Source: Deltaproteobacteria bacterium (lineage in GTDB: Bacteria; Desulfobacterota; Desulfuromonadia; Geobacterales; Pseudopelobacteraceae). From it: DNA of 64,000 nucleotides. The notes under the pieces are model-generated. The model was given only the letters and a program-made list of their open reading frames with translations. It did not search any database and was not told where the DNA came from. The stretch lies in the NCBI GenBank assembly GCA_021780495.1, contig JAJXYO010000027.1, positions 62,001 through 126,000 on the forward strand, in the 5' to 3' direction. This document shows positions 1 through 64,000 of the stretch, piece after piece. The position numbers were made by a program, and so were the translations under genes. Positions within the stretch are counted from its first letter, which is position 1. Every line of letters begins with the position of its first letter.

Positions 1-678
1 GAAAAGTTCCCTCTCTTGCTTGGATTATTGCGGCGGGACGGCATGGAACGCACCATGATCTTTATCAATACCAAGCGCGAGGGTGAATACCTGCATGACC
101 GCCTGAACGCCAACGGTTTCCCCTGCAGACTCATCTCCGGGGATGTGGAGCAGAAGAAACGCATGCGGATTCTGGAGGATTTCAAGGAGGGTAAACTGCC
201 GATTCTCATCGCTACCGATGTCGCTTCACGCGGGCTGCACATAGACGGTGTTTCTCATGTAGTAAACTACGATCTTCCCCAGGACTGCGAGGACTACGTT
301 CACCGTATCGGACGTACTGCCCGTGCGGGTGCGGAAGGAAAAGCAATATCCCTGGCTGATGAAGACGGTGTTTTGTATCTGGAGGCGATCGAGGAGTATA
401 TCAAGGCAAAGATACCTACGGAATGGGCTGAAGATGATTTATTCGTCAACGATTTCAATCGCGTTGCCCGACCGAAACATAAACTGGATCTGAAACGGGG
501 CGACAAACCGCTACCGTTTCGAAAAAAACCGGCCGGAAAACCGGTTGCCCGTGAGTTGAAGCAGGTGGCTGCTTCGGCAGCAGTTGACAGCGGCAGCGGA
601 GAAATCACAGCCAAAAAACGCCGACGTCCCCGGCGCAAAGCAGCGGCAAAACCTGCCACACCCTCAGAAACTGTGTGA
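1..678 (+). CDS. DEAD-box ATP-dependent RNA helicase, C-terminal part (5' truncated)
   Basis: The reading frame is open from base 1, so the N-terminal DEAD domain lies outside the window. What remains is the helicase C-terminal (RecA-like 2) domain. It has the IFINTKREGEYL strand, the ATDVASRGLHI motif V region and HRIGRTARAG motif VI, whose arginines contact ATP. After that comes a low-complexity basic tail ending in KKRRRPRRKAAAK, as expected for RNA-binding extensions of the RhlB/RhlE/CsdA group. The likely role is ATP-driven unwinding of RNA during ribosome assembly or mRNA decay. The subfamily cannot be fixed without the N-terminus. The 3' end overlaps the convergent ccsA-like gene by 15 bases. 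Confidence 0.9.
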   Translation, partial: EKFPLLLGLLRRDGMERTMIFINTKREGEYLHDRLNANGFPCRLISGDVEQKKRMRILEDFKEGKLPILIATDVASRGLHIDGVSHVVNYDLPQDCEDYVHRIGRTARAGAEGKAISLADEDGVLYLEAIEEYIKAKIPTEWAEDDLFVNDFNRVARPKHKLDLKRGDKPLPFRKKPAGKPVARELKQVAASAAVDSGSGEITAKKRRRPRRKAAAKPATPSETV

Positions 679-1383
679 ACTTTTCATCAGCATACTGACC
701 CCCAGATACGTGAATAATGTCACTCCGACGCCGACTATCCCCAACCAGGCGGCCACCCGGTCCCAGGCGGCCCCTTTGAAACGCAGATGCAAGATCAGCG
801 CATAGAAAATCCATAATGCAGACGTCCACACCTCCTTGGGTGTCCAAAGCCAGTAGGTTCCCCAGGCATAATACCCCCAAATGCCGCCCGCAACCATTGA
901 AGCCGAGAACAAGGTCCACCCCATCAAGGCGGTCTTGAAAAGAATATCCATCAATCCCCGTCCACCCCGGATCAAAAAAGCGGCACTGGCTATCCCCCCC
1001 ACAACAAATAAAGCATAAGCAAAAAATGCCAGCACCACATGCAATTCAAACCAGAGTGTATCGAGGATTTGCGGGAGAGGCATGTTCAAAGGTTTGAACG
1101 CGATTGCGGCGAGTGTGAACAATCCAGCTGTCAGCCCTGAAACGATCACGAACCACCGCTCTCGGCGTACCGCCGGGGAGAACGAGGTAATACCTGCCAT
1201 AATTGCAATGGATGCTGCAAAAAAAATCAGCGTGTCATGCGGGCCAAGCAGTGATAGCCGTCCGAGGGATAGTCCGCGCTGAACCATATAGACCAGTTCA
1301 GCCATAATTCCTGCCATAAATATAATACGCCATGTAGATCCAGCCACATAGCACACAACCGAAAATACTAGTATCCATGACAT
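664..1383 (-). CDS. CcsA/ResC-type cytochrome c assembly membrane protein
   Basis: A 239-residue, very hydrophobic protein with about seven to eight predicted membrane segments. It carries the tryptophan-rich signature of the haem-handling CcsA/CcmC/CcmF family (WGTYWLWTPKEVW, about residues 175-187). Family members present haem for covalent attachment to apocytochromes c on the periplasmic face. The position that is Asp in the usual WxWDPKE motif is Thr here (codon ACA, residue 181). The conserved histidines expected in flanking loops appear present (FELHVVLAFF and LILHLRF). No ResB partner is adjacent, so it may act with a partner elsewhere or be a HemX-like relative. The ATG at 1381-1383 is the first possible start and gives the full N-terminal segment. 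Confidence 0.8.
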   Translation of the reverse strand: MSWILVFSVVCYVAGSTWRIIFMAGIMAELVYMVQRGLSLGRLSLLGPHDTLIFFAASIAIMAGITSFSPAVRRERWFVIVSGLTAGLFTLAAIAFKPLNMPLPQILDTLWFELHVVLAFFAYALFVVGGIASAAFLIRGGRGLMDILFKTALMGWTLFSASMVAGGIWGYYAWGTYWLWTPKEVWTSALWIFYALILHLRFKGAAWDRVAAWLGIVGVGVTLFTYLGVSMLMKSSHSF

Positions 1384-1635
1384 CGTATCGTAACCTTTCG
1401 CACAAACTGTTCAAAAACAATCAACAAAAACACCAATCGCCAGTGCATATAAAATAGTTATAAAAATAAAAATAATTCGTAACATGTATAGCTTTAACAT
1501 ATTATTGGACTTTTATTTAATACACGAGATGTGCCAACCCTCTAAGAGAGCGTTTACATTGTTAATTAAATTTATATTGATTACTCCGTATAATGCAGTT
1601 ATATTTTTTAAAACACTCTTGCCCAGGGAGATACT
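1384..1635. other. AT-rich divergent intergenic region
   Basis: This 252-bp stretch separates two divergently transcribed genes and is clearly more AT-rich than its surroundings. It must hold promoters in both directions. A TATAAT hexamer lies at 1589-1594 on the plus strand, about 40 bases before the PATAN gene, but no good -35 box sits at the right distance. No convincing coding sequence is seen. Confidence 0.4.
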
Positions 1636-2361
1636 ATGCCATCTGAAGCTCATCTGCATCCGGCCCAAGGATTCGAAGGCGAAATCAGCGGCATGACATT
1701 GGCCGATCTAATACAGATAAAAAATATCAGTCGATTCTCCGGCTGCCTGTCGATAGAACATGGCGGCCAGAAAGGGACTCTTTGTTTCCGCGCCGGGGAC
1801 TTGGTTCATGCTGAGACAGGCACTACATCCGGAAGCGACGCATTCAATACTATCATGCGCTGGCCCGGAGGAGAATTCCGCTCGTCACCAAAGATTACTA
1901 CAACCTGTCATACAATACATGAAAATGTAACCTACATGCTTCTCGAAGCTCACCGCCTGAAAGATGAGCAGACAAGACCTACGCCTGATCCCGTTGCCAA
2001 TGACGTTAAAAACCCATCTGCTCACAGGGGAGCTAACACCATGAGTGATACCAATGCCAAACTCGCGGCAATTCCTGAAGTGGAATATTCGGTTCTCCTG
2101 AACAAAGACGGTACGACAACGGGTGATGACAGTTTTGAGGGCACAAACCATGCGGCAAATGCCTATTATCTGTCAATGTTCGCCGGAAAACTCGGGCAGC
2201 AACTGGGTGCAGGAGAACTGGCTTCGGCAGCCGTACAAGGCTACGATCATCACCTGCTGCTCTTTCAATCAAAGAACCATTTTCTCAAAGTGACCGTGAA
2301 TGGATCAAGCCAGCTTGGAGCCATCGAATCTGCCATTCGCAAAACACTCTCTAAAAGATAG
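1636..2361 (+). CDS. PATAN (DUF4388) plus Roadblock/LC7-like domain protein
   Basis: A 241-residue soluble protein. Residues about 10-110 match the PATAN/DUF4388 pattern: GEISGMTLADLIQ, an SGCLSIEHGGQKGTLCFRAGDLVHAE core and a WPGGEFR strand. Known members occur with response regulators and roadblock proteins and are thought to mediate protein-protein contacts in motility or polarity signalling. The C-terminal half (from about residue 135) has the alternating strand-helix pattern of a Roadblock/LC7 domain (YDHHLLLFQSKNHFLKVTV). The ATG is chosen because AGGGAG lies 7 bases upstream. A second Roadblock-like gene follows 9 bases downstream, so the two are probably co-transcribed. No MglA-type GTPase is nearby. 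Function is inferred only. Confidence 0.75.
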   Translation: MPSEAHLHPAQGFEGEISGMTLADLIQIKNISRFSGCLSIEHGGQKGTLCFRAGDLVHAETGTTSGSDAFNTIMRWPGGEFRSSPKITTTCHTIHENVTYMLLEAHRLKDEQTRPTPDPVANDVKNPSAHRGANTMSDTNAKLAAIPEVEYSVLLNKDGTTTGDDSFEGTNHAANAYYLSMFAGKLGQQLGAGELASAAVQGYDHHLLLFQSKNHFLKVTVNGSSQLGAIESAIRKTLSKR

Positions 2362-2370
2362 GAGCCACCA

Positions 2371-3135
2371 ATGCAAGCAGTACTTCAGAGCTTACATTCC
2401 ATCCCAGGTGTAATCGGCAGCTTGCTGACCGATGACGACAACTCCGTCATTACCCACTCGTTCCCACCGGTCTTCGATCTCACAACCCTTCAGGAGGTTT
2501 GTTCAAATCTCAATTTCAATATCATGGGTCTCAACGATGCTACCGGCGGAGTCAAACTTCTTGATCTTCGATTCGAGCACGGTAGAGTAATTGTCAAAAG
2601 CATGCCCAAGCTGCTTTTGTTACTGCTGTGCGAACAAACTATCAACCTCCAGTTACTATCCATCTCGATCAATGTTGCCATCAAGAAACTCGAAAAGCTA
2701 ATGATTCAACCTGTAACGCCAACAATCCCGGCTCCCGCTCAATCCGTTCAGCACATAGTAGCGGCGACATCGGTACCTACCAGCATCCGCACCGATGAAA
2801 AAGGCGTTATATTGACTACAGAGATTCTCAAGAAAACAGCGTCAACCTTCTGGGACTCCATGACCGAGCGCGCTTCAATTACAAAAACGACTTCTCTTGA
2901 CATCAGCAACCATTTCAATATAGGCCCATTTAAAAAAATGACACTCTATAACAAGACATCGGGAAAAAGCGCCCGAGTTCCGGTACAGGTTATTCAACAT
3001 GACAAGGACGGAAGCTACAGCGGCAAGATTGTCATAACGCTGTCCCTTGCCGAGCAGTTACAGGCAAAGAACGGCGACCAGCTTGTAGCCGAAGCTATTG
3101 TCGGCGGTGGTTTGTTCGGATGGGAAGGGATCTGA
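2371..3135 (+). CDS. Roadblock/LC7-like regulatory protein
   Basis: A 254-residue protein, second gene of the pair. Residues about 1-110 resemble Roadblock/LC7 (MglB-like) domains: a first helix followed by GVIGSLLTDDDNSVITHSFP and a strand pair around KLLDLRFEHGRVIVKS. A linker rich in Pro, Thr and Ala follows. A C-terminal domain of about 85 residues begins near NHFNIGPFKKMTLYN and ends GDQLVAEAIVGGG; I do not recognise it. Roadblock proteins act as regulators or scaffolds for small Ras-like GTPases. AGGAG lies 6 bases before the ATG (2361-2370), and 9 bases separate it from the upstream gene. Function is uncertain. Confidence 0.65.
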   Translation: MQAVLQSLHSIPGVIGSLLTDDDNSVITHSFPPVFDLTTLQEVCSNLNFNIMGLNDATGGVKLLDLRFEHGRVIVKSMPKLLLLLLCEQTINLQLLSISINVAIKKLEKLMIQPVTPTIPAPAQSVQHIVAATSVPTSIRTDEKGVILTTEILKKTASTFWDSMTERASITKTTSLDISNHFNIGPFKKMTLYNKTSGKSARVPVQVIQHDKDGSYSGKIVITLSLAEQLQAKNGDQLVAEAIVGGGLFGWEGI

Positions 3136-3212
3136 CGTTTCTCGTCTTTCTGATTGCGAGCATCTCGCCGGAAACATCATACAGACGTATTCACATGTTG
3201 CAGCAGTTAGAT

Positions 3213-4094
3213 TTATTTCAACTTGACCACAGATGTAATCCTCCGGTCCTCAAGAAACCGAATCAGTATATAGAGAGGGGCTCCTATCAGCGCGCTAATG
3301 AAGATTATATTTAATAACTCTATTGAATATCCACCCCAGGTGTGAGGAATAGGTTCAATCCACCAGCAAACAAACTTGACCGCCATGGAAACCGGTACAA
3401 AGGCGATAACAGCCCACATCAGCCATGTCAAGGCCTGACGCGCCAAAGCAAGGTGTTTCAGGAAATATATAGCCGACGCTAAAAGTGCTCCGCCATACAA
3501 GACCTGAATCCACGGCAGCATCCCATAGTGAAAGAATACATACCACGCTGAGACTTGCATATCACGCTGGGCCGATAGTTTGGCCTGAATATCATCTCCG
3601 TAATAATCCAGCATGCCCATGAGTCCGAGAAGGATGATAACAGCTGCAATTGCAGTGCATCCCCAGCCGATCAGATTAACCGGATGCAGGTTTTCAATCA
3701 GTTCAGAAATATCTATGTGTTTTGATTCTGGCGCAGGCGCCGGGGAAGATGACGGCATGACTGAACCCGGCATTGAGACAGGTGATATATCACGAGAGAA
3801 TTTCCTGGTGAGAATTTCCTGTTCGCGGGCTCTTGTCATCTCTTCACGCTGCCTGTCAATAAACGCCTTTATGACCACGCCACATTTTGGACAGGTCCCG
3901 AAACGCTCATCACCGAAGGTGCTGTAGGCGCAGGCAGGGCAGACATCAACCTGATACTCACTGGTTGTCGCCCTCGGTTTCTTCACGTCAAATCCGTGCT
4001 TGCACCTCGGGCAGCTCAAAAAGCGACCCTCCTCAGGAATTTCGTGGTCAGGAATATTCCCGCTGGCGCTGCACTTGGGGCAGGATATTTTCAT
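3213..4094 (-). CDS. MJ0042-type zinc-ribbon membrane protein
   Basis: A 293-residue protein. The first 45 residues form an MJ0042/zinc_ribbon domain (CPKC...CPRC), typical of deltaproteobacterial regulatory or membrane proteins. A second CPAC...CPKC zinc ribbon lies at about residues 50-75. A charged linker (about 75-130) leads to four hydrophobic segments in the C-terminal half, with the loops GYGGDDIQAKLSAQ-like and IPHTWGGYSIELLN between them. AGGAGTT lies 8-9 bases before the ATG. It stands alone between convergent and divergent neighbours. The ribbons probably bind a metal structurally; no enzymatic function can be assigned. Confidence 0.65.
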   Translation of the reverse strand: MKISCPKCSASGNIPDHEIPEEGRFLSCPRCKHGFDVKKPRATTSEYQVDVCPACAYSTFGDERFGTCPKCGVVIKAFIDRQREEMTRAREQEILTRKFSRDISPVSMPGSVMPSSSPAPAPESKHIDISELIENLHPVNLIGWGCTAIAAVIILLGLMGMLDYYGDDIQAKLSAQRDMQVSAWYVFFHYGMLPWIQVLYGGALLASAIYFLKHLALARQALTWLMWAVIAFVPVSMAVKFVCWWIEPIPHTWGGYSIELLNIIFISALIGAPLYILIRFLEDRRITSVVKLK

Positions 4095-4211
4095 ATATGA
4101 AATAACTCCTCACATAATGATGACAAAACCTAGGGAATGTATCAAAAGAATCCGTCAATGTCATCTATGTAAAACATAGCGGGTTATTACTCAAAGAAAA
4201 ATTACGAACAC

Positions 4212-5207
4212 TCATACCTGCTTCAGCTTCGACAAATATGATTCATTCACAACATTGATCGGCGCTCCTTGAAGGTAGGAGAAGATATTGCCTGCTACAA
4301 TTGCCATCAGCCGTTTTCGGGCAGCCAGAGAAGCCCAGGCTATGTGAGGCGTAAAAATGCAGTTAGGGGCCTTCAGCAAAGGATTGTCGGCCTTCATCGG
4401 CTCATGCGCAACCACATCCAGCCCGGCTCCTGCAATAGTCCCATTCCTCAGTGCAGCCGCAAGATCAGCCTCGTTCACCAACCCACCTCTGGCCACATTT
4501 ATCAGTAAGGCAGTAGGTTTCATCATTGCCAAAAGCCCGGAGTTCACGAAGCCTTGATTATCATCAGTCTCAGGGCAATTAAGGGTCACGACATCGGCTG
4601 TAGCAAACAATTCGTCACGGGAAACAAAACGAACCGGGAGCTGGCTGGTTTCTTGAGGGATACGTGGAGCATAGGCAAGTATCTTCATACCAAAGGCAGC
4701 GCCGACCCTGGCCACGGCCCTGCCGATAGTGCCATAGCCGACAATCCCCAAGGTCAACCCGTTCAACTCAAGAATGGAGGTCTTCCAGAAAGAATGGTCA
4801 GGGCAACGTATCCATTCCCCGGCCTTGACGGCGGCATCGTGAACTCCCACGGCAGTGGCCAACTCCAGCAGCAGGGCGAAGGTAGTCTGTACAACCGATT
4901 CAGTCGAGTAAGCCGGTACATTGGATACCGGGACCCCACGTTTGCCGGCTGCAACCACATCCACATTGTTGTACCCTGTGGCAAGCATCGAGATATATCT
5001 CAGCTTCGGCAGAGCATCCAAGAAAGAAGCATCCAGCTTGCATTTGCTGGTTAGGATTATATCCGCATCGCGGGCGCGCTCAATTTTCAAATCAGGTGGA
5101 GTTCGGTCATAGATAATACAGTTTCCGAGCGTTTCTACCGGACTCCAGGGATTATCTCCAGGATTGATGGTATAGCCGTCCAGAATGACAATATTGGGGA
5201 TTTTCAT
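4212..5207 (-). CDS. D-2-hydroxyacid dehydrogenase (NAD-dependent)
   Basis: A 331-residue member of the D-isomer-specific 2-hydroxyacid dehydrogenase family, close in organisation to glycerate/hydroxypyruvate dehydrogenases. The NAD-binding Rossmann motif GIVGYGTIGRAVA lies near residue 150. The catalytic Arg is in NVARGGLVNE, the Glu in HEPM and the catalytic His in TPHIAWAS. The substrate-binding segment MLATGYNNVD is also present. It reduces 2-oxoacids (hydroxypyruvate, glyoxylate or a branched analogue) using NAD(P)H. The exact substrate cannot be read from sequence. The ATG has AGGAGG-like sequence (reverse of ctcctcct) 4-6 bases upstream. It is monocistronic. Confidence 0.85.
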   Translation of the reverse strand: MKIPNIVILDGYTINPGDNPWSPVETLGNCIIYDRTPPDLKIERARDADIILTSKCKLDASFLDALPKLRYISMLATGYNNVDVVAAGKRGVPVSNVPAYSTESVVQTTFALLLELATAVGVHDAAVKAGEWIRCPDHSFWKTSILELNGLTLGIVGYGTIGRAVARVGAAFGMKILAYAPRIPQETSQLPVRFVSRDELFATADVVTLNCPETDDNQGFVNSGLLAMMKPTALLINVARGGLVNEADLAAALRNGTIAGAGLDVVAHEPMKADNPLLKAPNCIFTPHIAWASLAARKRLMAIVAGNIFSYLQGAPINVVNESYLSKLKQV

Positions 5208-5686
5208 AGCTCCTCCTCATTTATAGATTGAGGTTATGACCGTACCAGCTGCAGGTTGGCACTGTCAATCATCTGATTGGAACGACACGCAACGACGCGA
5301 GGAGATTGCACGGCCGGTAGAGGGATATCGCAACGGCCTACCAGTCGGTATTCTCTGTAAAATGGCTGAGGCAGTGGCCGGAAGTCAACAGCGTGCTCGC
5401 AAGTACCTGCATGTGTTGATGACCCCTGCCGAACGACAAACCGCCATAGAAAAGGAACCCGGCGGCGTTCGGATAGCAGCCAAGAAATTTTTGCAATAAC
5501 GAGAAGATCTGCACTATCGAATCGTTGCTCACAGGCGATCCTGCCCTCTCCCACCCGCACCGACACAAACCGCGCGTGGCGAAATTCAGCCATCTTTTCT
5601 GGCAGATTTCCGCCACCGTCACCCTGCCCCGCCAACAATGACTACAAATAACCTTTAGATACAAGCAGTTACACCATTTTTTCATT
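5208..5686. other. 479-bp region without an assignable gene
   Basis: This stretch lies between the dehydrogenase and the dctPQM promoter. A plus-strand frame at 5236-5499 (87 codons, ATG preceded by TGAGGT) is the best coding candidate. Open frames on the minus strand overlap it and none resembles a family I know. The DNA may be an eroded gene or may hold upstream activator sites for the sigma-54 promoter just downstream. I do not call a gene here. Confidence 0.4.
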
Positions 5687-5702
5687 TGGCATCAAGCTTG
5701 CT
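5687..5702 (+). promoter_or_regulatory. Sigma-54 (RpoN) promoter of dctPQM
   Basis: The sequence TGGCATCAAGCTTGCT fits the -24/-12 consensus TGGCAC-N5-TTGCW. The invariant GG and GC dinucleotides are 10 bases apart, as required. Transcription would start near 5713, about 90 bases before the dctP ATG. C4-dicarboxylate carriers are classic RpoN targets controlled by DctB/DctD-type two-component systems; no such regulator is in this window. Confidence 0.75.
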
Positions 5703-5804
5703 ATAGAACATTGATATAAAGTCCATGCAGTAAACTTATTCATAACAAAAACAAGTTACCGGAATTCAGTGTCAAACAACACATCATTAAAAGGAGGAGT
5801 ACCC

Positions 5805-6797
5805 ATGAAACTGAAACACCTGTTGATAGGCGCACTGATTGTAGCGCTCCCCACCACGGCACTGGCGACCCCCATCGTTATCAAGTTCAGCCATGTTGTC
5901 GCACAGCAAACACCCAAAGGGCAGGCTGCCAACTATTTCAAGAAACTTGCCGAAGAGCGAACGAAAGGGCGTGTAAAGGTCGAGGTTTACCCTAACAGCC
6001 AGCTTTTTAAAGATCAGGAAGAGATGGAAGCACTGCAAATGGGCTCCGTACAAATGCTGGCCCCTTCACTGGCCAAGTTTGGTCCTCTGGGCTTGAAAGA
6101 GTTTGAGGTCTTCGACCTGCCGTTCATCTTTGATAGTTATGCTGAGCTGCATAAGGTAACGCAGGGGCCGGTAGGGGCCAAGCTGCTCAAGAAACTTGAG
6201 ACCAAGGGGCTTATAGGTCTTGCCTACTGGGATAACGGTTTCAAGGTCATGAGTGACAACAAACCGCTCAGGAACGTGGCCGATTTCAGAGGCCAGAAGA
6301 TGCGGATCCAGTCCTCCAAGGTACTTGAATCCGAGATGCGCTCAGTGGGCGCTATTCCACAGGTCATGGCCTTCTCCGAGGTCTACCAGGCCTTGCAAAC
6401 CGGCGTTGTTGACGGTACTGAAAACCCCCCTTCAAACCTGTATACCCAGAAAATGCACGAGGTGCAGAAATACATCACCCTTTCCAATCACGGCTACCTG
6501 GGCTATGCCGTACTGGTCAACAAGAAGTTCTGGATGGGACTGCCGGCCGATATCCGCAAAATCCTGGAAGGCGCCATGAGAGATGCAACTATCTTTGCCA
6601 ACAATGTCGCCAAGAAGGACAACGACGATGCAATGGCGGCTGTCAGGAAATCCGGTCGCTGCCAGATCATCACCCTGACCCCGCGGGAACGCGCTGCCTG
6701 GAAAAAGGCAATGGACAAAGCTCACAAAGACAATATGGGCCGGATCGGCGTTGACGTCGTCAAGGAAGTCTACAGGGAAACCGGCTACAAGCCATAA
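5805..6797 (+). CDS. dctP: TRAP transporter solute-binding protein DctP
   Basis: A 330-residue periplasmic binding protein of the DctP (TAXI-unrelated) TRAP family. A Sec signal peptide (MKLKHLLIGALIVALPTTALA) precedes the mature IVIKFSHVVAQQTPKGQAA strand. The conserved ligand Arg lies in RGQKMRIQSS, with the EVYQALQTGVVDGTENPP signature downstream. It captures a small organic acid, probably a C4-dicarboxylate, and delivers it to DctQM. The start at 5805 is chosen because AAAGGAGG lies 6 bases upstream and the signal peptide starts there; an upstream in-frame ATG-like start at 5769 has no such site. A terminator hairpin separates it from dctQ. Confidence 0.92.
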   Translation: MKLKHLLIGALIVALPTTALATPIVIKFSHVVAQQTPKGQAANYFKKLAEERTKGRVKVEVYPNSQLFKDQEEMEALQMGSVQMLAPSLAKFGPLGLKEFEVFDLPFIFDSYAELHKVTQGPVGAKLLKKLETKGLIGLAYWDNGFKVMSDNKPLRNVADFRGQKMRIQSSKVLESEMRSVGAIPQVMAFSEVYQALQTGVVDGTENPPSNLYTQKMHEVQKYITLSNHGYLGYAVLVNKKFWMGLPADIRKILEGAMRDATIFANNVAKKDNDDAMAAVRKSGRCQIITLTPRERAAWKKAMDKAHKDNMGRIGVDVVKEVYRETGYKP

Positions 6798-6819
6798 CCG
6801 GATTATGTTGCACATGTAC

Positions 6820-6850
6820 AACCGCTACGGTCATCCGTAGCGGTTTTTTT
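6820..6850 (+). terminator. Rho-independent terminator or attenuator between dctP and dctQ
   Basis: An 11-bp perfect stem (AACCGCTACGG / CCGTAGCGGTT) with a TCAT loop is followed by a run of seven T. It lies 22 bases after the dctP stop and before the dctQ ribosome site. It would let most transcripts end after dctP, giving more binding protein than membrane subunits. Confidence 0.85.
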
Positions 6851-6878
6851 GACGACTTCTTCCTCAGGAGATATCCCC

Positions 6879-7550
6879 ATGATGAAATACCTCGACCACC
6901 TGGAGGAATGGATCATCACCTTCCTGATTGCCGCAGCGACCCTGATTATCTTTGTGGCCGTTGTCCACCGTTACGCATCAGGCCTTCCGATCCCGGTCCT
7001 GCAGGACTGGCTGCTGAGTATCAACTTGAGCTGGGCCCAGGAACTCTGCATTTACATGTTTGTCTGGATGGCCAAATTCGGAGCGGCCTATGGTGTGCGT
7101 ACCGGCATTCACGTGGGCGTGGATGTGTTGATCAATCGTCTTCCAAAAAAATGGTGCAATACTTCGGTGCTGCTCGGTCTTGCCAGTGGTGCGTTTTTTA
7201 CCGGCATCATAGCGATTCTGGGCGTGCGTTTTGTGTGGGAAAACGGTATGCATTACGCACTGTTCAACAAGCTTGGCCTCGAACTGGGTGACCTGTACGA
7301 AGGCCCGGTCACCGCTGACCTGGAATGGCCAACCTGGGTCGTCTATCTGGCTATTCCGCTGGGATCATCCCTGATGTGTTTCCGTTTTTTACAGGTTGCT
7401 TGGAATTTTGCCCGCAGCGGTGAACTTCCTCACCATGATCACTCCCATGTGGATGGCCTGGATGAAGAGCCTGCAAATGCAACCGAGGCGCTTGAGGAGT
7501 ACGAAGCACATAAATTCAATGGTAAAACACAGCACGGAGGTGTCAAATGA
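6879..7550 (+). CDS. dctQ: TRAP transporter small membrane subunit DctQ
   Basis: A 223-residue membrane protein with four hydrophobic segments (near residues 13-35, 50-68, 95-115 and 150-170). It has the DctQ signature of an aromatic-rich WAQELCIYMFVWMAKFGAAYGVR segment, whose conserved Trp and Glu mark the family. Its C-terminal tail is longer than usual, acidic and His-rich. DctQ pairs with DctM to couple substrate import to sodium entry. The ATG at 6879 is chosen because CAGGAG lies 8 bases upstream. The stop overlaps the dctM start as ATGA, indicating translational coupling. Confidence 0.92.
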   Translation: MMKYLDHLEEWIITFLIAAATLIIFVAVVHRYASGLPIPVLQDWLLSINLSWAQELCIYMFVWMAKFGAAYGVRTGIHVGVDVLINRLPKKWCNTSVLLGLASGAFFTGIIAILGVRFVWENGMHYALFNKLGLELGDLYEGPVTADLEWPTWVVYLAIPLGSSLMCFRFLQVAWNFARSGELPHHDHSHVDGLDEEPANATEALEEYEAHKFNGKTQHGGVK

Positions 7551-8926
7551 GCTCATCTACCACAACAGCGGAGCTTATGACACCGAAACAAGCAGCAATC
7601 TGGGTGATTGGCATTTTAGTGTCCTTGGCGGCCATAGCATCATTCGGTAACGCCGGCATTGTGTTCGCTCTGTTGATCGGTCTGATGCTGACCGGCATGC
7701 CGATCTCCATCTCCCTCGGCCTGACCGTACTGACTTTTCTGTTTTTCATGTCGCATGTTCCTGTAGAAACTGTCGCCATGAAGCTCTTTACCGGTATTGA
7801 AAAGTTCGAGATCATGGCGATCCCGTTTTTTATTCTGGCAGGAAACTTCCTGACCCACGGTGGAGTGGCCAAACGGATGATCCGCTTTGCCACCGCCATG
7901 ATCGGACACTGGCATGGCGGGCTCGGTCTGGCAGGTGTGATGGCCTGTGCCCTGTTTGCCGCCGTTTCAGGTTCCAGCCCGGCAACCGTCGTGGCGATCG
8001 GCTCCATCCTGCTGCCGGCCATGGTTAAAGCAGGCTTCCCGCGAAGTTTCGGCGCCGGTATAATCACAACCTCCGGTTCGCTGGGCATCCTGATTCCGCC
8101 CTCAATTGTGATGGTCATCTATGCGGTCGCCACCAACACCTCCGTTGGCGCCCTGTTCATGGCCGGCGTGATCCCCGGTCTGATGCTGGCAGCCCTGCTG
8201 GGTTCGGTAGCCTGGTATCGTGCCCGCAAGTTCAACTACCCCCGCCTGCCCAAGGCGACCGCAATGGAGCGCTTGAAGGCCTTCAAAGAGAGCGTCTGGG
8301 GTCTCTTGTTGATTGTTATCGTGCTGGGTGGTATCTACAGCGGCCTGTTTACCCCCACTGAGGCAGCAGCCATGAGCGCGGTCTATGCCTTCTTTGTTGC
8401 CGTATTTGTCTACAAGGATATGCCGCTGAAGCGGATCCCCAAGGTCCTGCTGGATTCGGCCAACATGTCGGCCATGCTGCTGTATATCATCACCAACGCC
8501 GTGCTGTTCTCATACCTGATGACCTCGGAGCAGATCCCTCAGATCATGGCCGACTGGATCATCGGACACCACCTCGGTATGATCGCCTTCCTGGCAGTGA
8601 CCAACATCCTGCTGCTGTTGGCCGGCAACGTGATGGAACCTTCCTCCATCATCTTGATCCTGGCGCCAATCCTGTTCCCGGTGGCCATGAAACTGGGCAT
8701 TGACCCGGTCCACTTCGGTATCCTGATGACCGTCAACATGGAGGTCGGCATGTGCCACCCGCCGGTGGGCCTGAACCTGTATGTGGCCAGCGGTATCACC
8801 AAGATGGGCATTTCGGAACTGACCGTAGCGGTACTGCCGTGGCTGCTGGCCATGCTGGGCTTCATGATTCTGGTTACCTATGTACCGATCATTTCGCTCT
8901 GGCTGCCACACCTGTTGGGGTACTGA
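7547..8926 (+). CDS. dctM: TRAP transporter large membrane subunit DctM
   Basis: A 459-residue, about 12-13-segment membrane protein. It shows the DctM hallmarks: FFILAGNFLTHGGVAKRMI, AVSGSSPATVVAIGS, GILIPPSIVMVIYAV and NMEVGMCHPPVGLNLYV. It is the sodium-coupled translocating subunit receiving substrate from DctP. It is about 25-30 residues longer than typical family members because of a hydrophilic N-terminus. CGGAGG lies 8 bases before the ATG and inside the end of dctQ. A strong terminator follows. Confidence 0.93.
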   Translation: MSSSTTTAELMTPKQAAIWVIGILVSLAAIASFGNAGIVFALLIGLMLTGMPISISLGLTVLTFLFFMSHVPVETVAMKLFTGIEKFEIMAIPFFILAGNFLTHGGVAKRMIRFATAMIGHWHGGLGLAGVMACALFAAVSGSSPATVVAIGSILLPAMVKAGFPRSFGAGIITTSGSLGILIPPSIVMVIYAVATNTSVGALFMAGVIPGLMLAALLGSVAWYRARKFNYPRLPKATAMERLKAFKESVWGLLLIVIVLGGIYSGLFTPTEAAAMSAVYAFFVAVFVYKDMPLKRIPKVLLDSANMSAMLLYIITNAVLFSYLMTSEQIPQIMADWIIGHHLGMIAFLAVTNILLLLAGNVMEPSSIILILAPILFPVAMKLGIDPVHFGILMTVNMEVGMCHPPVGLNLYVASGITKMGISELTVAVLPWLLAMLGFMILVTYVPIISLWLPHLLGY

Positions 8927-8957
8927 AAGCAAGTGATCCCAGTCGCTTTGGCCTTAA

Positions 8958-8998
8958 CGATAAAGGGCGCTCTTAACGGGCGCCCTTTATCGTAACTG
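8958..8998 (+). terminator. Terminator of the dctPQM operon
   Basis: A 13-bp perfect inverted repeat (CGATAAAGGGCGC at 8958-8970 and its complement at 8980-8992) encloses a 9-base loop. A short T-containing tail (taactgtttt) follows. It sits 31 bases after the dctM stop. Confidence 0.8.
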
Positions 8999-9065
8999 TT
9001 TTAATAGTGATAATTCCTTCACCATGCCGTCATAACAAGGCTCATGCAATAGCCTTTTGAACTTT

Positions 9066-10316
9066 TTACACGTCCTCAACCAGTAATCCCAATTTCCCTG
9101 CCAACCAACGCGTGGTGGTGGCTTGGATGATAATAGTCATAAGGATGGTGATGAAGGTGATCGAGGAAATGATCTCAGCCCCCGGCACCTTCATGCCGAC
9201 CAGGATGCCGGCCAGCGCACCGGGAATCACGCCAGTTTCCCGTGTCCAGCACATAAACAGCATCTCGTTCAGACTCCACTTTGCCCTTCGGTCCGGCAAA
9301 GCAGAGCAAAAAACCGTAGCTGGACGGGCTATCAGCATCAGAACAGCAACAAGAACGATGCCACTCCAGAGGTACTTCCCCATCATGGCAAAATCTACTT
9401 GACTCCCGAGCAGGATGAAAATGAACATGCGCATAATCAGCGAAGTAGTCAGAATAAAATCTTCAAGCTTCTCCTCTTCCTGTTGTTCCATTTCAAATCC
9501 CAAAACATCCTTATTACCAAGTACGATCCCGAAAACGAAGACAGACATGAAGCCACTGGCATGGAAGTTTTCAGCACTCATGTAGGCACCCGCCACCGAC
9601 ATCAGGGTTACCAAAGGGGCATACTCCAGCAGGAAGCTGAATTTCTCGTGGGCGATCAGAAAGGAGGCCGCGTAACCCATCACACAGCCAACAATCAATC
9701 CGATTACAGCGTTACTGATCAGATCGAAGGCCGCCTTACTCAGCGAAAACTCCCCACCGGTTCCCATGATAACCCCCAAAAGGGAAAAGGTAACAATGGC
9801 ACCCATGGCATCATTAAAGGCCGATTCACTCATGACGGCCTGGGCCACACGGTCCTTGATTCGTACCTGTTTGAATACCGGTACCAGCGTGGCTGGATCG
9901 GTAGAAGCTATCACCGCACCAAATAGAAGTGCGGTGATCAGCGGTATCCCCAGAATTTGATTGGCGGCGAACCCGGTTATAGTGACTGTGATGACCACCC
10001 CAATCGTGGCGATAACGACGATCGTCATCCAGACCTCTTTAAGCACCTTGAGTTTTAAACCAGCTCCGCCATCGAACAGTATGTAGCAAGAACCGAAGAT
10101 CAAAATCAGCTGATTAAAAGCAGAATCAGCTTTTACATCAATCATGCCCAACACCTCGGGACCGAGGCCGATACCGACCAGCAGGAATACTACCACATCC
10201 GGCACCTTGAATTTCGAAGCCAAGATGCCGCTAAATGATCCGGCACCCAAAATCAGGCCGATGATCAGCAAAAAATGTTTGGCTGAATGAATTGCCGCCG
10301 ATTCCATAATCCTCAT
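9066..10316 (-). CDS. CPA1-type cation:proton antiporter
   Basis: A 416-residue membrane protein with about 12 segments belonging to the monovalent cation:proton antiporter-1 (NhaP-like) family. The family signatures are STDPATLVPVFKQ and ESAFNDAMGAIVTF; the ND pair of the latter corresponds to the ion-binding core. It ends shortly after the last membrane segment, so the cytoplasmic TrkA-C type regulatory domain of some homologues is absent. The likely role is Na+ or K+ export in exchange for protons. Two starts are possible, 10316 and 10307; GATGAGGA precedes the second. It lies 22 bases after sppA in the same direction and may share its transcript. Confidence 0.85.
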   Translation of the reverse strand: MRIMESAAIHSAKHFLLIIGLILGAGSFSGILASKFKVPDVVVFLLVGIGLGPEVLGMIDVKADSAFNQLILIFGSCYILFDGGAGLKLKVLKEVWMTIVVIATIGVVITVTITGFAANQILGIPLITALLFGAVIASTDPATLVPVFKQVRIKDRVAQAVMSESAFNDAMGAIVTFSLLGVIMGTGGEFSLSKAAFDLISNAVIGLIVGCVMGYAASFLIAHEKFSFLLEYAPLVTLMSVAGAYMSAENFHASGFMSVFVFGIVLGNKDVLGFEMEQQEEEKLEDFILTTSLIMRMFIFILLGSQVDFAMMGKYLWSGIVLVAVLMLIARPATVFCSALPDRRAKWSLNEMLFMCWTRETGVIPGALAGILVGMKVPGAEIISSITFITILMTIIIQATTTRWLAGKLGLLVEDV

Positions 10317-10338
10317 CCCTTTAGCTGAATATAAATGG

Positions 10339-11220
10339 CTATTGATACATCAGCTGCAGGCCTTGTCCGGCCTTACTCAAGGCTCCCTCGAACGACCCTT
10401 CCACCCCTTCTGACAGCAGATCCAGATAGTTGATCTTCTTCTTGGGAGGCAGAATCACCTCCGGATCACCCTTGATTCCGGCCAGTTTTCCGGCTTCCTC
10501 AATGGCATCCTGGAAGGTTCCCAAACGATCAACCAGCTTGAGTGCCAGGGCTTGTTCACCCGAGAGAACCCTGCCATCAGCTATCCTGCGCACCTCTGCT
10601 TCAGGCAGCTTACGGCCGCTGGCCACCGCCTTGATGAACTGATTATGGGTACTGTCAATCACCGACTGGAACATGGCACGATCTTCAGCGGTCAACTGGC
10701 GCATCGGCGAACCGGAATCCTTGAATTTACCGGTTTTTATGACCGTAGACTTGATGCCGATCTTATCCATCAGCGCTTCTATATTGGAGAGTTTGATGAT
10801 AACACCGATACTGGCGGTTATTGTTCCCGGGTTGGCATAGATCAACGTGGCGGGTGCGGAGATGTAGTACCCTCCCGAGGCTGCCAGACTACCCATGGAT
10901 ACGACGATCTTCTTTTTGGCTGCAAATTTCTTAACCTCTTCGTAGATTTCCTGTGAAGGGGCCACCACGCCTCCAGGAGAATCTACGCGCAATACCACGG
11001 CCTTGACATCATCCTTTTTCAGGAAATAACGCAGCTGCCGGACCGTTTCCCGTGAATCGAGAATCATCCCCCTTACTTCCACCAGGCCAATCCCCGGCTT
11101 CTCTACAATCTGTCCATCACCGGTCCCCAACAAGGCCTTGGCAATAAAGACACAGCCGACAAAGAGCAGGACGATAAACACCGTTATTCCCACGGCGGCC
11201 AGTACGATTTTTTTTGTCAT
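10339..11220 (-). CDS. sppA: Signal peptide peptidase SppA, 36-kDa type
   Basis: A 293-residue membrane-anchored serine protease. One N-terminal hydrophobic segment (about residues 5-30) is followed by the S49 peptidase domain. The nucleophile Ser lies in MGSLAASGGYYIS and the catalytic Lys in KTGKFKDSGSP. The RVDSPGG oxyanion-region motif is present. It degrades cleaved signal peptides in the inner membrane. The length fits the single-domain SppA rather than the double-domain E. coli form. The antiporter gene follows closely. Confidence 0.92.
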   Translation of the reverse strand: MTKKIVLAAVGITVFIVLLFVGCVFIAKALLGTGDGQIVEKPGIGLVEVRGMILDSRETVRQLRYFLKKDDVKAVVLRVDSPGGVVAPSQEIYEEVKKFAAKKKIVVSMGSLAASGGYYISAPATLIYANPGTITASIGVIIKLSNIEALMDKIGIKSTVIKTGKFKDSGSPMRQLTAEDRAMFQSVIDSTHNQFIKAVASGRKLPEAEVRRIADGRVLSGEQALALKLVDRLGTFQDAIEEAGKLAGIKGDPEVILPPKKKINYLDLLSEGVEGSFEGALSKAGQGLQLMYQ

Positions 11221-11283
11221 CTATCAACACCCTGTATTTAATTTATATTTTCATTAGAAAGCGGTTTCTGTTACACTTTCAGC

Positions 11284-11754
11284 ATGCGCGTACTGATTAT
11301 TTCTGATACCCATGGCAATTCCCCCCTGGTATTCAAGTCCTGCAACGAGGCTGAACCATTCAATGCCCTGATCCATCTGGGTGACGGGAATGACGAAGTC
11401 GCGCTGCTTAAGGATACACTGGAGGTGGACGTCATTCATGTGGCCGGAAATTGCGACCTCGGTTCAGGCGCGCCTCGGGAAATTCTCTGGGAGTGCGAAG
11501 GGAAGAAATTACTGCTGGTGCACGGGGACGCTTACGGGGTCAAAAGCGGGCTTGGCATACTTGAACAACGTGCCCGCGAGATCGGAGCGGATGCCATACT
11601 GTTCGGTCATACCCATAGCGCAACGGTCACAACTCTATCAGGCATTTTGGCCGTAAACCCCGGCACATTGACACGCTCCTCGCAACATACGACCTACGCA
11701 ATACTGGAAATCACTCCACACGGTATAACCGCAGTCCTGCACGACATCCGCTGA
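11284..11754 (+). CDS. YfcE/MJ0936-type metallophosphodiesterase
   Basis: A 156-residue calcineurin-like phosphoesterase. Metal-binding motifs are visible in order: SDTHGN (residues 8-13), HLGDGND, AGNCD, VHGDAYG and FGHTHSA, which together form the dinuclear metal site. Homologues hydrolyse phosphodiester bonds; the physiological substrate is not known. No clear Shine-Dalgarno precedes the ATG at 11284, but this start places the first motif at the family's usual position. It is flanked by minus-strand genes on both sides. Confidence 0.88.
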   Translation: MRVLIISDTHGNSPLVFKSCNEAEPFNALIHLGDGNDEVALLKDTLEVDVIHVAGNCDLGSGAPREILWECEGKKLLLVHGDAYGVKSGLGILEQRAREIGADAILFGHTHSATVTTLSGILAVNPGTLTRSSQHTTYAILEITPHGITAVLHDIR

Positions 11755-11782
11755 CCAGTCTCAACTCAGCAGCATCCCGATA

Positions 11783-12601
11783 TCACAGGTCACCATCTCG
11801 ATGAACCGCTTCATGCCCTTTATGCACCGCCTTCTCGAGCCTGCGGCGGCGCGGCCAGGTCAGCACGAATCCGACCGGACCTGACAGGACATAGGCCAGC
11901 ATGATTGCAAAGACCATCATAACCGGCTCAGCAGCGACAACAATCAGGAGCACAACAGCCAGCAGCAGAAAACCAAAGGGCTGCCTTTTGATCAGCGCCG
12001 GATCCTTAAATGAATAGTAGCGGAAGTTGGAAACCATCAGGAATGCCAGCAGGTAGATCAAAGCGATCAGGGCCAGTCGTTTGAACATGAACGGGGCTTG
12101 AGAAAGTTCCAGAGGCAGGCGGTTCAGGTGTTGTAATAACAATACGGTGGAGGCAACCATGCATGCCGCCGCAGGAATGGGCAACCCTACGAAGCGTTTG
12201 CTTTCAACGGTATTGACCTGCACGTTGAAACGCGCCAGACGCAGCGCCCCGCAGGCCACAAACAGGAAGGCCGCCAGCCAGCCCAGCCGGCCATAGGGGC
12301 GCAGAGCCCAGGCATAGACCATCAGCGCCGGCGTGACGCCAAAAGCGACGACATCGGCCAAGGAATCGTATTCCACACCGAACTTGCTGGTTGTACCGGT
12401 CATGCGGGCAACCTTGCCGTCCAACCCGTCACACACAGCAGAAACGAAGATCATAACGGCTGCAGTGTAGAAATCCCGGTTCAGGGTAGAAACAAGGCTG
12501 TAGAACCCTGCAAACAGACTTGCCGTAGTCACCAGATTGGGCAGGATGTAGATTCCGCGCTTGATGCTTTCAATCTTCTCATGCTGCAGTTCAGAGTTCA
12601 T
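11783..12601 (-). CDS. pssA: CDP-diacylglycerol-serine O-phosphatidyltransferase
   Basis: A 272-residue membrane enzyme of the CDP-alcohol phosphatidyltransferase family. The active-site pattern D-G-x2-A-R-x8-G-x3-D-x3-D is complete in DGLDGKVARMTG...GVEYDSLADVV. About eight hydrophobic segments follow. It condenses CDP-diacylglycerol with serine to give phosphatidylserine, the substrate of the adjacent decarboxylase. The start at 12601 (MNSELQHEK) is preferred over an upstream in-frame ATG at 12706 because GGAG lies 10 bases before it and the upstream extension overlaps psd. It lies 16 bases downstream of psd. Confidence 0.93.
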   Translation of the reverse strand: MNSELQHEKIESIKRGIYILPNLVTTASLFAGFYSLVSTLNRDFYTAAVMIFVSAVCDGLDGKVARMTGTTSKFGVEYDSLADVVAFGVTPALMVYAWALRPYGRLGWLAAFLFVACGALRLARFNVQVNTVESKRFVGLPIPAAACMVASTVLLLQHLNRLPLELSQAPFMFKRLALIALIYLLAFLMVSNFRYYSFKDPALIKRQPFGFLLLAVVLLIVVAAEPVMMVFAIMLAYVLSGPVGFVLTWPRRRRLEKAVHKGHEAVHRDGDL

Positions 12602-12617
12602 CGAATCGCTTCTCCAC

Positions 12618-13277
12618 TCACCCAAGACGTGCCAATACCGTTTCTCCCGAAACTGTTTTGTCTCCCAACTTGACCAGCGGATCAACATCTGCCGGCAGGT
12701 AGACATCCACCCGCGAGCCGAACCTGATCAGACCGTAGCGAGTTCCACGTTTGAGGGTATCCCCGATTTTAGGATAACAGATGATCCGGCGTGCTATCAG
12801 GCCGGCGATCTGCACAAAAGCAATGCGGACACCGAACGGTGTATCGAGCACAACCCCGTTACGCTCGTTTTCGCTGGAGGCCCGGCCGTCCCTGGCATCG
12901 AGAAACCTGCCGGGATGATAGGCAATATCGACAACCATGCCGTCGAGCGGGGCACGGTTGACATGTACATTAAATACCGACATGAAAATGCTGATCTTGA
13001 GTGCTGCCACCCCCAGTGGCGTTTCGGAAACACGTTCAACAACGATCACCGTACCATCGGCCGGTGCTACAACCGATTTAGCATCGCCGGGTGGCGTGCG
13101 TTCAGGATTACGAAAAAATGAGATGACAAACAGGGATAGCAGAAAGGAGATGACAGCTGGAATAGCCAGAACGGTTGATTGCAATTTCCATGCGGAAAGC
13201 ATTAGCAGAGCCGTCAATCCGACTGAATATGCGATGAAGGGGTAACCTTCCCTAGCGATGATTCCGTTATTGTCCAT
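12618..13277 (-). CDS. psd: Phosphatidylserine decarboxylase proenzyme
   Basis: A 219-residue short-form (archaetidylserine decarboxylase-like) Psd. Two N-terminal membrane segments precede the catalytic part, which has VVAPADGTVIVVE and NVHVNRAPLDG. The self-cleavage site is the Gly-Ser pair in IRFGSRVDVYLP near the C-terminus, where the Ser becomes the pyruvoyl cofactor. It converts phosphatidylserine to phosphatidylethanolamine at the inner membrane. psd lies upstream of pssA, so the two enzymes of the pathway are made from one transcript. Confidence 0.93.
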   Translation of the reverse strand: MDNNGIIAREGYPFIAYSVGLTALLMLSAWKLQSTVLAIPAVISFLLSLFVISFFRNPERTPPGDAKSVVAPADGTVIVVERVSETPLGVAALKISIFMSVFNVHVNRAPLDGMVVDIAYHPGRFLDARDGRASSENERNGVVLDTPFGVRIAFVQIAGLIARRIICYPKIGDTLKRGTRYGLIRFGSRVDVYLPADVDPLVKLGDKTVSGETVLARLG

Positions 13278-13299
13278 TATCCCTGCCTGTTAATGCGCA

Positions 13300-13332
13300 G
13301 ACACCCCTCTCCCGCAAGGGTAAAGGGGTGTC
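13300..13332 (-). other. Hairpin between ilvC and psd
   Basis: A 9-bp perfect stem (GACACCCCT / AGGGGTGTC) encloses a 15-base loop in the 75-bp gap between ilvC and psd. There is no T-run after it on the minus strand, so it is more likely a processing or stability element than a classical terminator. Confidence 0.4.
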
Positions 13333-13352
13333 GTAGCCACACTGTCTGAAAG

Positions 13353-14402
<1,050 letters not shown>

Positions 14403-14443
14403 TCAGACTTTTAGTCAGTTGGAAATATATTCTGAAGCCTTTA

Positions 14444-14568
14444 CAGAAAATATTTCCTTAATACACTTATCCTGAGAAACAGGGCTAAAAAGTGAGAACT
14501 TAATTCTCACGGAAATCAATTTCGTTACTGCACGACTCCCTATTATCCGACTAAGACAAAAGGGAGCT
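14444..14568 (-). repeat. Two copies of a ~45-bp hairpin repeat in the ilvC leader
   Basis: On the minus strand the copy at 14444-14486 reads AGCCCTG-loop-CAGGATAAGTG followed by TTAA and ATATTTTCTG. It matches about 35 of 44 positions of a copy upstream of carB (47551-47595). A more diverged copy occupies 14511-14568, with TCGGATAAT, GTGCAGTAACGAA and a CTCCCT/AGGGAG stem. The two copies flank a small hairpin with five T. The element lies between the promoter and the gene, so it is transcribed. Confidence 0.65.
14487..14510 (-). terminator. Terminator-like hairpin in the ilvC leader
   Basis: On the minus strand GTGAGAA-TTAAG-TTCTCAC is followed directly by TTTTT. The 7-bp stem is AT-rich and modest, so termination may be partial. 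Lying about 55 bases after the predicted transcription start and 124 bases before the ilvC ATG, it could serve as an attenuator. No leader peptide rich in Ile, Leu or Val codons is visible. Confidence 0.5.
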
Positions 14569-14569
14569 G

Positions 14570-14598
14570 AAAATACTACATTGCCAGCCGCCTGTCAA
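14570..14598 (-). promoter_or_regulatory. ilvC: Sigma-70 type promoter of ilvC
   Basis: On the minus strand a perfect -35 TTGACA (14593-14598) is separated by 17 bases from TATTTT (14570-14575). Transcription would start near 14563, giving a leader of about 200 bases before ilvC that contains the hairpin repeats. Confidence 0.7.
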
Positions 14599-14653
14599 CG
14601 CAAATAGCTGTTTCGCCCAGTATCAGGGCTCACGCAGACGACTACTAACATCA

Positions 14654-14682
14654 TAAGAAAAGCCGCCAGTTTCGTGGCGGCT
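14654..14682 (-). terminator. Terminator of the ilvD-ilvB-ilvN transcript
   Basis: On the minus strand AGCCGCCA-cgaaac-TGGCGGCT is followed by TTTTCTT. It lies 30 bases after the ilvN stop and just upstream of the ilvC promoter. Confidence 0.85.
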
Positions 14683-14711
14683 CATCAACCTTATCAATCA
14701 GGAAATCCAGC

Positions 14712-15203
14712 CTAACCTTTCCATCCCTTGGCGCCACGACCGATGGTAACCGCTCCGGTTCGAACCAGCTCCTTGAGTCCTAGGGGCCGCAGCAGATCAA
14801 GAATGGCTTCGACCTTGACCGGATTACCGGTCGCCTCGATGGTGTAGGACTTGGGGGTGACATCAATGATCTTGGCCCGGAAGATATCAACAATACGCAG
14901 CACCTCAGCCCGGTTCTCATCCTCGGCCGTGACCTTGATCAGTGCCATTTCACGCTCGATGCCGCTGCCATCGGTAAAATCGATGACCTTGATGACGTCG
15001 ATCAGCTTGTTGAGCTGTTTGTTGATCTGCTCCAGGATCTGTTCATCGCCGCGCGTGACTATGGTCATGCGCGACATGCCCTCCTCGTTGGTCGGAGCAA
15101 CCGACACGGAATCGATATTGAATCCACGCCCAGAGAACAGGCCTGCCACACGGGACAGGACACCAAATTCATTTTCTACCAGTACCGAAATTGTATGTTG
15201 CAT
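14712..15203 (-). CDS. ilvN: Acetolactate synthase small (regulatory) subunit
   Basis: A 163-residue protein with an N-terminal ACT domain (HTISVLVENEFGVLSRVAGLF) and a second C-terminal regulatory domain. This is the standard IlvN/IlvH form that binds valine and activates IlvB. The start at 15203 is chosen because GGAGG lies 8 bases upstream; an in-frame ATG at 15218 overlaps that site. ilvB ends 32 bases upstream. It feeds the same pathway as ilvC and ilvD. Confidence 0.95.
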   Translation of the reverse strand: MQHTISVLVENEFGVLSRVAGLFSGRGFNIDSVSVAPTNEEGMSRMTIVTRGDEQILEQINKQLNKLIDVIKVIDFTDGSGIEREMALIKVTAEDENRAEVLRIVDIFRAKIIDVTPKSYTIEATGNPVKVEAILDLLRPLGLKELVRTGAVTIGRGAKGWKG

Positions 15204-15235
15204 GGAAGAAACCTCCAAAATTTCTAAATAATCTT

Positions 15236-16936
15236 TTACGCGTTCAATACCATTTCGTTCAACGCAGCACCGGCCGGAACCATAGGCAGCACCTTTTCTT
15301 CGCGGGCGATCTTGAACTCCATGATAACCGGTCCCTTTTCCTTGAAGCCCTGCTTGATCATCTTTTCCACGTCTCCCGGCTTGGAGGTGCTGAAGCCCTT
15401 GGCCCCGTAGGCATCCGCCAGCTTGACGAAATCGATCGGCAGCTCCATGCAGGTACTGGAGTAGCGCTTGTCAAAGAACAGTTCCTGCCACTGGCGCACC
15501 ATACCAAGGAAGTTGTTGTTGAGGATCACGATCTTCACCGGCAGCTTGTTCTGCACCAGGGTAGCTATCTCCTGGATATTCATCTGTACACCGCCATCGC
15601 CGCAGATGGTGATGACCTGTCGCCCGGGAAACGCCGCCTGGGCGCCCATGGCCGCAGGAAGTCCATAGCCCATGGTACCGAGACCGCCCGACGTCAGCAG
15701 GGTGCGAGGCTTGTTGAACTGGAAAAACTGGGCCGTCCACATCTGGTGCTGGCCGACATCGGTGGCGATAATGGCGTCCGCGTCGGACAGTTCACGCAAT
15801 TTCTGGATGACAAACTGGGGCTTGATGATCGTGGAGCTGTTCTTGTAGCCGATGGGATGTTTTTCTTTCCAGCCGGCGATGTCACCATGCCACGAGGCGA
15901 GTCCCGTCTTGAACTCCGCCACTTTATCCTTAAGCTTGTCAGCCTGCTTGATCATCTTGGTCAGAACATCCTTGACATCACCAACGATCGGCAGATCAAC
16001 GCGTACATTCTTTTTGATGGAGGTCGGGTCCACATCAACATGGATGATCTTGGCGTGCGGGGCAAAGGTGCCCAGCTTTCCGGTCACGCGGTCGTCAAAA
16101 CGCGCCCCGATGGCGATGATCAGATCCGAGTTGGTCATGGCCATGTTGGCGCAGTAGGCACCGTGCATGCCAAGCATCCCCAGTGAATTGGGATCGTTCT
16201 CGGGAAAGGAACCCAGCCCCATCAGGGTTGTGGTAACCGGAATCGTCAGCTTGCGGGCCAAGGCCGTCAATTCATCTGCGGCATTGCCCAGTACGGCACC
16301 ACCACCGACATACATGACCGGCCGGTGTGAATCAAGCATCATGGCCACGGCCTTTTCAACCTGGCGGGGATGACCTTCCAGGTTGGGCTTGTAGCTGCGG
16401 ATCTCTACGGTTTCCGGATAGACAAATTCGGTCTGAGCGATCTGCACATCCTTGGGAAGATCGACCAGCACGGGACCGGGACGGCCGCTGCGGGCGATAT
16501 AAAAGGCCTTTTTCATGATCAGCGCCAGGTCCTTAACATCCCTGACCAGAAAACTGTGCTTGGTGCAGGGGCGGGTGATACCTATGATATCGACCTCCTG
16601 AAAGGCATCGTTGCCGATCAGAGGGGTTGGCACCTGTCCGGTGATGATCACCATCGGGATCGAGTCCATGTAGGCGGTGGCGATGCCGGTTACCGTATTG
16701 GTTGCACCGGGACCGGACGTGGCAAGGCAGACTCCGACCCTGCCGGTTGCGCGGGCATAGCCATCGGCGGCGTGGGTACCGGCCTGTTCGTGACGCGGCA
16801 GGATGTGACGAATCTCCTTGAAGCCGAAGAGTTCATCATAGATATTGATAACCGTCCCGCCGGGATAGCCGAAGATCGTATCTACCCCTTCTTTTTTGAG
16901 ACATTCCAGCATTATTCGTGCACCGTTCATTTTCAT
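15236..16936 (-). CDS. ilvB: Acetolactate synthase large (catalytic) subunit
   Basis: A 566-residue thiamine-diphosphate enzyme. The catalytic Glu is in LPRHEQAGTHAADGYARATG near residue 48. The central FAD-binding domain follows, and the C-terminal ThDP motif runs from CGDGGVQMNIQE to ILNNN. It joins two pyruvates, or pyruvate and 2-oxobutyrate, to give acetolactate or acetohydroxybutyrate. It sits between ilvD (36 bases upstream) and ilvN, forming an ilvD-ilvB-ilvN transcription unit. The full family length is present. Confidence 0.96.
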   Translation of the reverse strand: MKMNGARIMLECLKKEGVDTIFGYPGGTVINIYDELFGFKEIRHILPRHEQAGTHAADGYARATGRVGVCLATSGPGATNTVTGIATAYMDSIPMVIITGQVPTPLIGNDAFQEVDIIGITRPCTKHSFLVRDVKDLALIMKKAFYIARSGRPGPVLVDLPKDVQIAQTEFVYPETVEIRSYKPNLEGHPRQVEKAVAMMLDSHRPVMYVGGGAVLGNAADELTALARKLTIPVTTTLMGLGSFPENDPNSLGMLGMHGAYCANMAMTNSDLIIAIGARFDDRVTGKLGTFAPHAKIIHVDVDPTSIKKNVRVDLPIVGDVKDVLTKMIKQADKLKDKVAEFKTGLASWHGDIAGWKEKHPIGYKNSSTIIKPQFVIQKLRELSDADAIIATDVGQHQMWTAQFFQFNKPRTLLTSGGLGTMGYGLPAAMGAQAAFPGRQVITICGDGGVQMNIQEIATLVQNKLPVKIVILNNNFLGMVRQWQELFFDKRYSSTCMELPIDFVKLADAYGAKGFSTSKPGDVEKMIKQGFKEKGPVIMEFKIAREEKVLPMVPAGAALNEMVLNA

Positions 16937-16972
16937 ACGCGTACCTCGTATCGTTTGAATTCGTTATTGAGT

Positions 16973-18634
16973 CTAATCAGCTGTTGTCACCGCTCCGGTA
17001 TGGGCCGATGTTACCGCCTTGGCGTAGCGTGCCAGCCAGCCGGTCTTGATTTTCGGTTCCGGAGCAGACCACTTCGCCCGGCGAGCAGCCAGGGTGGCGT
17101 CATCCACCTTCAGCTCCAGTTTGCGAGCCGGGATATCGAGGATAATCGTATCCCCTTCTTCCACCAGGGCAATCGGTCCACCCTCGGCCGCTTCAGGTGA
17201 AATATGACCGATGCAGGGGCCGCGTGTACCGCCGGAAAAACGTCCGTCGGTGATCAACGCCACCGAGTCGCCCAGTCCCATACCCATGATGGCAGCGGTC
17301 GGTGCCAGCATCTCACGCATCCCCGGGCCACCCTTGGGGCCTTCATAGCGGATCACAACCACATCGCCGGAATGGATCTTGCCCTCCATAATAGCGGCCA
17401 TGGCCTGCTCTTCGGCATCGAAGCAGCGCGCCTTGCCCTCGAACTGCATCATGGCGGCAGAGACACCCGACTGCTTGACGACGGCCCCTTTGGGAGCGAT
17501 ATTTCCGGAGAGGATGGCAATGCCACCTTCCTTCTTTATCGGGTTCCCAAGCGGGCGGATAACCTCCTCGTCTACATTTTGTATGCTTTCGGCCAACTGA
17601 TGCGTCGTCAGGCCGAACAGTGTCTGAGTGTCCTTGATCTTGCTGCCCAACTGTTTGAACACCCCGGCGACACCACCGGCGATATCCAGATCTTCCATAA
17701 AATGCTCACCGGCCGGGTTCATGGAGGCCAGCTGGGGGGTATCCTTGCCCAGCTCATCAAACAGCTCCAGCGGCAGATCCACTCCGGCCTCGCGGGCAAT
17801 GGCCAGCAAGTGCAGCACGGTGTTGGACGAGCCACCCAGCGCCAGGTCAACACGGATGGCGTTTTCGAAGGCGGCCCGGGTCATGATGTCGCGCGGCTTG
17901 ATATCGTTTTTGACCAGTTCAACGATCTTCTCGCCCGAGGCAAAGGCGATGCGGCGCTTGAGCGCCGAGACCGCCAGGGCCGTGCCGCAACGGGGCAGGC
18001 TCATACCCATGGTCTCGGTCAGGATGGCCATGGTATTGGCGGTGAACAATCCCTGGCAGGAGCCCATGCCGGGACAGGCGTTGTCTTCACAGACCTGCAG
18101 TTCCTTGTCGCTGATCACGCCGGCCTTGTAACGGGCCATGGCTTCGAAGGTATCGGATACGAAGGAGTACTTGCGGCCGGACTGTCCGCGGCCGCTCATC
18201 ATCGGACCGGCGGTTACCACGATGCAGGGGATGTTCAGCCGCGCAGCCGCCATCAACATGCCGGGGGTGATCTTGTCGCAATTGGTCAAAAGCACCAGGC
18301 CGTCCAGGCGATGCGCCTCGGCTACGGATTCGACCATATCGGCGATCAGCTCGCGGGTCGGCAGGGAGTAGTGCATCCCCTTGTGCCCCATGGCCATACC
18401 GTCGCAGACACCGGGGATGCCGAAGAAAAAGGAATAGCCACCACCGGAATGGACGCCCTTCTCGATGAAGCGCTCCAGATCGCGCATCCCCACATGACCG
18501 GGGATCAGGTCGGTAAAACTGGTGGCAACGCCGATAAACGGCTTGTCCATCTGGCTCTGGGGTACGCCGGTCCCTTTCAGAAGGGCACGGTGCGGGGTAC
18601 GTTCAAGACCTTTTTTAATCATATCGCTGCGCAT
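16973..18634 (-). CDS. ilvD: Dihydroxy-acid dehydratase
   Basis: A 553-residue iron-sulfur dehydratase. The cluster cysteines are visible in [11 protein letters not shown] and in [18 protein letters not shown], along with the [16 protein letters not shown]-terminal motif. It converts dihydroxy acids from IlvC into 2-oxoacids, the last common step of valine and isoleucine synthesis. It is the first gene of the ilvDBN unit. The cluster type ([4Fe-4S] or [2Fe-2S]) cannot be settled by eye. Confidence 0.96.
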
Positions 18635-18912
18635 GGTTTAATCCTTTTACTATCAGTCGTGTTTCGTACCGTCAAACAGCTGATTAGTCTGTATCGAGCG
18701 GGTTTTGAACGATAATATAGATAGCGGAATGTGTCAACCGGAATACACCATTGAGACGTCCTGACAACCATGCCCTTTTATGGCTGGATCTTCAACCGCT
18801 ACGCGTTCAGCCTCCCGTATCTGATATCAACCGGCTCTCTGCGATAGACGGAAGGAGCAGCGGCGATACAGGAATGGAAGGTCTGGCTGTACTGTTTATA
18901 GCGCTGCTGTAC
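18635..18912. other. Divergent intergenic region between ilvD and glgP
   Basis: This region holds the promoters for two divergent genes. A minus-strand TTGACA lies at 18733-18738 with an AT-rich TATATTAT stretch downstream, but the spacing is short, so an ilvD promoter there is only tentative. A 76-codon plus-strand open frame at 18751-18981 has no recognisable content, and I do not call it. Confidence 0.35.
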
Positions 18913-18941
18913 TTGCAATCCAAAACAGTACTCTATATACT
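18913..18941 (+). promoter_or_regulatory. glgP: Sigma-70 type promoter of glgP
   Basis: TTGCAA at 18913-18918 and TATACT at 18936-18941 are separated by exactly 17 bases. Transcription would start near 18948, about 30 bases before the glgP ATG. Confidence 0.65.
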
Positions 18942-18977
18942 TTCGTCCAAACAGACATCACCTCTGAGGACGAGCCC

Positions 18978-21470
18978 ATGAAAACCGCAGTCGTCAACCC
19001 CGTCACTGAATCAAAGCCCAATTCCAGCGACCTGCAACGCTCGTTCCTGCGTCACCTGCAGTACACCCTCGTCAAAGACAAATACTCTGCCACCAAGGCC
19101 GACCTGTACCTGGCTCTGGCCTACGCCGTGCGCGATCTGCTGGCGGAACGCTGGCTGGATACCCAGCAGTCCTACTACAACAACGATGCCAAACGGGTCT
19201 ATTACATCTCCATGGAATTTCTGATGGGGCGGACCCTGGGCAACAGCCTGATCAACCTTGGAATTCTGGATGAATGGGAAACGGCCCTCAAGGAGATGGG
19301 GATCGACATCGAGGAGCTGAAGGAGAACGAGTGGGACGCCGGGCTGGGTAATGGTGGACTGGGACGCCTGGCGGCCTGTTTTCTGGACTCCATGGCAACC
19401 ATGTCGCTGCCGGCCTATGGCTATGGCATCCGCTACGAATACGGCATGTTCTACCAGCGCATCGTGGACGGCGGCCAGTTCGAGGTGCCGGACAACTGGC
19501 TGCGCTACGGCAACCCCTGGGAGTTCGACCGTCAGGAGCACCTGCACAAGATCCAGTATCAGGGTCGCTGCGTGGAATACACCGGGGAAGGGGGCGAAAC
19601 ATGCCATTCCTGGGTCGATACCCACGATGTCATGGCCCTGGCGTATGATGTACCGATCCCCGGGTTCGGCAATGAAACCGTCAATACCTTGCGGTTGTGG
19701 AGTGCCAAATCAACCCGTGATTTTGAGCTGGAATCCTTCAACCGCGGAAATTATATCGGCGCCGTCGAATCCAAGATGAAGACCGAGAATATTTCCAAGG
19801 TGCTCTACCCGGCCGACCATATGCTGGAAGGCAAGGAACTGCGCCTGCGACAGGAGTATTTCCTGTCATCCTCCACGGTGCAGGATATCTTCTACCGTTT
19901 CGACAAGAAGCACGACGACCTGACCCTGCTGCCGGAAAAGGTCGCAATCCAGCTCAATGACACCCACCCTACCCTGGCAATCCCCGAACTGATGCGCATC
20001 CTGCTCGATGAGAAGAAACTGCCTTGGGATGCGGCCTGGGATATTGCTACCCGGACCTTTGCCTACACCAACCACACCATCCTGCCCGAGGCCCTGGAAA
20101 AATGGCCGGTAGCGATGCTGGAACATATCCTGCCGCGCCACCTGGTGATCATCTATCAGATCAACGACCATTTCCTTAAAGAGGTCGCGGAGCGTTTCCC
20201 CGGAGATTACGGCAAGATGCGACGCATGTCGATTGTCGGCGAGGATGGCGAGAAGCATGTTCGCATGGCCCACCTGGCTATCGTCGGCAGCCACTCGATC
20301 AATGGTGTCTCGGCCCTGCACAGCGAAATCCTCAAGGACAATCTGTTCCACGATTTTTATCAGCTGTGGCCGGAACGCTTTAACAACAAGACCAACGGCA
20401 TCACCCAGCGGCGCTGGCTCAAGCACGCCAATCGCTGGTTGTCCGACCTGATCTCCTCCAAGATCGGCGAAGGCTGGATCACCGATCTTGACGAACTGGC
20501 GCAGCTGCGCGCATATGCGGAGAACCGTGATTTCCAGCAGCAGTGGATCGAGGTCAAACGCGCCAACAAGCAGCGGCTGACCGATCACATCTTCAAGCAG
20601 AGCGGCGTCGAGATATCTCCGGATACCATGTTCGACTGCCAGACCAAGCGCATTCATGAGTACAAGCGACAGCTGCTGAATGTGCTGCACGTCATAACCC
20701 GCTACAATCGCATCAAGGCCAATCCCGGCCTGAACATCGCACCGCGCACGGTGATCTTCAGCGGTAAAGCCGCCCCCTCCTATCAGATGGCCAAACTGAC
20801 CATCCGGCTGATCAATGCCGTGAGCACCGTCGTCAACAGCGATCCGGCCGTCAACAAGCTGCTCAAGGTGGTCTTTCTGCCCAATTACAATGTTACTCTG
20901 GCCGAAATGATCTTTCCGGCCTCGGACCTGTCCGAGCAGATCTCCACTGCCGGCACCGAAGCCTCCGGCACCGGCAACATGAAGTACGCCCTGAACGGTG
21001 CGCTGACGATCGGCACCCTGGACGGCGCCAACATCGAGATCATGGAAGAGGTCGGCCGCGAAAACATCTTCATCTTCGGCATGACGACGGAACAGGTCAA
21101 CAGCCTCAAGACGGCCGGCTACCGGTCCCAGGACTATTATTACCGCAATCAGGAGCTCAAACAGGCTATCGATATGATCGCTAACGGCAGCTTCTCACCC
21201 GGCGCCCCACACCTGTTCAATGCGATTGTCGACACACTGCTGGGCGTGGATAATTACCTGCTGCTGGCGGATTATGCCTCCTATATCGAGTGTCAGGAGC
21301 AGGTGGACAGACTCTACCTTCAGCCCTATGAGTGGGCCCGCACCTCGATCCTCAACACCGCCGGCATGGGCAAATTCTCCAGTGACCGCACCATCGCGGA
21401 ATACGCCAGCGAGATCTGGGGCATCAGACCGGAAAAGGTCATACGTCACAGTCGGCGCGACCTGAATTGA
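18978..21470 (+). CDS. glgP: Glycogen/starch phosphorylase
   Basis: An 830-residue GT35 phosphorylase of full length. The N-terminal half has [21 protein letters not shown] and [17 protein letters not shown], which line the active site. The pyridoxal-phosphate Lys lies in [28 protein letters not shown]. It releases glucose-1-phosphate from glycogen or maltodextrins. TGAGGA lies 7 bases before the ATG. No other glycogen gene is adjacent; rarA follows almost directly and may be co-transcribed. Confidence 0.96.
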
Positions 21471-21484
21471 ACCGGAGCGCTGAC

Positions 21485-22846
21485 ATGGAAACACCCGGCC
21501 TCTGGGATCAGACCAGCCAGGTTTTGAAAACCCCGGAGATCTCCAAAAACGCCCCGTTGGCCGAACGTATGCGCCCCCGGACCATTTCAGAATTCACCGG
21601 CCAGGAACACCTGTTGGGCGCGGGCCGCATCCTGCGTCGCATGATCGAGACCGACAGCCTGTCGTCCCTGATCTTCTGGGGGCCACCCGGATGCGGCAAG
21701 ACGACGCTGGCCCATGTCATTGCCGCCGAGACCAAATCCCACTTCATCTTCTTCTCGGCGATACTGTCCGGCATCAAGGAGATCCGCGAGATCTTCCGCG
21801 AGGCCGAGGGCTATGCCGCCCGGGGACAGCGCACGATCCTGTTTGTCGATGAGATCCATCGTTTCAGTAAATCCCAGCAGGACGCCTTCCTGCCATCCGT
21901 GGAAAAGGGGCTCGTCACCATCATCGGTGCCACCACCGAAAATCCCTCCTTCGAGGTCATCGCACCCCTGCTCTCCCGTTGTCGGGTCCTGACACTTCAA
22001 CAACTGGAGCCCGCCACGGTACGGGGCATTCTGGAACAGGCCCTGAACGACCGGGAGCGCGGCTTGGGCGCACTCTCCCTGACCGCCACGGGTGATGCGC
22101 TTGACTTTCTGGCCCGGCAGGCCGGCGGCGATGCCCGCATCGCGCTGAACACCCTGGAGGTGGCAGCTGCCTTACTTCAGGGGCAAGAACATAAATCGGA
22201 AATATCCCTGGAAGACATCCAGGAGGCTCTGCAGAAAAAGGCGTTACTGTACGACAAGGGGGGCGAGGAGCACTACAATGTGATCTCGGCCTTTATCAAG
22301 TCGATGCGCGGCAGCGACCCTGATGCGGCCCTGTACTGGCTAGCCCGCATGCTGGAGGCCGGAGAGGATCCGAACTTCATCCTCAGGCGGATGATCATCC
22401 TGGCCTCGGAGGATATCGGCAACGCCGACCCCAGAGCCCTGCAGATGGCGGTTGCGGCCTTGCAGGCCTTCCAGGTGGTCGGCATGCCCGAAGGTCGCAT
22501 CATTCTCGGTCAGGCGGTCACCTACCTGGCCACGGCACCCAAGTCCAACGCCTCCTATATCGGTATAGACTCGGCCCTGGCCGAAGTCAGGAAGAGTGGC
22601 GCCCTGCCCGTCCCGCTGCATATCCGCAACGCCCCTACCAAGCTGATGAAGGAGCTGGGATATCACAAAGGATACCAGTACGCCCACGACTACGACGAAG
22701 GCTACGCCGGCCAGCCATGCCTGCCGGCCAGTTTGGTCGGACAGAAGTTCTACGAGCCGAAGGGTCATGGCTACGAAAAGAGCATCGTCGAGCGGATGGA
22801 GTGGTTGCGGTCCAAAGCCGGGAAAGATCGGGATCCCGGCACTTGA
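21485..22846 (+). CDS. rarA: Replication-associated recombination protein RarA (MgsA)
   Basis: A 453-residue AAA+ ATPase of the RarA/MgsA/WRNIP1 family. Walker A is [12 protein letters not shown], Walker B is [10 protein letters not shown], and the sensor-1 region is [12 protein letters not shown]. The C-terminal tetramerisation domain includes [15 protein letters not shown] and YKGYQ-like motifs. It acts at stalled replication forks with SSB and RecA. The ATG at 21485 is preferred because GGAG lies 7 bases upstream; an in-frame TTG at 21467 overlaps the glgP stop and lacks a site. Confidence 0.94.
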
Positions 22847-22872
22847 CTTGAAACGGTTCTTACTTCAATAAT
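22843..22872 (+). promoter_or_regulatory. Probable promoter of the ferritin gene
   Basis: TTGACT (22843-22848) overlaps the rarA stop codon and is 18 bases from AATAAT (22867-22872). The match is moderate. A leader of about 35-40 bases would precede the ferritin ATG. No clear Fur box is visible. Confidence 0.4.
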
Positions 22873-22916
22873 AATGCATACGAATATACTGCCACTACAG
22901 AGGAGACCACACTATC

Positions 22917-23438
22917 ATGATCAGCAAAAAAATGGCGGACGCGCTCAACACACATATGAACCTGGAACTCTACTCGGCCCATCTGTACCTTTCCATGTCG
23001 TCGTGCTCCAACGAGATGGGGCTCAAGGGGGCCGCCAACTGGTTCATGGTCCAGTACCGCGAGGAGATGATCCATTTCATGAAATTTTACACCTATCTGA
23101 TTGATCAGGGAACCAACATCGCTCTTCTGGCCAGTAAGGCGGTACCAAATACCTACAAATCACTGCTCGATATGATGCAGAAGACCTTAAAGCACGAACA
23201 ATTGATCACGTCCTGTATCAATGAATTAAGTGAGCAGGCCGTTCAGGAAAAAGACCACGCCACCCAGATCTTCCTGCAGTGGTTTGTGACCGAACAGATC
23301 GAAGAAGAGAACAACGACCGCGACCTGATCGCCAAGCTCAAGCTTGTCGGCGATAACGGCCACGGTATCCTGATGATCGACGGGGAGATGGCCCAGCGGG
23401 TGTTTGTGGCACCTCCCGGATCACCACTGGCGGTTTAG
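22917..23438 (+). CDS. Bacterial non-haem ferritin
   Basis: A 173-residue ferritin of the FtnA type, a four-helix bundle with a short fifth helix. Ferroxidase-centre residues are recognisable: Glu17 in MNLELYSAHLY, Glu50 and His53 in YREEMIHF, Glu94 in KHEQ, and the Gln/Glu pair in VTEQIEEEN. It oxidises and stores iron in a 24-subunit shell. AGAGGAG lies about 11 bases before the ATG. The stop codon is directly followed by the start of a DUF1450-like gene, so the two are translationally linked. Confidence 0.93.
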   Translation: MISKKMADALNTHMNLELYSAHLYLSMSSCSNEMGLKGAANWFMVQYREEMIHFMKFYTYLIDQGTNIALLASKAVPNTYKSLLDMMQKTLKHEQLITSCINELSEQAVQEKDHATQIFLQWFVTEQIEEENNDRDLIAKLKLVGDNGHGILMIDGEMAQRVFVAPPGSPLAV

Positions 23439-23669
23439 ATGAAAATCCGTTTTTGTGAACATAACAAGGGTAAAGGCAAGGTCTATCGCCGGCTCACGGA
23501 TGAGTTTCCTGATCTGAACATCAAAATCAAGGAGTGTGTCAAGCAGTGCGGCGCCTGCCGGGAGAACCCCATGGCTACGGTGGATAAAAAGAAGATTACC
23601 GGGAAGGATGGCGATCAACTTTACGACAGGATCGTCGAGTTGATTAAGAAAGCAACGAAGGAAGGGTAA
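23439..23669 (+). CDS. DUF1450/YuzB-like small cysteine protein
   Basis: A 76-residue protein with an N-terminal CEHN motif and a central CVKQCGACRENPMATVD segment. This matches the thioredoxin-fold DUF1450 (YuzB) pattern with a CxxC-like pair and basic C-terminus. Function is unknown in the family. Its ATG follows the ferritin TAG with no gap, which suggests a role linked to iron or redox handling; that link is inference from position only. Confidence 0.7.
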   Translation: MKIRFCEHNKGKGKVYRRLTDEFPDLNIKIKECVKQCGACRENPMATVDKKKITGKDGDQLYDRIVELIKKATKEG

Positions 23670-23794
23670 CATATCAACACGGGATACATTATCCGGTGGT
23701 GATGTAAACTTATGCGCTTGATGCAATTCGCAGTTGCCGCGGTGAGCAGTTTATGCTACTGTGCTGCCCCTGTGTAATTGATACACAACATCAC

Positions 23795-23871
23795 GCGCTC
23801 TTAGCTCAGCTGGATAGAGCAATAGCCTTCTAAGCTATAGGCCGCTGGTTCGAGTCCAGCAGGGCGCACCA
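23795..23871 (+). tRNA. tRNA-Arg (anticodon TCT)
   Basis: A full cloverleaf can be drawn. The acceptor stem pairs GCGCTCT with AGGGCGC (with a G-T pair). The D arm is GCTC...GAGC. The anticodon arm ATAGC-CTTCTAA-GCTAT puts TCT at the anticodon, and the T arm is GCTGG-TTCGAGT-CCAGC. The 3' CCA is encoded. It reads AGA and AGG codons. Confidence 0.95.
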
Positions 23872-23880
23872 ATAAAAACA

Positions 23881-23911
23881 GGGGGGTATGGCAACATACC
23901 CCCCTTTCTTT
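23881..23911 (+). terminator. Terminator of tRNA-Arg
   Basis: A 10-bp perfect stem (GGGGGGTATG / CATACCCCCC) with a GCAA tetraloop is followed by TTTCTTT. It lies 9 bases after the tRNA. Confidence 0.88.
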
Positions 23912-23971
23912 ATGCAATAGGCCCCGAAATCGTCAAGATCATTGCAATGTATTCCTGCTGTTAAAAAATCC

Positions 23972-24026
23972 GCCCTGGCAGCATTAAGCCCCCCGGCAGG
24001 ACCGGGGGGCTTAATGCTGCCAGGGC
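23972..24026 (-). terminator. 25-bp perfect inverted repeat, terminator of the cytochrome gene
   Basis: Two 25-base arms (23972-23996 and 24002-24026) are exact complements around a 5-base loop. On the minus strand the second arm is followed by GGATTTTTT. It begins 10 bases after the cytochrome stop codon, so it works as a terminator for that gene. The stem is unusually long for a terminator. Confidence 0.8.
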
Positions 24027-24036
24027 CATTCACACC

Positions 24037-24714
24037 CTATTTTCTTTCATAGCTTGTCGCATCATGACAACTGACCGTGCAATTGCCCCCCTTATCGGTT
24101 GCAGTATAGGTTATCGTCACCGCTTCCTTGCCATTCATCCCTTTCTTACGGATCAAATGGAGCTGGTCGCTGGCATGGATATCATGGCACGTTAGACAGG
24201 GAATCTTGTTTTCTCCGGCATGAATGTTATGCAGGTTGGTAACACCATCCCGGAAGCTGTTATTCTTAGTTTCCTTCTCCGTCACGAGAGACCGCTCATG
24301 ACATTCGAAACACAATTGCTTCACAGGCATCCCCAACTGATATTTGAAGTTTGAGGCATGGGGTGCATGGCAAACGAGACAGTCATTATCCAGAAGCGGT
24401 GGATGAACACTTTTCATTTTGGTTTGATCATCGTGACATTCATAACAGATCTTAGAGCTCTTGTCCTTGACCGCATACAGGCTATGATTGCTCTGGTGAT
24501 TACCGCCTGTCGTATTATGACAGGGGGTACATTCTTTGTCAGCCAAGCCACTATGGACGAAAGGGGCTGTCACCTTACTCGCATGGCACTTGTAACAGGG
24601 CTTACCGGTCACGGCATCAACAGTTGCAGCTATTGAAGATTGTACATAGCAAGTCGAACCAAAGAGGAAAACCAGACTAAGAGCAAAAACCGTTTTTTTC
24701 ATCAATGTTTCCAT
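24037..24714 (-). CDS. Periplasmic multihaem cytochrome c (seven haem sites)
   Basis: A 225-residue exported protein. A signal peptide (KKTVFALSLVFLFGSTCYVQSSIAA) precedes six CxxCH haem-attachment motifs (CYKCH, CTPCH, CYECH, CLVCH, CFECH, CLTCH) and a seventh C-x3-CH motif (CTVSCH) near the C-terminus. The pairs resemble doubled-CXXCH domains common in Geobacter electron-transfer cytochromes. It probably shuttles electrons in the periplasm. Either the ATG at 24714 (AAAGGTG 5 bases upstream) or the one at 24702 could be the start. It is transcribed alone and ends at a strong hairpin. Confidence 0.9.
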   Translation of the reverse strand: METLMKKTVFALSLVFLFGSTCYVQSSIAATVDAVTGKPCYKCHASKVTAPFVHSGLADKECTPCHNTTGGNHQSNHSLYAVKDKSSKICYECHDDQTKMKSVHPPLLDNDCLVCHAPHASNFKYQLGMPVKQLCFECHERSLVTEKETKNNSFRDGVTNLHNIHAGENKIPCLTCHDIHASDQLHLIRKKGMNGKEAVTITYTATDKGGNCTVSCHDATSYERK

Positions 24715-24948
24715 AATGTCACCTTTACCCAGTTTTATTTATCTGTAACACTGTCTTTGATAACTAATTTTGAATTACATACCATATCTTGGGTAAATTT
24801 CAAAGAAAAGGTTTACAACATTTTCAAACCAGTTAAAATTTCATACACCGTAACTTTATGATTTCGTATCATATGAGCCCTCTCCTGTATTTCATCGGGT
24901 CAGTCAAACGAAACAGGAGGGAAGTCTTCATAACCTCATGCATCCTGA

Positions 24949-27612
24949 TTAAAAGCCATCAACTTGATTCCGGCCACCTATTCGGGTGGTTACACATCGC
25001 GTGACATACTTCACCAGCTCCAGCACGACAAACACAAGAATAGCGGGCACAACTACCCAGACCAATGTTTCAGGATTCAGTGGAACCGTCTTGAAATACG
25101 GCTGGAATACCGGCAGATACACTACAGCCGCCTGCAGAACAACCACCGCACAGATCATTGACAGCAGCAACGGGTTACTGAACAACCCCATATGAAAAAA
25201 TGAATACCGGGAAGAGCGCAGCGCCATGGCCTGACCGATCTGGGCAAAGGCCAGGGAGGTGAACAGCACCGTCTGCCAGCTGCCGTCAGGATGGCTGATC
25301 CAGTAGTGTCTGGTCAGCAGGATCGTTGTAAGCCCGATGATTCCTCCGGTCAGCAGGGTATGACGAACCATGTGCCGATTAAAGATCTGCGAGCCGGCCG
25401 AGATCGGTTTACGATTCATGACATCCGGCTCCGGCCGCTCCACGCCCATGCCCAGACCCAGCAGACCGTCGGTCAGGAGGTTCAGCCAGAGCAGCTGCAG
25501 CGGGGTCAGGGGATTGGGGAGCCCCAGAAAAGGGAGCAGCAGAACGGCCAGGATCTTACCCAGGTTGCCGGACACCGAAAATTCGATGAACCTGAGAATA
25601 TTTGCATAGATGGTGCGCCCTTCCTCGACTGCCGAGACGATCGTAGCGAAGTTGTCGTCCAGCAGCACCATGTCGGCAGCCTCCTTGGCTACGTCGGACC
25701 CGGTGATACCCATGGCTACGCCGATATCGGCCTTTTTCAGGGCGGGTGCGTCATTGATACCGTCTCCCGTCATAGCCACGACCTCTCCCTGCTTTTTCAG
25801 AGTTTGAATAATCTGGAGTTTATGTTCGGGAGAAACACGCGAATAAATGGATACGTCACGTATCCGGTCTGCCAGCCCGCCCCCCCCCAGAGTATCAAGC
25901 TCACTGCCGGTCAACACACCGCCGGCTGATACAATGCCGACTTGTGAAGCGATTGTCCGTGCGGTCAGGGGATGGTCTCCAGTGATCATCACCGGACGAA
26001 TTCCCGCTCTCAGACATCGAGATACCGCTTCACGTGCTTCGGCCCGCAACGGATCCATTATTGCGATCAGGCCCAGTAGAGATAGTCCCCGATGACATTC
26101 TTCGAGCTCCAGCCGTTCTTGAGCCCGGATCAAGCGGCATGCCACCGCAAGCACCCGTTTCCCCTGAGCAGCCAGAGTGTCAACCTGCCGTGAAACTGAT
26201 TCGTGAAGCGACTGGTCTGCGATGCAGATCTGCATGATCGCATCCGAAGCTCCTTTGGCAAACACCAGACGGTCCCCAGCGATTGGCCCTAATGCCTGGA
26301 CTGAGCCGTGCTCCGCGCCCGCTGCAGCCACAACATGAATTGTCAGCATGCGTTTGACTGCCGAATTAAAGGGCACCTCGGCCACGCGCGGAAAGAGCCG
26401 TTCCATTTCGGGGCGATACAGACCTGACGCTGCCGCCTCCAACAGAAGCGCCCCTTCAGTCGGATCTCCCACAACCGCTTCATGTCCATTCAGATCCTGC
26501 AGCATGGCATCATTGCACAAGGTCGACGCTAACCGCATCAACCCCTCATTGTTGTTGCCAGATAACCCCAACAATGCCTCGACACTCACCAAACCGGTGA
26601 CCGACATTCTGTTTTCAGTCAACGTGCCGGTCTTGTCCGTACAGATAACGGTTATAGAGCCAAGGGTTTCAACAGCCGGAAGTTTACGTATCAAGGCCTG
26701 CCGTTTCAACATGCGCTGGGCACCGATAGCCAATGTAATGGTTACCACTGCCGGAAGTCCCTCGGGAATGGCGGCCACGGCCAGACTGACGGCGGTCATC
26801 AGCATATCCCTGAGCGGTTCACCGCGCCAAACGCCTAGCCCAAAGATAACAGCTGCAATTGCCACGGCCAGTGCTGCCAGTACCTTGCCCAACCGATCCA
26901 GGCGTTTCTGCAATGGGGTCCATTCGTTCTTTACGCCCTGCAACATCTCCGCTATCCGCCCCAGTTCGGTAGACATGCCGGTCGCCACTACCACGGCTAC
27001 GCCTCGGCCGGCTGTGGCGGTAGTTCCCATCCAGACCATATTAAGGAAGTCACCTAAGGCCGGATTGTTGACAGGCAGGGGGGTGGCCATCTTTTCGACC
27101 GCTTCCGCCTCACCGGTCAACAAAGATTCCTGGACCGTCAGTGCATAGCATTCCAGCAGGCGGCAATCAGCAGGAATAACATTGCCGGCCTCCAGCAGGA
27201 TCACATCTCCTGACACCAGATCACTGGTGAGGATCTCGGACACAGCTCCGTCACGACGGACCCGTATGCTTGGCACAGCCAAGCGTTTGAGCGCACGGAT
27301 GGCCCGTTCAGCACGGTATTCCTGAACAAATCCCAGTGTCGTGAACAGAGCTACAATTGCAAGAATGGACACAGCGTCCCTGAACGAACCGATTGTCAAA
27401 GAGATTACAGCTGCAGCCATCAGAATCAGCGCCATGGTTGATGTGCATTGTTCCCACACGATCCTCCAGGGTGAAATGCCGGCGGATTCAGTCAGTTCGT
27501 TTGGACCCTGCTCGGCCAGTCTCCTGGACGCTACGCTAGAATCAAGACCACGAGCAGGATCAACAGAAAAATGTGCGCAGACGTCGCCGGCTTCCAGGGT
27601 ATGCCACTGCAT
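24949..27612 (-). CDS. P2-type cation-transporting ATPase (Ca2+-ATPase-like)
   Basis: An 887-residue P-type ATPase with the N-terminal cation-ATPase domain, actuator, phosphorylation and nucleotide domains and about ten membrane segments. The phosphorylated Asp is in ICTDKTGTLTENRM, the hinge is TGDGINDAPALKKADIGVAMG, and the M4 ion motif is AAIPEGLPAVVT. The actuator loop reads LTGEA where most pumps have TGES. In M5 the segment reads SGNLGKILAV, with Lys where SERCA has the site-I Glu; M6 keeps NLLTDG. This fits a one-site Ca2+ or Mn2+ pump, but specificity is uncertain. Its ATG overlaps the stop of the upstream membrane-protein gene (TGATG). Confidence 0.9.
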   Translation of the reverse strand: MQWHTLEAGDVCAHFSVDPARGLDSSVASRRLAEQGPNELTESAGISPWRIVWEQCTSTMALILMAAAVISLTIGSFRDAVSILAIVALFTTLGFVQEYRAERAIRALKRLAVPSIRVRRDGAVSEILTSDLVSGDVILLEAGNVIPADCRLLECYALTVQESLLTGEAEAVEKMATPLPVNNPALGDFLNMVWMGTTATAGRGVAVVVATGMSTELGRIAEMLQGVKNEWTPLQKRLDRLGKVLAALAVAIAAVIFGLGVWRGEPLRDMLMTAVSLAVAAIPEGLPAVVTITLAIGAQRMLKRQALIRKLPAVETLGSITVICTDKTGTLTENRMSVTGLVSVEALLGLSGNNNEGLMRLASTLCNDAMLQDLNGHEAVVGDPTEGALLLEAAASGLYRPEMERLFPRVAEVPFNSAVKRMLTIHVVAAAGAEHGSVQALGPIAGDRLVFAKGASDAIMQICIADQSLHESVSRQVDTLAAQGKRVLAVACRLIRAQERLELEECHRGLSLLGLIAIMDPLRAEAREAVSRCLRAGIRPVMITGDHPLTARTIASQVGIVSAGGVLTGSELDTLGGGGLADRIRDVSIYSRVSPEHKLQIIQTLKKQGEVVAMTGDGINDAPALKKADIGVAMGITGSDVAKEAADMVLLDDNFATIVSAVEEGRTIYANILRFIEFSVSGNLGKILAVLLLPFLGLPNPLTPLQLLWLNLLTDGLLGLGMGVERPEPDVMNRKPISAGSQIFNRHMVRHTLLTGGIIGLTTILLTRHYWISHPDGSWQTVLFTSLAFAQIGQAMALRSSRYSFFHMGLFSNPLLLSMICAVVVLQAAVVYLPVFQPYFKTVPLNPETLVWVVVPAILVFVVLELVKYVTRCVTTRIGGRNQVDGF

Positions 27613-28355
27613 CAGTACACCACAGGGTCAGGATGTTCCAGCATCGGATTAAGGCGGACAGCCAGGGAAAAGAGGTAGGGATAATCGTGTTTAAGGTGTT
27701 TCATGTAAAAGACCCACTCGCGTGAAAGATATGCGAAGGCACGCTTGATGTCTCCGTTGATATGCTCTACATCCGATGGGGGCAAGCTATCGAACGATTG
27801 CCGGGCACCAAGCTCTTCCATCAGATGAAAGACAGCCCACAGCAGGTCGGTAAACTGCTCATGTTCCAACAGGTTCTGATTTTCCAGTAAACCGGCCAGA
27901 AAACTACGCTTTGAGACGAGAAAATCCTTGAGCTGCTGTGTATCACAGCCAGTGCAATCAATCAGTGTCTCATGAGATTTGAGGTAATCCAGCGCAACGC
28001 GAAAGTCGTCTACATCCCACTGGCCGGTTACCAACAACCGGCTGCTCAATGCTTCACACATCACCACATAGGCTGACAACTCTTTGAGTAGACGATTGCC
28101 GACCTCACTGAAAAAGACTCCGATCACCATATTAAGCTTGCGCATGATGGTCTGACGTTCACGTTCACGCATGATCCGTTCAATCATCAGTGTCACGAAC
28201 ATCACATACATTGGCAAGAATGCGAGGTTCCCGAGGAAACTCGCGGCGATTTCCCTGGCACTGCCGATGAGAAAATAATCCAGGAGGTACAGCATGATTG
28301 AAATAAATGCCAGAATGAGCGGGACAAGATGCTTTTTAATATAATTCAAATTCAT
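27612..28355 (-). CDS. Unknown membrane protein coupled to the P-type ATPase
   Basis: A 247-residue protein I do not recognise. Two hydrophobic segments lie at about residues 9-30 and 38-60 (LVPLILAFISIMLYLLDYFLI and FLGNLAFLPMYVMFVTLMI). A charged MIERIMRERERQTIMRKL stretch follows, then a largely helical cytoplasmic domain with paired Cys in DCTGCDTQQ. The ATG at 28355 is preferred over GTG at 28370 because GTGGAG lies about 9 bases upstream. Its stop overlaps the ATPase start, so translation is coupled and it may regulate or assist the pump. Confidence 0.7.
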   Translation of the reverse strand: MNLNYIKKHLVPLILAFISIMLYLLDYFLIGSAREIAASFLGNLAFLPMYVMFVTLMIERIMRERERQTIMRKLNMVIGVFFSEVGNRLLKELSAYVVMCEALSSRLLVTGQWDVDDFRVALDYLKSHETLIDCTGCDTQQLKDFLVSKRSFLAGLLENQNLLEHEQFTDLLWAVFHLMEELGARQSFDSLPPSDVEHINGDIKRAFAYLSREWVFYMKHLKHDYPYLFSLAVRLNPMLEHPDPVVY

Positions 28356-28444
28356 ATGAGGGGTCTCCACAACCTACAGCTTTTTCGCAGGTCAATGCAT
28401 TGCGCCAGAGCAATGTTTCCATGTCGGCATCATCAGAACTCGCG

Positions 28445-29611
28445 TCAGCTTTCCCGCAGAGCATCTACAATTTTGAGTCTACTCGCCCTAATAGCCGGAA
28501 TGACCCCACCGATAAATCCCATCAGAAGAGAAAAAAGAAGCGCTTTAACGGCAATATCAAAGGTCAGGGTGAATGCAAAAGCCAGTTCTGAGAAGGTCTG
28601 CCAGTTCATCGTGGAAATAGTAATCATTTGCATGAAAGATGCGCAAACAAGACCGCTCACACCGCCGATCAGACCCAACAGGAGCGACTCTGACAGGAAG
28701 GCGGCCATAATACTTTTACGCCGAAAACCGAGAGCACGCAGTGTGCCGATCTCACCGACTCGATTGGCGACTGCGGCATACATCGTGATCATGGCACCGA
28801 TAATGGCACCGAAAGAGAATATAATCGTCAGGGAAAATCCTAGGATACGTAAAAATTTTGCCATAAGCTCGGACTGTTCCCGGTAATACTGGGTTTCACG
28901 TCGTACATCGAGTGTCAAGCGAGGGTCTTTAGAGAGCCGGGACTGTACCTCTGAAAAATCGCTGCTGTTAGCAAGCTTGAACGTAACAGATGAATATACC
29001 GGTCGACGGAAGGCTTGCATGAGTTGGACTGCATCGCCCCATATCTCCGAGCTGAAACCGGTTGCTCCGGCATCAAAAACACCGACCACAGTCCAGTTGC
29101 GCATGCCGAAGTGCAGCGACTCACCAACTCCGCCACCCTTGAAACGTTTGGCGATACTGTTGCCGGCCATTATTTCAGAGGAACCGGGACGTGGCAAGCG
29201 ACCTTCAATAAGCCGGACCTGCGGACGCAACTTCATGGATGCCGTACCGATACCGCGGATCACAACATTGGCAGGCTCGTTACTGTCACGCTTGGGTAGA
29301 CTGATCAGCACAACCAGTTCTTTTGCCAGAAGCGGCTCGCCATGTTCGTCGGTGGCTATGGAGGGCAGACTCTCCACAATCGCCGCTTGAGATCGCTCCA
29401 CACCACTCTGCACCTCTGAATTGGCAGCTTTGCGAGTGACTATGACATTGTCTTCAGAACCTGTTTCTATCAAGGTTTTTTCCAACCCGGCTGAAAGCAT
29501 TTGAATTGATGCAAAGACAAAGACAACCAATGCCATGCCGGAAGCGGTCAGGAAGGTTGTCAGACGGCGGGTAAGCAGATTTCGATAACTGTAGGAAAAC
29601 GGGATGGGCAT
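28445..29611 (-). CDS. FtsX/MacB-type ABC transporter permease
   Basis: A 388-residue permease. It has one N-terminal membrane segment, a large periplasmic MacB-PCD-like domain (about residues 45-240), and three C-terminal membrane segments with the FtsX core (ANRVGEIGTLRALGFRRKSIMAAFLSES). Such proteins work with a LolD/MacB-type ATPase in lipoprotein release, efflux or cell-envelope signalling. No ATPase or membrane-fusion gene is adjacent. It begins 6 bases after pilS, at the place where pilR is found in Geobacter sulfurreducens, so it is probably expressed with the pilus genes. Confidence 0.85.
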   Translation of the reverse strand: MPIPFSYSYRNLLTRRLTTFLTASGMALVVFVFASIQMLSAGLEKTLIETGSEDNVIVTRKAANSEVQSGVERSQAAIVESLPSIATDEHGEPLLAKELVVLISLPKRDSNEPANVVIRGIGTASMKLRPQVRLIEGRLPRPGSSEIMAGNSIAKRFKGGGVGESLHFGMRNWTVVGVFDAGATGFSSEIWGDAVQLMQAFRRPVYSSVTFKLANSSDFSEVQSRLSKDPRLTLDVRRETQYYREQSELMAKFLRILGFSLTIIFSFGAIIGAMITMYAAVANRVGEIGTLRALGFRRKSIMAAFLSESLLLGLIGGVSGLVCASFMQMITISTMNWQTFSELAFAFTLTFDIAVKALLFSLLMGFIGGVIPAIRASRLKIVDALRES

Positions 29612-29617
29612 AATTAA

Positions 29618-31252
29618 TTACACAGGCAACATAATCGTAATCCGACATCCGCCAGTTGGTGGAGAATCAACACTAATTGTCCCACCGTGGCCTTCGATGA
29701 TGCGATAGATTATTGCCAACCCCAAGCCCGTACCAGCCATTTTGGTTGTCCAAAATGGTTCAAACAGATGCTGAGCGGTCTCCGGATCTATCCCAAAGCC
29801 ATTGTCAGTAACGGTTATGACGGTAACAGACGACTTTCTTGATTCGTTGGCACCTTGCAAAAGGGTATGTGCCTCAATTTCTATCCTGCCTCCCTCGGGC
29901 ATGGCCTCCGCCGAGTTGGACAGTAGATTCATCAACACCTGACTGAGCTGATTGGCATCAGCCTTAACCGTTAGATGGGTTGGGACCTGATTGACAATCT
30001 CAATCGAGGTAAAGCGACTGTCGGCTAAAAGGAGAAGACGCATATCCTCTGCAAGCGATTTCAGCTCAACGGGCACCTTGTGCGGCGAAGATGGCCGGGC
30101 GTATGCCAGAAAATCTGTTATAAGCTTGTTGAGTCGGCTGGATTCTCGCAAAACAATCGACAACAGACGGCCATCGCTGTCTCCAATCGACCCCTGCTCG
30201 GACAACATCTGAACCGCCCCGCTCATTGCCGCCAGGGGATTGCGAATCTCATGAGCCATGCGGGCGGAAAGCTCTCCAAGCATCGCCAGCCGGTCTGCTC
30301 GTTTTAAAGCCTCTTCCATACGCCGAATGGCGGTGATATCCCTGAAATTGAAAATAACGCTGGCGTTATATCTTTGCGCATCTTCCAGCGGGACTGCACT
30401 GTAACCGAACACCATATGCGTACCAGCCCGTGATGTATATTCAAATTCACCACGAATCATATTGGAAGCGGAATCAAATAGATGGACCAGTTGCGGAAAA
30501 AGACTGCTGATAGGCTTATCATACGCTTCTGACTGAGATATACCGGTCAGGGATTCGGCATAGGGATTGAAGACCCTGATTTTCCCCAGAGTGTTTGTAG
30601 TCAACAGCCCCGTCTCAATATTGGATACGATCATGGTATTCAATTGAGAAAGTTCCTCATAATTGATGATATTTACCTGGAGAGCAGCTTCGCTCTCGCG
30701 CGCACGCTCCGAAAGTAAGCCGGTAATAAATGCGGTCACTCCGAAGCCGATCACATTGAGACAGATCGTATAGAACAGATGTGACTCTCCCAGTTGGCGT
30801 GCAACGGCCTGACTGAGCCCTATTGTTTCAAGCAGACCAAAATACTGGAAGTCGACAATGGCCCCATACAGAATAGCGCACAGGGAAGCGGTGTACAGTG
30901 CCTCCCGACGTCCAAGCAGGACACCGGCATTCATAATGGACAAGAGATAGAGGAAGGAATAAGGGCTGAGGATCCCGCCGGTAAACAGAAGCAGCAGCGT
31001 TACGAAGAGCACATCCCAGATGCTCTGCAGGTAGGTAATAAAAAAACGGAATCTGGCGAATTTGAGGGCGAAATGCGAGATGATGGAAAATACAAAAGAA
31101 AATATCACCAACCGGATTATTCCTGAACGGAGATAATCTACGGCTGCGTTCGGCTCCTGATACCTCAACAAAAGGGCTGATGCCAGGAACAGGAAGGAAA
31201 CCACGATCCTGGCATAAATGAATAGCCTGAGCCTGCGATCGGGAAGACCCAT
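29618..31252 (-). CDS. pilS: PilS-type sensor histidine kinase
   Basis: A 544-residue membrane kinase. Six hydrophobic segments occupy about residues 10-185, as in PilS, followed by a PAS domain (NTMIVSNIETGLLTTNTLGKIRVFNP). The HisKA box has the phosphorylated His in ARMAHEIRNPLAAMSGA, and the ATPase domain has NLLSNSAEAMPEGG, DNGFGID and GTGLGLAI. PilS senses pilin in the membrane and signals to the sigma-54 activator PilR to control pilA. It starts 2 bases after the pilC stop. The PilR partner is not next to it. Confidence 0.88.
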   Translation of the reverse strand: MGLPDRRLRLFIYARIVVSFLFLASALLLRYQEPNAAVDYLRSGIIRLVIFSFVFSIISHFALKFARFRFFITYLQSIWDVLFVTLLLLFTGGILSPYSFLYLLSIMNAGVLLGRREALYTASLCAILYGAIVDFQYFGLLETIGLSQAVARQLGESHLFYTICLNVIGFGVTAFITGLLSERARESEAALQVNIINYEELSQLNTMIVSNIETGLLTTNTLGKIRVFNPYAESLTGISQSEAYDKPISSLFPQLVHLFDSASNMIRGEFEYTSRAGTHMVFGYSAVPLEDAQRYNASVIFNFRDITAIRRMEEALKRADRLAMLGELSARMAHEIRNPLAAMSGAVQMLSEQGSIGDSDGRLLSIVLRESSRLNKLITDFLAYARPSSPHKVPVELKSLAEDMRLLLLADSRFTSIEIVNQVPTHLTVKADANQLSQVLMNLLSNSAEAMPEGGRIEIEAHTLLQGANESRKSSVTVITVTDNGFGIDPETAQHLFEPFWTTKMAGTGLGLAIIYRIIEGHGGTISVDSPPTGGCRITIMLPV

Positions 31253-31254
31253 GT

Positions 31255-32472
31255 CTAACCGCCAACAGCCCCCGCCAGCTTAAAGATCGGCAGATACATG
31301 GCAACCACCAGACCACCGACGGTTGTCCCGAGGAAGACCATCAACAAAGGCTCCATCATGGAAGTCATGGCGCCGACAGCGTCATCCACCTCATCATCAT
31401 AGAAGTCGGCGATCTTGTTCAACATGGTATCCATGGCACCGGTAGCCTCGCCAACGGCGATCATCTGTACCACCATCGGTGGAAAAACGCCGCAGGCAGC
31501 CAGAGGTTCAGCCATGGTCTTACCTTCTGAAATGGCTTGACGGACACCGTAGATGGCCTCTTCAACAATCTTGTTGCCGGCTGTCTTGGCCACGATCTCC
31601 AGACCGTCCATGATCGGCACCCCGGAACTGACCATGGTACCGAGCGTACGGGTAAACTTGGCAACCGCTACCTTGCGGATAAGCGGTCCGGCGATAGGGG
31701 CCTTAAGTGCCAGGCGATCGATATTCTTCCTACCGACCGGGGTTGCATAATACTTTTTAAAAAGCCAGACAACGCCATAACAGGCAGCAATAATAACGAT
31801 AATATAGCGAGAAAGGAAATTGCTGAGCGCAATCACGATCTTGGTTGGCGCCGGCAAATCGCCGCCGAAATCGGCAAACATCTTGGCAAAGGTCGGGATA
31901 ACGAAAACCAGGATTACACCTACGACGACAACGGCAATGGACATAATGGTAATCGGGTAGACCATGGCACCTTTGATCTGTTTTTTCAGCTTTTCAGCTT
32001 TCTCGATATAGGCTGCCAATCGCTGAAGGATGGTATCAAGGATACCACCTACCTCGCCGGCAGCAACCAGATTGACAAAGAGCTGATCAAAGGCCTTGGG
32101 ATGTTTTCCAAGGGCATCGGCAAAGGTGGAACCGCTCTCGACACTCTCCTTGACCTTGTAGAGAATATCCTGAAAGGCCTTGTTCTCCTGCTGACTAGCC
32201 AGAATCTCAAGGCATTGCACCAGCGGCAGACCGGAGTCTATCATGGTGGCAAACTGGCGGGTGAAGATCACCAAATCCTTGGTTGCAATCTTGCCACCAC
32301 CGCCAAATTTGGGCATCTTGAAACTTAACCCCTTGGCCACCTCGGAAATGGTAATATGTGTAAAACCGTATTTCTTTAGTTGAGCGTCAACCATTTCCAC
32401 ACTGGCTGCCTCAATCACACCTTTTTGTGAACCACCCGTCTTGGTGCGAGCTTCCCAATTATATTTCGGCAT
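31255..32472 (-). CDS. pilC: Type IV pilus inner-membrane platform protein PilC
   Basis: A 405-residue GspF/PilC family protein with two GspF domains (starting near residues 70 and 270), each ending in membrane segments. Recognisable stretches are FTRQFATMIDSGLPLVQCLEIL and FTRTLGTMVSSGVPIMDGLEIV. It anchors the PilB and PilT motors to the pilus base. AGGAGA lies 7 bases upstream of the ATG. It is embedded in the pilB-pilT-pilC-pilS order. Confidence 0.95.
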   Translation of the reverse strand: MPKYNWEARTKTGGSQKGVIEAASVEMVDAQLKKYGFTHITISEVAKGLSFKMPKFGGGGKIATKDLVIFTRQFATMIDSGLPLVQCLEILASQQENKAFQDILYKVKESVESGSTFADALGKHPKAFDQLFVNLVAAGEVGGILDTILQRLAAYIEKAEKLKKQIKGAMVYPITIMSIAVVVVGVILVFVIPTFAKMFADFGGDLPAPTKIVIALSNFLSRYIIVIIAACYGVVWLFKKYYATPVGRKNIDRLALKAPIAGPLIRKVAVAKFTRTLGTMVSSGVPIMDGLEIVAKTAGNKIVEEAIYGVRQAISEGKTMAEPLAACGVFPPMVVQMIAVGEATGAMDTMLNKIADFYDDEVDDAVGAMTSMMEPLLMVFLGTTVGGLVVAMYLPIFKLAGAVGG

Positions 32473-32494
32473 AGAGACTCTCCTTGAATAGTGA

Positions 32495-33592
32495 TCAATG
32501 TCCCTGAGGACGTCGTTGCATACCAGCGGACGGATTGCTGATCATCTGTTTGAGTTCGTCCGGATCGGATGAACGGCCAAGCGCCTCTTCTAGAGCTATC
32601 AGACGTTTTTGAAACAGAGAAAAAAGTGATTGGTTCATGGTCTGCATGCCGAATTTTTCTTGACCGACCTGCATCTGAGAGTAAATCTGGTGTACTTTAT
32701 CCTCGCGAATCAGGTTACGAATGGCTGGGTTGGGTATCATGATTTCAAGCGCCATGACACGTCCCTTTGAATTCATCTTCGGCATCAGTGCCTGAGACAT
32801 GACACCTTCAAGAACAAATGACAGCTGGGCCCGGATCTGTGTCTGTTGATACGGGGGGAAGACGTCGACAATACGGTTGATGGTTTGGGCACAGGAGTTG
32901 GTGTGTAATGTCGCCAGACAAAGATGACCGGTTTCTGAAAGCGTCAGGGCTGCTTCAATGGTTTCAAGATCACGGAGTTCTCCAACCAGTACGACATCCG
33001 GGTCCTGACGCAAAATATATTTCAGGGCATTTTTAAAGCTTTTGGTATCAGCGCCGACCTCTCGCTGATTAACCAGACAACCTTTATGAGGGTGCAGGTA
33101 CTCAATCGGATCTTCAATGGTAACTATATGCTCGTGGCGAGATATATTTATATAATCAATAATGGAAGCCAGCGTCGTTGACTTTCCACTTCCTGTAGGA
33201 CCGGTAACCAGAATCAGTCCACGGGGTTTAGCTGCCAGTTCGGATACCACAGGAGGCAGATTCAGCTCTTCAAACGTAAGTATCTTATAGGGAATGACGC
33301 GAAAAACCCCCGCCACGGCGCCACGTTGGATGAATACATTGCCCCTGAAACGTGAAAGTCCTTTTACCCCAAACGAGAGGTCGAGTTCATTCTCCTCCTC
33401 GAACTTGTGCTTTTGGGCATCTGTCAGGACACTATAGCAGAGCTGTTTGGTTTCCACTTGATTAAGCGGCGGGAAGTCAAGAGGTGTCATTTTCCCATCG
33501 ACACGAATCTGGGGTGGCGTATTTGTTGTGATATGAAGGTCTGAGCCGTTAGCCTCGACAAGAATCTTCAACAATTGGTGAAGGTTAATCAT
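32495..33592 (-). CDS. pilT: Type IV pilus retraction ATPase PilT
   Basis: A 365-residue hexameric ATPase. An N-terminal PAS-like domain (LVEANGSDLHITTNTPPQIRVDG) precedes Walker A (GPTGSGKSTTLASI), the Asp and His boxes (EDPIEYLH, ATLHTNSCAQTINRIVD), Walker B (DPDVVLVGELRD) and the GGVL-like ending around QGLFSL-like sequence. It drives pilus disassembly. It lies between pilB (12 bases upstream) and pilC. Length and motifs match the Geobacter PilT4 type. Confidence 0.95.
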   Translation of the reverse strand: MINLHQLLKILVEANGSDLHITTNTPPQIRVDGKMTPLDFPPLNQVETKQLCYSVLTDAQKHKFEEENELDLSFGVKGLSRFRGNVFIQRGAVAGVFRVIPYKILTFEELNLPPVVSELAAKPRGLILVTGPTGSGKSTTLASIIDYINISRHEHIVTIEDPIEYLHPHKGCLVNQREVGADTKSFKNALKYILRQDPDVVLVGELRDLETIEAALTLSETGHLCLATLHTNSCAQTINRIVDVFPPYQQTQIRAQLSFVLEGVMSQALMPKMNSKGRVMALEIMIPNPAIRNLIREDKVHQIYSQMQVGQEKFGMQTMNQSLFSLFQKRLIALEEALGRSSDPDELKQMISNPSAGMQRRPQGH

Positions 33593-33604
33593 GTAAGCGC
33601 CTCT

Positions 33605-35311
33605 CTAGTCATCGGAAATCGTCACACGTAGGACCTCTTCAAAGGACGTAACACCTTCCTTCAACTTGGTAAGTCCCGATTGACGCATAGTTTTAATACC
33701 GAGCCGCATGGACTCGCGCTTGATCTCTGCGGTATTGGCACCATTAAGGATCAGCTCCTTGATTTCTTCAAGCATCGGCATGACCTGGTAGAAGCCCACC
33801 CGGCCTTTATATCCGGTGTTGTTGCATACGGTACAGCCTTTACCCTTCATACAGACGAAAGAGGGTGCTTCTTCAGGTTGAACCCCGGCGTCAATCAGCG
33901 CCTGCACGGGAATATCCTCAGGCTCCTTGCATTCGGCGCAAACGCGACGAGCCAATCGCTGGGCAGTTATCAGATTCACGGCCGAAGCCACCAGAAAAGG
34001 TTCGATACCCATGTTGAGCAGGCGGTTAATCGTTGCTGGTGCGTCGTTGGTATGCAGGGTTGACAGAACCATGTGACCTGTCAACGCAGCCTTGACAGCG
34101 ATTTCAGCTGTTTCAAAATCACGTATCTCGCCGATCATAATGATATCAGGATCCTGGCGTAAGAAAGAGCGCAAAGCTGCGGCAAAATTAAGTCCGATAT
34201 CCTCGTGCATCTGACACTGGTTAATACCGGCAAAGTTGAATTCGACCGGATCTTCGGCCGTAGATATATTTTCTGATACCTTATTCAGCTCGGCAATAGC
34301 CGAATAGAGGGATACCGTTTTGCCGCTGCCAGTCGGTCCGGTAACCAGCACCATACCGAACGGCTTGTGAATCTCGCGCATGAAATGCGCTAATGCCTCA
34401 GGCTCATAACCCAGCTTGGTCAAATCTGTTTGCAGGTTACCCTTGTCAAGAAGTCGCATTACGATCTTTTCGCCGAAGAGTGTCGGAAGACATGAAACAC
34501 GGAAGTCCATGTCCTTTCCGCCCCCGAGTTTAATTTTAATACGACCATCCTGCGGAAGGCGGCGCTCGGCAATATCCAATTCTGCCATGATCTTGATACG
34601 GGAAGTGATGGCGTTTTTCAGCTTGAGAGGTGGTTTCATAATCTCATACAGTATTCCATCAATGCGAAAACGAACACGGAAGAGCCGTTCATACGGTTCA
34701 ATATGAATATCACTGGCTTTTTTCCTGATGGCATCCTGGAGAATAGCGTTGACCATCTTGACGACCGGTGCGTCCTCCGTGGCACGCTCCAGAGAAGTGA
34801 CATCCACATCGTCATCTTCACCAATAATTTCCAGATCTTCCAGATCCATATCGCCCATGACATCGGCCAACGAAGCTGACTGGTCGTAATGTTTGTCAAT
34901 GGTGGCCTTGATATCCCGTTCGGATGCGACCACCATCTCGACGTTATAGCCGGTCATGAACTTGATGTCTTCAATGGCAAAGAGGTTTGATGGATCGCTG
35001 ACTGCGACGATCAACGTGGCACCAGCCCTGTTAACGGGAACGAGCTGATATTTTTGAACTACTTCTGGCGGAATGATCTTGATTACTGCTGCATCAATCT
35101 CATAGTCTGCCAGATTGACTGTGGGAACGCCGTACTGTTTGGACAGAAACGAGGTAAGGTTTTGCTCGGATATGAGATTCAGTTTGATAAGAATGGAACC
35201 AAGACGTGCTTGACCACCTGAAAGCTTCTGTTCTTCGAGGGCTTTATCTAGCTGATCACGATTGATCAGATTATTTTTAACCAGAATTTCTCCCAGTCGG
35301 TTTGACTGCAT
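33605..35311 (-). CDS. pilB: Type IV pilus assembly ATPase PilB
   Basis: A 568-residue extension motor. The N-terminal GspE-II domain begins at MQSNRLGEILVKNNLI. Walker A is GPTGSGKTVSLYSA and Walker B lies in DPDIIMIGEIRDFETAE. A tetracysteine zinc site is formed by CAECKEP and CMKGKGCTVCNN. It powers pilin polymerisation. The start at 35311 is preferred over an in-frame ATG at 35368 because GGGGGA lies 4 bases upstream and it gives the usual family length. It is 71 bases after aroE, so an internal promoter is possible. Confidence 0.95.
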   Translation of the reverse strand: MQSNRLGEILVKNNLINRDQLDKALEEQKLSGGQARLGSILIKLNLISEQNLTSFLSKQYGVPTVNLADYEIDAAVIKIIPPEVVQKYQLVPVNRAGATLIVAVSDPSNLFAIEDIKFMTGYNVEMVVASERDIKATIDKHYDQSASLADVMGDMDLEDLEIIGEDDDVDVTSLERATEDAPVVKMVNAILQDAIRKKASDIHIEPYERLFRVRFRIDGILYEIMKPPLKLKNAITSRIKIMAELDIAERRLPQDGRIKIKLGGGKDMDFRVSCLPTLFGEKIVMRLLDKGNLQTDLTKLGYEPEALAHFMREIHKPFGMVLVTGPTGSGKTVSLYSAIAELNKVSENISTAEDPVEFNFAGINQCQMHEDIGLNFAAALRSFLRQDPDIIMIGEIRDFETAEIAVKAALTGHMVLSTLHTNDAPATINRLLNMGIEPFLVASAVNLITAQRLARRVCAECKEPEDIPVQALIDAGVQPEEAPSFVCMKGKGCTVCNNTGYKGRVGFYQVMPMLEEIKELILNGANTAEIKRESMRLGIKTMRQSGLTKLKEGVTSFEEVLRVTISDD

Positions 35312-35382
35312 GTTTCCCCCGGGAATGTTTATTTGCGCGATTTTAGGCGGATTGAGACTCGTTGTCAAGCTGTTGTTAGACG

Positions 35383-36240
35383 TTATAAACCGGCATCGAG
35401 GGCACTTCTCATCAAGCCAGATGGCGGGATTTCTCCGGTCCAGATAGTGAACGCCAACTCCCCTTGTGAAGCAAGCATTCCAAGACCATTGGCAGCTTTG
35501 AGCCCCATCCCGGCTGCCTCACTCAAGAGTGGTGTGGCGGACGGCGAGTAAATCATATCATACACCATGGCAGTACATGGCAGCGTGTGTAACGGTAGAA
35601 ACGGAATAGATTCACTATTCATGCCAAGCGAGGTTGTATTGATCACTAAGTCGATGTGCGGCAGGCGGACGAGCAGATCTGCATAACCGGTTGAAACCGA
35701 TACCTCAGTACCGGTAAACCTTGCTGACATGGCCGAGGCAAGATCGGCAGCCCTGTCGTATGAACGGTTGGCAATGACAATCTGCTTGGCACCGGCACGA
35801 CATAGGGCGGCAATCGCCCCCCGGGCGGCACCGCCGGCGCCGACAACAACAATGGAGTTACTCCGTGGTATAAAATCTAGATCGTCGGCCAGCGACTTAA
35901 CCAAGCCGTCTCCGTCCGTATTGTAGCCAATCAACCGTCCGCCATCATTTTTGACGGTATTGACAGCGCCGGATGCAACAGCGCTATCATCGAGTCCATC
36001 CAAATATGGCATGACAGCGGTCTTATGAGGGATGGTAACATTAAATCCTGACACCCCCAAGGACTTCAATCCCGTGATAGCCGCACCCACATTATCAGGG
36101 GTAACCTCGAAAGGTACATAGATATAATCTAGTCCGCAGCCCTGTATAGCAGCATTTTGCATTAACGGCGACAATGAATGTCTGACCGGATACCCAATGA
36201 TGCCAAGAACCTTTGTCGTACCTCGCACTGGCTTGCTCAT
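35383..36240 (-). CDS. aroE: Shikimate dehydrogenase
   Basis: A 285-residue enzyme with the substrate-binding GYPVRHSLSPLMQNAA motif, the catalytic Lys in NVTIPHKTAVMPYLDGL and an NADP-binding VVGAGGAARGAIAAL motif. It reduces 3-dehydroshikimate to shikimate for aromatic amino acid synthesis. It lies 3 bases after the DUF2723 gene and just before pilB, a placement also known near pil genes in Geobacter. Confidence 0.94.
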   Translation of the reverse strand: MSKPVRGTTKVLGIIGYPVRHSLSPLMQNAAIQGCGLDYIYVPFEVTPDNVGAAITGLKSLGVSGFNVTIPHKTAVMPYLDGLDDSAVASGAVNTVKNDGGRLIGYNTDGDGLVKSLADDLDFIPRSNSIVVVGAGGAARGAIAALCRAGAKQIVIANRSYDRAADLASAMSARFTGTEVSVSTGYADLLVRLPHIDLVINTTSLGMNSESIPFLPLHTLPCTAMVYDMIYSPSATPLLSEAAGMGLKAANGLGMLASQGELAFTIWTGEIPPSGLMRSALDAGL

Positions 36241-36243
36241 TGA

Positions 36244-38115
36244 CTACCTCGACAATCCATATCGCATCAACACCTGTTGAACGGATGCCTTCATATCCGG
36301 GGATATCTGTTCAGCCTTGCTGAGCATCTGTTTTCCCTGCTCAACCCTGCCGATACTCAACAAAAATTCACCGGCCTCGAGATAACTGTTGGCATATATC
36401 AGGATTGCTTTCCCGGTATCAAGATCGAGAAAAGAAATCTTATTCAAAATACCGCGGTTGTTATAATTCTCCCAGACAGATATATCGGGCAGACCTCCCG
36501 GCTCGTTGATACGGCGGATCCTGTAGACGATGCCCTTTTGTACCGGGATATAGTCAGAAAATGACACAGAATAACGGGTCGAAAAGTCAATATAGACCGG
36601 GCGCTGGTCAATCAGATCAGTAATGGCGATCCGTAGGCTGGTTTCAGGTGGGGCCGACTGGACATCATAGTTGCGCAGGTTGCTGTCTTTAAAGACACGC
36701 GGCATGGAATCCAGATACCAGTCAAACACGAGGTGCGGCGTATGAGGCAAATCCAGGTCTTCACGCATTCGCTCAACGCCCTGCAGATACCAAAGTGGAA
36801 AGGCACCGCTGTCTCCCCAGGTAAACATAACGGCATTCTCGGGCAATGAACGCAATGAGTTTGTGGCATAATCGAAGGCGATATAATTATTATGCTGATC
36901 ATTCTCATAATAATTAACGGCACAAAGTGAAACCGGAAGTGAAAACAGCAAGATCACAATCAACCCATAGACTCTTAGATCGTACTTTTCAGGAAGATGG
37001 GCATTACGAATGGCATAAGCAAGAACATTAAAGAGCCCAACGCCGATCAAAACGGCTGACAGAAGATACAGTGGTGTAAAAAATTCTTCCGTGAGAAAAA
37101 TCATATCAGACTGGGCGTTAAAGTGTCCGACGATCACCAGGAGAAAGGTTGCCACACCTGCCAGATAGGCAATAACGATATCCCGTTGCCGCCGCCACAG
37201 ACAGAATAACGCAAAGAGCAGCAGTGCCGCCCCCAGCCACGTAAACTCATGGGGCACATTAAATGCCTTGATTTGTGCCCACAACAGGGCAAGGCCGCGG
37301 GGATGAGGATCGTCAGGGTACCCCTTGCGCAAAAAATGCCACATGAACTGGGCCGCTGTTTTTGGATCCCCCCAGTTCAACAATGGGTTCTGAGTCGCAC
37401 GCACGGGGAGATAGAGATTAACGGAGAAACCAAACATGGCAAAGGCAGTGGCAAGCACTAGTTCTTTGACCCGTGTGACCATCCGCCAGTCGGCCAACAC
37501 AATTAAAACAATCCAGGCCGGCAACAGCAGTACTACAGACTGATGAAGCCCCATGGTAAGACCAGCCAGAAATGTACAGGCATACACATAGGCAGGCCGC
37601 TCATCCCCATGTTCATAGTGATCCCGCCATGTCAATAAAAGATAGAAAATGACGGCTGAAATAAACGCAAGGAGCGGATAAGGCTTGTCATGATTTGATT
37701 GCAACCAGAGGCGCGGAGTAACCGAAAAGGCAAGCGCAGCTGCCAATCCGCATGCCTTGACGGCGAAGCTGGATAAACGCTCATTTTTAACCAGCAACTC
37801 GTTTTTCAACAGCTTGAGCGTTAACAGGTAAACGGCCAAACAGGCCAGGGACGATGAAAAGGCGGTCGCCATGTTGACGCGGAATGCAATATTTCCCAGT
37901 GGGATCCAGGTAAATGGCTTGGCGTACATCAAAAACAGCGGATAACCAGGCGAATGGGCAGACCCCAGTGATGCTGTTGCGGTCAGAAACTCACCGCTGT
38001 CAAAAAAAGTAACCGAAGGAGCCAGTGTCAGCATATAGATGCTGAATGGCAGAACAATCGAGAGGATCACAAACAGATCAAGTCTATAAAATAAGTTGTT
38101 GCGCTCGTGTTTCAC
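36244..38115 (-). CDS. DUF2723 multi-span membrane glycosyltransferase-like protein
   Basis: A 623-residue protein with about ten membrane segments. The DUF2723 signature at the N-terminus is LAPSVTFFDSGEFLTAT and LGSAHSPGYPLFLM, including the acidic and HxPGYP-like residues characteristic of protein O-mannosyltransferase-like GT-C enzymes. A soluble periplasmic C-terminal part ends with a single TPR-like helix pair. It probably transfers a sugar from a polyprenyl carrier to protein or lipid. It overlaps the upstream methyltransferase by 4 bases. Confidence 0.78.
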   Translation of the reverse strand: MKHERNNLFYRLDLFVILSIVLPFSIYMLTLAPSVTFFDSGEFLTATASLGSAHSPGYPLFLMYAKPFTWIPLGNIAFRVNMATAFSSSLACLAVYLLTLKLLKNELLVKNERLSSFAVKACGLAAALAFSVTPRLWLQSNHDKPYPLLAFISAVIFYLLLTWRDHYEHGDERPAYVYACTFLAGLTMGLHQSVVLLLPAWIVLIVLADWRMVTRVKELVLATAFAMFGFSVNLYLPVRATQNPLLNWGDPKTAAQFMWHFLRKGYPDDPHPRGLALLWAQIKAFNVPHEFTWLGAALLLFALFCLWRRQRDIVIAYLAGVATFLLVIVGHFNAQSDMIFLTEEFFTPLYLLSAVLIGVGLFNVLAYAIRNAHLPEKYDLRVYGLIVILLFSLPVSLCAVNYYENDQHNNYIAFDYATNSLRSLPENAVMFTWGDSGAFPLWYLQGVERMREDLDLPHTPHLVFDWYLDSMPRVFKDSNLRNYDVQSAPPETSLRIAITDLIDQRPVYIDFSTRYSVSFSDYIPVQKGIVYRIRRINEPGGLPDISVWENYNNRGILNKISFLDLDTGKAILIYANSYLEAGEFLLSIGRVEQGKQMLSKAEQISPDMKASVQQVLMRYGLSR

Positions 38116-38855
38116 AGCTGCTCCTTTTTCCGGGCGGCAATAAAATATCCCTTGCCAAGATCAGTACGATAAAATAGTCGTTGTAATACATAGAGTGGAT
38201 ACATGGTCACATCGCTAAACAGAATCCGGAAAAACCGCCCCGCTCCATTCAGCAACCACATTCCGCCACTTTCAGCCGTTTTTTCCATAGGGGCACGGGA
38301 CGGAGAGATCTCCGTTCGAATAGCAACTTCATACAATGGCTTCATCATATTGTATATCGGAACACCATAGGAATAGATGACGATGTCGTCAAAACCGGCC
38401 GTTTGCAATGTGGTATACAAATCCTCGCGCTCATATCGCCGGACATGGCCACAGAAATCATCGTTAGGCCCCCAGTCTTTCATATGCGCCGGAACAGTCA
38501 ACAGCAAATGCCCACCATCCCGCAACCGTTCGCGCAACTGTGAAAGAAACAATCCATCATCCTGGTAGTGTTCCATGACTTCTGAGGCGATCACGATATC
38601 AAATTTTTCCTGGATATCGCCAGGGGTACAACATGCTACCTTGATGCGATGACTGGAGAAACCGGCTCCTGCCACAGCCAGAGCATCCTCTGATATATCA
38701 AGGCCCAGTCCCGTATAGCCTTTGCGTTCCAGTACATGCAACAGGTCACCGCAACCACAACCGACCTCCAGAATGTTTGTGCCCTCGCATTGTTCCAGAT
38801 ACTCCAGGATCACACGGCGCTTTACCAGATAACTTGGCGTTGGATACCATTCCAT
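38112..38855 (-). CDS. SAM-dependent class I methyltransferase
   Basis: A 247-residue protein. The SAM-binding motif ILEVGCGCGDLLHVLERKG lies near residue 25, followed by the acidic LDISEDAL and the motif II/III region FDIVIASEVMEHYQDD. Homologues of this type often modify sugars, lipids or quinones. Its place between a lipid flippase-like gene (1 base upstream) and the DUF2723 transferase suggests work on a glycolipid or glycan; the substrate is unknown. Confidence 0.82.
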   Translation of the reverse strand: MEWYPTPSYLVKRRVILEYLEQCEGTNILEVGCGCGDLLHVLERKGYTGLGLDISEDALAVAGAGFSSHRIKVACCTPGDIQEKFDIVIASEVMEHYQDDGLFLSQLRERLRDGGHLLLTVPAHMKDWGPNDDFCGHVRRYEREDLYTTLQTAGFDDIVIYSYGVPIYNMMKPLYEVAIRTEISPSRAPMEKTAESGGMWLLNGAGRFFRILFSDVTMYPLYVLQRLFYRTDLGKGYFIAARKKEQL

Positions 38856-38856
38856 A

Positions 38857-39873
38857 TCAACCGTCCTGATGAGATCCGGCGGTGCTAAGCGCTTTCAGGC
38901 TCAACTTGCTCTGCCAGAGATGGTAAAAGCCCGCAATAATAACCGGGAAAAATGAAATGCCGTGAAGCACCAGTGCAATGCTGACAGCGGTTGAACCGGG
39001 GACACCGAAGGCGGTAAGCCCCTTGAAACAGGCATAATGATAGGTCCCTATATAGCCCGGTGATGCAGGCACCATGACGGCGAACACCAGCAGAACCAGT
39101 ATAAACATGGACGCGGTAATGGGCAGATGAATTCCAAAACCCTGCAGCGCCAGATCTACCGGAAGCACACAAAACAACCAGACGGCCAGGGATGACACCA
39201 GCACGGCTGCGATATGCCCACCCTTGGAAGACATCCTGATGCCGCCGATAAAAGAACCCAGCAAGGGGATGATCCGGTCAGAGATTTTTTGCGGAAACGG
39301 TTTCAGCAGAATGCCCGTCCATGCCAGGGTCCGCATGGTTTGGCGCTTCAGCAGCACCAAAAAAGCGACAACGCCCGCATACAGCAGAAAGGTAACCACG
39401 CCACCGGTGCGCAGTACGGTCTCTGCTTCCGCCATGCCCTGGGGCAACTGCAGAGTAAATAGCGTAAACAGCAGTATCAGCATAACTGTGAAGCCGTCGA
39501 ACAGCCGGTCAATCACCAGCGAAGCGAAAACAGTCGGCGTTTCCAATCCTTCTCGTTGTGCCAGAACATATGCGCGCACAAATTCGCCAAGGCGGGCCGG
39601 CAGCAGGTTATTGGCCATATAACCAATAATCGTGGCCGGATACAACGAGGAGAGCGGAATACGTTTCTCGGGTATGAGGAGATAGTGCCAACGAACCGCC
39701 CTCAAAAAATAACTGATGAATGTGCAAACGACCGCCAGCAGAATATAGCGGTAATCGACCTTAACGAGGGCCGACCACAACTGATTGAAATCGATCTTTC
39801 TGAACAACAGCGCCATGAAGAATATGCTGATGGCGATTCCAATCCAGAATTTGAGATCAATCCCTTTTTTCAT
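38857..39873 (-). CDS. Lysylphosphatidylglycerol synthetase TM-domain / flippase-like protein
   Basis: A 338-residue membrane protein of the UPF0104/LPG_synthase_TM family with about eight segments. The typical motifs ALVKVDYRYILLAVVCTF, RAVRWHYLL, NNLLPARLGEFVRAYVL and PASPGYIGTYHY are all present. Family members are thought to move lipids or polyprenyl-linked sugars across the membrane. The start at 39873 gives a 4-base ATGA overlap with ribF, which argues against the in-frame ATG 12 bases earlier. Confidence 0.8.
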   Translation of the reverse strand: MKKGIDLKFWIGIAISIFFMALLFRKIDFNQLWSALVKVDYRYILLAVVCTFISYFLRAVRWHYLLIPEKRIPLSSLYPATIIGYMANNLLPARLGEFVRAYVLAQREGLETPTVFASLVIDRLFDGFTVMLILLFTLFTLQLPQGMAEAETVLRTGGVVTFLLYAGVVAFLVLLKRQTMRTLAWTGILLKPFPQKISDRIIPLLGSFIGGIRMSSKGGHIAAVLVSSLAVWLFCVLPVDLALQGFGIHLPITASMFILVLLVFAVMVPASPGYIGTYHYACFKGLTAFGVPGSTAVSIALVLHGISFFPVIIAGFYHLWQSKLSLKALSTAGSHQDG

Positions 39874-40847
39874 GCCAAGCCCCAATCCGTCTGACCAAAC
39901 AACGGTTTAATCATAGTGTTATCAACAGATGCAAGTACGGTTCGGGTCAGGGTGACATCCTGGTTGATGGCCTCAATCAGAGCAGCAACATCGGCGAATT
40001 TCCTCACATCCCGCAGACGCTGTACAAAACTGACCATCAGCAGGCTGTCATAGAGTTGACCGCTGTAATCCAGCAGGAATACCTCAATGGTTCGAGATTG
40101 ACCTTCAAAGGTAGGATTTTTACCAATATTGCAGGCACCTTTAAGCAGTTGATCTCCGACCGAAACCATGACAGCGTAGACACCATCCATCGGTATCAGT
40201 TCATTGTCCGTCACAAGATTGGCCGTAGGAAAACCAAGCGTTGCCCCAATTTCACGACCATGCACCACCCGGCCGGAAATAACATAATATCTGCCCAGTA
40301 TTGTTGCGGCCCCTGAGACATCTCCGCTGCGGATCATACGGCGGGCCAGACTACTGCTAAAGATTCGACCATCATCTCCAACAGGTTCGAGATCTTCAAG
40401 CGAAAAACCACACTCGGCAGACATCGTAGCCAATGTCGCATAATTGCCGAGCCGATCCCGACCAAAAGCATAATCGTGACCTATGATAATGTGACGCATG
40501 CCTAAGACATGACAGAGATACGTGCGCACAAAGGTTTCTGCCGGTATCCGGGAAAACTCACGGGTGAATTTTATCGCCGCCAGGAAATCGATACCTGACT
40601 GTTCGATCAACTCAGCTTTCTGTGAAAACGTTGTGATCATTGGTGGTGTAGCTGCGGGCGACAGAACCGCCAGCGGGTGAGGTTCAAAGGTGACTACGAC
40701 GGTAGGCAGGCAAAGCCTGGCGCCACTATCTTTTAAATGTCGAAACAACTCGGCGTGCCCACGATGCACGCCATCGAAGTTACCGATAGTTACAACAGAT
40801 TTTGTAATGTGCTGAACAGCTATGTCAGAACAGTTAAGTAGTTGCAT
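39870..40847 (-). CDS. ribF: Bifunctional riboflavin kinase / FAD synthetase
   Basis: A 325-residue RibF. The N-terminal FAD-synthetase half has VTIGNFDGVHRGHAEL and RHIIIGHDYAFGRDRLGN. The C-terminal riboflavin-kinase domain begins GRVVHGREIGATLGFPTANL and includes GVYAVMV. It makes FMN and FAD from riboflavin and ATP. It lies 14 bases downstream of recG and is translationally coupled to the flippase-like gene. Confidence 0.95.
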   Translation of the reverse strand: MQLLNCSDIAVQHITKSVVTIGNFDGVHRGHAELFRHLKDSGARLCLPTVVVTFEPHPLAVLSPAATPPMITTFSQKAELIEQSGIDFLAAIKFTREFSRIPAETFVRTYLCHVLGMRHIIIGHDYAFGRDRLGNYATLATMSAECGFSLEDLEPVGDDGRIFSSSLARRMIRSGDVSGAATILGRYYVISGRVVHGREIGATLGFPTANLVTDNELIPMDGVYAVMVSVGDQLLKGACNIGKNPTFEGQSRTIEVFLLDYSGQLYDSLLMVSFVQRLRDVRKFADVAALIEAINQDVTLTRTVLASVDNTMIKPLFGQTDWGLA

Positions 40848-40861
40848 CTCGCTCTTTCAGG

Positions 40862-43201
40862 TTAGCCGATTGCTGCCAGCTCCAGCCGTTTGCCCCAGCG
40901 TCGCAGCAGCTCTGCGCGCAGCGGGGCATGTTCTTGTGAGGACAGGTCAGCGTCAGATTCCAGCAGTTCAAATGCAACCCGGCGGGCATGCTCCAGTAAA
41001 GCGCCATCACGTAGGATATTGGCGACCCTGAAATCCGGCAGACCGGATTGTCGCGTTCCAAGAAAATCACCGGGGCCGCGAATCTCCAGGTCGGCCTCGG
41101 CAATACGGAACCCATCGGAAGTCGACTCCATCACCCGCAGGCGTTTTTCACCATCCTCCGACAGCCTGCCTGAAGTCAGCAGAATACAGCGGGACTTTGC
41201 ACGTCCGCGCCCGACTCTGCCGCGCAACTGGTGCAACTGGGAGAGCCCAAACCTTTCGGCGTGTTCTATGATCATCAGCGTCGCATTGGGGACATCGATG
41301 CCCACCTCGATCACCGTGGTCGCCACCAGAACATCCACATCACGGGCCTTGAACGCCGACATGACGGCCTCTTTCTCATCCGGACTCATCCGGCCATGCA
41401 ACAGACCTATGCGCAGATCGGGAAAGACCTGCTGGTCCAGATGTTCTGCCATCTGAGCTGCCGCCTTGAGATCAGATTTTTCTGTTTCCTCTACCAGTGG
41501 ATAGATAACATAGGCCTGATGCCCATTGGCTATCTCTTCACGTACCAAGTCGTAGGCTTGGGAACGCCTCGACTCATAATAGATCCCCGTTTCCACCACT
41601 GATCGCCCCGGCGGCAGTTCATCAATCACCGACAGGGAAAGGTCGCCGAAAAGCGTCATGGCCAAAGTACGCGGAATCGGGGTGGCGGTCATTACCAGGA
41701 TATCGGGATTGAGCCCTTTTTTTCTGAGAACACCCCGCTGCAACACGCCGAATCGATGTTGCTCATCGATAATGCCCAACCCCAGCCGGGCAAACTCCAC
41801 CTTTTCCTGGATGACGGCATGGGTACCAATCACAATCTGGGCGCTGCCATCTGCCACCCGCGCCAGAACATCACTCTTGGCCTTGCCCTTCATGCCAGCC
41901 GTAAGCAGCACACTCTCGATACCCAGTTCGCTGCACCAGTGGTGAATAGTCAGCCAGTGCTGCTCGGCCAGGATCTCAGTCGGAGCCATGATAGCAACCT
42001 GATATTCGTTCTCCACCGCAACCAGGGCCGCCATCAGGGCAACCAGCGTTTTGCCGCAGCCCACGTCACCCTGCACCAGCCGGTGCATGGGATGGGGCGC
42101 CATCATATCATTCTTGATTTCGGACAATACCCGCCGCTGGGCAGCGGTCAATTCAAACGGCAGCAGCTTGACCAGTTGTTTGGTGTACCGATGGCTCACC
42201 TGAAAAGGGATCCCCTCTTCCAGCGCCACACCGCGTTTTTTCAAGGCCAGGCCCAATTCCCAGAAAAAAAACTCGTCGAAAGCCAGGACACGGTGTGCCG
42301 GTGTCCGGCCTTCATTCAGCTCTTCCAGACGCACGTCATCAGCGGGAAGGTGTGCGGTTCGCAGGGCTTCGCGTACGTCGGGCATATTCAATGGCTCAAG
42401 GATGTGCCGGGGGATCAAGTCCCGAACAAAGGGAAGATAGGCCTCCACGACCTCCTTCATCACCCGCCGCATGACCTTTTGGCTGAGTCCCTCGGTCAGT
42501 GGATACACCGGCACGATTCTGCCGAAATTAACCGGGTCCGCTGCCAATACAGCTGTGACATCCTTGCCGTTCTCCAGCCACTCAACGTCCGGGTGATGGA
42601 CCTCCCGCTGATACCCGTACTGGGAGACCTCACCGATAAAAAGCCCTATTCGACCGACCTTCCAGACCCGCTTCATAAAGGTCGGATTACTGTTAAACCA
42701 TTTCAAGGTCACACTGCCGGTCTCGTCACCGACAAGTACCTCAAAATTGCGGCGACCAGCTTTAGTAGAAACCAGATCGGCGGTCAGCACCTTCCCCGTA
42801 AAGACCTCCGTCATACCCGGACGGAGTCCTGATAGAGATTGCAGCTGACGTCGGTCTTCATAGCGATGGGGCAATAAATACAACGCATCCTCGACAGTTG
42901 TCACCCCACGTTTGGACAACAACTCGTTAAGTTTCGGCCCCACTCCCTTGATAAAGAGCATCAAGGTCTGCAGATTTTTATGGGCAATAGCCTCTTTGAG
43001 TCCGCCGGCAACGGCCGGTTTGGCCGGGACCTTAACGGGTTCCGGTAAATCTTTGGGAGTTGCGAGAGCGGCTACATGTGACAACTTAAAGCCGTCAGCA
43101 CACGGTACAAGAATGATGTCATCTCCGGATGACACACCGAGAGCGTCCTTGACCTCTTGGGGAAGCATAATACTGCCGTCTTTAGCAATCCGTACCTTCA
43201 T
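40862..43201 (-). CDS. recG: ATP-dependent DNA helicase RecG with N-terminal AbrB-like domain
   Basis: A 779-residue protein. Residues about 1-40 (MKVRIAKDGSIMLPQEVKDA...SGDDIILV) match the SpoVT/AbrB swapped-hairpin DNA-binding fold. After a Pro/Ala linker, the RecG part begins with a helix-hairpin (FIKGVGPKLNELL). It continues with the wedge OB-fold, helicase motifs GDVGCGKTLVALMA (I), DEQHRFGVLQR (II), MTATPIPRT (III) and QLRGRVGRG (VI), and the TRG region near the end. RecG remodels stalled forks and Holliday junctions. The start at 43201 follows GCGAGG; an upstream in-frame start at 43216 is less likely. Confidence 0.93.
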   Translation of the reverse strand: MKVRIAKDGSIMLPQEVKDALGVSSGDDIILVPCADGFKLSHVAALATPKDLPEPVKVPAKPAVAGGLKEAIAHKNLQTLMLFIKGVGPKLNELLSKRGVTTVEDALYLLPHRYEDRRQLQSLSGLRPGMTEVFTGKVLTADLVSTKAGRRNFEVLVGDETGSVTLKWFNSNPTFMKRVWKVGRIGLFIGEVSQYGYQREVHHPDVEWLENGKDVTAVLAADPVNFGRIVPVYPLTEGLSQKVMRRVMKEVVEAYLPFVRDLIPRHILEPLNMPDVREALRTAHLPADDVRLEELNEGRTPAHRVLAFDEFFFWELGLALKKRGVALEEGIPFQVSHRYTKQLVKLLPFELTAAQRRVLSEIKNDMMAPHPMHRLVQGDVGCGKTLVALMAALVAVENEYQVAIMAPTEILAEQHWLTIHHWCSELGIESVLLTAGMKGKAKSDVLARVADGSAQIVIGTHAVIQEKVEFARLGLGIIDEQHRFGVLQRGVLRKKGLNPDILVMTATPIPRTLAMTLFGDLSLSVIDELPPGRSVVETGIYYESRRSQAYDLVREEIANGHQAYVIYPLVEETEKSDLKAAAQMAEHLDQQVFPDLRIGLLHGRMSPDEKEAVMSAFKARDVDVLVATTVIEVGIDVPNATLMIIEHAERFGLSQLHQLRGRVGRGRAKSRCILLTSGRLSEDGEKRLRVMESTSDGFRIAEADLEIRGPGDFLGTRQSGLPDFRVANILRDGALLEHARRVAFELLESDADLSSQEHAPLRAELLRRWGKRLELAAIG

Positions 43202-43370
43202 AACCTCGCGGACCAATCCTTTGAGAGAATACGGAACGTACTAATCCATGAATACCGGTTGCAAGCCTCAAAAAATCTTTCTGCACTGTTCGAGGGACCT
43301 ACTATCTGACACACACGTCAGAAAAAGCAGAACAGAACAGGGATGAAACGATTTTTCGCGTACTAAACAA

Positions 43371-43400
43371 AAACCCTCACAGGAGATACCATGAGGGTTT
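43371..43400 (-). terminator. Terminator after the DUF1858 gene
   Basis: AAACCCTCA and TGAGGGTTT form a 9-bp stem around a 12-base loop. On the minus strand the second arm runs into TTTTTG. It lies 30 bases after the DUF1858 stop and could also limit read-through into recG. Confidence 0.7.
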
Positions 43401-43429
43401 GTAGTTACATGTCAGGCGTGTGAACAAAC

Positions 43430-43630
43430 TCATCTGACTGATGCGTTAAGGTCCTTCAACAATTCTTCAACATCCAGACCGTGCGCATTCGCACCCTGTT
43501 CCAGACTTTCATTCTGGGCGCCCATGCAACCGACACAACCCAGATTGTGCTTCTGAAGAACCTTGACGCTATCGGGATGCAGCCTCATGACTTCGAAGAA
43601 AGTCATGTCCTTTGTGATCGTTTCAACCAT
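43430..43630 (-). CDS. DUF1858 small disulfide protein
   Basis: A 66-residue protein with the DUF1858 pattern: MTFFEVMRLHPDSVKVLQKHNLGCVGC, where a CxxC pair follows an N-terminal helix bundle. Such domains occur alone or fused to hybrid-cluster and iron-sulfur assembly proteins. The role is probably redox or cluster related, but unproven. AAGGAG lies 5-6 bases upstream of the start. Confidence 0.8.
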   Translation of the reverse strand: MVETITKDMTFFEVMRLHPDSVKVLQKHNLGCVGCMGAQNESLEQGANAHGLDVEELLKDLNASVR

Positions 43631-43686
43631 GTTAAACTCCTTCCGAATGTGACCGGTACGTGCAGGGGTTAACTAATAGAATAGCC

Positions 43687-44163
43687 TTAGTCGTATTTGA
43701 TGTCTATTATCTCGTATTCCCTGATTCCAGAAGGTACGGACGCCTTGACTGAATCATCCAGTTTGTGTCCTATCAGGGCCTTACCCACCGGGGATGTACA
43801 GGAAATCTTGCCCAGCTTGATATCGGCCTCATCTTCACCGACAATCTTATAGGTGATCTCCTCTTCGGTAGCAGTATCGTAAAGGGTAACTGTGCAGCCA
43901 AATACAACTTTATCCGGCTTCATGTTGGACAGGTCCACCACATACGCGCGGGCTAGTTTACCATTGATTTCCTGAATCCGTCCCTCGATAAAACCCTGAC
44001 GGTTCTTGGCGGCATCATACTCGGCATTCTCCGAAAGATCTCCGTGTGCACGCGCCTCTGCAATATCCTGAATCACTTTTGGGCGTTCCACACGGATGAG
44101 CCGTTTCAGCTCTTCCTGCAGCGCCTCATGGCTCTCTTTTGTCAGCGGTATTGAATGAGACAT
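43687..44163 (-). CDS. greA: Transcript cleavage factor GreA
   Basis: A 158-residue GreA. The N-terminal coiled coil carries the acidic tip residues in DLSENAEYDAAKNRQ, which stimulate RNA cleavage in the polymerase secondary channel. The C-terminal FKBP-like domain includes GCTVTLYDTATEEE and SPVGKALIGHKLDD. It rescues backtracked RNA polymerase. It follows carB by 27 bases and is probably co-transcribed with it. Confidence 0.96.
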   Translation of the reverse strand: MSHSIPLTKESHEALQEELKRLIRVERPKVIQDIAEARAHGDLSENAEYDAAKNRQGFIEGRIQEINGKLARAYVVDLSNMKPDKVVFGCTVTLYDTATEEEITYKIVGEDEADIKLGKISCTSPVGKALIGHKLDDSVKASVPSGIREYEIIDIKYD

Positions 44164-44190
44164 CTATCTACAGCTCCTCAACGCATTTTT

Positions 44191-47100
44191 CTAAACAACC
44201 AAATAGTCCTGCAAAGCCTTTACGCCCAATTCCTGCTTTTTCAAGGCTACAATACTGTCCACGACCGCTTTTGCGCCTGCCACGGTCGTGTAATAGGCTA
44301 TATTGTGCATCAGCGCTTCACGACGGATGGAGAATGAGTCGGCGACTGCCTGTGCCCCGTGCGTTGTATTGAGTACCAGACTGACCTCGCCGTTTTTGAT
44401 GGCATCCACAATATGGGGGCGCCCCTCAAGGACCTTGTTTACACGCCTGACCGGTATACCCTTTTCTATAAGGTAGGTTGCGGTACCACCGGTTGCCATG
44501 ATGCCGAAACCATTTTTATACAACTTTTCTGCCGCAGAGACAACATGTTTCTTGTCCGCATCCCGTACACTGATGAAAGCGTTACCGGTCAGCGGCATCT
44601 TGACATTGGCGCCCAATTGCGCCTTGGCAAAGGCCTCTGCAAAGGTGTCTCCAATGCCCATCACCTCACCGGTTGACTTCATTTCCGGTCCCAGCAGCGT
44701 ATCCACACCGGGAAATTTCACGAAGGGAAAGACCGACTCCTTGACAGAGATGTGCTTCGGAATGATGTCGCCGGAAACGCCCAGTTCCTTGAGTGTTTTT
44801 CCCGCCATAACCCGGGCGGCGATTTTGGCCAGGGGGCGGCCGGTGGCTTTAGAGACAAAGGGCGAGGTGCGGGAAGCGCGGGGGTTGACCTCCAGGATAT
44901 AGACATCACCATCCTTGATGGCGTACTGCACGTTCATCAGGCCCTTTACGTTCAATTCCAGCGCCATCATAACCGTCTGGCGGCGGATCTCTGCGACCAG
45001 TTCGTCGGAGATCGAGTAAGGCGGCAAGGAGCAGGCCGAATCGCCCGAATGGATCCCGGCCTCCTCGATATGTTCCATGATCCCGCCGATCACCACCTCG
45101 CTGCCATCGCAGAGGGCATCCACATCGATCTCTATGGCCTCATCCAGAAACTTGTCGATCAGGATGGGGTGTTCAGGTGAGGCCTGGACGGCAGTCGTCA
45201 TGTAGCGCAGCAGATTCTCCACATCGTAGACAATCTCCATGGCCCGGCCACCCAGCACATAGGAGGGACGGACCACCACCGGATAGCCAACACGGTCGGC
45301 CACCTTTTCGGCATCCTCAAAGGAACGGGCCATGCCATTCTCCGGCTGACGGAGTCCCAGCTTGTGCAGCATCTCCTGAAAACGTTCACGGTCCTCGGCC
45401 CGATCGATAGCATCCGGCGAGGTGCCGATGATCGGTACCCCGGCCTTCTCCAACGCCACGGCCAGCTTGAGCGGCGTTTGGCCACCGAACTGGACGATCA
45501 CGCCAACCGGTTTTTCCACGGCGACAATAGCCAGTACATCCTCCAGGGTAAGCGGTTCGAAGTACAAACGATCCGAGGTATCGTAATCGGTAGATACGGT
45601 TTCCGGGTTGCAGTTGACCATGATGGTCTCAAATCCGTCCTCTGCCAGGGCAAACACGCCGTGCACACAACAGTAATCGAACTCGATGCCCTGCCCGATC
45701 CGGTTCGGTCCGCCACCCAGGATTATGATCTTCTTGCGATCGGTCGGTTCGGCCTCACACTCATCCTCATAGGTGGAGTACAGATACGGGGTGTAGGCTT
45801 CAAATTCGGCGGCGCAGGTATCCACCCGCTTATAGACCGGCAGTACTTTCAGTGAATAGCGCAGGGCGCGGACATCGTCTTCCGTCATGTTCCACAATCT
45901 GGACAGGGTTTTGTCGGAGAAACCGAACTGCTTGGCCTCCCGCATTTGCCCCCGGGAGATCGCCGCAGGCACAAGCTGTTTCAGTTCGTCTTCCTTTTCG
46001 ATAATCTGGCGGATATTGTGGAGAAACCAGGGATCGATGGCGGTATGGGCGTTGATTTCAGACACCGTCATGCCGCTGCGCAGGGCGTCACCCACATACC
46101 ACAGCCGTTCCCAGTTGGGTACACGCAACTTCTCCAGCAGCAGCTGCTGTTCCTTGGCGGTCAATGCCCGGCGGGTCTCGGCCCCCAGGTCGAACAGGCG
46201 CGAATCAAAACCGGAAACACCGATTTCCAGCGAACGCAGGGCCTTCTGGAACGACTCCTTGAACGTCCTGCCGATCGCCATAACCTCGCCAACCGACTTC
46301 ATCTGGGTCGTCAGGGTGGCGTCGGCCGCCGGGAATTTCTCGAAGGTGAAGCGCGGGATCTTGGTGACCACGTAATCGATGGTCGGTTCGAAACAGGCCG
46401 GGGTTTCGCGGGTGATATCGTTGGTAACCTCATCCAGGGTATAGCCGACCGCCAGCTTGGCCGCGATCTTGGCAATCGGGAAACCGGTCGCCTTGGAGGC
46501 CAGCGCCGAGGAACGGGACACCCGTGGGTTCATCTCGATGACAACCAGACGGCCGTTGACCGGATTGATGCCGAACTGGATGTTGGAGCCACCCGTATCC
46601 ACGCCGATCTCGCGGATGATCTTGAGAGAGGCGTCACGCAGGATCTGGTATTCCTTGTCGGTCAGGGTCTGGGCCGGGGCCACGGTGATGGAGTCGCCGG
46701 TGTGTACCCCCATGGGATCGAAGTTCTCGATGGAGCAGATGATCACCACGTTGTCGGCCGTGTCCCGCATCACCTCCAGCTCGTACTCCTTCCAGCCGAT
46801 GACCGATTCCTCGATCAGGATTTCATCGGTCGGCGAGGCATCGATGCCGGCCAGGGCCATCTTCTCGTACTCTTCCATGTTATAGGCGATCCCGCCGCCG
46901 GTACCGCCCAGGGTAAAGGAAGGGCGGATGATGGCCGGGAATCCGATCGTCTTTATGACCTCCATGGCTTCGGTATAGTTGTGGGCCAATCCGGAAGCGG
47001 GCACAGCCAGACCGATCTTCTCCATGGCCGCCTTGAAGAGCGTCCGGTCCTCGGCCTTCTTGATGGCCGGCAACTTGGCACCGATCAGCTCAACATTGAA

Positions 47101-47430
47101 TTTCTCCAGGATCCCCATCTCGGCCACGGACACCGCCGTGTTCAAGGCGGTCTGCCCCCCCAGGGTCGGCAGAATGGCATCAGGCCGCTCCTTCTCGATG
47201 ATCTTGGCCAGGATTTCGGGCGTGACCGGTTCGATGTAGGTGCGATCGGCAAAATCCGGGTCGGTCATGATGGTGGCGGGGTTGCTGTTCAGCAGCACCA
47301 CCTCATAGCCCTCTTCCTTCAAGGCCTTGCAGGCCTGGGTGCCGGAATAATCAAATTCGCAGGCCTGGCCGATAACGATCGGGCCGGCTCCGATGATGAG
47401 TATTTTCTTGATGTCGGTTCTTTTCGGCAT
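44191..47430 (-). CDS. carB: Carbamoyl-phosphate synthase large subunit
   Basis: A 1079-residue full-length CarB. Two homologous ATP-grasp halves are visible, starting [21 protein letters not shown] and [19 protein letters not shown]. The C-terminal MGS-like regulatory domain ([18 protein letters not shown] onward) ends the protein. It makes carbamoyl phosphate from bicarbonate, ATP and CarA-derived ammonia for pyrimidines and arginine. AAGGAG lies 6 bases before the ATG. carA is about 4.6 kb upstream on the same strand, separated by an accessory island, and a hairpin-repeat leader precedes carB. Confidence 0.97.
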
Positions 47431-47504
47431 TATTTCTCCTTAGTAAGTTAGAAGTTGTTTTCTGCGCTTTTTTAGTACGGTAAAAAATATTTATGCGGTT
47501 TCTT

Positions 47505-47595
47505 CGCAAAAATATTTTTGTGAGCGTACTTATTCCGGTAACCGGGGCTGGCAGAAAATAACTTCGTTAACGCACTTATCCTGTCTAGCAGGGCT
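47505..47595 (-). repeat. Tandem ~45-bp hairpin repeats in the carB leader
   Basis: Two 45-base units (47505-47549 and 47551-47595) share 28 of 45 positions. On the minus strand each reads AGCCCyG, a 4-5 base loop, CrGGAATAAGT or CAGGATAAGT, then a TTAACGAA-like linker and an AT-rich end. The upstream unit is about 80% identical to one in the ilvC leader. Each AGCCC/GG arm pair can form a short stem. A 14-base palindrome (CAAAAATATTTTTG) ends the carB-proximal unit. Confidence 0.65.
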
Positions 47596-47631
47596 ATGGT
47601 TGCAGGGAGTTTCCTCCAATTTTTCTCTCTA

Positions 47632-48063
47632 TCAGGCAAAGCGTCTGACAATGACTCCGATAAAATCTTCCAGATCCTTGATGCCATTCGTAGCAATATC
47701 GTAGACCTGATTCAAATCCAGTTTGGCATACTCATGCACCACAAGATTGCGAAACCCGACGGCATTTATCAGTTTTTCCTGCAGCTCAACTGAAATAACA
47801 GAACGCCCACTCAGAAGATAAAAGAACTCATTCATGCTACCAGCCATGCCATAACCTTCATCACTGACAATGTGAGCTGCCATGTCAACACAACCCTGAA
47901 TAGCCTGCATGAGGTTAAAAAGCACAATATCCTGGCTGTCTTCGTCAACCATGAACTCAGCAATGGTAGCCGAACGTTTTTCTTTCACCTTGCCAAGACA
48001 TTTTTCAATCGTGGTCACTTTGGCCACTAGAATATTCCGATCAACCACGAGATTCACCTCCAT
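47632..48063 (-). CDS. hepT: HepT-type HEPN ribonuclease toxin (second pair)
   Basis: A 143-residue all-helical HEPN (DUF86) protein with the catalytic R-x4-H-x-Y motif in GFRNLVVHEYA. In characterised HepT/MntA systems this toxin cleaves RNA and is silenced when MntA adds AMP to the motif Tyr. It overlaps the end of the mntA gene. The ATG at 48063 or a GTG at 48048, which has GGAGG 7 bases upstream, could be the start. It lies 200 bases before carB on the same strand. Confidence 0.85.
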   Translation of the reverse strand: MEVNLVVDRNILVAKVTTIEKCLGKVKEKRSATIAEFMVDEDSQDIVLFNLMQAIQGCVDMAAHIVSDEGYGMAGSMNEFFYLLSGRSVISVELQEKLINAVGFRNLVVHEYAKLDLNQVYDIATNGIKDLEDFIGVIVRRFA

Positions 48064-48463
48064 AACGGGAGCGCAAACTGTTCAGCCGCATATCGATATA
48101 ATAGGAAAACTCCGCGATAAGCGGCAGTTTGCGACGACGAAAACTCCTCAAAATTTCAGGATTCTGCTGATACACGACTTCTCCCTTGCCAAACACCTGC
48201 CCCAGCACAACCTCTCCGGCGTCATTCATGATGAGCGGATGGATGTCGAGTTGCAATTGCCTCTCCAGCCCGGAGTAATAGGACATCTTCAGACAATAAT
48301 AGTCAGCCGGAAGGATCGTTGCATCCAGCAGAAACGCAACATCCACATCACTTCCCGCCCGTCCCTTGCCTGCGGCGCGGGAGCCAAAGAGATAACAAGC
48401 CACAATCTCAGGGCGAGTGACGCAATAGGTTGCGATATTGTTTTTTAGGTCTTCATTGGTCAT
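48041..48463 (-). CDS. mntA: MntA-type nucleotidyltransferase antitoxin (second pair)
   Basis: A 140-residue minimal nucleotidyltransferase with the motif G-S-x10-D-x-D in YLFGSRAAGKGRAGSDVDVAFLL. Such proteins transfer AMP to HepT and neutralise it. The C-terminal extension (RRRKLPLIAEFSYY) is helical. It overlaps hepT, the usual order for this type VII toxin-antitoxin class. The frameshifted small gene lies about 110 bases upstream. Confidence 0.85.
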   Translation of the reverse strand: MTNEDLKNNIATYCVTRPEIVACYLFGSRAAGKGRAGSDVDVAFLLDATILPADYYCLKMSYYSGLERQLQLDIHPLIMNDAGEVVLGQVFGKGEVVYQQNPEILRSFRRRKLPLIAEFSYYIDMRLNSLRSRYGGESRG

Positions 48464-48571
48464 GCCAGAATATTCCTTGCTATGTCTTGAACAGCTATGG
48501 GCGTGACCGGCGCGGGCTTATAGCGTCCAAGACCAAGCTAGAGTTGGAACCGCTTTTTATCTATTCTCCCC

Positions 48572-48791
48572 TACCGTAGAAGCCAAAATAAATCTTCATC
48601 GATTTTTTTGAACTCATCATTAACAGGAATATTTCGCTTCGAAATTAGGTCGTTTGCTCTGATAAACGCAACCATATATTCTTTGTTCTCGTACAAATTT
48701 CGATTAATTTCAGATCACCCGGATAATCAGCAAGAATCTGTTTTATCTGCTCAAGCCACGTAATAATGCATTTTTCAATTTCCATTTTCAT
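48572..48791 (-). pseudogene. Small unknown gene with a frameshift
   Basis: From the ATG at 48791 the frame reads MKMEIEKCIITWLEQIKQIL and continues to about ADYPGD, then runs on to a stop at 48645. From about 48715 the neighbouring frame carries protein-like sequence (NLYENKEYMVAFIRAND, then VNDEFKKIDEDLFWLLR) ending at 48572. Joining the two gives a helical protein of about 73 residues. I do not recognise it. A single indel near 48705-48720 explains it; a sequencing error is possible. It lies 19 bases after the coiled-coil gene. Confidence 0.5.
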
Positions 48792-48810
48792 CGCATCCCA
48801 AATGGAACAT

Positions 48811-49875
48811 TTATTCTCCCTGCTTCTGCTGCGGAGTCGAGAACACAACCGGCTTTGCAGCCGATCCCTCAACCGCCTTTACTGCAATCGCCTGAACTTG
48901 GACGTAAGATTTTTCCACCTGCTCGCTCAGGCTTGAAATTCGAACTGCCTGATCTTTTACCAGCGACTCAAACGAAGCGATCTTTGATTCAAGGACATTG
49001 CGCTCCCCTTCAAACTCCTTCTGGAGCAGCTCCAGCTTGAATGTAGCCTCCATCTGCACCTTGTCCACCGCCAGCTTAACCTCACGGGCAACCGTGCTTT
49101 CCAGTTCCTTGGGATAAGCGGCAACGCGGGTGCGAAGTTCGGCCAGTTCCTCTTCCTGAAGCGAGATTGACTGTTCACGTTCAGCAAACTCGCGGTCACT
49201 CTGTTCACGACGAAGCGCAATTTCCCGCTCAAGCCGCTCCTTTTTCTCTTCAAGCCCGGCCTTTTCCTTCTCAAAGGCATCCTTAATCGTCTGTTGTTCA
49301 CGCTGAAGGTTGTAATCGTACTCCTCTTTTTCACGGGTACGTTTTTTTGCATCGGCCGTATCCTGCTCTTTTACATCCGCAGTGCGTTGCGCCTTCTCCT
49401 TCAGCCACTCCAGGCGGGTCTCTTCAATTTCGCTGGACAGAGCTTCCTTGCGCTCCGCCATGTCTGCTTCAAACTGTTCCTTTTTGAGGTTCTGAGCCTC
49501 AATCAAAGCGGAAAGCGAAGATGCCGCCTTCTGAATTTCATAGATTTCAGCCAGCTCTTTATCCTTTTCAACAATGGCCTTCTTGAGCGCTTCATAACGC
49601 CCGGATTCCTGCTCCAAACGGTCGGACAGGTTTGTCAAGACCTTGCCAATTTCAGCTTTTAAGCCGCTGATGTTGCTGAGAATAGAATCAGTGGTCAGCC
49701 CATCGGCGACGGCAACAACCTGTTTAACCGCTTTTTCGACAACCTTCTGTTCCGGAGTAGCCTCGCTTTCTCGTTTTTCTTCCAGTTGCGCAAGGAGATC
49801 ATTGTAGGTGTCCAGCATTTCCTGTTTGGTGTTAGTAGTAGAAAGTTTTTTTGCGGTTTTCGGTTGCATAGCCAT
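48811..49875 (-). CDS. Long coiled-coil protein in the mntA-hepT island
   Basis: A 354-residue hydrophilic protein without signal peptide or membrane segment. From about residue 65 to 330 it is nearly unbroken heptad-like helix rich in Glu, Lys, Arg and Gln (for example EKEKAGLEEKKERLEREIAL). Short segments at each end are not coiled coil; the N-terminus is TTNTKQEMLDTYNDLL. It resembles structural or SMC-like filaments but has no ATPase domain. It starts 6 bases after the first hepT stop, and its ribosome site (AAGGGG) lies inside the end of hepT, so it is the third gene of an mntA-hepT operon. Function unknown. Confidence 0.75.
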   Translation of the reverse strand: MAMQPKTAKKLSTTNTKQEMLDTYNDLLAQLEEKRESEATPEQKVVEKAVKQVVAVADGLTTDSILSNISGLKAEIGKVLTNLSDRLEQESGRYEALKKAIVEKDKELAEIYEIQKAASSLSALIEAQNLKKEQFEADMAERKEALSSEIEETRLEWLKEKAQRTADVKEQDTADAKKRTREKEEYDYNLQREQQTIKDAFEKEKAGLEEKKERLEREIALRREQSDREFAEREQSISLQEEELAELRTRVAAYPKELESTVAREVKLAVDKVQMEATFKLELLQKEFEGERNVLESKIASFESLVKDQAVRISSLSEQVEKSYVQVQAIAVKAVEGSAAKPVVFSTPQQKQGE

Positions 49876-49881
49876 AATCCG

Positions 49882-50307
49882 TTACCCCTTCCGACTTATA
49901 AATTGAACGATCGAATCACTGAACTGTTTAAAATCGCTAAGGTGTCTCCGTAATACAAGAATTACTATTTCGGCATCCACTGTTTCGTATTGATGAACTA
50001 CTATATTTCTGAATTTGGCCATTCTTTCCATAATTGCCAACTGTTCTGGTGTAAGTATGAAATTTTCAGCCAGAACCCTAAAGGTGTCCGCATACGTTTC
50101 CGGGGTTCGAAACTCGTTATCGGATATGACATGACTGGCAATATCAGCACAAAGCTCAATCATCATCTGTAGAGTTCGCTCAATAATCCTCTGAACCTTC
50201 CAATCGCTCCGGTATTGATCAACGGTAATAGTTGAATATTCACCTATCTGTTTCTGATATTCAGCAAGAGAAGCAACTTTTCGAAGGATTAGTACGCTAT
50301 CCACCAT
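49882..50307 (-). CDS. hepT: HepT-type HEPN ribonuclease toxin (first pair)
   Basis: A 141-residue DUF86/HEPN protein with the R-x4-H-x-Y motif in KFRNIVVHQYE, preceded by the usual helix IIERTLQMMIELCADIASHVIS. It is the likely RNA-cleaving toxin of the first pair. Its ATG directly follows the mntA stop (TAGATG), so translation is coupled. It differs clearly from the second HepT in the window, so the two pairs are not a recent duplication. Confidence 0.87.
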   Translation of the reverse strand: MVDSVLILRKVASLAEYQKQIGEYSTITVDQYRSDWKVQRIIERTLQMMIELCADIASHVISDNEFRTPETYADTFRVLAENFILTPEQLAIMERMAKFRNIVVHQYETVDAEIVILVLRRHLSDFKQFSDSIVQFISRKG

Positions 50308-50724
50308 CTAGATATACCTCCTGAAAAGAATATCGTGCTCATTACGGCTGAAATCAAAAAACTCCCTCAAGGCGAGCGACTCAAACCTATGTCGAAGAAA
50401 TGGTTGTTTATCAGCAATAAGGCGCTTCTTTCTCAAAATCCTCCCAACCAGACTGATCGGGGCATCGTTCAAAACGACAAGATCTATTTCATCCGTCATT
50501 AATGTATCAGACAACTCGCCTATTATATCAAGTTTTGCCTCTGCTTTATCGGCACAACTATTCAGATATACTGCGATATCTAAATCTGATAAAGGCCGTT
50601 GATTCCCTGTTGACAGTCCACCAAAAATATAGGCGAATAAGATCCGATCATCACATGCCAAGAGCGATTCCAAGAGGGGTATTCGGCTTAAAATATCTGA
50701 TGCCAACGAATTTTGTTTTATCAT
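50308..50724 (-). CDS. mntA: MntA-type nucleotidyltransferase antitoxin (first pair)
   Basis: A 138-residue minimal nucleotidyltransferase. The motif region is YIFGGLSTGNQRPLSDLDIAVYL, keeping the D-x-D metal ligands; the usual GS is GG here. A second acidic strand (DEIDLVVLND) completes the active site. The start ATG lies in the last of five 18-bp repeats, with AGGTGA 6 bases upstream. It probably AMPylates the adjacent HepT. It follows DUF486 on the same strand. Confidence 0.85.
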   Translation of the reverse strand: MIKQNSLASDILSRIPLLESLLACDDRILFAYIFGGLSTGNQRPLSDLDIAVYLNSCADKAEAKLDIIGELSDTLMTDEIDLVVLNDAPISLVGRILRKKRLIADKQPFLRHRFESLALREFFDFSRNEHDILFRRYI

Positions 50725-50808
50725 CTCACGTCACCTTATCATCTCACGTCACCTTATCATCTCACGTCACCTTATCATCTCACGTCACCTTATCATCTCA
50801 CGTCACCT
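50719..50808 (-). repeat. Five perfect 18-bp tandem repeats, each with a ribosome site and ATG
   Basis: Five identical units (50719-50736, 50737-50754, 50755-50772, 50773-50790, 50791-50808) read AGGTGACGTGAGATGATA on the minus strand. Each has AGGTGA 6 bases before an ATG. In the four upstream units the ATG opens the minigene ATG-ATA-AGG-TGA, whose AGG-TGA doubles as the next ribosome site. In the last unit the ATG is the start of mntA. The stop of the DUF486 gene is the TGA of the first unit. Confidence 0.95.
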
Positions 50809-51132
50809 GAAGATAAAAAACACGGCGCCTGCCAGACAGCATCCGGCCCAGAGGTAATTCCAGGTCAGACTGGTTCCCATATAGAACACGGCAAACGGGA
50901 CAAACACACAGAGCGTGATTACCTCCTGGGTAATCTTAAGCTGGGCCAGCGAAAAACCGCCGGCATACCCCATCCGGTTGGCAGGCACCTGGACCAGGTA
51001 CTCGAAAAAGGCGATCCCCCAAGAAACTAGCACGGCAATGAACCAATTGCGGTTGCTCAGATTTTTCAGGTGGGCATACCAGGCAAAGGTCATGAAGACA
51101 TTGGATATGACCAGCAGCACAATTGTTCTCAT
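50803..51132 (-). CDS. DMT family protein (DUF486)
   Basis: A 109-residue membrane protein with four hydrophobic segments and the DUF486 pattern (TFAWYAHLKN, VSWGIAFFEYLVQVPANRMGY, QEVITLCVFVPFAVFYMG). It resembles half of a drug/metabolite transporter. Transport function is unproven. It starts with no gap after the radical SAM gene and ends inside the 18-bp repeat array. Confidence 0.85.
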   Translation of the reverse strand: MRTIVLLVISNVFMTFAWYAHLKNLSNRNWFIAVLVSWGIAFFEYLVQVPANRMGYAGGFSLAQLKITQEVITLCVFVPFAVFYMGTSLTWNYLWAGCCLAGAVFFIFR

Positions 51133-52035
51133 CTAATCCTGTACCCAGCCGTTTTCCAGATCGAACTCATCCAGATACCCGGCTGCCTCGTCGTACTCCT
51201 CAGCGGTGATCTTCCGTTCAATGCCAGCTGTCTCCATAGCCCGGTGCGCCGGAAAGTACTGCCGCATCAGCGAGATTGCCGTTTCGGTGCCGAGATTTCC
51301 GGCGATCCAGCCCAAGGTATCCCTCGTACCAGCCAGTCCATCCGGCAGGACAAGATGTCGTACAATCAGGCCGTTAATTGCAAGCCCCTCTTCATCAAGC
51401 CGGAGATGCCCCACCTGACGCAGCATCTCTGTTACCGCCAGCCGGTTGATGGCCCGGTAGCCGGGAGCCGCAGATAGGCGCTCCGCCACGGCATCATCGG
51501 AATATTTCATGTCCGGCAGGTAGACAGCGACAACACCATTAAGCAGCCGAAGGGCATCAACCTTTTCATAACCGCTGGAGTTCCAGACGATCGGCAACCG
51601 GAATCCCTGCGGGATGGCCAGCCAGAGCGCGGCCAGGATCTGCGGCAGAAAGTGGGTCGGGGTGACGAAATTGATGTTGTGCACCCGCTGCCGTTGCAGG
51701 CGCAGCATCCGCTCGGCCAACCCTCCGGGTGTAATCTCCTCACCGTTGCCGAATTGGCTGATGGGAAAGTTCTGGCAAAACGCGCATTTCAGAGAGCAGC
51801 CGGAAAGGAAGATGGTCCCTGACCCCTTGGTCCCGGATATCGGCGGTTCTTCGCCGGTATGCACATTGGCCGAGGCGATCCTGGGCTTGAGACCCACCCC
51901 GCAGACCCCCAGTTCTCCCTTGATACGATCGACACCGCAATCGTGGGGACAGAGGTCACAGGCGGCCAAACGCCGGTAGGCCTCCCTGATGCGCTGCAAT
52001 AGTTCGCCTGATTGATAAAAAACCTCGTACCTCAC
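51133..52035 (-). CDS. Radical SAM protein of the PflX/COG1313 type
   Basis: A 300-residue radical SAM enzyme. The SAM-cluster motif C-x3-C-x2-C is in LSGCSLKCAFCQNFPIS near residue 80. An N-terminal cysteine set (CDLCPHDCGV...GVCG) may bind an extra cluster. It resembles pyruvate-formate-lyase-activating-enzyme-like proteins of unknown target. It lies 3 bases after carA and directly before DUF486, in the pyrimidine operon direction; the functional link is unknown. Confidence 0.85.
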   Translation of the reverse strand: MRYEVFYQSGELLQRIREAYRRLAACDLCPHDCGVDRIKGELGVCGVGLKPRIASANVHTGEEPPISGTKGSGTIFLSGCSLKCAFCQNFPISQFGNGEEITPGGLAERMLRLQRQRVHNINFVTPTHFLPQILAALWLAIPQGFRLPIVWNSSGYEKVDALRLLNGVVAVYLPDMKYSDDAVAERLSAAPGYRAINRLAVTEMLRQVGHLRLDEEGLAINGLIVRHLVLPDGLAGTRDTLGWIAGNLGTETAISLMRQYFPAHRAMETAGIERKITAEEYDEAAGYLDEFDLENGWVQD

Positions 52036-52038
52036 GAC

Positions 52039-53166
52039 CTATACCGCCTTGTGTTTCTCCATCATCTCAACGAAGCGCCCGAACAGGTAATGTGAATCAT
52101 GCGGACCGGGTGATGCCTCGGGGTGGTGCTGGACCGAGAAGATCGGCAATGTGCAGTGGTGGATCCCTTCAACCGTCTGGTCGTTGAGATTCTCATGACC
52201 CAGACAGGCCGCATCCCCCAGGGAGTCCAGGTCTACGGAAAAGCCGTGGTTCTGGGCAGTGATTTCCACTTTGCGAGTTGACATATCCATCACCGGAAGA
52301 TTGGAGCCATGATTGCCAAAAGGCAGCTTAATGGTCTTGCCGCCCAGGGCCAGACCAAGCAACTGATGTCCCAGACAGATGCCGAAGATCGGAACCTTGC
52401 CGACAAACTTCTTGATTTCAGCCTGCACCTGCACCAGCGGCTCCGGGTCGCCGGGACCATTGCTGAGAAAGATGCCGTCAGGATTCATCGCCAGTGCCTG
52501 TTCGGCAGGAAAACCGGCCGGTACCACCGTCACGTCGCACCCGGCATCCACCAGGCAACGCAGAATATTGTACTTGATGCCGAAATCATAGGCCACGACC
52601 TTGTATTTGAGCGTCGCAACGTCAATTTGGGGATAGCCCCCCTCCAGGTCCCACAGTCCCTCGCTCCAGTGGTACGGCTTGTCGCAGCTGACGCCACTGG
52701 CCAGATCGAGGCCGGCCATGCTGGGGATGGCGCGTGCCTTGGCAACCAGGCTGTCATGATTGAAGTCCGTGGTGGAGATGATGCCGTTCTGGGCGCCCTT
52801 GTCCCGCAGGTGACGCGTCAGGGCACGGGTATCCAGGCCATGGATACCGACCACCCCGTTTTCCCGAAGGTAGGATCCGAGACTCATGGTTGCCCGCCAG
52901 TTGGAGTAACAGTCCTGATACTCCTTGACGATGAATCCGGACAGGAACAGGCCGCGGCTCTCGATATCCTCCGGATTGATACCGGTATTGCCGATCTGGG
53001 GGTAGGTCATGGTGACCATCTGCCCCTTGTAGGACGGATCGGTCAAGACCTCCTGATACCCGGTCATGGCCGTGTTGAAAACGACTTCACCGCTGGCTTC
53101 GCCAGTAGCACCAAACGATCTGCCTTCAAAGATGCGCCCATCGGCGAGCGCAAGGATTGCTTTCAT
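52039..53166 (-). CDS. carA: Carbamoyl-phosphate synthase small (glutaminase) subunit
   Basis: A 375-residue CarA. The N-terminal CPSase_sm_chain domain has GYQEVLTDPSYKGQMVTMTYPQIGN. The class I glutaminase domain has the nucleophile Cys in GICLGHQLLGLALGG and the His/Glu pair in QHHPEASPGPHDS. It supplies ammonia from glutamine to CarB. It lies 25 bases after pyrC. carB is not adjacent, being separated by the accessory island. Confidence 0.96.
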   Translation of the reverse strand: MKAILALADGRIFEGRSFGATGEASGEVVFNTAMTGYQEVLTDPSYKGQMVTMTYPQIGNTGINPEDIESRGLFLSGFIVKEYQDCYSNWRATMSLGSYLRENGVVGIHGLDTRALTRHLRDKGAQNGIISTTDFNHDSLVAKARAIPSMAGLDLASGVSCDKPYHWSEGLWDLEGGYPQIDVATLKYKVVAYDFGIKYNILRCLVDAGCDVTVVPAGFPAEQALAMNPDGIFLSNGPGDPEPLVQVQAEIKKFVGKVPIFGICLGHQLLGLALGGKTIKLPFGNHGSNLPVMDMSTRKVEITAQNHGFSVDLDSLGDAACLGHENLNDQTVEGIHHCTLPIFSVQHHPEASPGPHDSHYLFGRFVEMMEKHKAV

Positions 53167-53191
53167 GATTTCAAACTCCAGTTAGTGAGAA

Positions 53192-54469
53192 TTAGGCTCG
53201 TGTATAGACAACGTTTCCTGCCAGGATTGTTGCAGATGCTGCGCCGGTTACGTTCCACCCCAGAAAGGGCGAGTTCTTCGACTTGCTGACAAGCCTGTCG
53301 GGATCGACCGTCCACGCGGCCTGCGGGTCGATCACCGTGATGTCGGCTATGCTGCCTGCCACAAGAGTGCCGCGCTGCAGCCCCAGGATATTCGACGGGT
53401 TGCATGACATCTTTTCAATCAATTGATCAATGGTCAGCACGCCATCGCTGACCAGCCTGAGCGAGAGCGGCAGGGAGGTTTCCAGTCCGATGATGCCGTT
53501 CATGGCAGCATCGAATTCCACATCCTTCTCGTCCCGATGGTGGGGGGCATGGTCGGTGGCAATGGCATCGATGGTGCCGTCCGCCAGTCCGGCCTTGATA
53601 GCGGCCACATCGGCGGCCTCCCGCAGCGGCGGGTTCATCTTGGCATTGGTGTCATATCCCCGGACGGCGTCATCGGTCAGGGTGAAGTAGTGCGGGGCCG
53701 TCTCGCAGGTCACGCGGACACCACGGGCCTTGGCCTCGCGGATGACCCGCACCGACCCTGCGGTAGAGACATGGGCAACATGGATGGGAGAACAGGTGTA
53801 CTCGGCCAGCATCACATCGCGGGCCGTGGCAATATCCTCGGCGATACGGGGGATGCCCTTGAGACCAATCTCGGTCGAGGTAAAACCCTCGTTCATGACA
53901 CCTGCTCCCACCAGGGAAAGCTCCTCGGCGTGGGTAATGACCAGAATGCCCATGCCACGGGCGTATTCCAGGGCTCGGCGCATCAATTCCGCATTTTTCA
54001 CCGGTTTTCCGTCATCGGAAACCGCCACGCATCCCGCTTCCTTGAGTTCACCCATCTCGGACATACGCTCGCCATCCAGACCGTAGGTGATGGAACCGAC
54101 CGGAAACACGTTTGCAGCCCCCTCATTCCTGGCCTTGGTGATGATATAGCCGGCTATGGCCTTGTTGTCGATGACCGGCTTGGTGTTAGGCATACAGACT
54201 ACCGAGGTAAAACCGCCGGCCGCGGCAGCCCGCGTCCCGCTGACGATGTCCTCCTTGTACTCCAGGCCAGGGTCGCGCAGGTGTACATGCATGTCGATCA
54301 GACCCGGTACCACGTATTTACCGGTCGCGTCGATGGTCTCGGCACCGGCCGGCGCCTTCAAACCCGTGCCGATCTCCTTGATCACACCGTTATCCACCAG
54401 CACGTCCAGCGTGTCATCCAGCTTCTGGCTCGGGTCGATCACCCGGCCTCCCTTGATCAACAGATTCAT
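53192..54469 (-). CDS. pyrC: Dihydroorotase
   Basis: A 425-residue class I dihydroorotase of the amidohydrolase family. The zinc ligands are seen in [16 protein letters not shown], a later His in ITHAEE and [16 protein letters not shown], and the catalytic Asp in [14 protein letters not shown]. It cyclises carbamoyl-aspartate. The start at 54469 is preferred because GAGGTGA lies 5 bases upstream; an in-frame extension to 54520 runs into the repeat element between pyrB and pyrC. Confidence 0.95.
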
Positions 54470-54498
54470 ATGGTCACCTCGTAAAAGAAAATTTATTT

Positions 54499-54645
54499 CA
54501 CCACGGAGACACAGAGACACGGAGAAAAAACTTTATTTTTGTAGAATCAAGAATACTGAAGCAACATCAATTTAAGTAACTGAACTCAACACAGACAATT
54601 CATAGCCCTCATGATTTTCTCCGTGTCTTCGTGTCACTGTGGTAG
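54499..54645. repeat. Inverted-repeat element between pyrB and pyrC
   Basis: Arms of about 30 bases at 54499-54528 (CACCACGGAGACACAGAGAC then ACGGAGAAAA) and 54615-54645 are imperfect complements around 86 bases of AT-rich DNA with no open frame. The CACGGAGACACAGAGACACGG-like word is a familiar dispersed repeat in many environmental bacterial genomes. It looks like a small non-autonomous repeat inserted in the pyr operon. Confidence 0.65.
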
Positions 54646-54654
54646 ATTTTGACT

Positions 54655-55590
54655 TTATTCTAATTCTCCTCCACAGACGTGGTAGAGCATCGCCATCCTG
54701 ACCGCCACCCCGTTTTCAACCTGCTTGAGGATATGGGACTGTCCGCCGTCCACCACGTAGGAGGACATCTCGACCCCGCGGTTGATCGGGCCGGGGTGCA
54801 TGACCATGGCATCCGGCTTGGCCAGCTTGAGATTCTCCGGATTCAGACCGAAATAGCGTGAGTATTCGCGGGCATTGGGCATCAGGGTCTTGCCCTGACG
54901 TTCCTGCTGAATACGCAGCATCATGACCACATCGGCATCCTGGATGGCCTCTTTCATGGAGGCACAGACAGTGACATTGCCCAGACGCTCGGCACCCGGC
55001 GGCATCATGGTCGGCGGCCCGGCCAGGAAGACCTGCGAGCCCATCTTGGTCAGTCCCTGGATATTGGAACGGGCCACGCGGCTGTGAGTTATGTCACCCA
55101 CAATGGCCACCTTGAGACCGTCCAGACGCCCGAAGCGGTCCTTCATGGTCAGCATATCCAGCAGCCCTTGGGAGGGGTGCTCGTGGGTGCCATCACCGGC
55201 ATTGATGATCGAACAACCCGGCATCTTGCTGGAGAGGAAATAATGCGAACCGGAGACGGCATGGCGCATGACAATGATGTCCGGCTTCATGGCCAGCAGG
55301 TTGAGGGCCGTATCCGCCAGGGTCTCACCCTTGGTGGCCGAACTGGAGGATGGCGTAATATTGACCGTATCGGCCGAAAGGCGCTTGCCGGCGATCTCGA
55401 ACGAGGTGCGGGTGCGGGTCGAGGCCTCGTAGAACAGGTTGATGATGGTCTTGCCGCGCAAGGTCGGAACCTTCTTGATGTCGCGACTGTTGATCTCGCG
55501 CATGCTCTCGGCCGTGGACAGGAGCAGTTCGATCTCCTCCTTGTTCAGATCACGCAGCGCAATGATGTCCTTATGCTTGAATTCAGCCAT
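54655..55590 (-). CDS. pyrB: Aspartate carbamoyltransferase catalytic subunit
   Basis: A 311-residue ATCase. The carbamoyl-phosphate motif [18 protein letters not shown] lies near residue 55, and the aspartate-site regions [12 protein letters not shown] and [11 protein letters not shown] are present. It joins carbamoyl phosphate and aspartate. No pyrI regulatory subunit is adjacent. It lies 15 bases after pyrR, as in PyrR-controlled operons. Confidence 0.96.
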
Positions 55591-55605
55591 GCCGCCCTCC
55601 CCTCG

Positions 55606-56255
<650 letters not shown>

Positions 56256-56285
56256 ATTAAAAGGTGGTGGTGTATGTGTAGAGGG

Positions 56286-56314
56286 ACTTTAGCACCGACC
56301 GTCCGGCAGGTCAA
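56286..56314 (-). promoter_or_regulatory. pyrR: Sigma-70 type promoter of pyrR
   Basis: On the minus strand TTGACC (56309-56314) and TAAAGT (56286-56291) are 17 bases apart. Transcription would start near 56279, about 25 bases before the PyrR binding hairpin. Confidence 0.7.
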
Positions 56315-56367
56315 GGAGAGATTATCCGTATCCATCTCCCGCCCGAAACTATTCGCCGGGTGTCAGA

Positions 56368-57246
56368 TTACTCCACATTCTGGACCTGCTCGCGCATCTT
56401 CTCCATCTCGGCCTTGATCTGGATCACCAGGGCAGCGATGATCGCGTCATTGGCCTTGGAACCGATCGTGTTGACCTCGCGGTTCATCTCCTGCATCAGG
56501 AAATCCAGCTTGCGTCCGACCGGTTCTTTCAGCCGCAAGGCTTCATCGAACTGGGCAAAATGACTGGAGAGCCGGACCAATTCCTCGGTAATATCGCAGC
56601 GGTCGGCCAGCAGCGCCACCTCCTGGGCCAGCCGGGCCGGATCCAGCTCGGTGTCACCCAGCAGCTGTTCCAGGCGGAGCATCAGTTTCTGCTTGTACTC
56701 CAGCACCATCAGCGGTGTCCGCTCGCTGATCTGATTGACCCATTGGGCAATCTGCTCGCGCCGGGCCAGCAGATCGGCGGCCAGCGTCTCGCCCTCCCTG
56801 GTGCGCATCGCATCAATGGCAGCCATGGCAGCCGCCACCGCCTGGGTCAATTGCGGTTGAAACTCGCTCTCCTCGATGGTCGTAGAAACATCCCGCATGA
56901 CCCCCTTTTGGGCCAGCACCAGATTCAAGGGCACCTCAACCGTCAGCCCCAACTCCCGCGACAGATGGCTGAAGGCATCAAAGTAGCCCTTGGCCAGCTG
57001 GTTATTAATCTGCGGAACCGCCTCTACCCCGGAGACCTCCTCCCACAGGACCGTCACATCGATCTTGCCGCGTTTGAGCAGGGTTGAGATCTGGCGCTTC
57101 AGTTCGTTCTCAAGGGCAAGAAACTGGCGCGGCATCCGTACGGTGGGCTCACCATAACGATGATTAACCGAGCGGATCTCCACAGAAAACACCCCCCGTG
57201 GCGAGGCGGCCTCACCTTTGCCGTAGCCGGTCATACTCTTTATCAT
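56368..57246 (-). CDS. YicC family endoribonuclease-like protein
   Basis: A 292-residue YicC protein. The N-terminus MIKSMTGYGKGEA and the C-terminal DUF1732 part (GRKLDFLMQEMNREVNTIGSKAND) are diagnostic. Family members have been linked to RNA cleavage and stationary-phase survival. The start at 57246 is chosen because GAGGAGG lies 11 bases upstream and the MTGYG motif is normally N-terminal. It is transcribed toward the pyr operon. Confidence 0.92.
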   Translation of the reverse strand: MIKSMTGYGKGEAASPRGVFSVEIRSVNHRYGEPTVRMPRQFLALENELKRQISTLLKRGKIDVTVLWEEVSGVEAVPQINNQLAKGYFDAFSHLSRELGLTVEVPLNLVLAQKGVMRDVSTTIEESEFQPQLTQAVAAAMAAIDAMRTREGETLAADLLARREQIAQWVNQISERTPLMVLEYKQKLMLRLEQLLGDTELDPARLAQEVALLADRCDITEELVRLSSHFAQFDEALRLKEPVGRKLDFLMQEMNREVNTIGSKANDAIIAALVIQIKAEMEKMREQVQNVE

Positions 57247-57350
57247 GGTTTTCGCAACCTCCTCTGGTTGTATCTGAAATGAGTCAAATAAACGGTTCAA
57301 CATCGAGCCGAATTGAAAGTCTGAGTATCAATTTGGCCAACCATCCGGAA

Positions 57351-57719
57351 TTACGCAGCCAACCTGAACGTCGCATCAATTTCATCCCATGGCACGTAGA
57401 AATGACCGCTGGCATCCTTTTCCACCAGCCCCAGCCGCTCCATGGTTTTGACATCGTCAAAGACATTGCGGTATTGACGGTGCAGATGTTTTGCCAGTGC
57501 ATTGATGCTGGCGTGACCCATGCGGCGCAGTTCGGCCAACAGTTTAAAGCGTTTGGGGGTCAGGTGTTTGAGAAGTGAGGCCAGGTCGTCGAAATAGAGG
57601 CGCTCGACCGGCTTATCCGGCAACCAGCCGTCGTCAATCCGGCCGGTCAGCTCTTTCAGCTCGTCAAAAAACTCCTTATCGCTCTTGATCCCGATTGTAA
57701 GATTCCGTATTTTTTTCAT
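57351..57719 (-). CDS. HVO_A0114-type winged-helix DNA-binding protein, probable antitoxin
   Basis: A 122-residue protein. The region DLASLLKHLTPKRFKLLAEL followed by SINALAKHLHRQYRNVFDDVKTMERLGLV is a winged helix. This arrangement is typical of HVO_A0114-like putative antitoxins that often pair with TumE (DUF6516) toxins. No TumE gene is next to it; a broken RelE gene lies upstream. AAAGGTGA lies 9-10 bases before the ATG. Confidence 0.7.
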   Translation of the reverse strand: MKKIRNLTIGIKSDKEFFDELKELTGRIDDGWLPDKPVERLYFDDLASLLKHLTPKRFKLLAELRRMGHASINALAKHLHRQYRNVFDDVKTMERLGLVEKDASGHFYVPWDEIDATFRLAA

Positions 57720-57815
57720 GGCGTTAACGTCACCTTTAATAAACCTTGGCGGTGAGATGATCTAAGCTCGCTCAGCCAGCGTTTGATCTTTATCGGCTTC
57801 TTTTTGCTGATGCAA

Positions 57816-58072
57816 CTATCGATAAACTTCCCGCCGGTGGCCTATCTTAACGACCAGAACAGTCAAAATCTCCTGCTCTATTCGATAGATGATGCGGTAA
57901 TCGCTTACTCTCACACGGTACAGGCCGTCGCTGTTCTTGAGCTTTTTAACTCCCGGCGGCAGGGGATCGTCAGCCAGTCCGAGGATGCAGGCATCCAGGC
58001 GTTTCAACATTGGTTTGGGGACAGCCGTTAATCCCGTTCCGCCGCCTTGGTCAACTCGATCCGAAAGGCCAT
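57816..58072 (-). pseudogene. RelE/ParE-type toxin gene broken by a single-base frameshift
   Basis: The ATG at 58070-58072 directly follows the antitoxin stop and encodes MAFRIELTKAAERD, then a TAA at 58028-58030. Shifting the frame by one base there restores LTAVPKPMLKRLDACILGL, leading into the intact RelE core (VKKLKNSDGLYRVRVSDYRI then IYRIEQEILTVLVVKIGHR). The joined product is about 85 residues, the family's usual length. The toxin is therefore probably inactive, unless translation restarts at the internal ATG at 58010. Confidence 0.75.
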
Positions 58073-58321
58073 TTAAAGCCCCAGCTCACGCCGCAAATCC
58101 AGATAGGAAACCCGCTCGTCGGATTCTGCCAGGGCCGCCTTTGCCGCTGCAACGTCCATTTGGTCTTCCAGCTCTTCGAGAAGATCCAGGTCTTCAACCG
58201 GTACAATTGCTACCAGTTTTTTACCACGCCGGGTCAGAACAAATCGCTCCTTGCCAAATGATGCCCGGTTGATGACATCAGCAAAATCGTTGCGGGCTTC
58301 TGCTGTTGATATATTGGTCAT
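58073..58321 (-). CDS. Phd/YefM-type antitoxin
   Basis: An 82-residue antitoxin. The N-terminal DNA-binding part (NISTAEARNDFADVINRA, then ERFVLTRRGKKLVAIVPVED) is typical of Phd/YefM. The acidic helical C-terminus would wrap the RelE toxin. The start at 58321 is chosen because GGAGG lies 8 bases upstream. The stop abuts the toxin start with no gap. Confidence 0.85.
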   Translation of the reverse strand: MTNISTAEARNDFADVINRASFGKERFVLTRRGKKLVAIVPVEDLDLLEELEDQMDVAAAKAALAESDERVSYLDLRRELGL

Positions 58322-58522
58322 GATGATAACCTCCATTTGTACAAATTGTACGTTACGGACAAGATAAGGTCAAATAGTTTGTGCATGCCCACAGTTGCCG
58401 ATTTTCTGGATGGTGAGGATCTTGGGGTACAGCATAGTTCCGTTCGGATACAATGGCTGTAGAGTAGTACCAGATTTGCGGCGGGGATTCCATGAAAATA
58501 GATGAATGATTTTAGTTAAAAT

Positions 58523-58709
58523 CAGCGTCTTCCGGTTTGGTGTGTGCATAAGTCAAAAGCGCCCCTCATCCGCCCCTACGGGGCACCTTCTCCCGGTGGG
58601 AGAAGGGAAAATGTATCCCCTCTCCCACCGGGAGAGGGTGGCCGAAGGCCGGGTGAGGGGACAAGGCAGGGTTTTAGCATCTTTGCAATTACCAAACCGG
58701 ACACTACTG
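58523..58709. mobile_element. MITE-like element with 9-bp target duplication
   Basis: Ends CAG-N5-TCCGGTTTGGT (58523-58541) and its inverted counterpart (58691-58709) match at 14 of 19 positions. A perfect 9-bp direct repeat (agttaaaat) flanks them at 58514-58522 and 58710-58718, as expected for a target-site duplication. The 187-bp interior has no transposase and is mostly the palindromic repeat listed separately. Confidence 0.6.
58561..58660. repeat. Large imperfect palindrome (REP-like)
   Basis: The arms cccctcatccg ... cgggtgagggg and ccttctcccggtgggag / ctctcccaccgggagag nest to form a long cruciform-capable repeat. The same cccctcacccggccttcggcc-type words are widespread intergenic repeats in Proteobacteria. 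It lies inside the MITE-like element, about 130 bases before recC. Confidence 0.7.
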
Positions 58710-58789
58710 AGTTAAAATCCGCCAGCCGATCCGCCAGCCAGCCTACTTCCTGCTTGTGTGTCCAGCCATTTCGGGTATAGTTTAGCGCC

Positions 58790-61700
58790 ATGAACAACCT
58801 GAACGTACATACCAGCAGCTCCCTGACCAGCCTCGCCGCCGCGCTGGCCCAGAGCCTGGCGGACAAACCGGCCGCGCCGCTGGCCCGCGAAACGGTTGTG
58901 ACCCTGAGCACCGGCATGGGACGCTGGCTCTCCATGGAACTGGCGGCTGCCCAGGGGATCTGTGCCGGCATAGATTTCCGCTTTCCCAACGACACCATCG
59001 ACGCCTGTTTCCGGGCCGTTATCCCCGGCCTTCCGGAGCACTCCCCCTTTGCTCTGGACACCATGACCTGGCGCATCGCTGCCCTGCTCCCTACCCACCT
59101 GCATCTCCCGGCCTTCGGCACCCTGGCCGCCTATCTGCGGGATGGCAGCGATGACCGCCGCCTGCTGCAGCTGACCCGCACCCTGGCCGATACCTTCGAC
59201 CAGTACACCATCTTCCGGCCGGAGATGATCCTGGCATGGGATCAGGGTAAGGACCAGGAAGAATGGCAGGCCGTGCTGTGGCGCGCCCTGACAAGCGGCT
59301 ACCCCGGCCTGCACCGGGCGGCGCTCTTGCACACATTCCGCCGGACGCTCGATTCAGGCCGGCTGCCGCCGGCGGCGCTGCCTGCCCGCATCAGCCTGTT
59401 CGGCATCTCGTTCCTGCCCCCCTTCCACCTGGAGGTTTTTTCACTGCTCTCCCGCTTTATCGCTATCGACATCTATCTCTGCAATCCCTGCGGCGGTTTC
59501 TGGGGCGACCTGCTCTCCGAAAAGCGCCGGGCCGGCCTGGCCCTGAACCCGGCCCTGCCGCCCGAGGCGCTCGAATTTTACGAAACCGGCAACCCGCTGC
59601 TCTCGTCCCTGGGCACCCAGGGACAGGAGTTTTTCAACCTGCTGCTCGATTTCGACGCCGGCTGGCACGACCTGGACAACGGCCGGAGGGCCGGCAACGA
59701 CACCCTGCTGGGCATCATCCAGAACGACATCCTGGAGTTGCGCGACCGTGGCGGGAAGGAATCGCGGGCAATGGTGGCCGGACACGACCGTTCGCTGCAG
59801 GTTCACTCCTGCCATGGCCCCTTGCGCGAGATGGAGGTGCTGTACGACCATCTGCTGCGTATGTTTGACGAACTGCCGGGTTTGGAGCCGCGCGCGATCT
59901 GCGTGATGACGCCGGACATCGAGAGCTATGCCCCCTACATAACGGCGGTATTCGGCAGCCGCTGCGGCGGTCGCCCGGCCATCCCCTTCACGATCGCGGA
60001 CCAGAGCGCCCGGGCGGAAAATCCGCTGATCGAGACCTTCCGGCGGATCCTGGGTCTCTCGGACAGCCGCTTCGGGGTCAACAGCCTGCTGGAGATCCTG
60101 GAATGCCCGCAGGTCATGGCTTGCTTCGACCTGTCCACTGCCGAGCTGGGCCAGATCCGCGAGTGGCTCTCCGACAGCGGGGTCCGCTGGGGCATCGATG
60201 GCGCGCATCGCGCCGCGCTCGGCTTTCCGCCCTATGAGGATTTCAGCTGGCAGGCCGGGCTGCAGCGCCTGTTCCTGGGCTATGCCCTGGCCCCGGACGG
60301 CGACGCGCTCTTTGCCGGCCGCCTGCCCTGCGACAACATCGAGGGGCGCCAGGCCGTTGCCCTGGGTAAACTGGCCCTGTTCGTCGATAACACCGCCCGC
60401 CTGCGGGCCAGGCTCTCGACCGAGCAGACCCTCGACGAATGGGCCGCTACCCTGACCGCGGCCGCCGACGGGTTGCTCCGCCCGCTGGATGAGAACGATA
60501 CCGGCTGCAGCTCGCTCTACAGCGCCTTCCAGACCTTGCGGGAAACCCGGGCTGCCTCCGGCTTTGATCAGCGCATCGGGATAGCGGCCGTGAGCGACCA
60601 TCTCACCAGGCTGCTGGAACAAGGCGCGGGCGCCTCCGGCTTCCTGAACGGCAGGCTGACCTTCTGCGCCATGCTGCCCATGCGCAGCATCCCCCAACGG
60701 GTGGTCTGCCTGGTGGGGATGAACGACGGCCTCTTCCCGCGCAACCCGCGCCAGCCCGGATTCAGCCTGATGAACGGCAGCCGGCGGCGCGGCGACCGCT
60801 CGGTGCGCGACGAGGATCGCTACCTGTTTCTGGAGGCGCTCATGTCGGCCTCCGAGCGCCTGTATATCAGCTACACCGGCCAGAATGACCGGGACAACGC
60901 GCTCATGCCCCCCTCGGTGGTGGTGTCCGAGCTGCTGGATTACGTACGGCGCGGCTTCCTGCTGCAGGGAACGGACACGCCGCCCGATGTCGTCACCAGG
61001 CAGCGCCTGCAAGCATTCAACAGCGCGTATTTCAGCGGCGACGACGGCTCACAGCTGTTCAGCTATGCCGGTGAGATCCGGGATGCCCTGGCATCCCTGC
61101 GCACAGACGGCCGTTCCCGGCGGGACTTCATCGGCGCCCCCCTGGCCGATGATCCCCTGTTGTGGCAACAGCTCGATATCCGGCAGCTGACCAGATTCCT
61201 GGACAACCCGGCCAGAGCGTTTCTGGCGCTGCGCCTGAACGTCCAGCCATACAACCTGGCCGATGAACTCGATGAGCGTGAGCCCTTTGCCCTGGATAAC
61301 CTTGCCGGCTATGGACTCACCCAGGATCTGGTGGCACAGGCCCTGCGCCATGAAGAACCGGGCCGCCTGTATGCCGCTGCCCGGGCCCGGGCGGTGCTGC
61401 CGCCGCTGCAGGCCGGTCAGATCGCCTTCAACGCCCTCCAGCAGACAGGTTCTGCCTTTGCCGGACTGGTGGCCCCCCACCTGGGTGCTGAGCTCGATGC
61501 GCTGCCGCTGTCTTTGGAGATACACGGCACGCTCCTGACCGGTGTCCTGGCGGGGCTGCGCCAGGGGCGGCACGTGCGCTGGCGCTGTGCCAGCATAAAA
61601 GGCAAGGATCGCCTGGCCCTGTGGGTCGAGCACCTGATCCTCAATACCCTGCGGCCGGACGGCTACCCCCGTGAAAGTCTGCTGGTCTGCAAGGATGCCA

Positions 61701-62011
61701 CCCTGAGCCTGCCGCCCGTGCACAATGCCGCCGAACTGCTGGCCGATCTGATCGCCCTGTACCGCGAAGGGTTGTGCCGGCCGCTGCACTTTTTTCCCCA
61801 GATATCCTGGTTGTATCTCAGCCAGGGGCTGGATGCGGCCGAGGCGCGCTGGAACGGGAGCGACCATTCCCCGGCCCCGCCCGAATCGGCCCATCCCGCC
61901 TATGCGCTCTGCTACAACGGCCAGGAGGTTCTGGACGAGGAATTCATCCGCCTGGCTGAGCGGGTGTACGGCCCGTTGCGGGCCATAGCGATCGAGGAGA
62001 CACTGAAATGA
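58790..62011 (+). CDS. recC: Exodeoxyribonuclease V gamma subunit RecC
   Basis: A 1073-residue RecC. The N-terminal helicase-like fold (SSLTSLAAALAQSLA) lacks Walker residues, as in RecC. Conserved stretches include TLSTGMGRWLSMELA, QVHSCHGPLREMEVLYDHLL, ICVMTPDIESYAPYI and the C-terminal nuclease-like FCAMLPMRSIPQRVVCLVGMNDG. RecC scans for Chi and splits the strands in RecBCD. No strong Shine-Dalgarno precedes the ATG, but the start matches the family. Its stop overlaps the recB start (ATGA). Confidence 0.94.
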   Translation: MNNLNVHTSSSLTSLAAALAQSLADKPAAPLARETVVTLSTGMGRWLSMELAAAQGICAGIDFRFPNDTIDACFRAVIPGLPEHSPFALDTMTWRIAALLPTHLHLPAFGTLAAYLRDGSDDRRLLQLTRTLADTFDQYTIFRPEMILAWDQGKDQEEWQAVLWRALTSGYPGLHRAALLHTFRRTLDSGRLPPAALPARISLFGISFLPPFHLEVFSLLSRFIAIDIYLCNPCGGFWGDLLSEKRRAGLALNPALPPEALEFYETGNPLLSSLGTQGQEFFNLLLDFDAGWHDLDNGRRAGNDTLLGIIQNDILELRDRGGKESRAMVAGHDRSLQVHSCHGPLREMEVLYDHLLRMFDELPGLEPRAICVMTPDIESYAPYITAVFGSRCGGRPAIPFTIADQSARAENPLIETFRRILGLSDSRFGVNSLLEILECPQVMACFDLSTAELGQIREWLSDSGVRWGIDGAHRAALGFPPYEDFSWQAGLQRLFLGYALAPDGDALFAGRLPCDNIEGRQAVALGKLALFVDNTARLRARLSTEQTLDEWAATLTAAADGLLRPLDENDTGCSSLYSAFQTLRETRAASGFDQRIGIAAVSDHLTRLLEQGAGASGFLNGRLTFCAMLPMRSIPQRVVCLVGMNDGLFPRNPRQPGFSLMNGSRRRGDRSVRDEDRYLFLEALMSASERLYISYTGQNDRDNALMPPSVVVSELLDYVRRGFLLQGTDTPPDVVTRQRLQAFNSAYFSGDDGSQLFSYAGEIRDALASLRTDGRSRRDFIGAPLADDPLLWQQLDIRQLTRFLDNPARAFLALRLNVQPYNLADELDEREPFALDNLAGYGLTQDLVAQALRHEEPGRLYAAARARAVLPPLQAGQIAFNALQQTGSAFAGLVAPHLGAELDALPLSLEIHGTLLTGVLAGLRQGRHVRWRCASIKGKDRLALWVEHLILNTLRPDGYPRESLLVCKDATLSLPPVHNAAELLADLIALYREGLCRPLHFFPQISWLYLSQGLDAAEARWNGSDHSPAPPESAHPAYALCYNGQEVLDEEFIRLAERVYGPLRAIAIEETLK

Positions 62012-64000
62012 AACACCTCGATCTGACCAGCATCGAAACCCGCGGCCGGCATCTGATCGAAGCCAGCGCCGGCACCGGCAAGACCTGGACCATCACCGCC
62101 CTGTATATCCTGCTGCTGCTGGAAGAGCGCCTGCGGCCGGAAGAGATCCTGGTGGTGACCTATACCAAGTCGGCCACCGCCGAGCTGCGCGACCGCATCC
62201 GCAGCCGCATCAGCGATACCCTGGAGCTGTACGGCAGCGGCCGCGCCCCCCGGGATGGGCTGGAGGAGATCCTGCTCAACTCACGCCGGACGGACCGGGA
62301 TGCGGCCATAAAGCTGCTCACCCGGGCGCTGTATTCCTTCGACGATGCCGCCATCTTCACCATCCATGGATTCTGCCAGCGGGCCCTTCAGGAAAACGCC
62401 TTTGAAAGCGGGTCGCTCTTCGATACGGCCATGATCAGCGATCAAGCGGCCATGCTGCGCGATGTCTGCGATGACTTCTGGCGCCTGCGGATCATGACCG
62501 AGACGGAGGGCTTCCTGAAACGCCTGGCTGCCGCGAGCTACACCCCCGCCAAACTGGCAGAGCCGTTCAAGGGTCACTATCAGAACCCGGCCCTGCGGGT
62601 CGTCCCGCTCACGGATAATCCCGATCTGACGGCGCTGCTCTCGCGCTGCGAACGGCTCGTGCCGGGGCTTGCCCACGCCTGGGGCACGGAGCGGTCTGTC
62701 ATTGTGGGGCAACTGGCCCAGGCCGACCTGAAGCAGACCAGCTACAAACCGGCCCAGATCGATGCCGCCGCCCATGGTCTGGACAAGTGGCTGGCCGCGG
62801 GCGATGCTGCGGCCCCCTGCCCCGGCCTGAGGTTGTTCACGAGCGCTGCGCTGCAGGCCGGCCAGAAAAAAGGATCCACCCTTCCGGTCCATCCATTTTT
62901 CGACCTGTGCCAACAGCTGCATGACGCCCTGCAGCAGGTCGAACTCGCCTTCCAACACAGGTTGATCCATCACCAGACCGCCCTGCAGCTCTGGGTACGC
63001 CAGGAACTGAGCGACCGCAAACAAGGCATGAACCTGCGCTGCTACGATGACCTGCTGCTCGATCTGCAGCGGGCGCTGACTTCAGCTGGAGGCGAGCAAC
63101 TGGCCCAGAACCTGCGCTGGCGCTATCACGCCGCCTTGATCGATGAATTCCAGGACACCGACCCGCTGCAGTGGCAGATCTTTCACAGCATCGGCAATCA
63201 GGGAGACTACCCCCTGTACCTGATCGGCGACCCCAAACAGGCCATCTACAGCTTCCGGGGAGCCGATATCTACGCCTATCTGGCGGCAAGACAGTCGGTC
63301 GCGGTCCGCAATCAATCCACGCTGGTCACCAACCGCCGCTCGGTCGCGCCGCTGGTAACCGCGGTCAATGCCCTTTTCGAGGCTGCGGCAGACCCGTTTC
63401 TCTGCCCGGAGATCGGCTTCAGCCCGGTAGACTCAGGCAGGGAGACGGGACACCAGCTCCTGCGGCATGGCCGCGCGCTGGACAAGCCCTTGCAGTTCTG
63501 GGTCTATCCCCGTCAGGATCAGACCCGGGCCGTAAAGAAGAATGAGGCCTGCCGGGCCATTGTGCGGACCGTGGCCGAAGAGATCGCCCGCCTGCTGGAC
63601 GGGACCTATGAGATCATCGACAAACAGGGGCGGCGCAGGCTGGCACCGGGGGATATGGCCGTGCTGGTCAAGGCCCATTACCAGGCCGACCTGGTCCAGA
63701 CCGCCTTGAACGCACTCGGCATTCCCTCGGTACAGCATGGCAGTGCCACCATCTTCGAGTCCAACGAGGCCCTGGACCTGCTGCGCATCCTGCGGGCCGT
63801 GCATGAACCGTCCCGGGAACGGCTGCTGCGCGAGGCGCTCCTGAGCGGCAGCCTGGGGCTGACGGCCAATGAGGTGGCCGGGTATCTGGCGGCGGGTGAT
63901 GGCAGCAGCCAATGGGAAACGTGGTTGCTGCGTTTTCGCAGGCTGCACGAGGCCGCCCTGTCAGGCGGCGTCATAGCCATGGCAGAGCTCTTGCTGGGCG
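62008..64000 (+). CDS. recB: Exodeoxyribonuclease V beta subunit RecB (3' truncated by the window)
   Basis: The frame is open from the ATG at 62008 to the end of the window (664 codons). UvrD-like helicase motifs are visible: Walker A EASAGTGKTWTI, motif Ia VVTYTKSATAELRDRI, FTIHGFCQRAL, Walker B ALIDEFQDTDPLQWQIF and motif III IGDPKQAIYSFRGADIYAY. The C-terminal nuclease domain lies outside. RecB is the 3'-5' motor and nuclease of RecBCD for double-strand-break repair. The ATGA overlap with recC indicates coupled translation. Confidence 0.94.
   Translation, partial: MKHLDLTSIETRGRHLIEASAGTGKTWTITALYILLLLEERLRPEEILVVTYTKSATAELRDRIRSRISDTLELYGSGRAPRDGLEEILLNSRRTDRDAAIKLLTRALYSFDDAAIFTIHGFCQRALQENAFESGSLFDTAMISDQAAMLRDVCDDFWRLRIMTETEGFLKRLAAASYTPAKLAEPFKGHYQNPALRVVPLTDNPDLTALLSRCERLVPGLAHAWGTERSVIVGQLAQADLKQTSYKPAQIDAAAHGLDKWLAAGDAAAPCPGLRLFTSAALQAGQKKGSTLPVHPFFDLCQQLHDALQQVELAFQHRLIHHQTALQLWVRQELSDRKQGMNLRCYDDLLLDLQRALTSAGGEQLAQNLRWRYHAALIDEFQDTDPLQWQIFHSIGNQGDYPLYLIGDPKQAIYSFRGADIYAYLAARQSVAVRNQSTLVTNRRSVAPLVTAVNALFEAAADPFLCPEIGFSPVDSGRETGHQLLRHGRALDKPLQFWVYPRQDQTRAVKKNEACRAIVRTVAEEIARLLDGTYEIIDKQGRRRLAPGDMAVLVKAHYQADLVQTALNALGIPSVQHGSATIFESNEALDLLRILRAVHEPSRERLLREALLSGSLGLTANEVAGYLAAGDGSSQWETWLLRFRRLHEAALSGGVIAMAELLLG

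Follow-up and report, generated by a model that had tools for sequence, protein, structure and literature searches.

Lambda-bar-type minigenes cause peptidyl-tRNA drop-off, an effect that is aggravated when peptidyl-tRNA hydrolase is low. The minigenes most prone to drop-off have two codons and end in UAA (summarised in PMC8708949). Minigene mg2 of the axe-txe operon (Kedzierska and Potrykus 2021, PMC8708949) is a single two-codon minigene with a UAA stop, located inside the antitoxin gene and before the toxin. Translational coupling by termination-reinitiation has been described for gene pairs with short intergenic gaps (Huber et al., PMC6728339, PMC10666635). In E. coli, 15 nt of upstream gene is enough for coupling, while coupling at 14 nt is 60% in one pair and below 20% in another, and 80–100% of it is lost at 38 nt (PMC10666635). 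In Shewanella oneidensis, the MntA-HepT toxin-antitoxin system has MNT and HEPN genes side by side, a HepT RX4HXY motif and a MntA DXD motif within GS-X10-DXD (PMC7641770).

We analysed a 64,000-nucleotide stretch of DNA (the window) that carries, immediately before an mntA-hepT pair, five tandem copies of a gene junction with four minigenes between them. The axe-txe minigene is the closest known system: both are very short open reading frames with their own Shine-Dalgarno (SD) sequence, just upstream of a toxin-antitoxin gene, and in both the SD sequences overlap other signals. Unlike mg2, the array has four tandem three-codon minigenes that end in UGA and precede the antitoxin, and its origin differs as well. 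With lambda bar (ATG-ATA-stop) the array minigenes share the ATG-ATA opening of a very short open reading frame, but they carry AGG before the stop, and their ATA is a copy of the second codon of mntA. Compared to the characterized termination-reinitiation pairs, the single-copy junction of related genomes is the plain case, whereas the array would need five reinitiation events in succession. The open-licence literature searched yielded no description of minigenes arrayed in tandem.

Anatomy of the array and its flanking genes

In the array, the 18-bp unit AGGTGACGTGAGATGATA is repeated five times without a mismatch on the minus strand (50719..50808), as read from the sequence and detected by TRF (period 18, 5.1 copies, 100% match, score 182). 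The second-ranked array within the 64-kb window scores only 68. We estimated the genome background for tandem arrays from a 355-kb sample of the same genome, where the 18-bp array again ranks top (runner-up score 109) and is the only one, among the arrays inspected, located at a translation start.

Upstream on the minus strand is a DUF486 (DMT_6) membrane protein gene (50803..51132; Pfam PF04342, E = 2.5e-45), whose orthologues were found in 43 of the 57 genomes searched, its own genome included. Its last codon and stop (AGG TGA; stop at 50805-50803) form the opening six bases of unit 1, and the mntA start (50724) lies in unit 5. Between them, units 1 to 4 each present an ATG with an SD sequence at a working distance and a stop a few codons on, giving four minus-strand minigenes that read ATG ATA AGG TGA (Met-Ile-Arg-stop): minigene 1 at 50785..50796, minigene 2 at 50767..50778, minigene 3 at 50749..50760 and minigene 4 at 50731..50742, the last supplying the AGGTGA that serves as the mntA ribosome site. 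The AGGTGA ribosome site of each minigene overlaps the preceding stop, and the remaining two reading frames likewise close inside each unit. The sequence and the TRF result thus bear out a first-pass annotation of this DNA that had described five perfect repeats between DUF486 and mntA-hepT, four minigenes, and genes that end and begin in the outer units. That annotation had also stressed the common frame of all stops and starts; the common frame is present, but termination-reinitiation does not need it and the single-copy junction of a related genome (G053) already has it. On the plus strand, where one frame of the array is open, a 102-aa open reading frame (50502-50810) would encode SSHVTL repeats at its array end, with no sign of being a gene.

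The downstream genes form an mntA-hepT pair, of which the toxin has the class I motif. On the minus strand, mntA (50308..50724; Pfam Polbeta/NTP_transf_2) encodes an MNT-family nucleotidyltransferase antitoxin, and hepT (49882..50307; Pfam PF01934, E = 1.4e-31) encodes a HEPN RNase toxin with the RX4HXY motif RNIVVHQY. HepT matches its Shewanella counterpart with an E-value of 7e-19, and MntA matches Shewanella MntA (5yep_A) weakly (E = 8e-4). Where the S. oneidensis protein has GS-X10-DXD, MntA here has GG-X10-DXD, and the GG was seen in every orthologue. Between species, dN is 0.15–0.27 for mntA (dS at least 1.7 or saturated) and 0.08–0.19 for hepT, values that indicate purifying selection on both genes. 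The mntA stop TAG directly abuts the hepT ATG, while the two genes overlap as TGATG in the closest relatives.

Assuming the usual 16S tail rather than the host genome's own, AGGTGA pairs with the anti-SD at −7.4 kcal/mol, compared to −9.2 kcal/mol for the AGGAGG of hepT; it lies 6 nt from the ATG that AGGTGA serves. The claim that each AGGTGA is a ribosome site gains support from the conservation of the DUF486 end. DUF486 terminates in AGG-TGA at all six loci where mntA comes next (own genome included) and at none of the 19 where carB comes next (P = 6e-6, a generous value because the loci share ancestry). Retention of AGG-TGA only where mntA follows therefore supports its function as the mntA SD sequence.

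Comparison with relatives and origin of the array

We compared the DUF486-mntA junction across the order. Five other genomes (G053, G038, G016, G024 and G072) have a single unit each, with stop-to-start gaps of 4–6 nt, and the G053 junction, TTCAGGTGACGTGAGATGATC (TTC AGG TGA CGT GAG ATG ATC), shares 17 of 18 bases with the repeat unit. In a genome of the same genus (G002), mntA-hepT is gone and a single-copy scar, TTCAGGTGAAATGAAATGATAAAACAA, remains; in context it reads TTCAGGTGA AATGAA ATGATAAAACAA, and behind this one unit come a ribbon-helix-helix gene and a PIN-like gene. Two or more adjacent units occur in only 1 of the 141 genomes of the order, which is the array's own genome, and the array is absent from the other 140. 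A comparison of repeat number, which the first-pass annotation had proposed for related strains, yields between species one copy elsewhere, scar included, and five here.

The comparison indicates an ancestral junction with one copy of AGG-TGA-CGTGAG-ATG-ATN, in which the end of DUF486 doubles as the mntA SD sequence; the orthologous MntA proteins begin MIK. Because the relatives are single-copy and adjacent units occur in one genome, the array is derived and lineage-specific. Its expansion appears recent, since the five copies show no differences, which fits a young repeat. The minigene itself is a by-product, because AGG-TGA is the conserved DUF486 end and ATG-ATA is the mntA start. Likewise, the likeness to lambda bar arose because duplication copied the second codon of mntA (ATA) together with the last codon of DUF486 (AGG); as read from these sequences, the resemblance is inherited and not designed. 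We consider it probable that an ordinary gene junction was recently amplified in tandem in this lineage alone, and that the array is the product. By the same comparison, it is probably a copying accident, the expansion being young and possibly neutral. The copy number would most likely have come from replication slippage or template switching, with no particular dose being selected. Against amplification without selection, five intact copies could have been kept by selection.

We also scanned the genome_contigs collection (84,980 species) with a slightly narrower form of the array pattern and obtained two unrelated single matches. One lies inside an apparent Pedobacter coding region. The other, in a Eubacteriales MAG (L058), has two units with the same base at just 4 of 8 free positions, and duplication is thus not shown. 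That site (L058:3598-3631) holds a single Met-Lys-Arg-stop minigene, and the AGGTGA of this minigene serves a signal-peptide-like gene as ribosome site; it is an independent single-unit likeness. An AGGAG version of the pattern matched none of the 141 genomes of the order, the narrower pattern had no match in viral contigs, and no viral or phage relative of the locus was found. Plasmids and plasmid-like records gave weak partial matches only, mostly to the DUF486 part (Sinorhizobium, Aeromonas and Paroceanicella).

Predicted translational effect and competing explanations

We examined several levels at which the array could act. The array's RNA folds no better than shuffled sequences (z = −0.26); Rfam has no family at the array, its one sub-threshold match lying outside it and attributable to chance; and no promoter-like site was found between 49500 and 52500. 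With no RNA structure, Rfam family or promoter-like site, translation is the remaining level of action.

The single-copy junction is probably coupled, because its 6-nt gap falls within the range for reinitiation in E. coli (PMC10666635). Every step of the array has the same 6-nt distance from stop to next ATG, well inside the roughly 20 nt expected of termination-reinitiation. The stop of DUF486 now lies 78 nt from the mntA start, against 6 nt at the single-copy junction, and our analysis suggests that translational coupling has probably been weakened. Each of the four extra ATGs runs from ATG-ATA, a copy of the mntA start, into AGG-TGA, a copy of the DUF486 end, and stops. In the proposed mechanism, a ribosome that leaves DUF486 could reinitiate at the first ATG, 6 nt away, and would arrive at mntA only after four further rounds. 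Because five reinitiation steps would be needed, most coupled delivery to mntA would be lost. Instead, translation of mntA would depend chiefly on ribosomes that initiate afresh at its own ribosome site, the fifth, while the four sites before it would mildly compete with it or feed it. With its own strong SD sequence directly behind mntA, hepT would probably be less affected than mntA, or change in step with it.

We employed a simple chain model to calculate these effects. At step efficiencies of 0.2–0.6, coupled delivery is predicted to fall to 0.16–13% of the single-copy value, while delivery by fresh initiation would increase by 1.25- to 2.3-fold. At a step efficiency near 0.95, 81% of coupling would be kept and de novo delivery would increase by 4.5-fold, and the sign of the net effect is thus not fixed. 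Within the model, the sign depends on the DUF486 flux and the de novo initiation rate.

The same calculation bears on a ribosome-loading platform, in which tandem SD sequences bind ribosomes and either protect the mRNA or raise initiation, so that mntA is expressed above the single-copy level. The modelled gain in de novo delivery at step efficiencies of 0.2–0.6 permits this, and ribosome occupancy of minigenes protects mRNA in cases cited in PMC8708949. However, the lost DUF486 coupling would offset the gain unless de novo initiation reaches at least 0.4–0.8 of the DUF486 flux over that range, and we regard a platform as unlikely. The first-pass annotation had instead proposed a device that tunes the antitoxin or senses Ile/Arg tRNA. 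Stated fully, a selected rheostat would use minigene number to set antitoxin output by successive termination and reinitiation, with drop-off at ATA and AGG linking that output to tRNA supply or peptidyl-tRNA hydrolase. The array's anatomy fits such a device exactly, AGG (4.6 per 1000) and ATA (9.3 per 1000) are minority codons in the window, and the axe-txe minigene alters toxin translation in cis by up to about 7-fold (PMC8708949). Yet a purpose-built device is not supported: the array is absent from all 140 other genomes of the order searched, no relative having conserved it, and the minigene codons were inherited from the flanking genes; moreover, three codons ending in UGA are linked to weaker effects (PMC8708949), and hepT lies directly downstream. 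With hepT adjoining mntA and provided with a stronger SD sequence of its own, an effect of the array need not be confined to the antitoxin. Overall, a selected rheostat seems quite unlikely. It is also rather improbable that the array acts as a dose-setter, in which antitoxin translation would drop or rise by a constant factor with every further 18-bp unit of a chain of overlapping minigenes, and slippage would heritably reset the toxin-antitoxin balance.

Slippage could also make the array a hypermutable contingency locus, so that mntA expression would differ from cell to cell within a population. Tracts like these five perfect units do slip, and both reading frames stay intact whatever the number of units, but 18-bp units slip less than short ones and no relative has even two copies, making such a locus very doubtful. 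An assembly artefact, or a DNA-level repeat such as an operator array, is the least credible explanation and highly improbable. The genome is a draft in 68 contigs, but the array's 91 bp are shorter than the usual short read, the repeat lies between two genes that run close together in one direction, with no promoter-like site nearby, and the gene junction fully accounts for its bases.

A recent amplification of the junction would provide a natural comparison of one copy with five, the two states differing in nothing but how many stop/SD/start junctions lie between two coupled genes. If the units are counted reinitiation steps, the efficiency of successive reinitiation would become directly measurable, and the locus would show how simple slippage can create minigenes and rewire operon coupling. 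If the array is neutral, it is a clear example of minigene-like sequences arising without selection for a minigene.

Genomic context

Unlike the S. oneidensis system (PMC7641770), the mntA-hepT pair here sits inside a pyrimidine-gene cluster. The interval between DUF486 and carB (47430-50724) holds mntA-hepT, a 354-aa coiled-coil-like protein and a second MNT-HEPN pair (48463-47632). In most relatives, DUF486 is followed directly by carB, and G002 has its RHH/PIN-like pair at the same place. From this gene order, the DUF486-carB gap appears to be a place within the cluster where toxin-antitoxin modules insert. At one locus (L052, in G077), the same coiled-coil-like protein (MAERKTTKKLTTTNTKQEMLDAYNDLL) comes directly after DUF486, without mntA-hepT.
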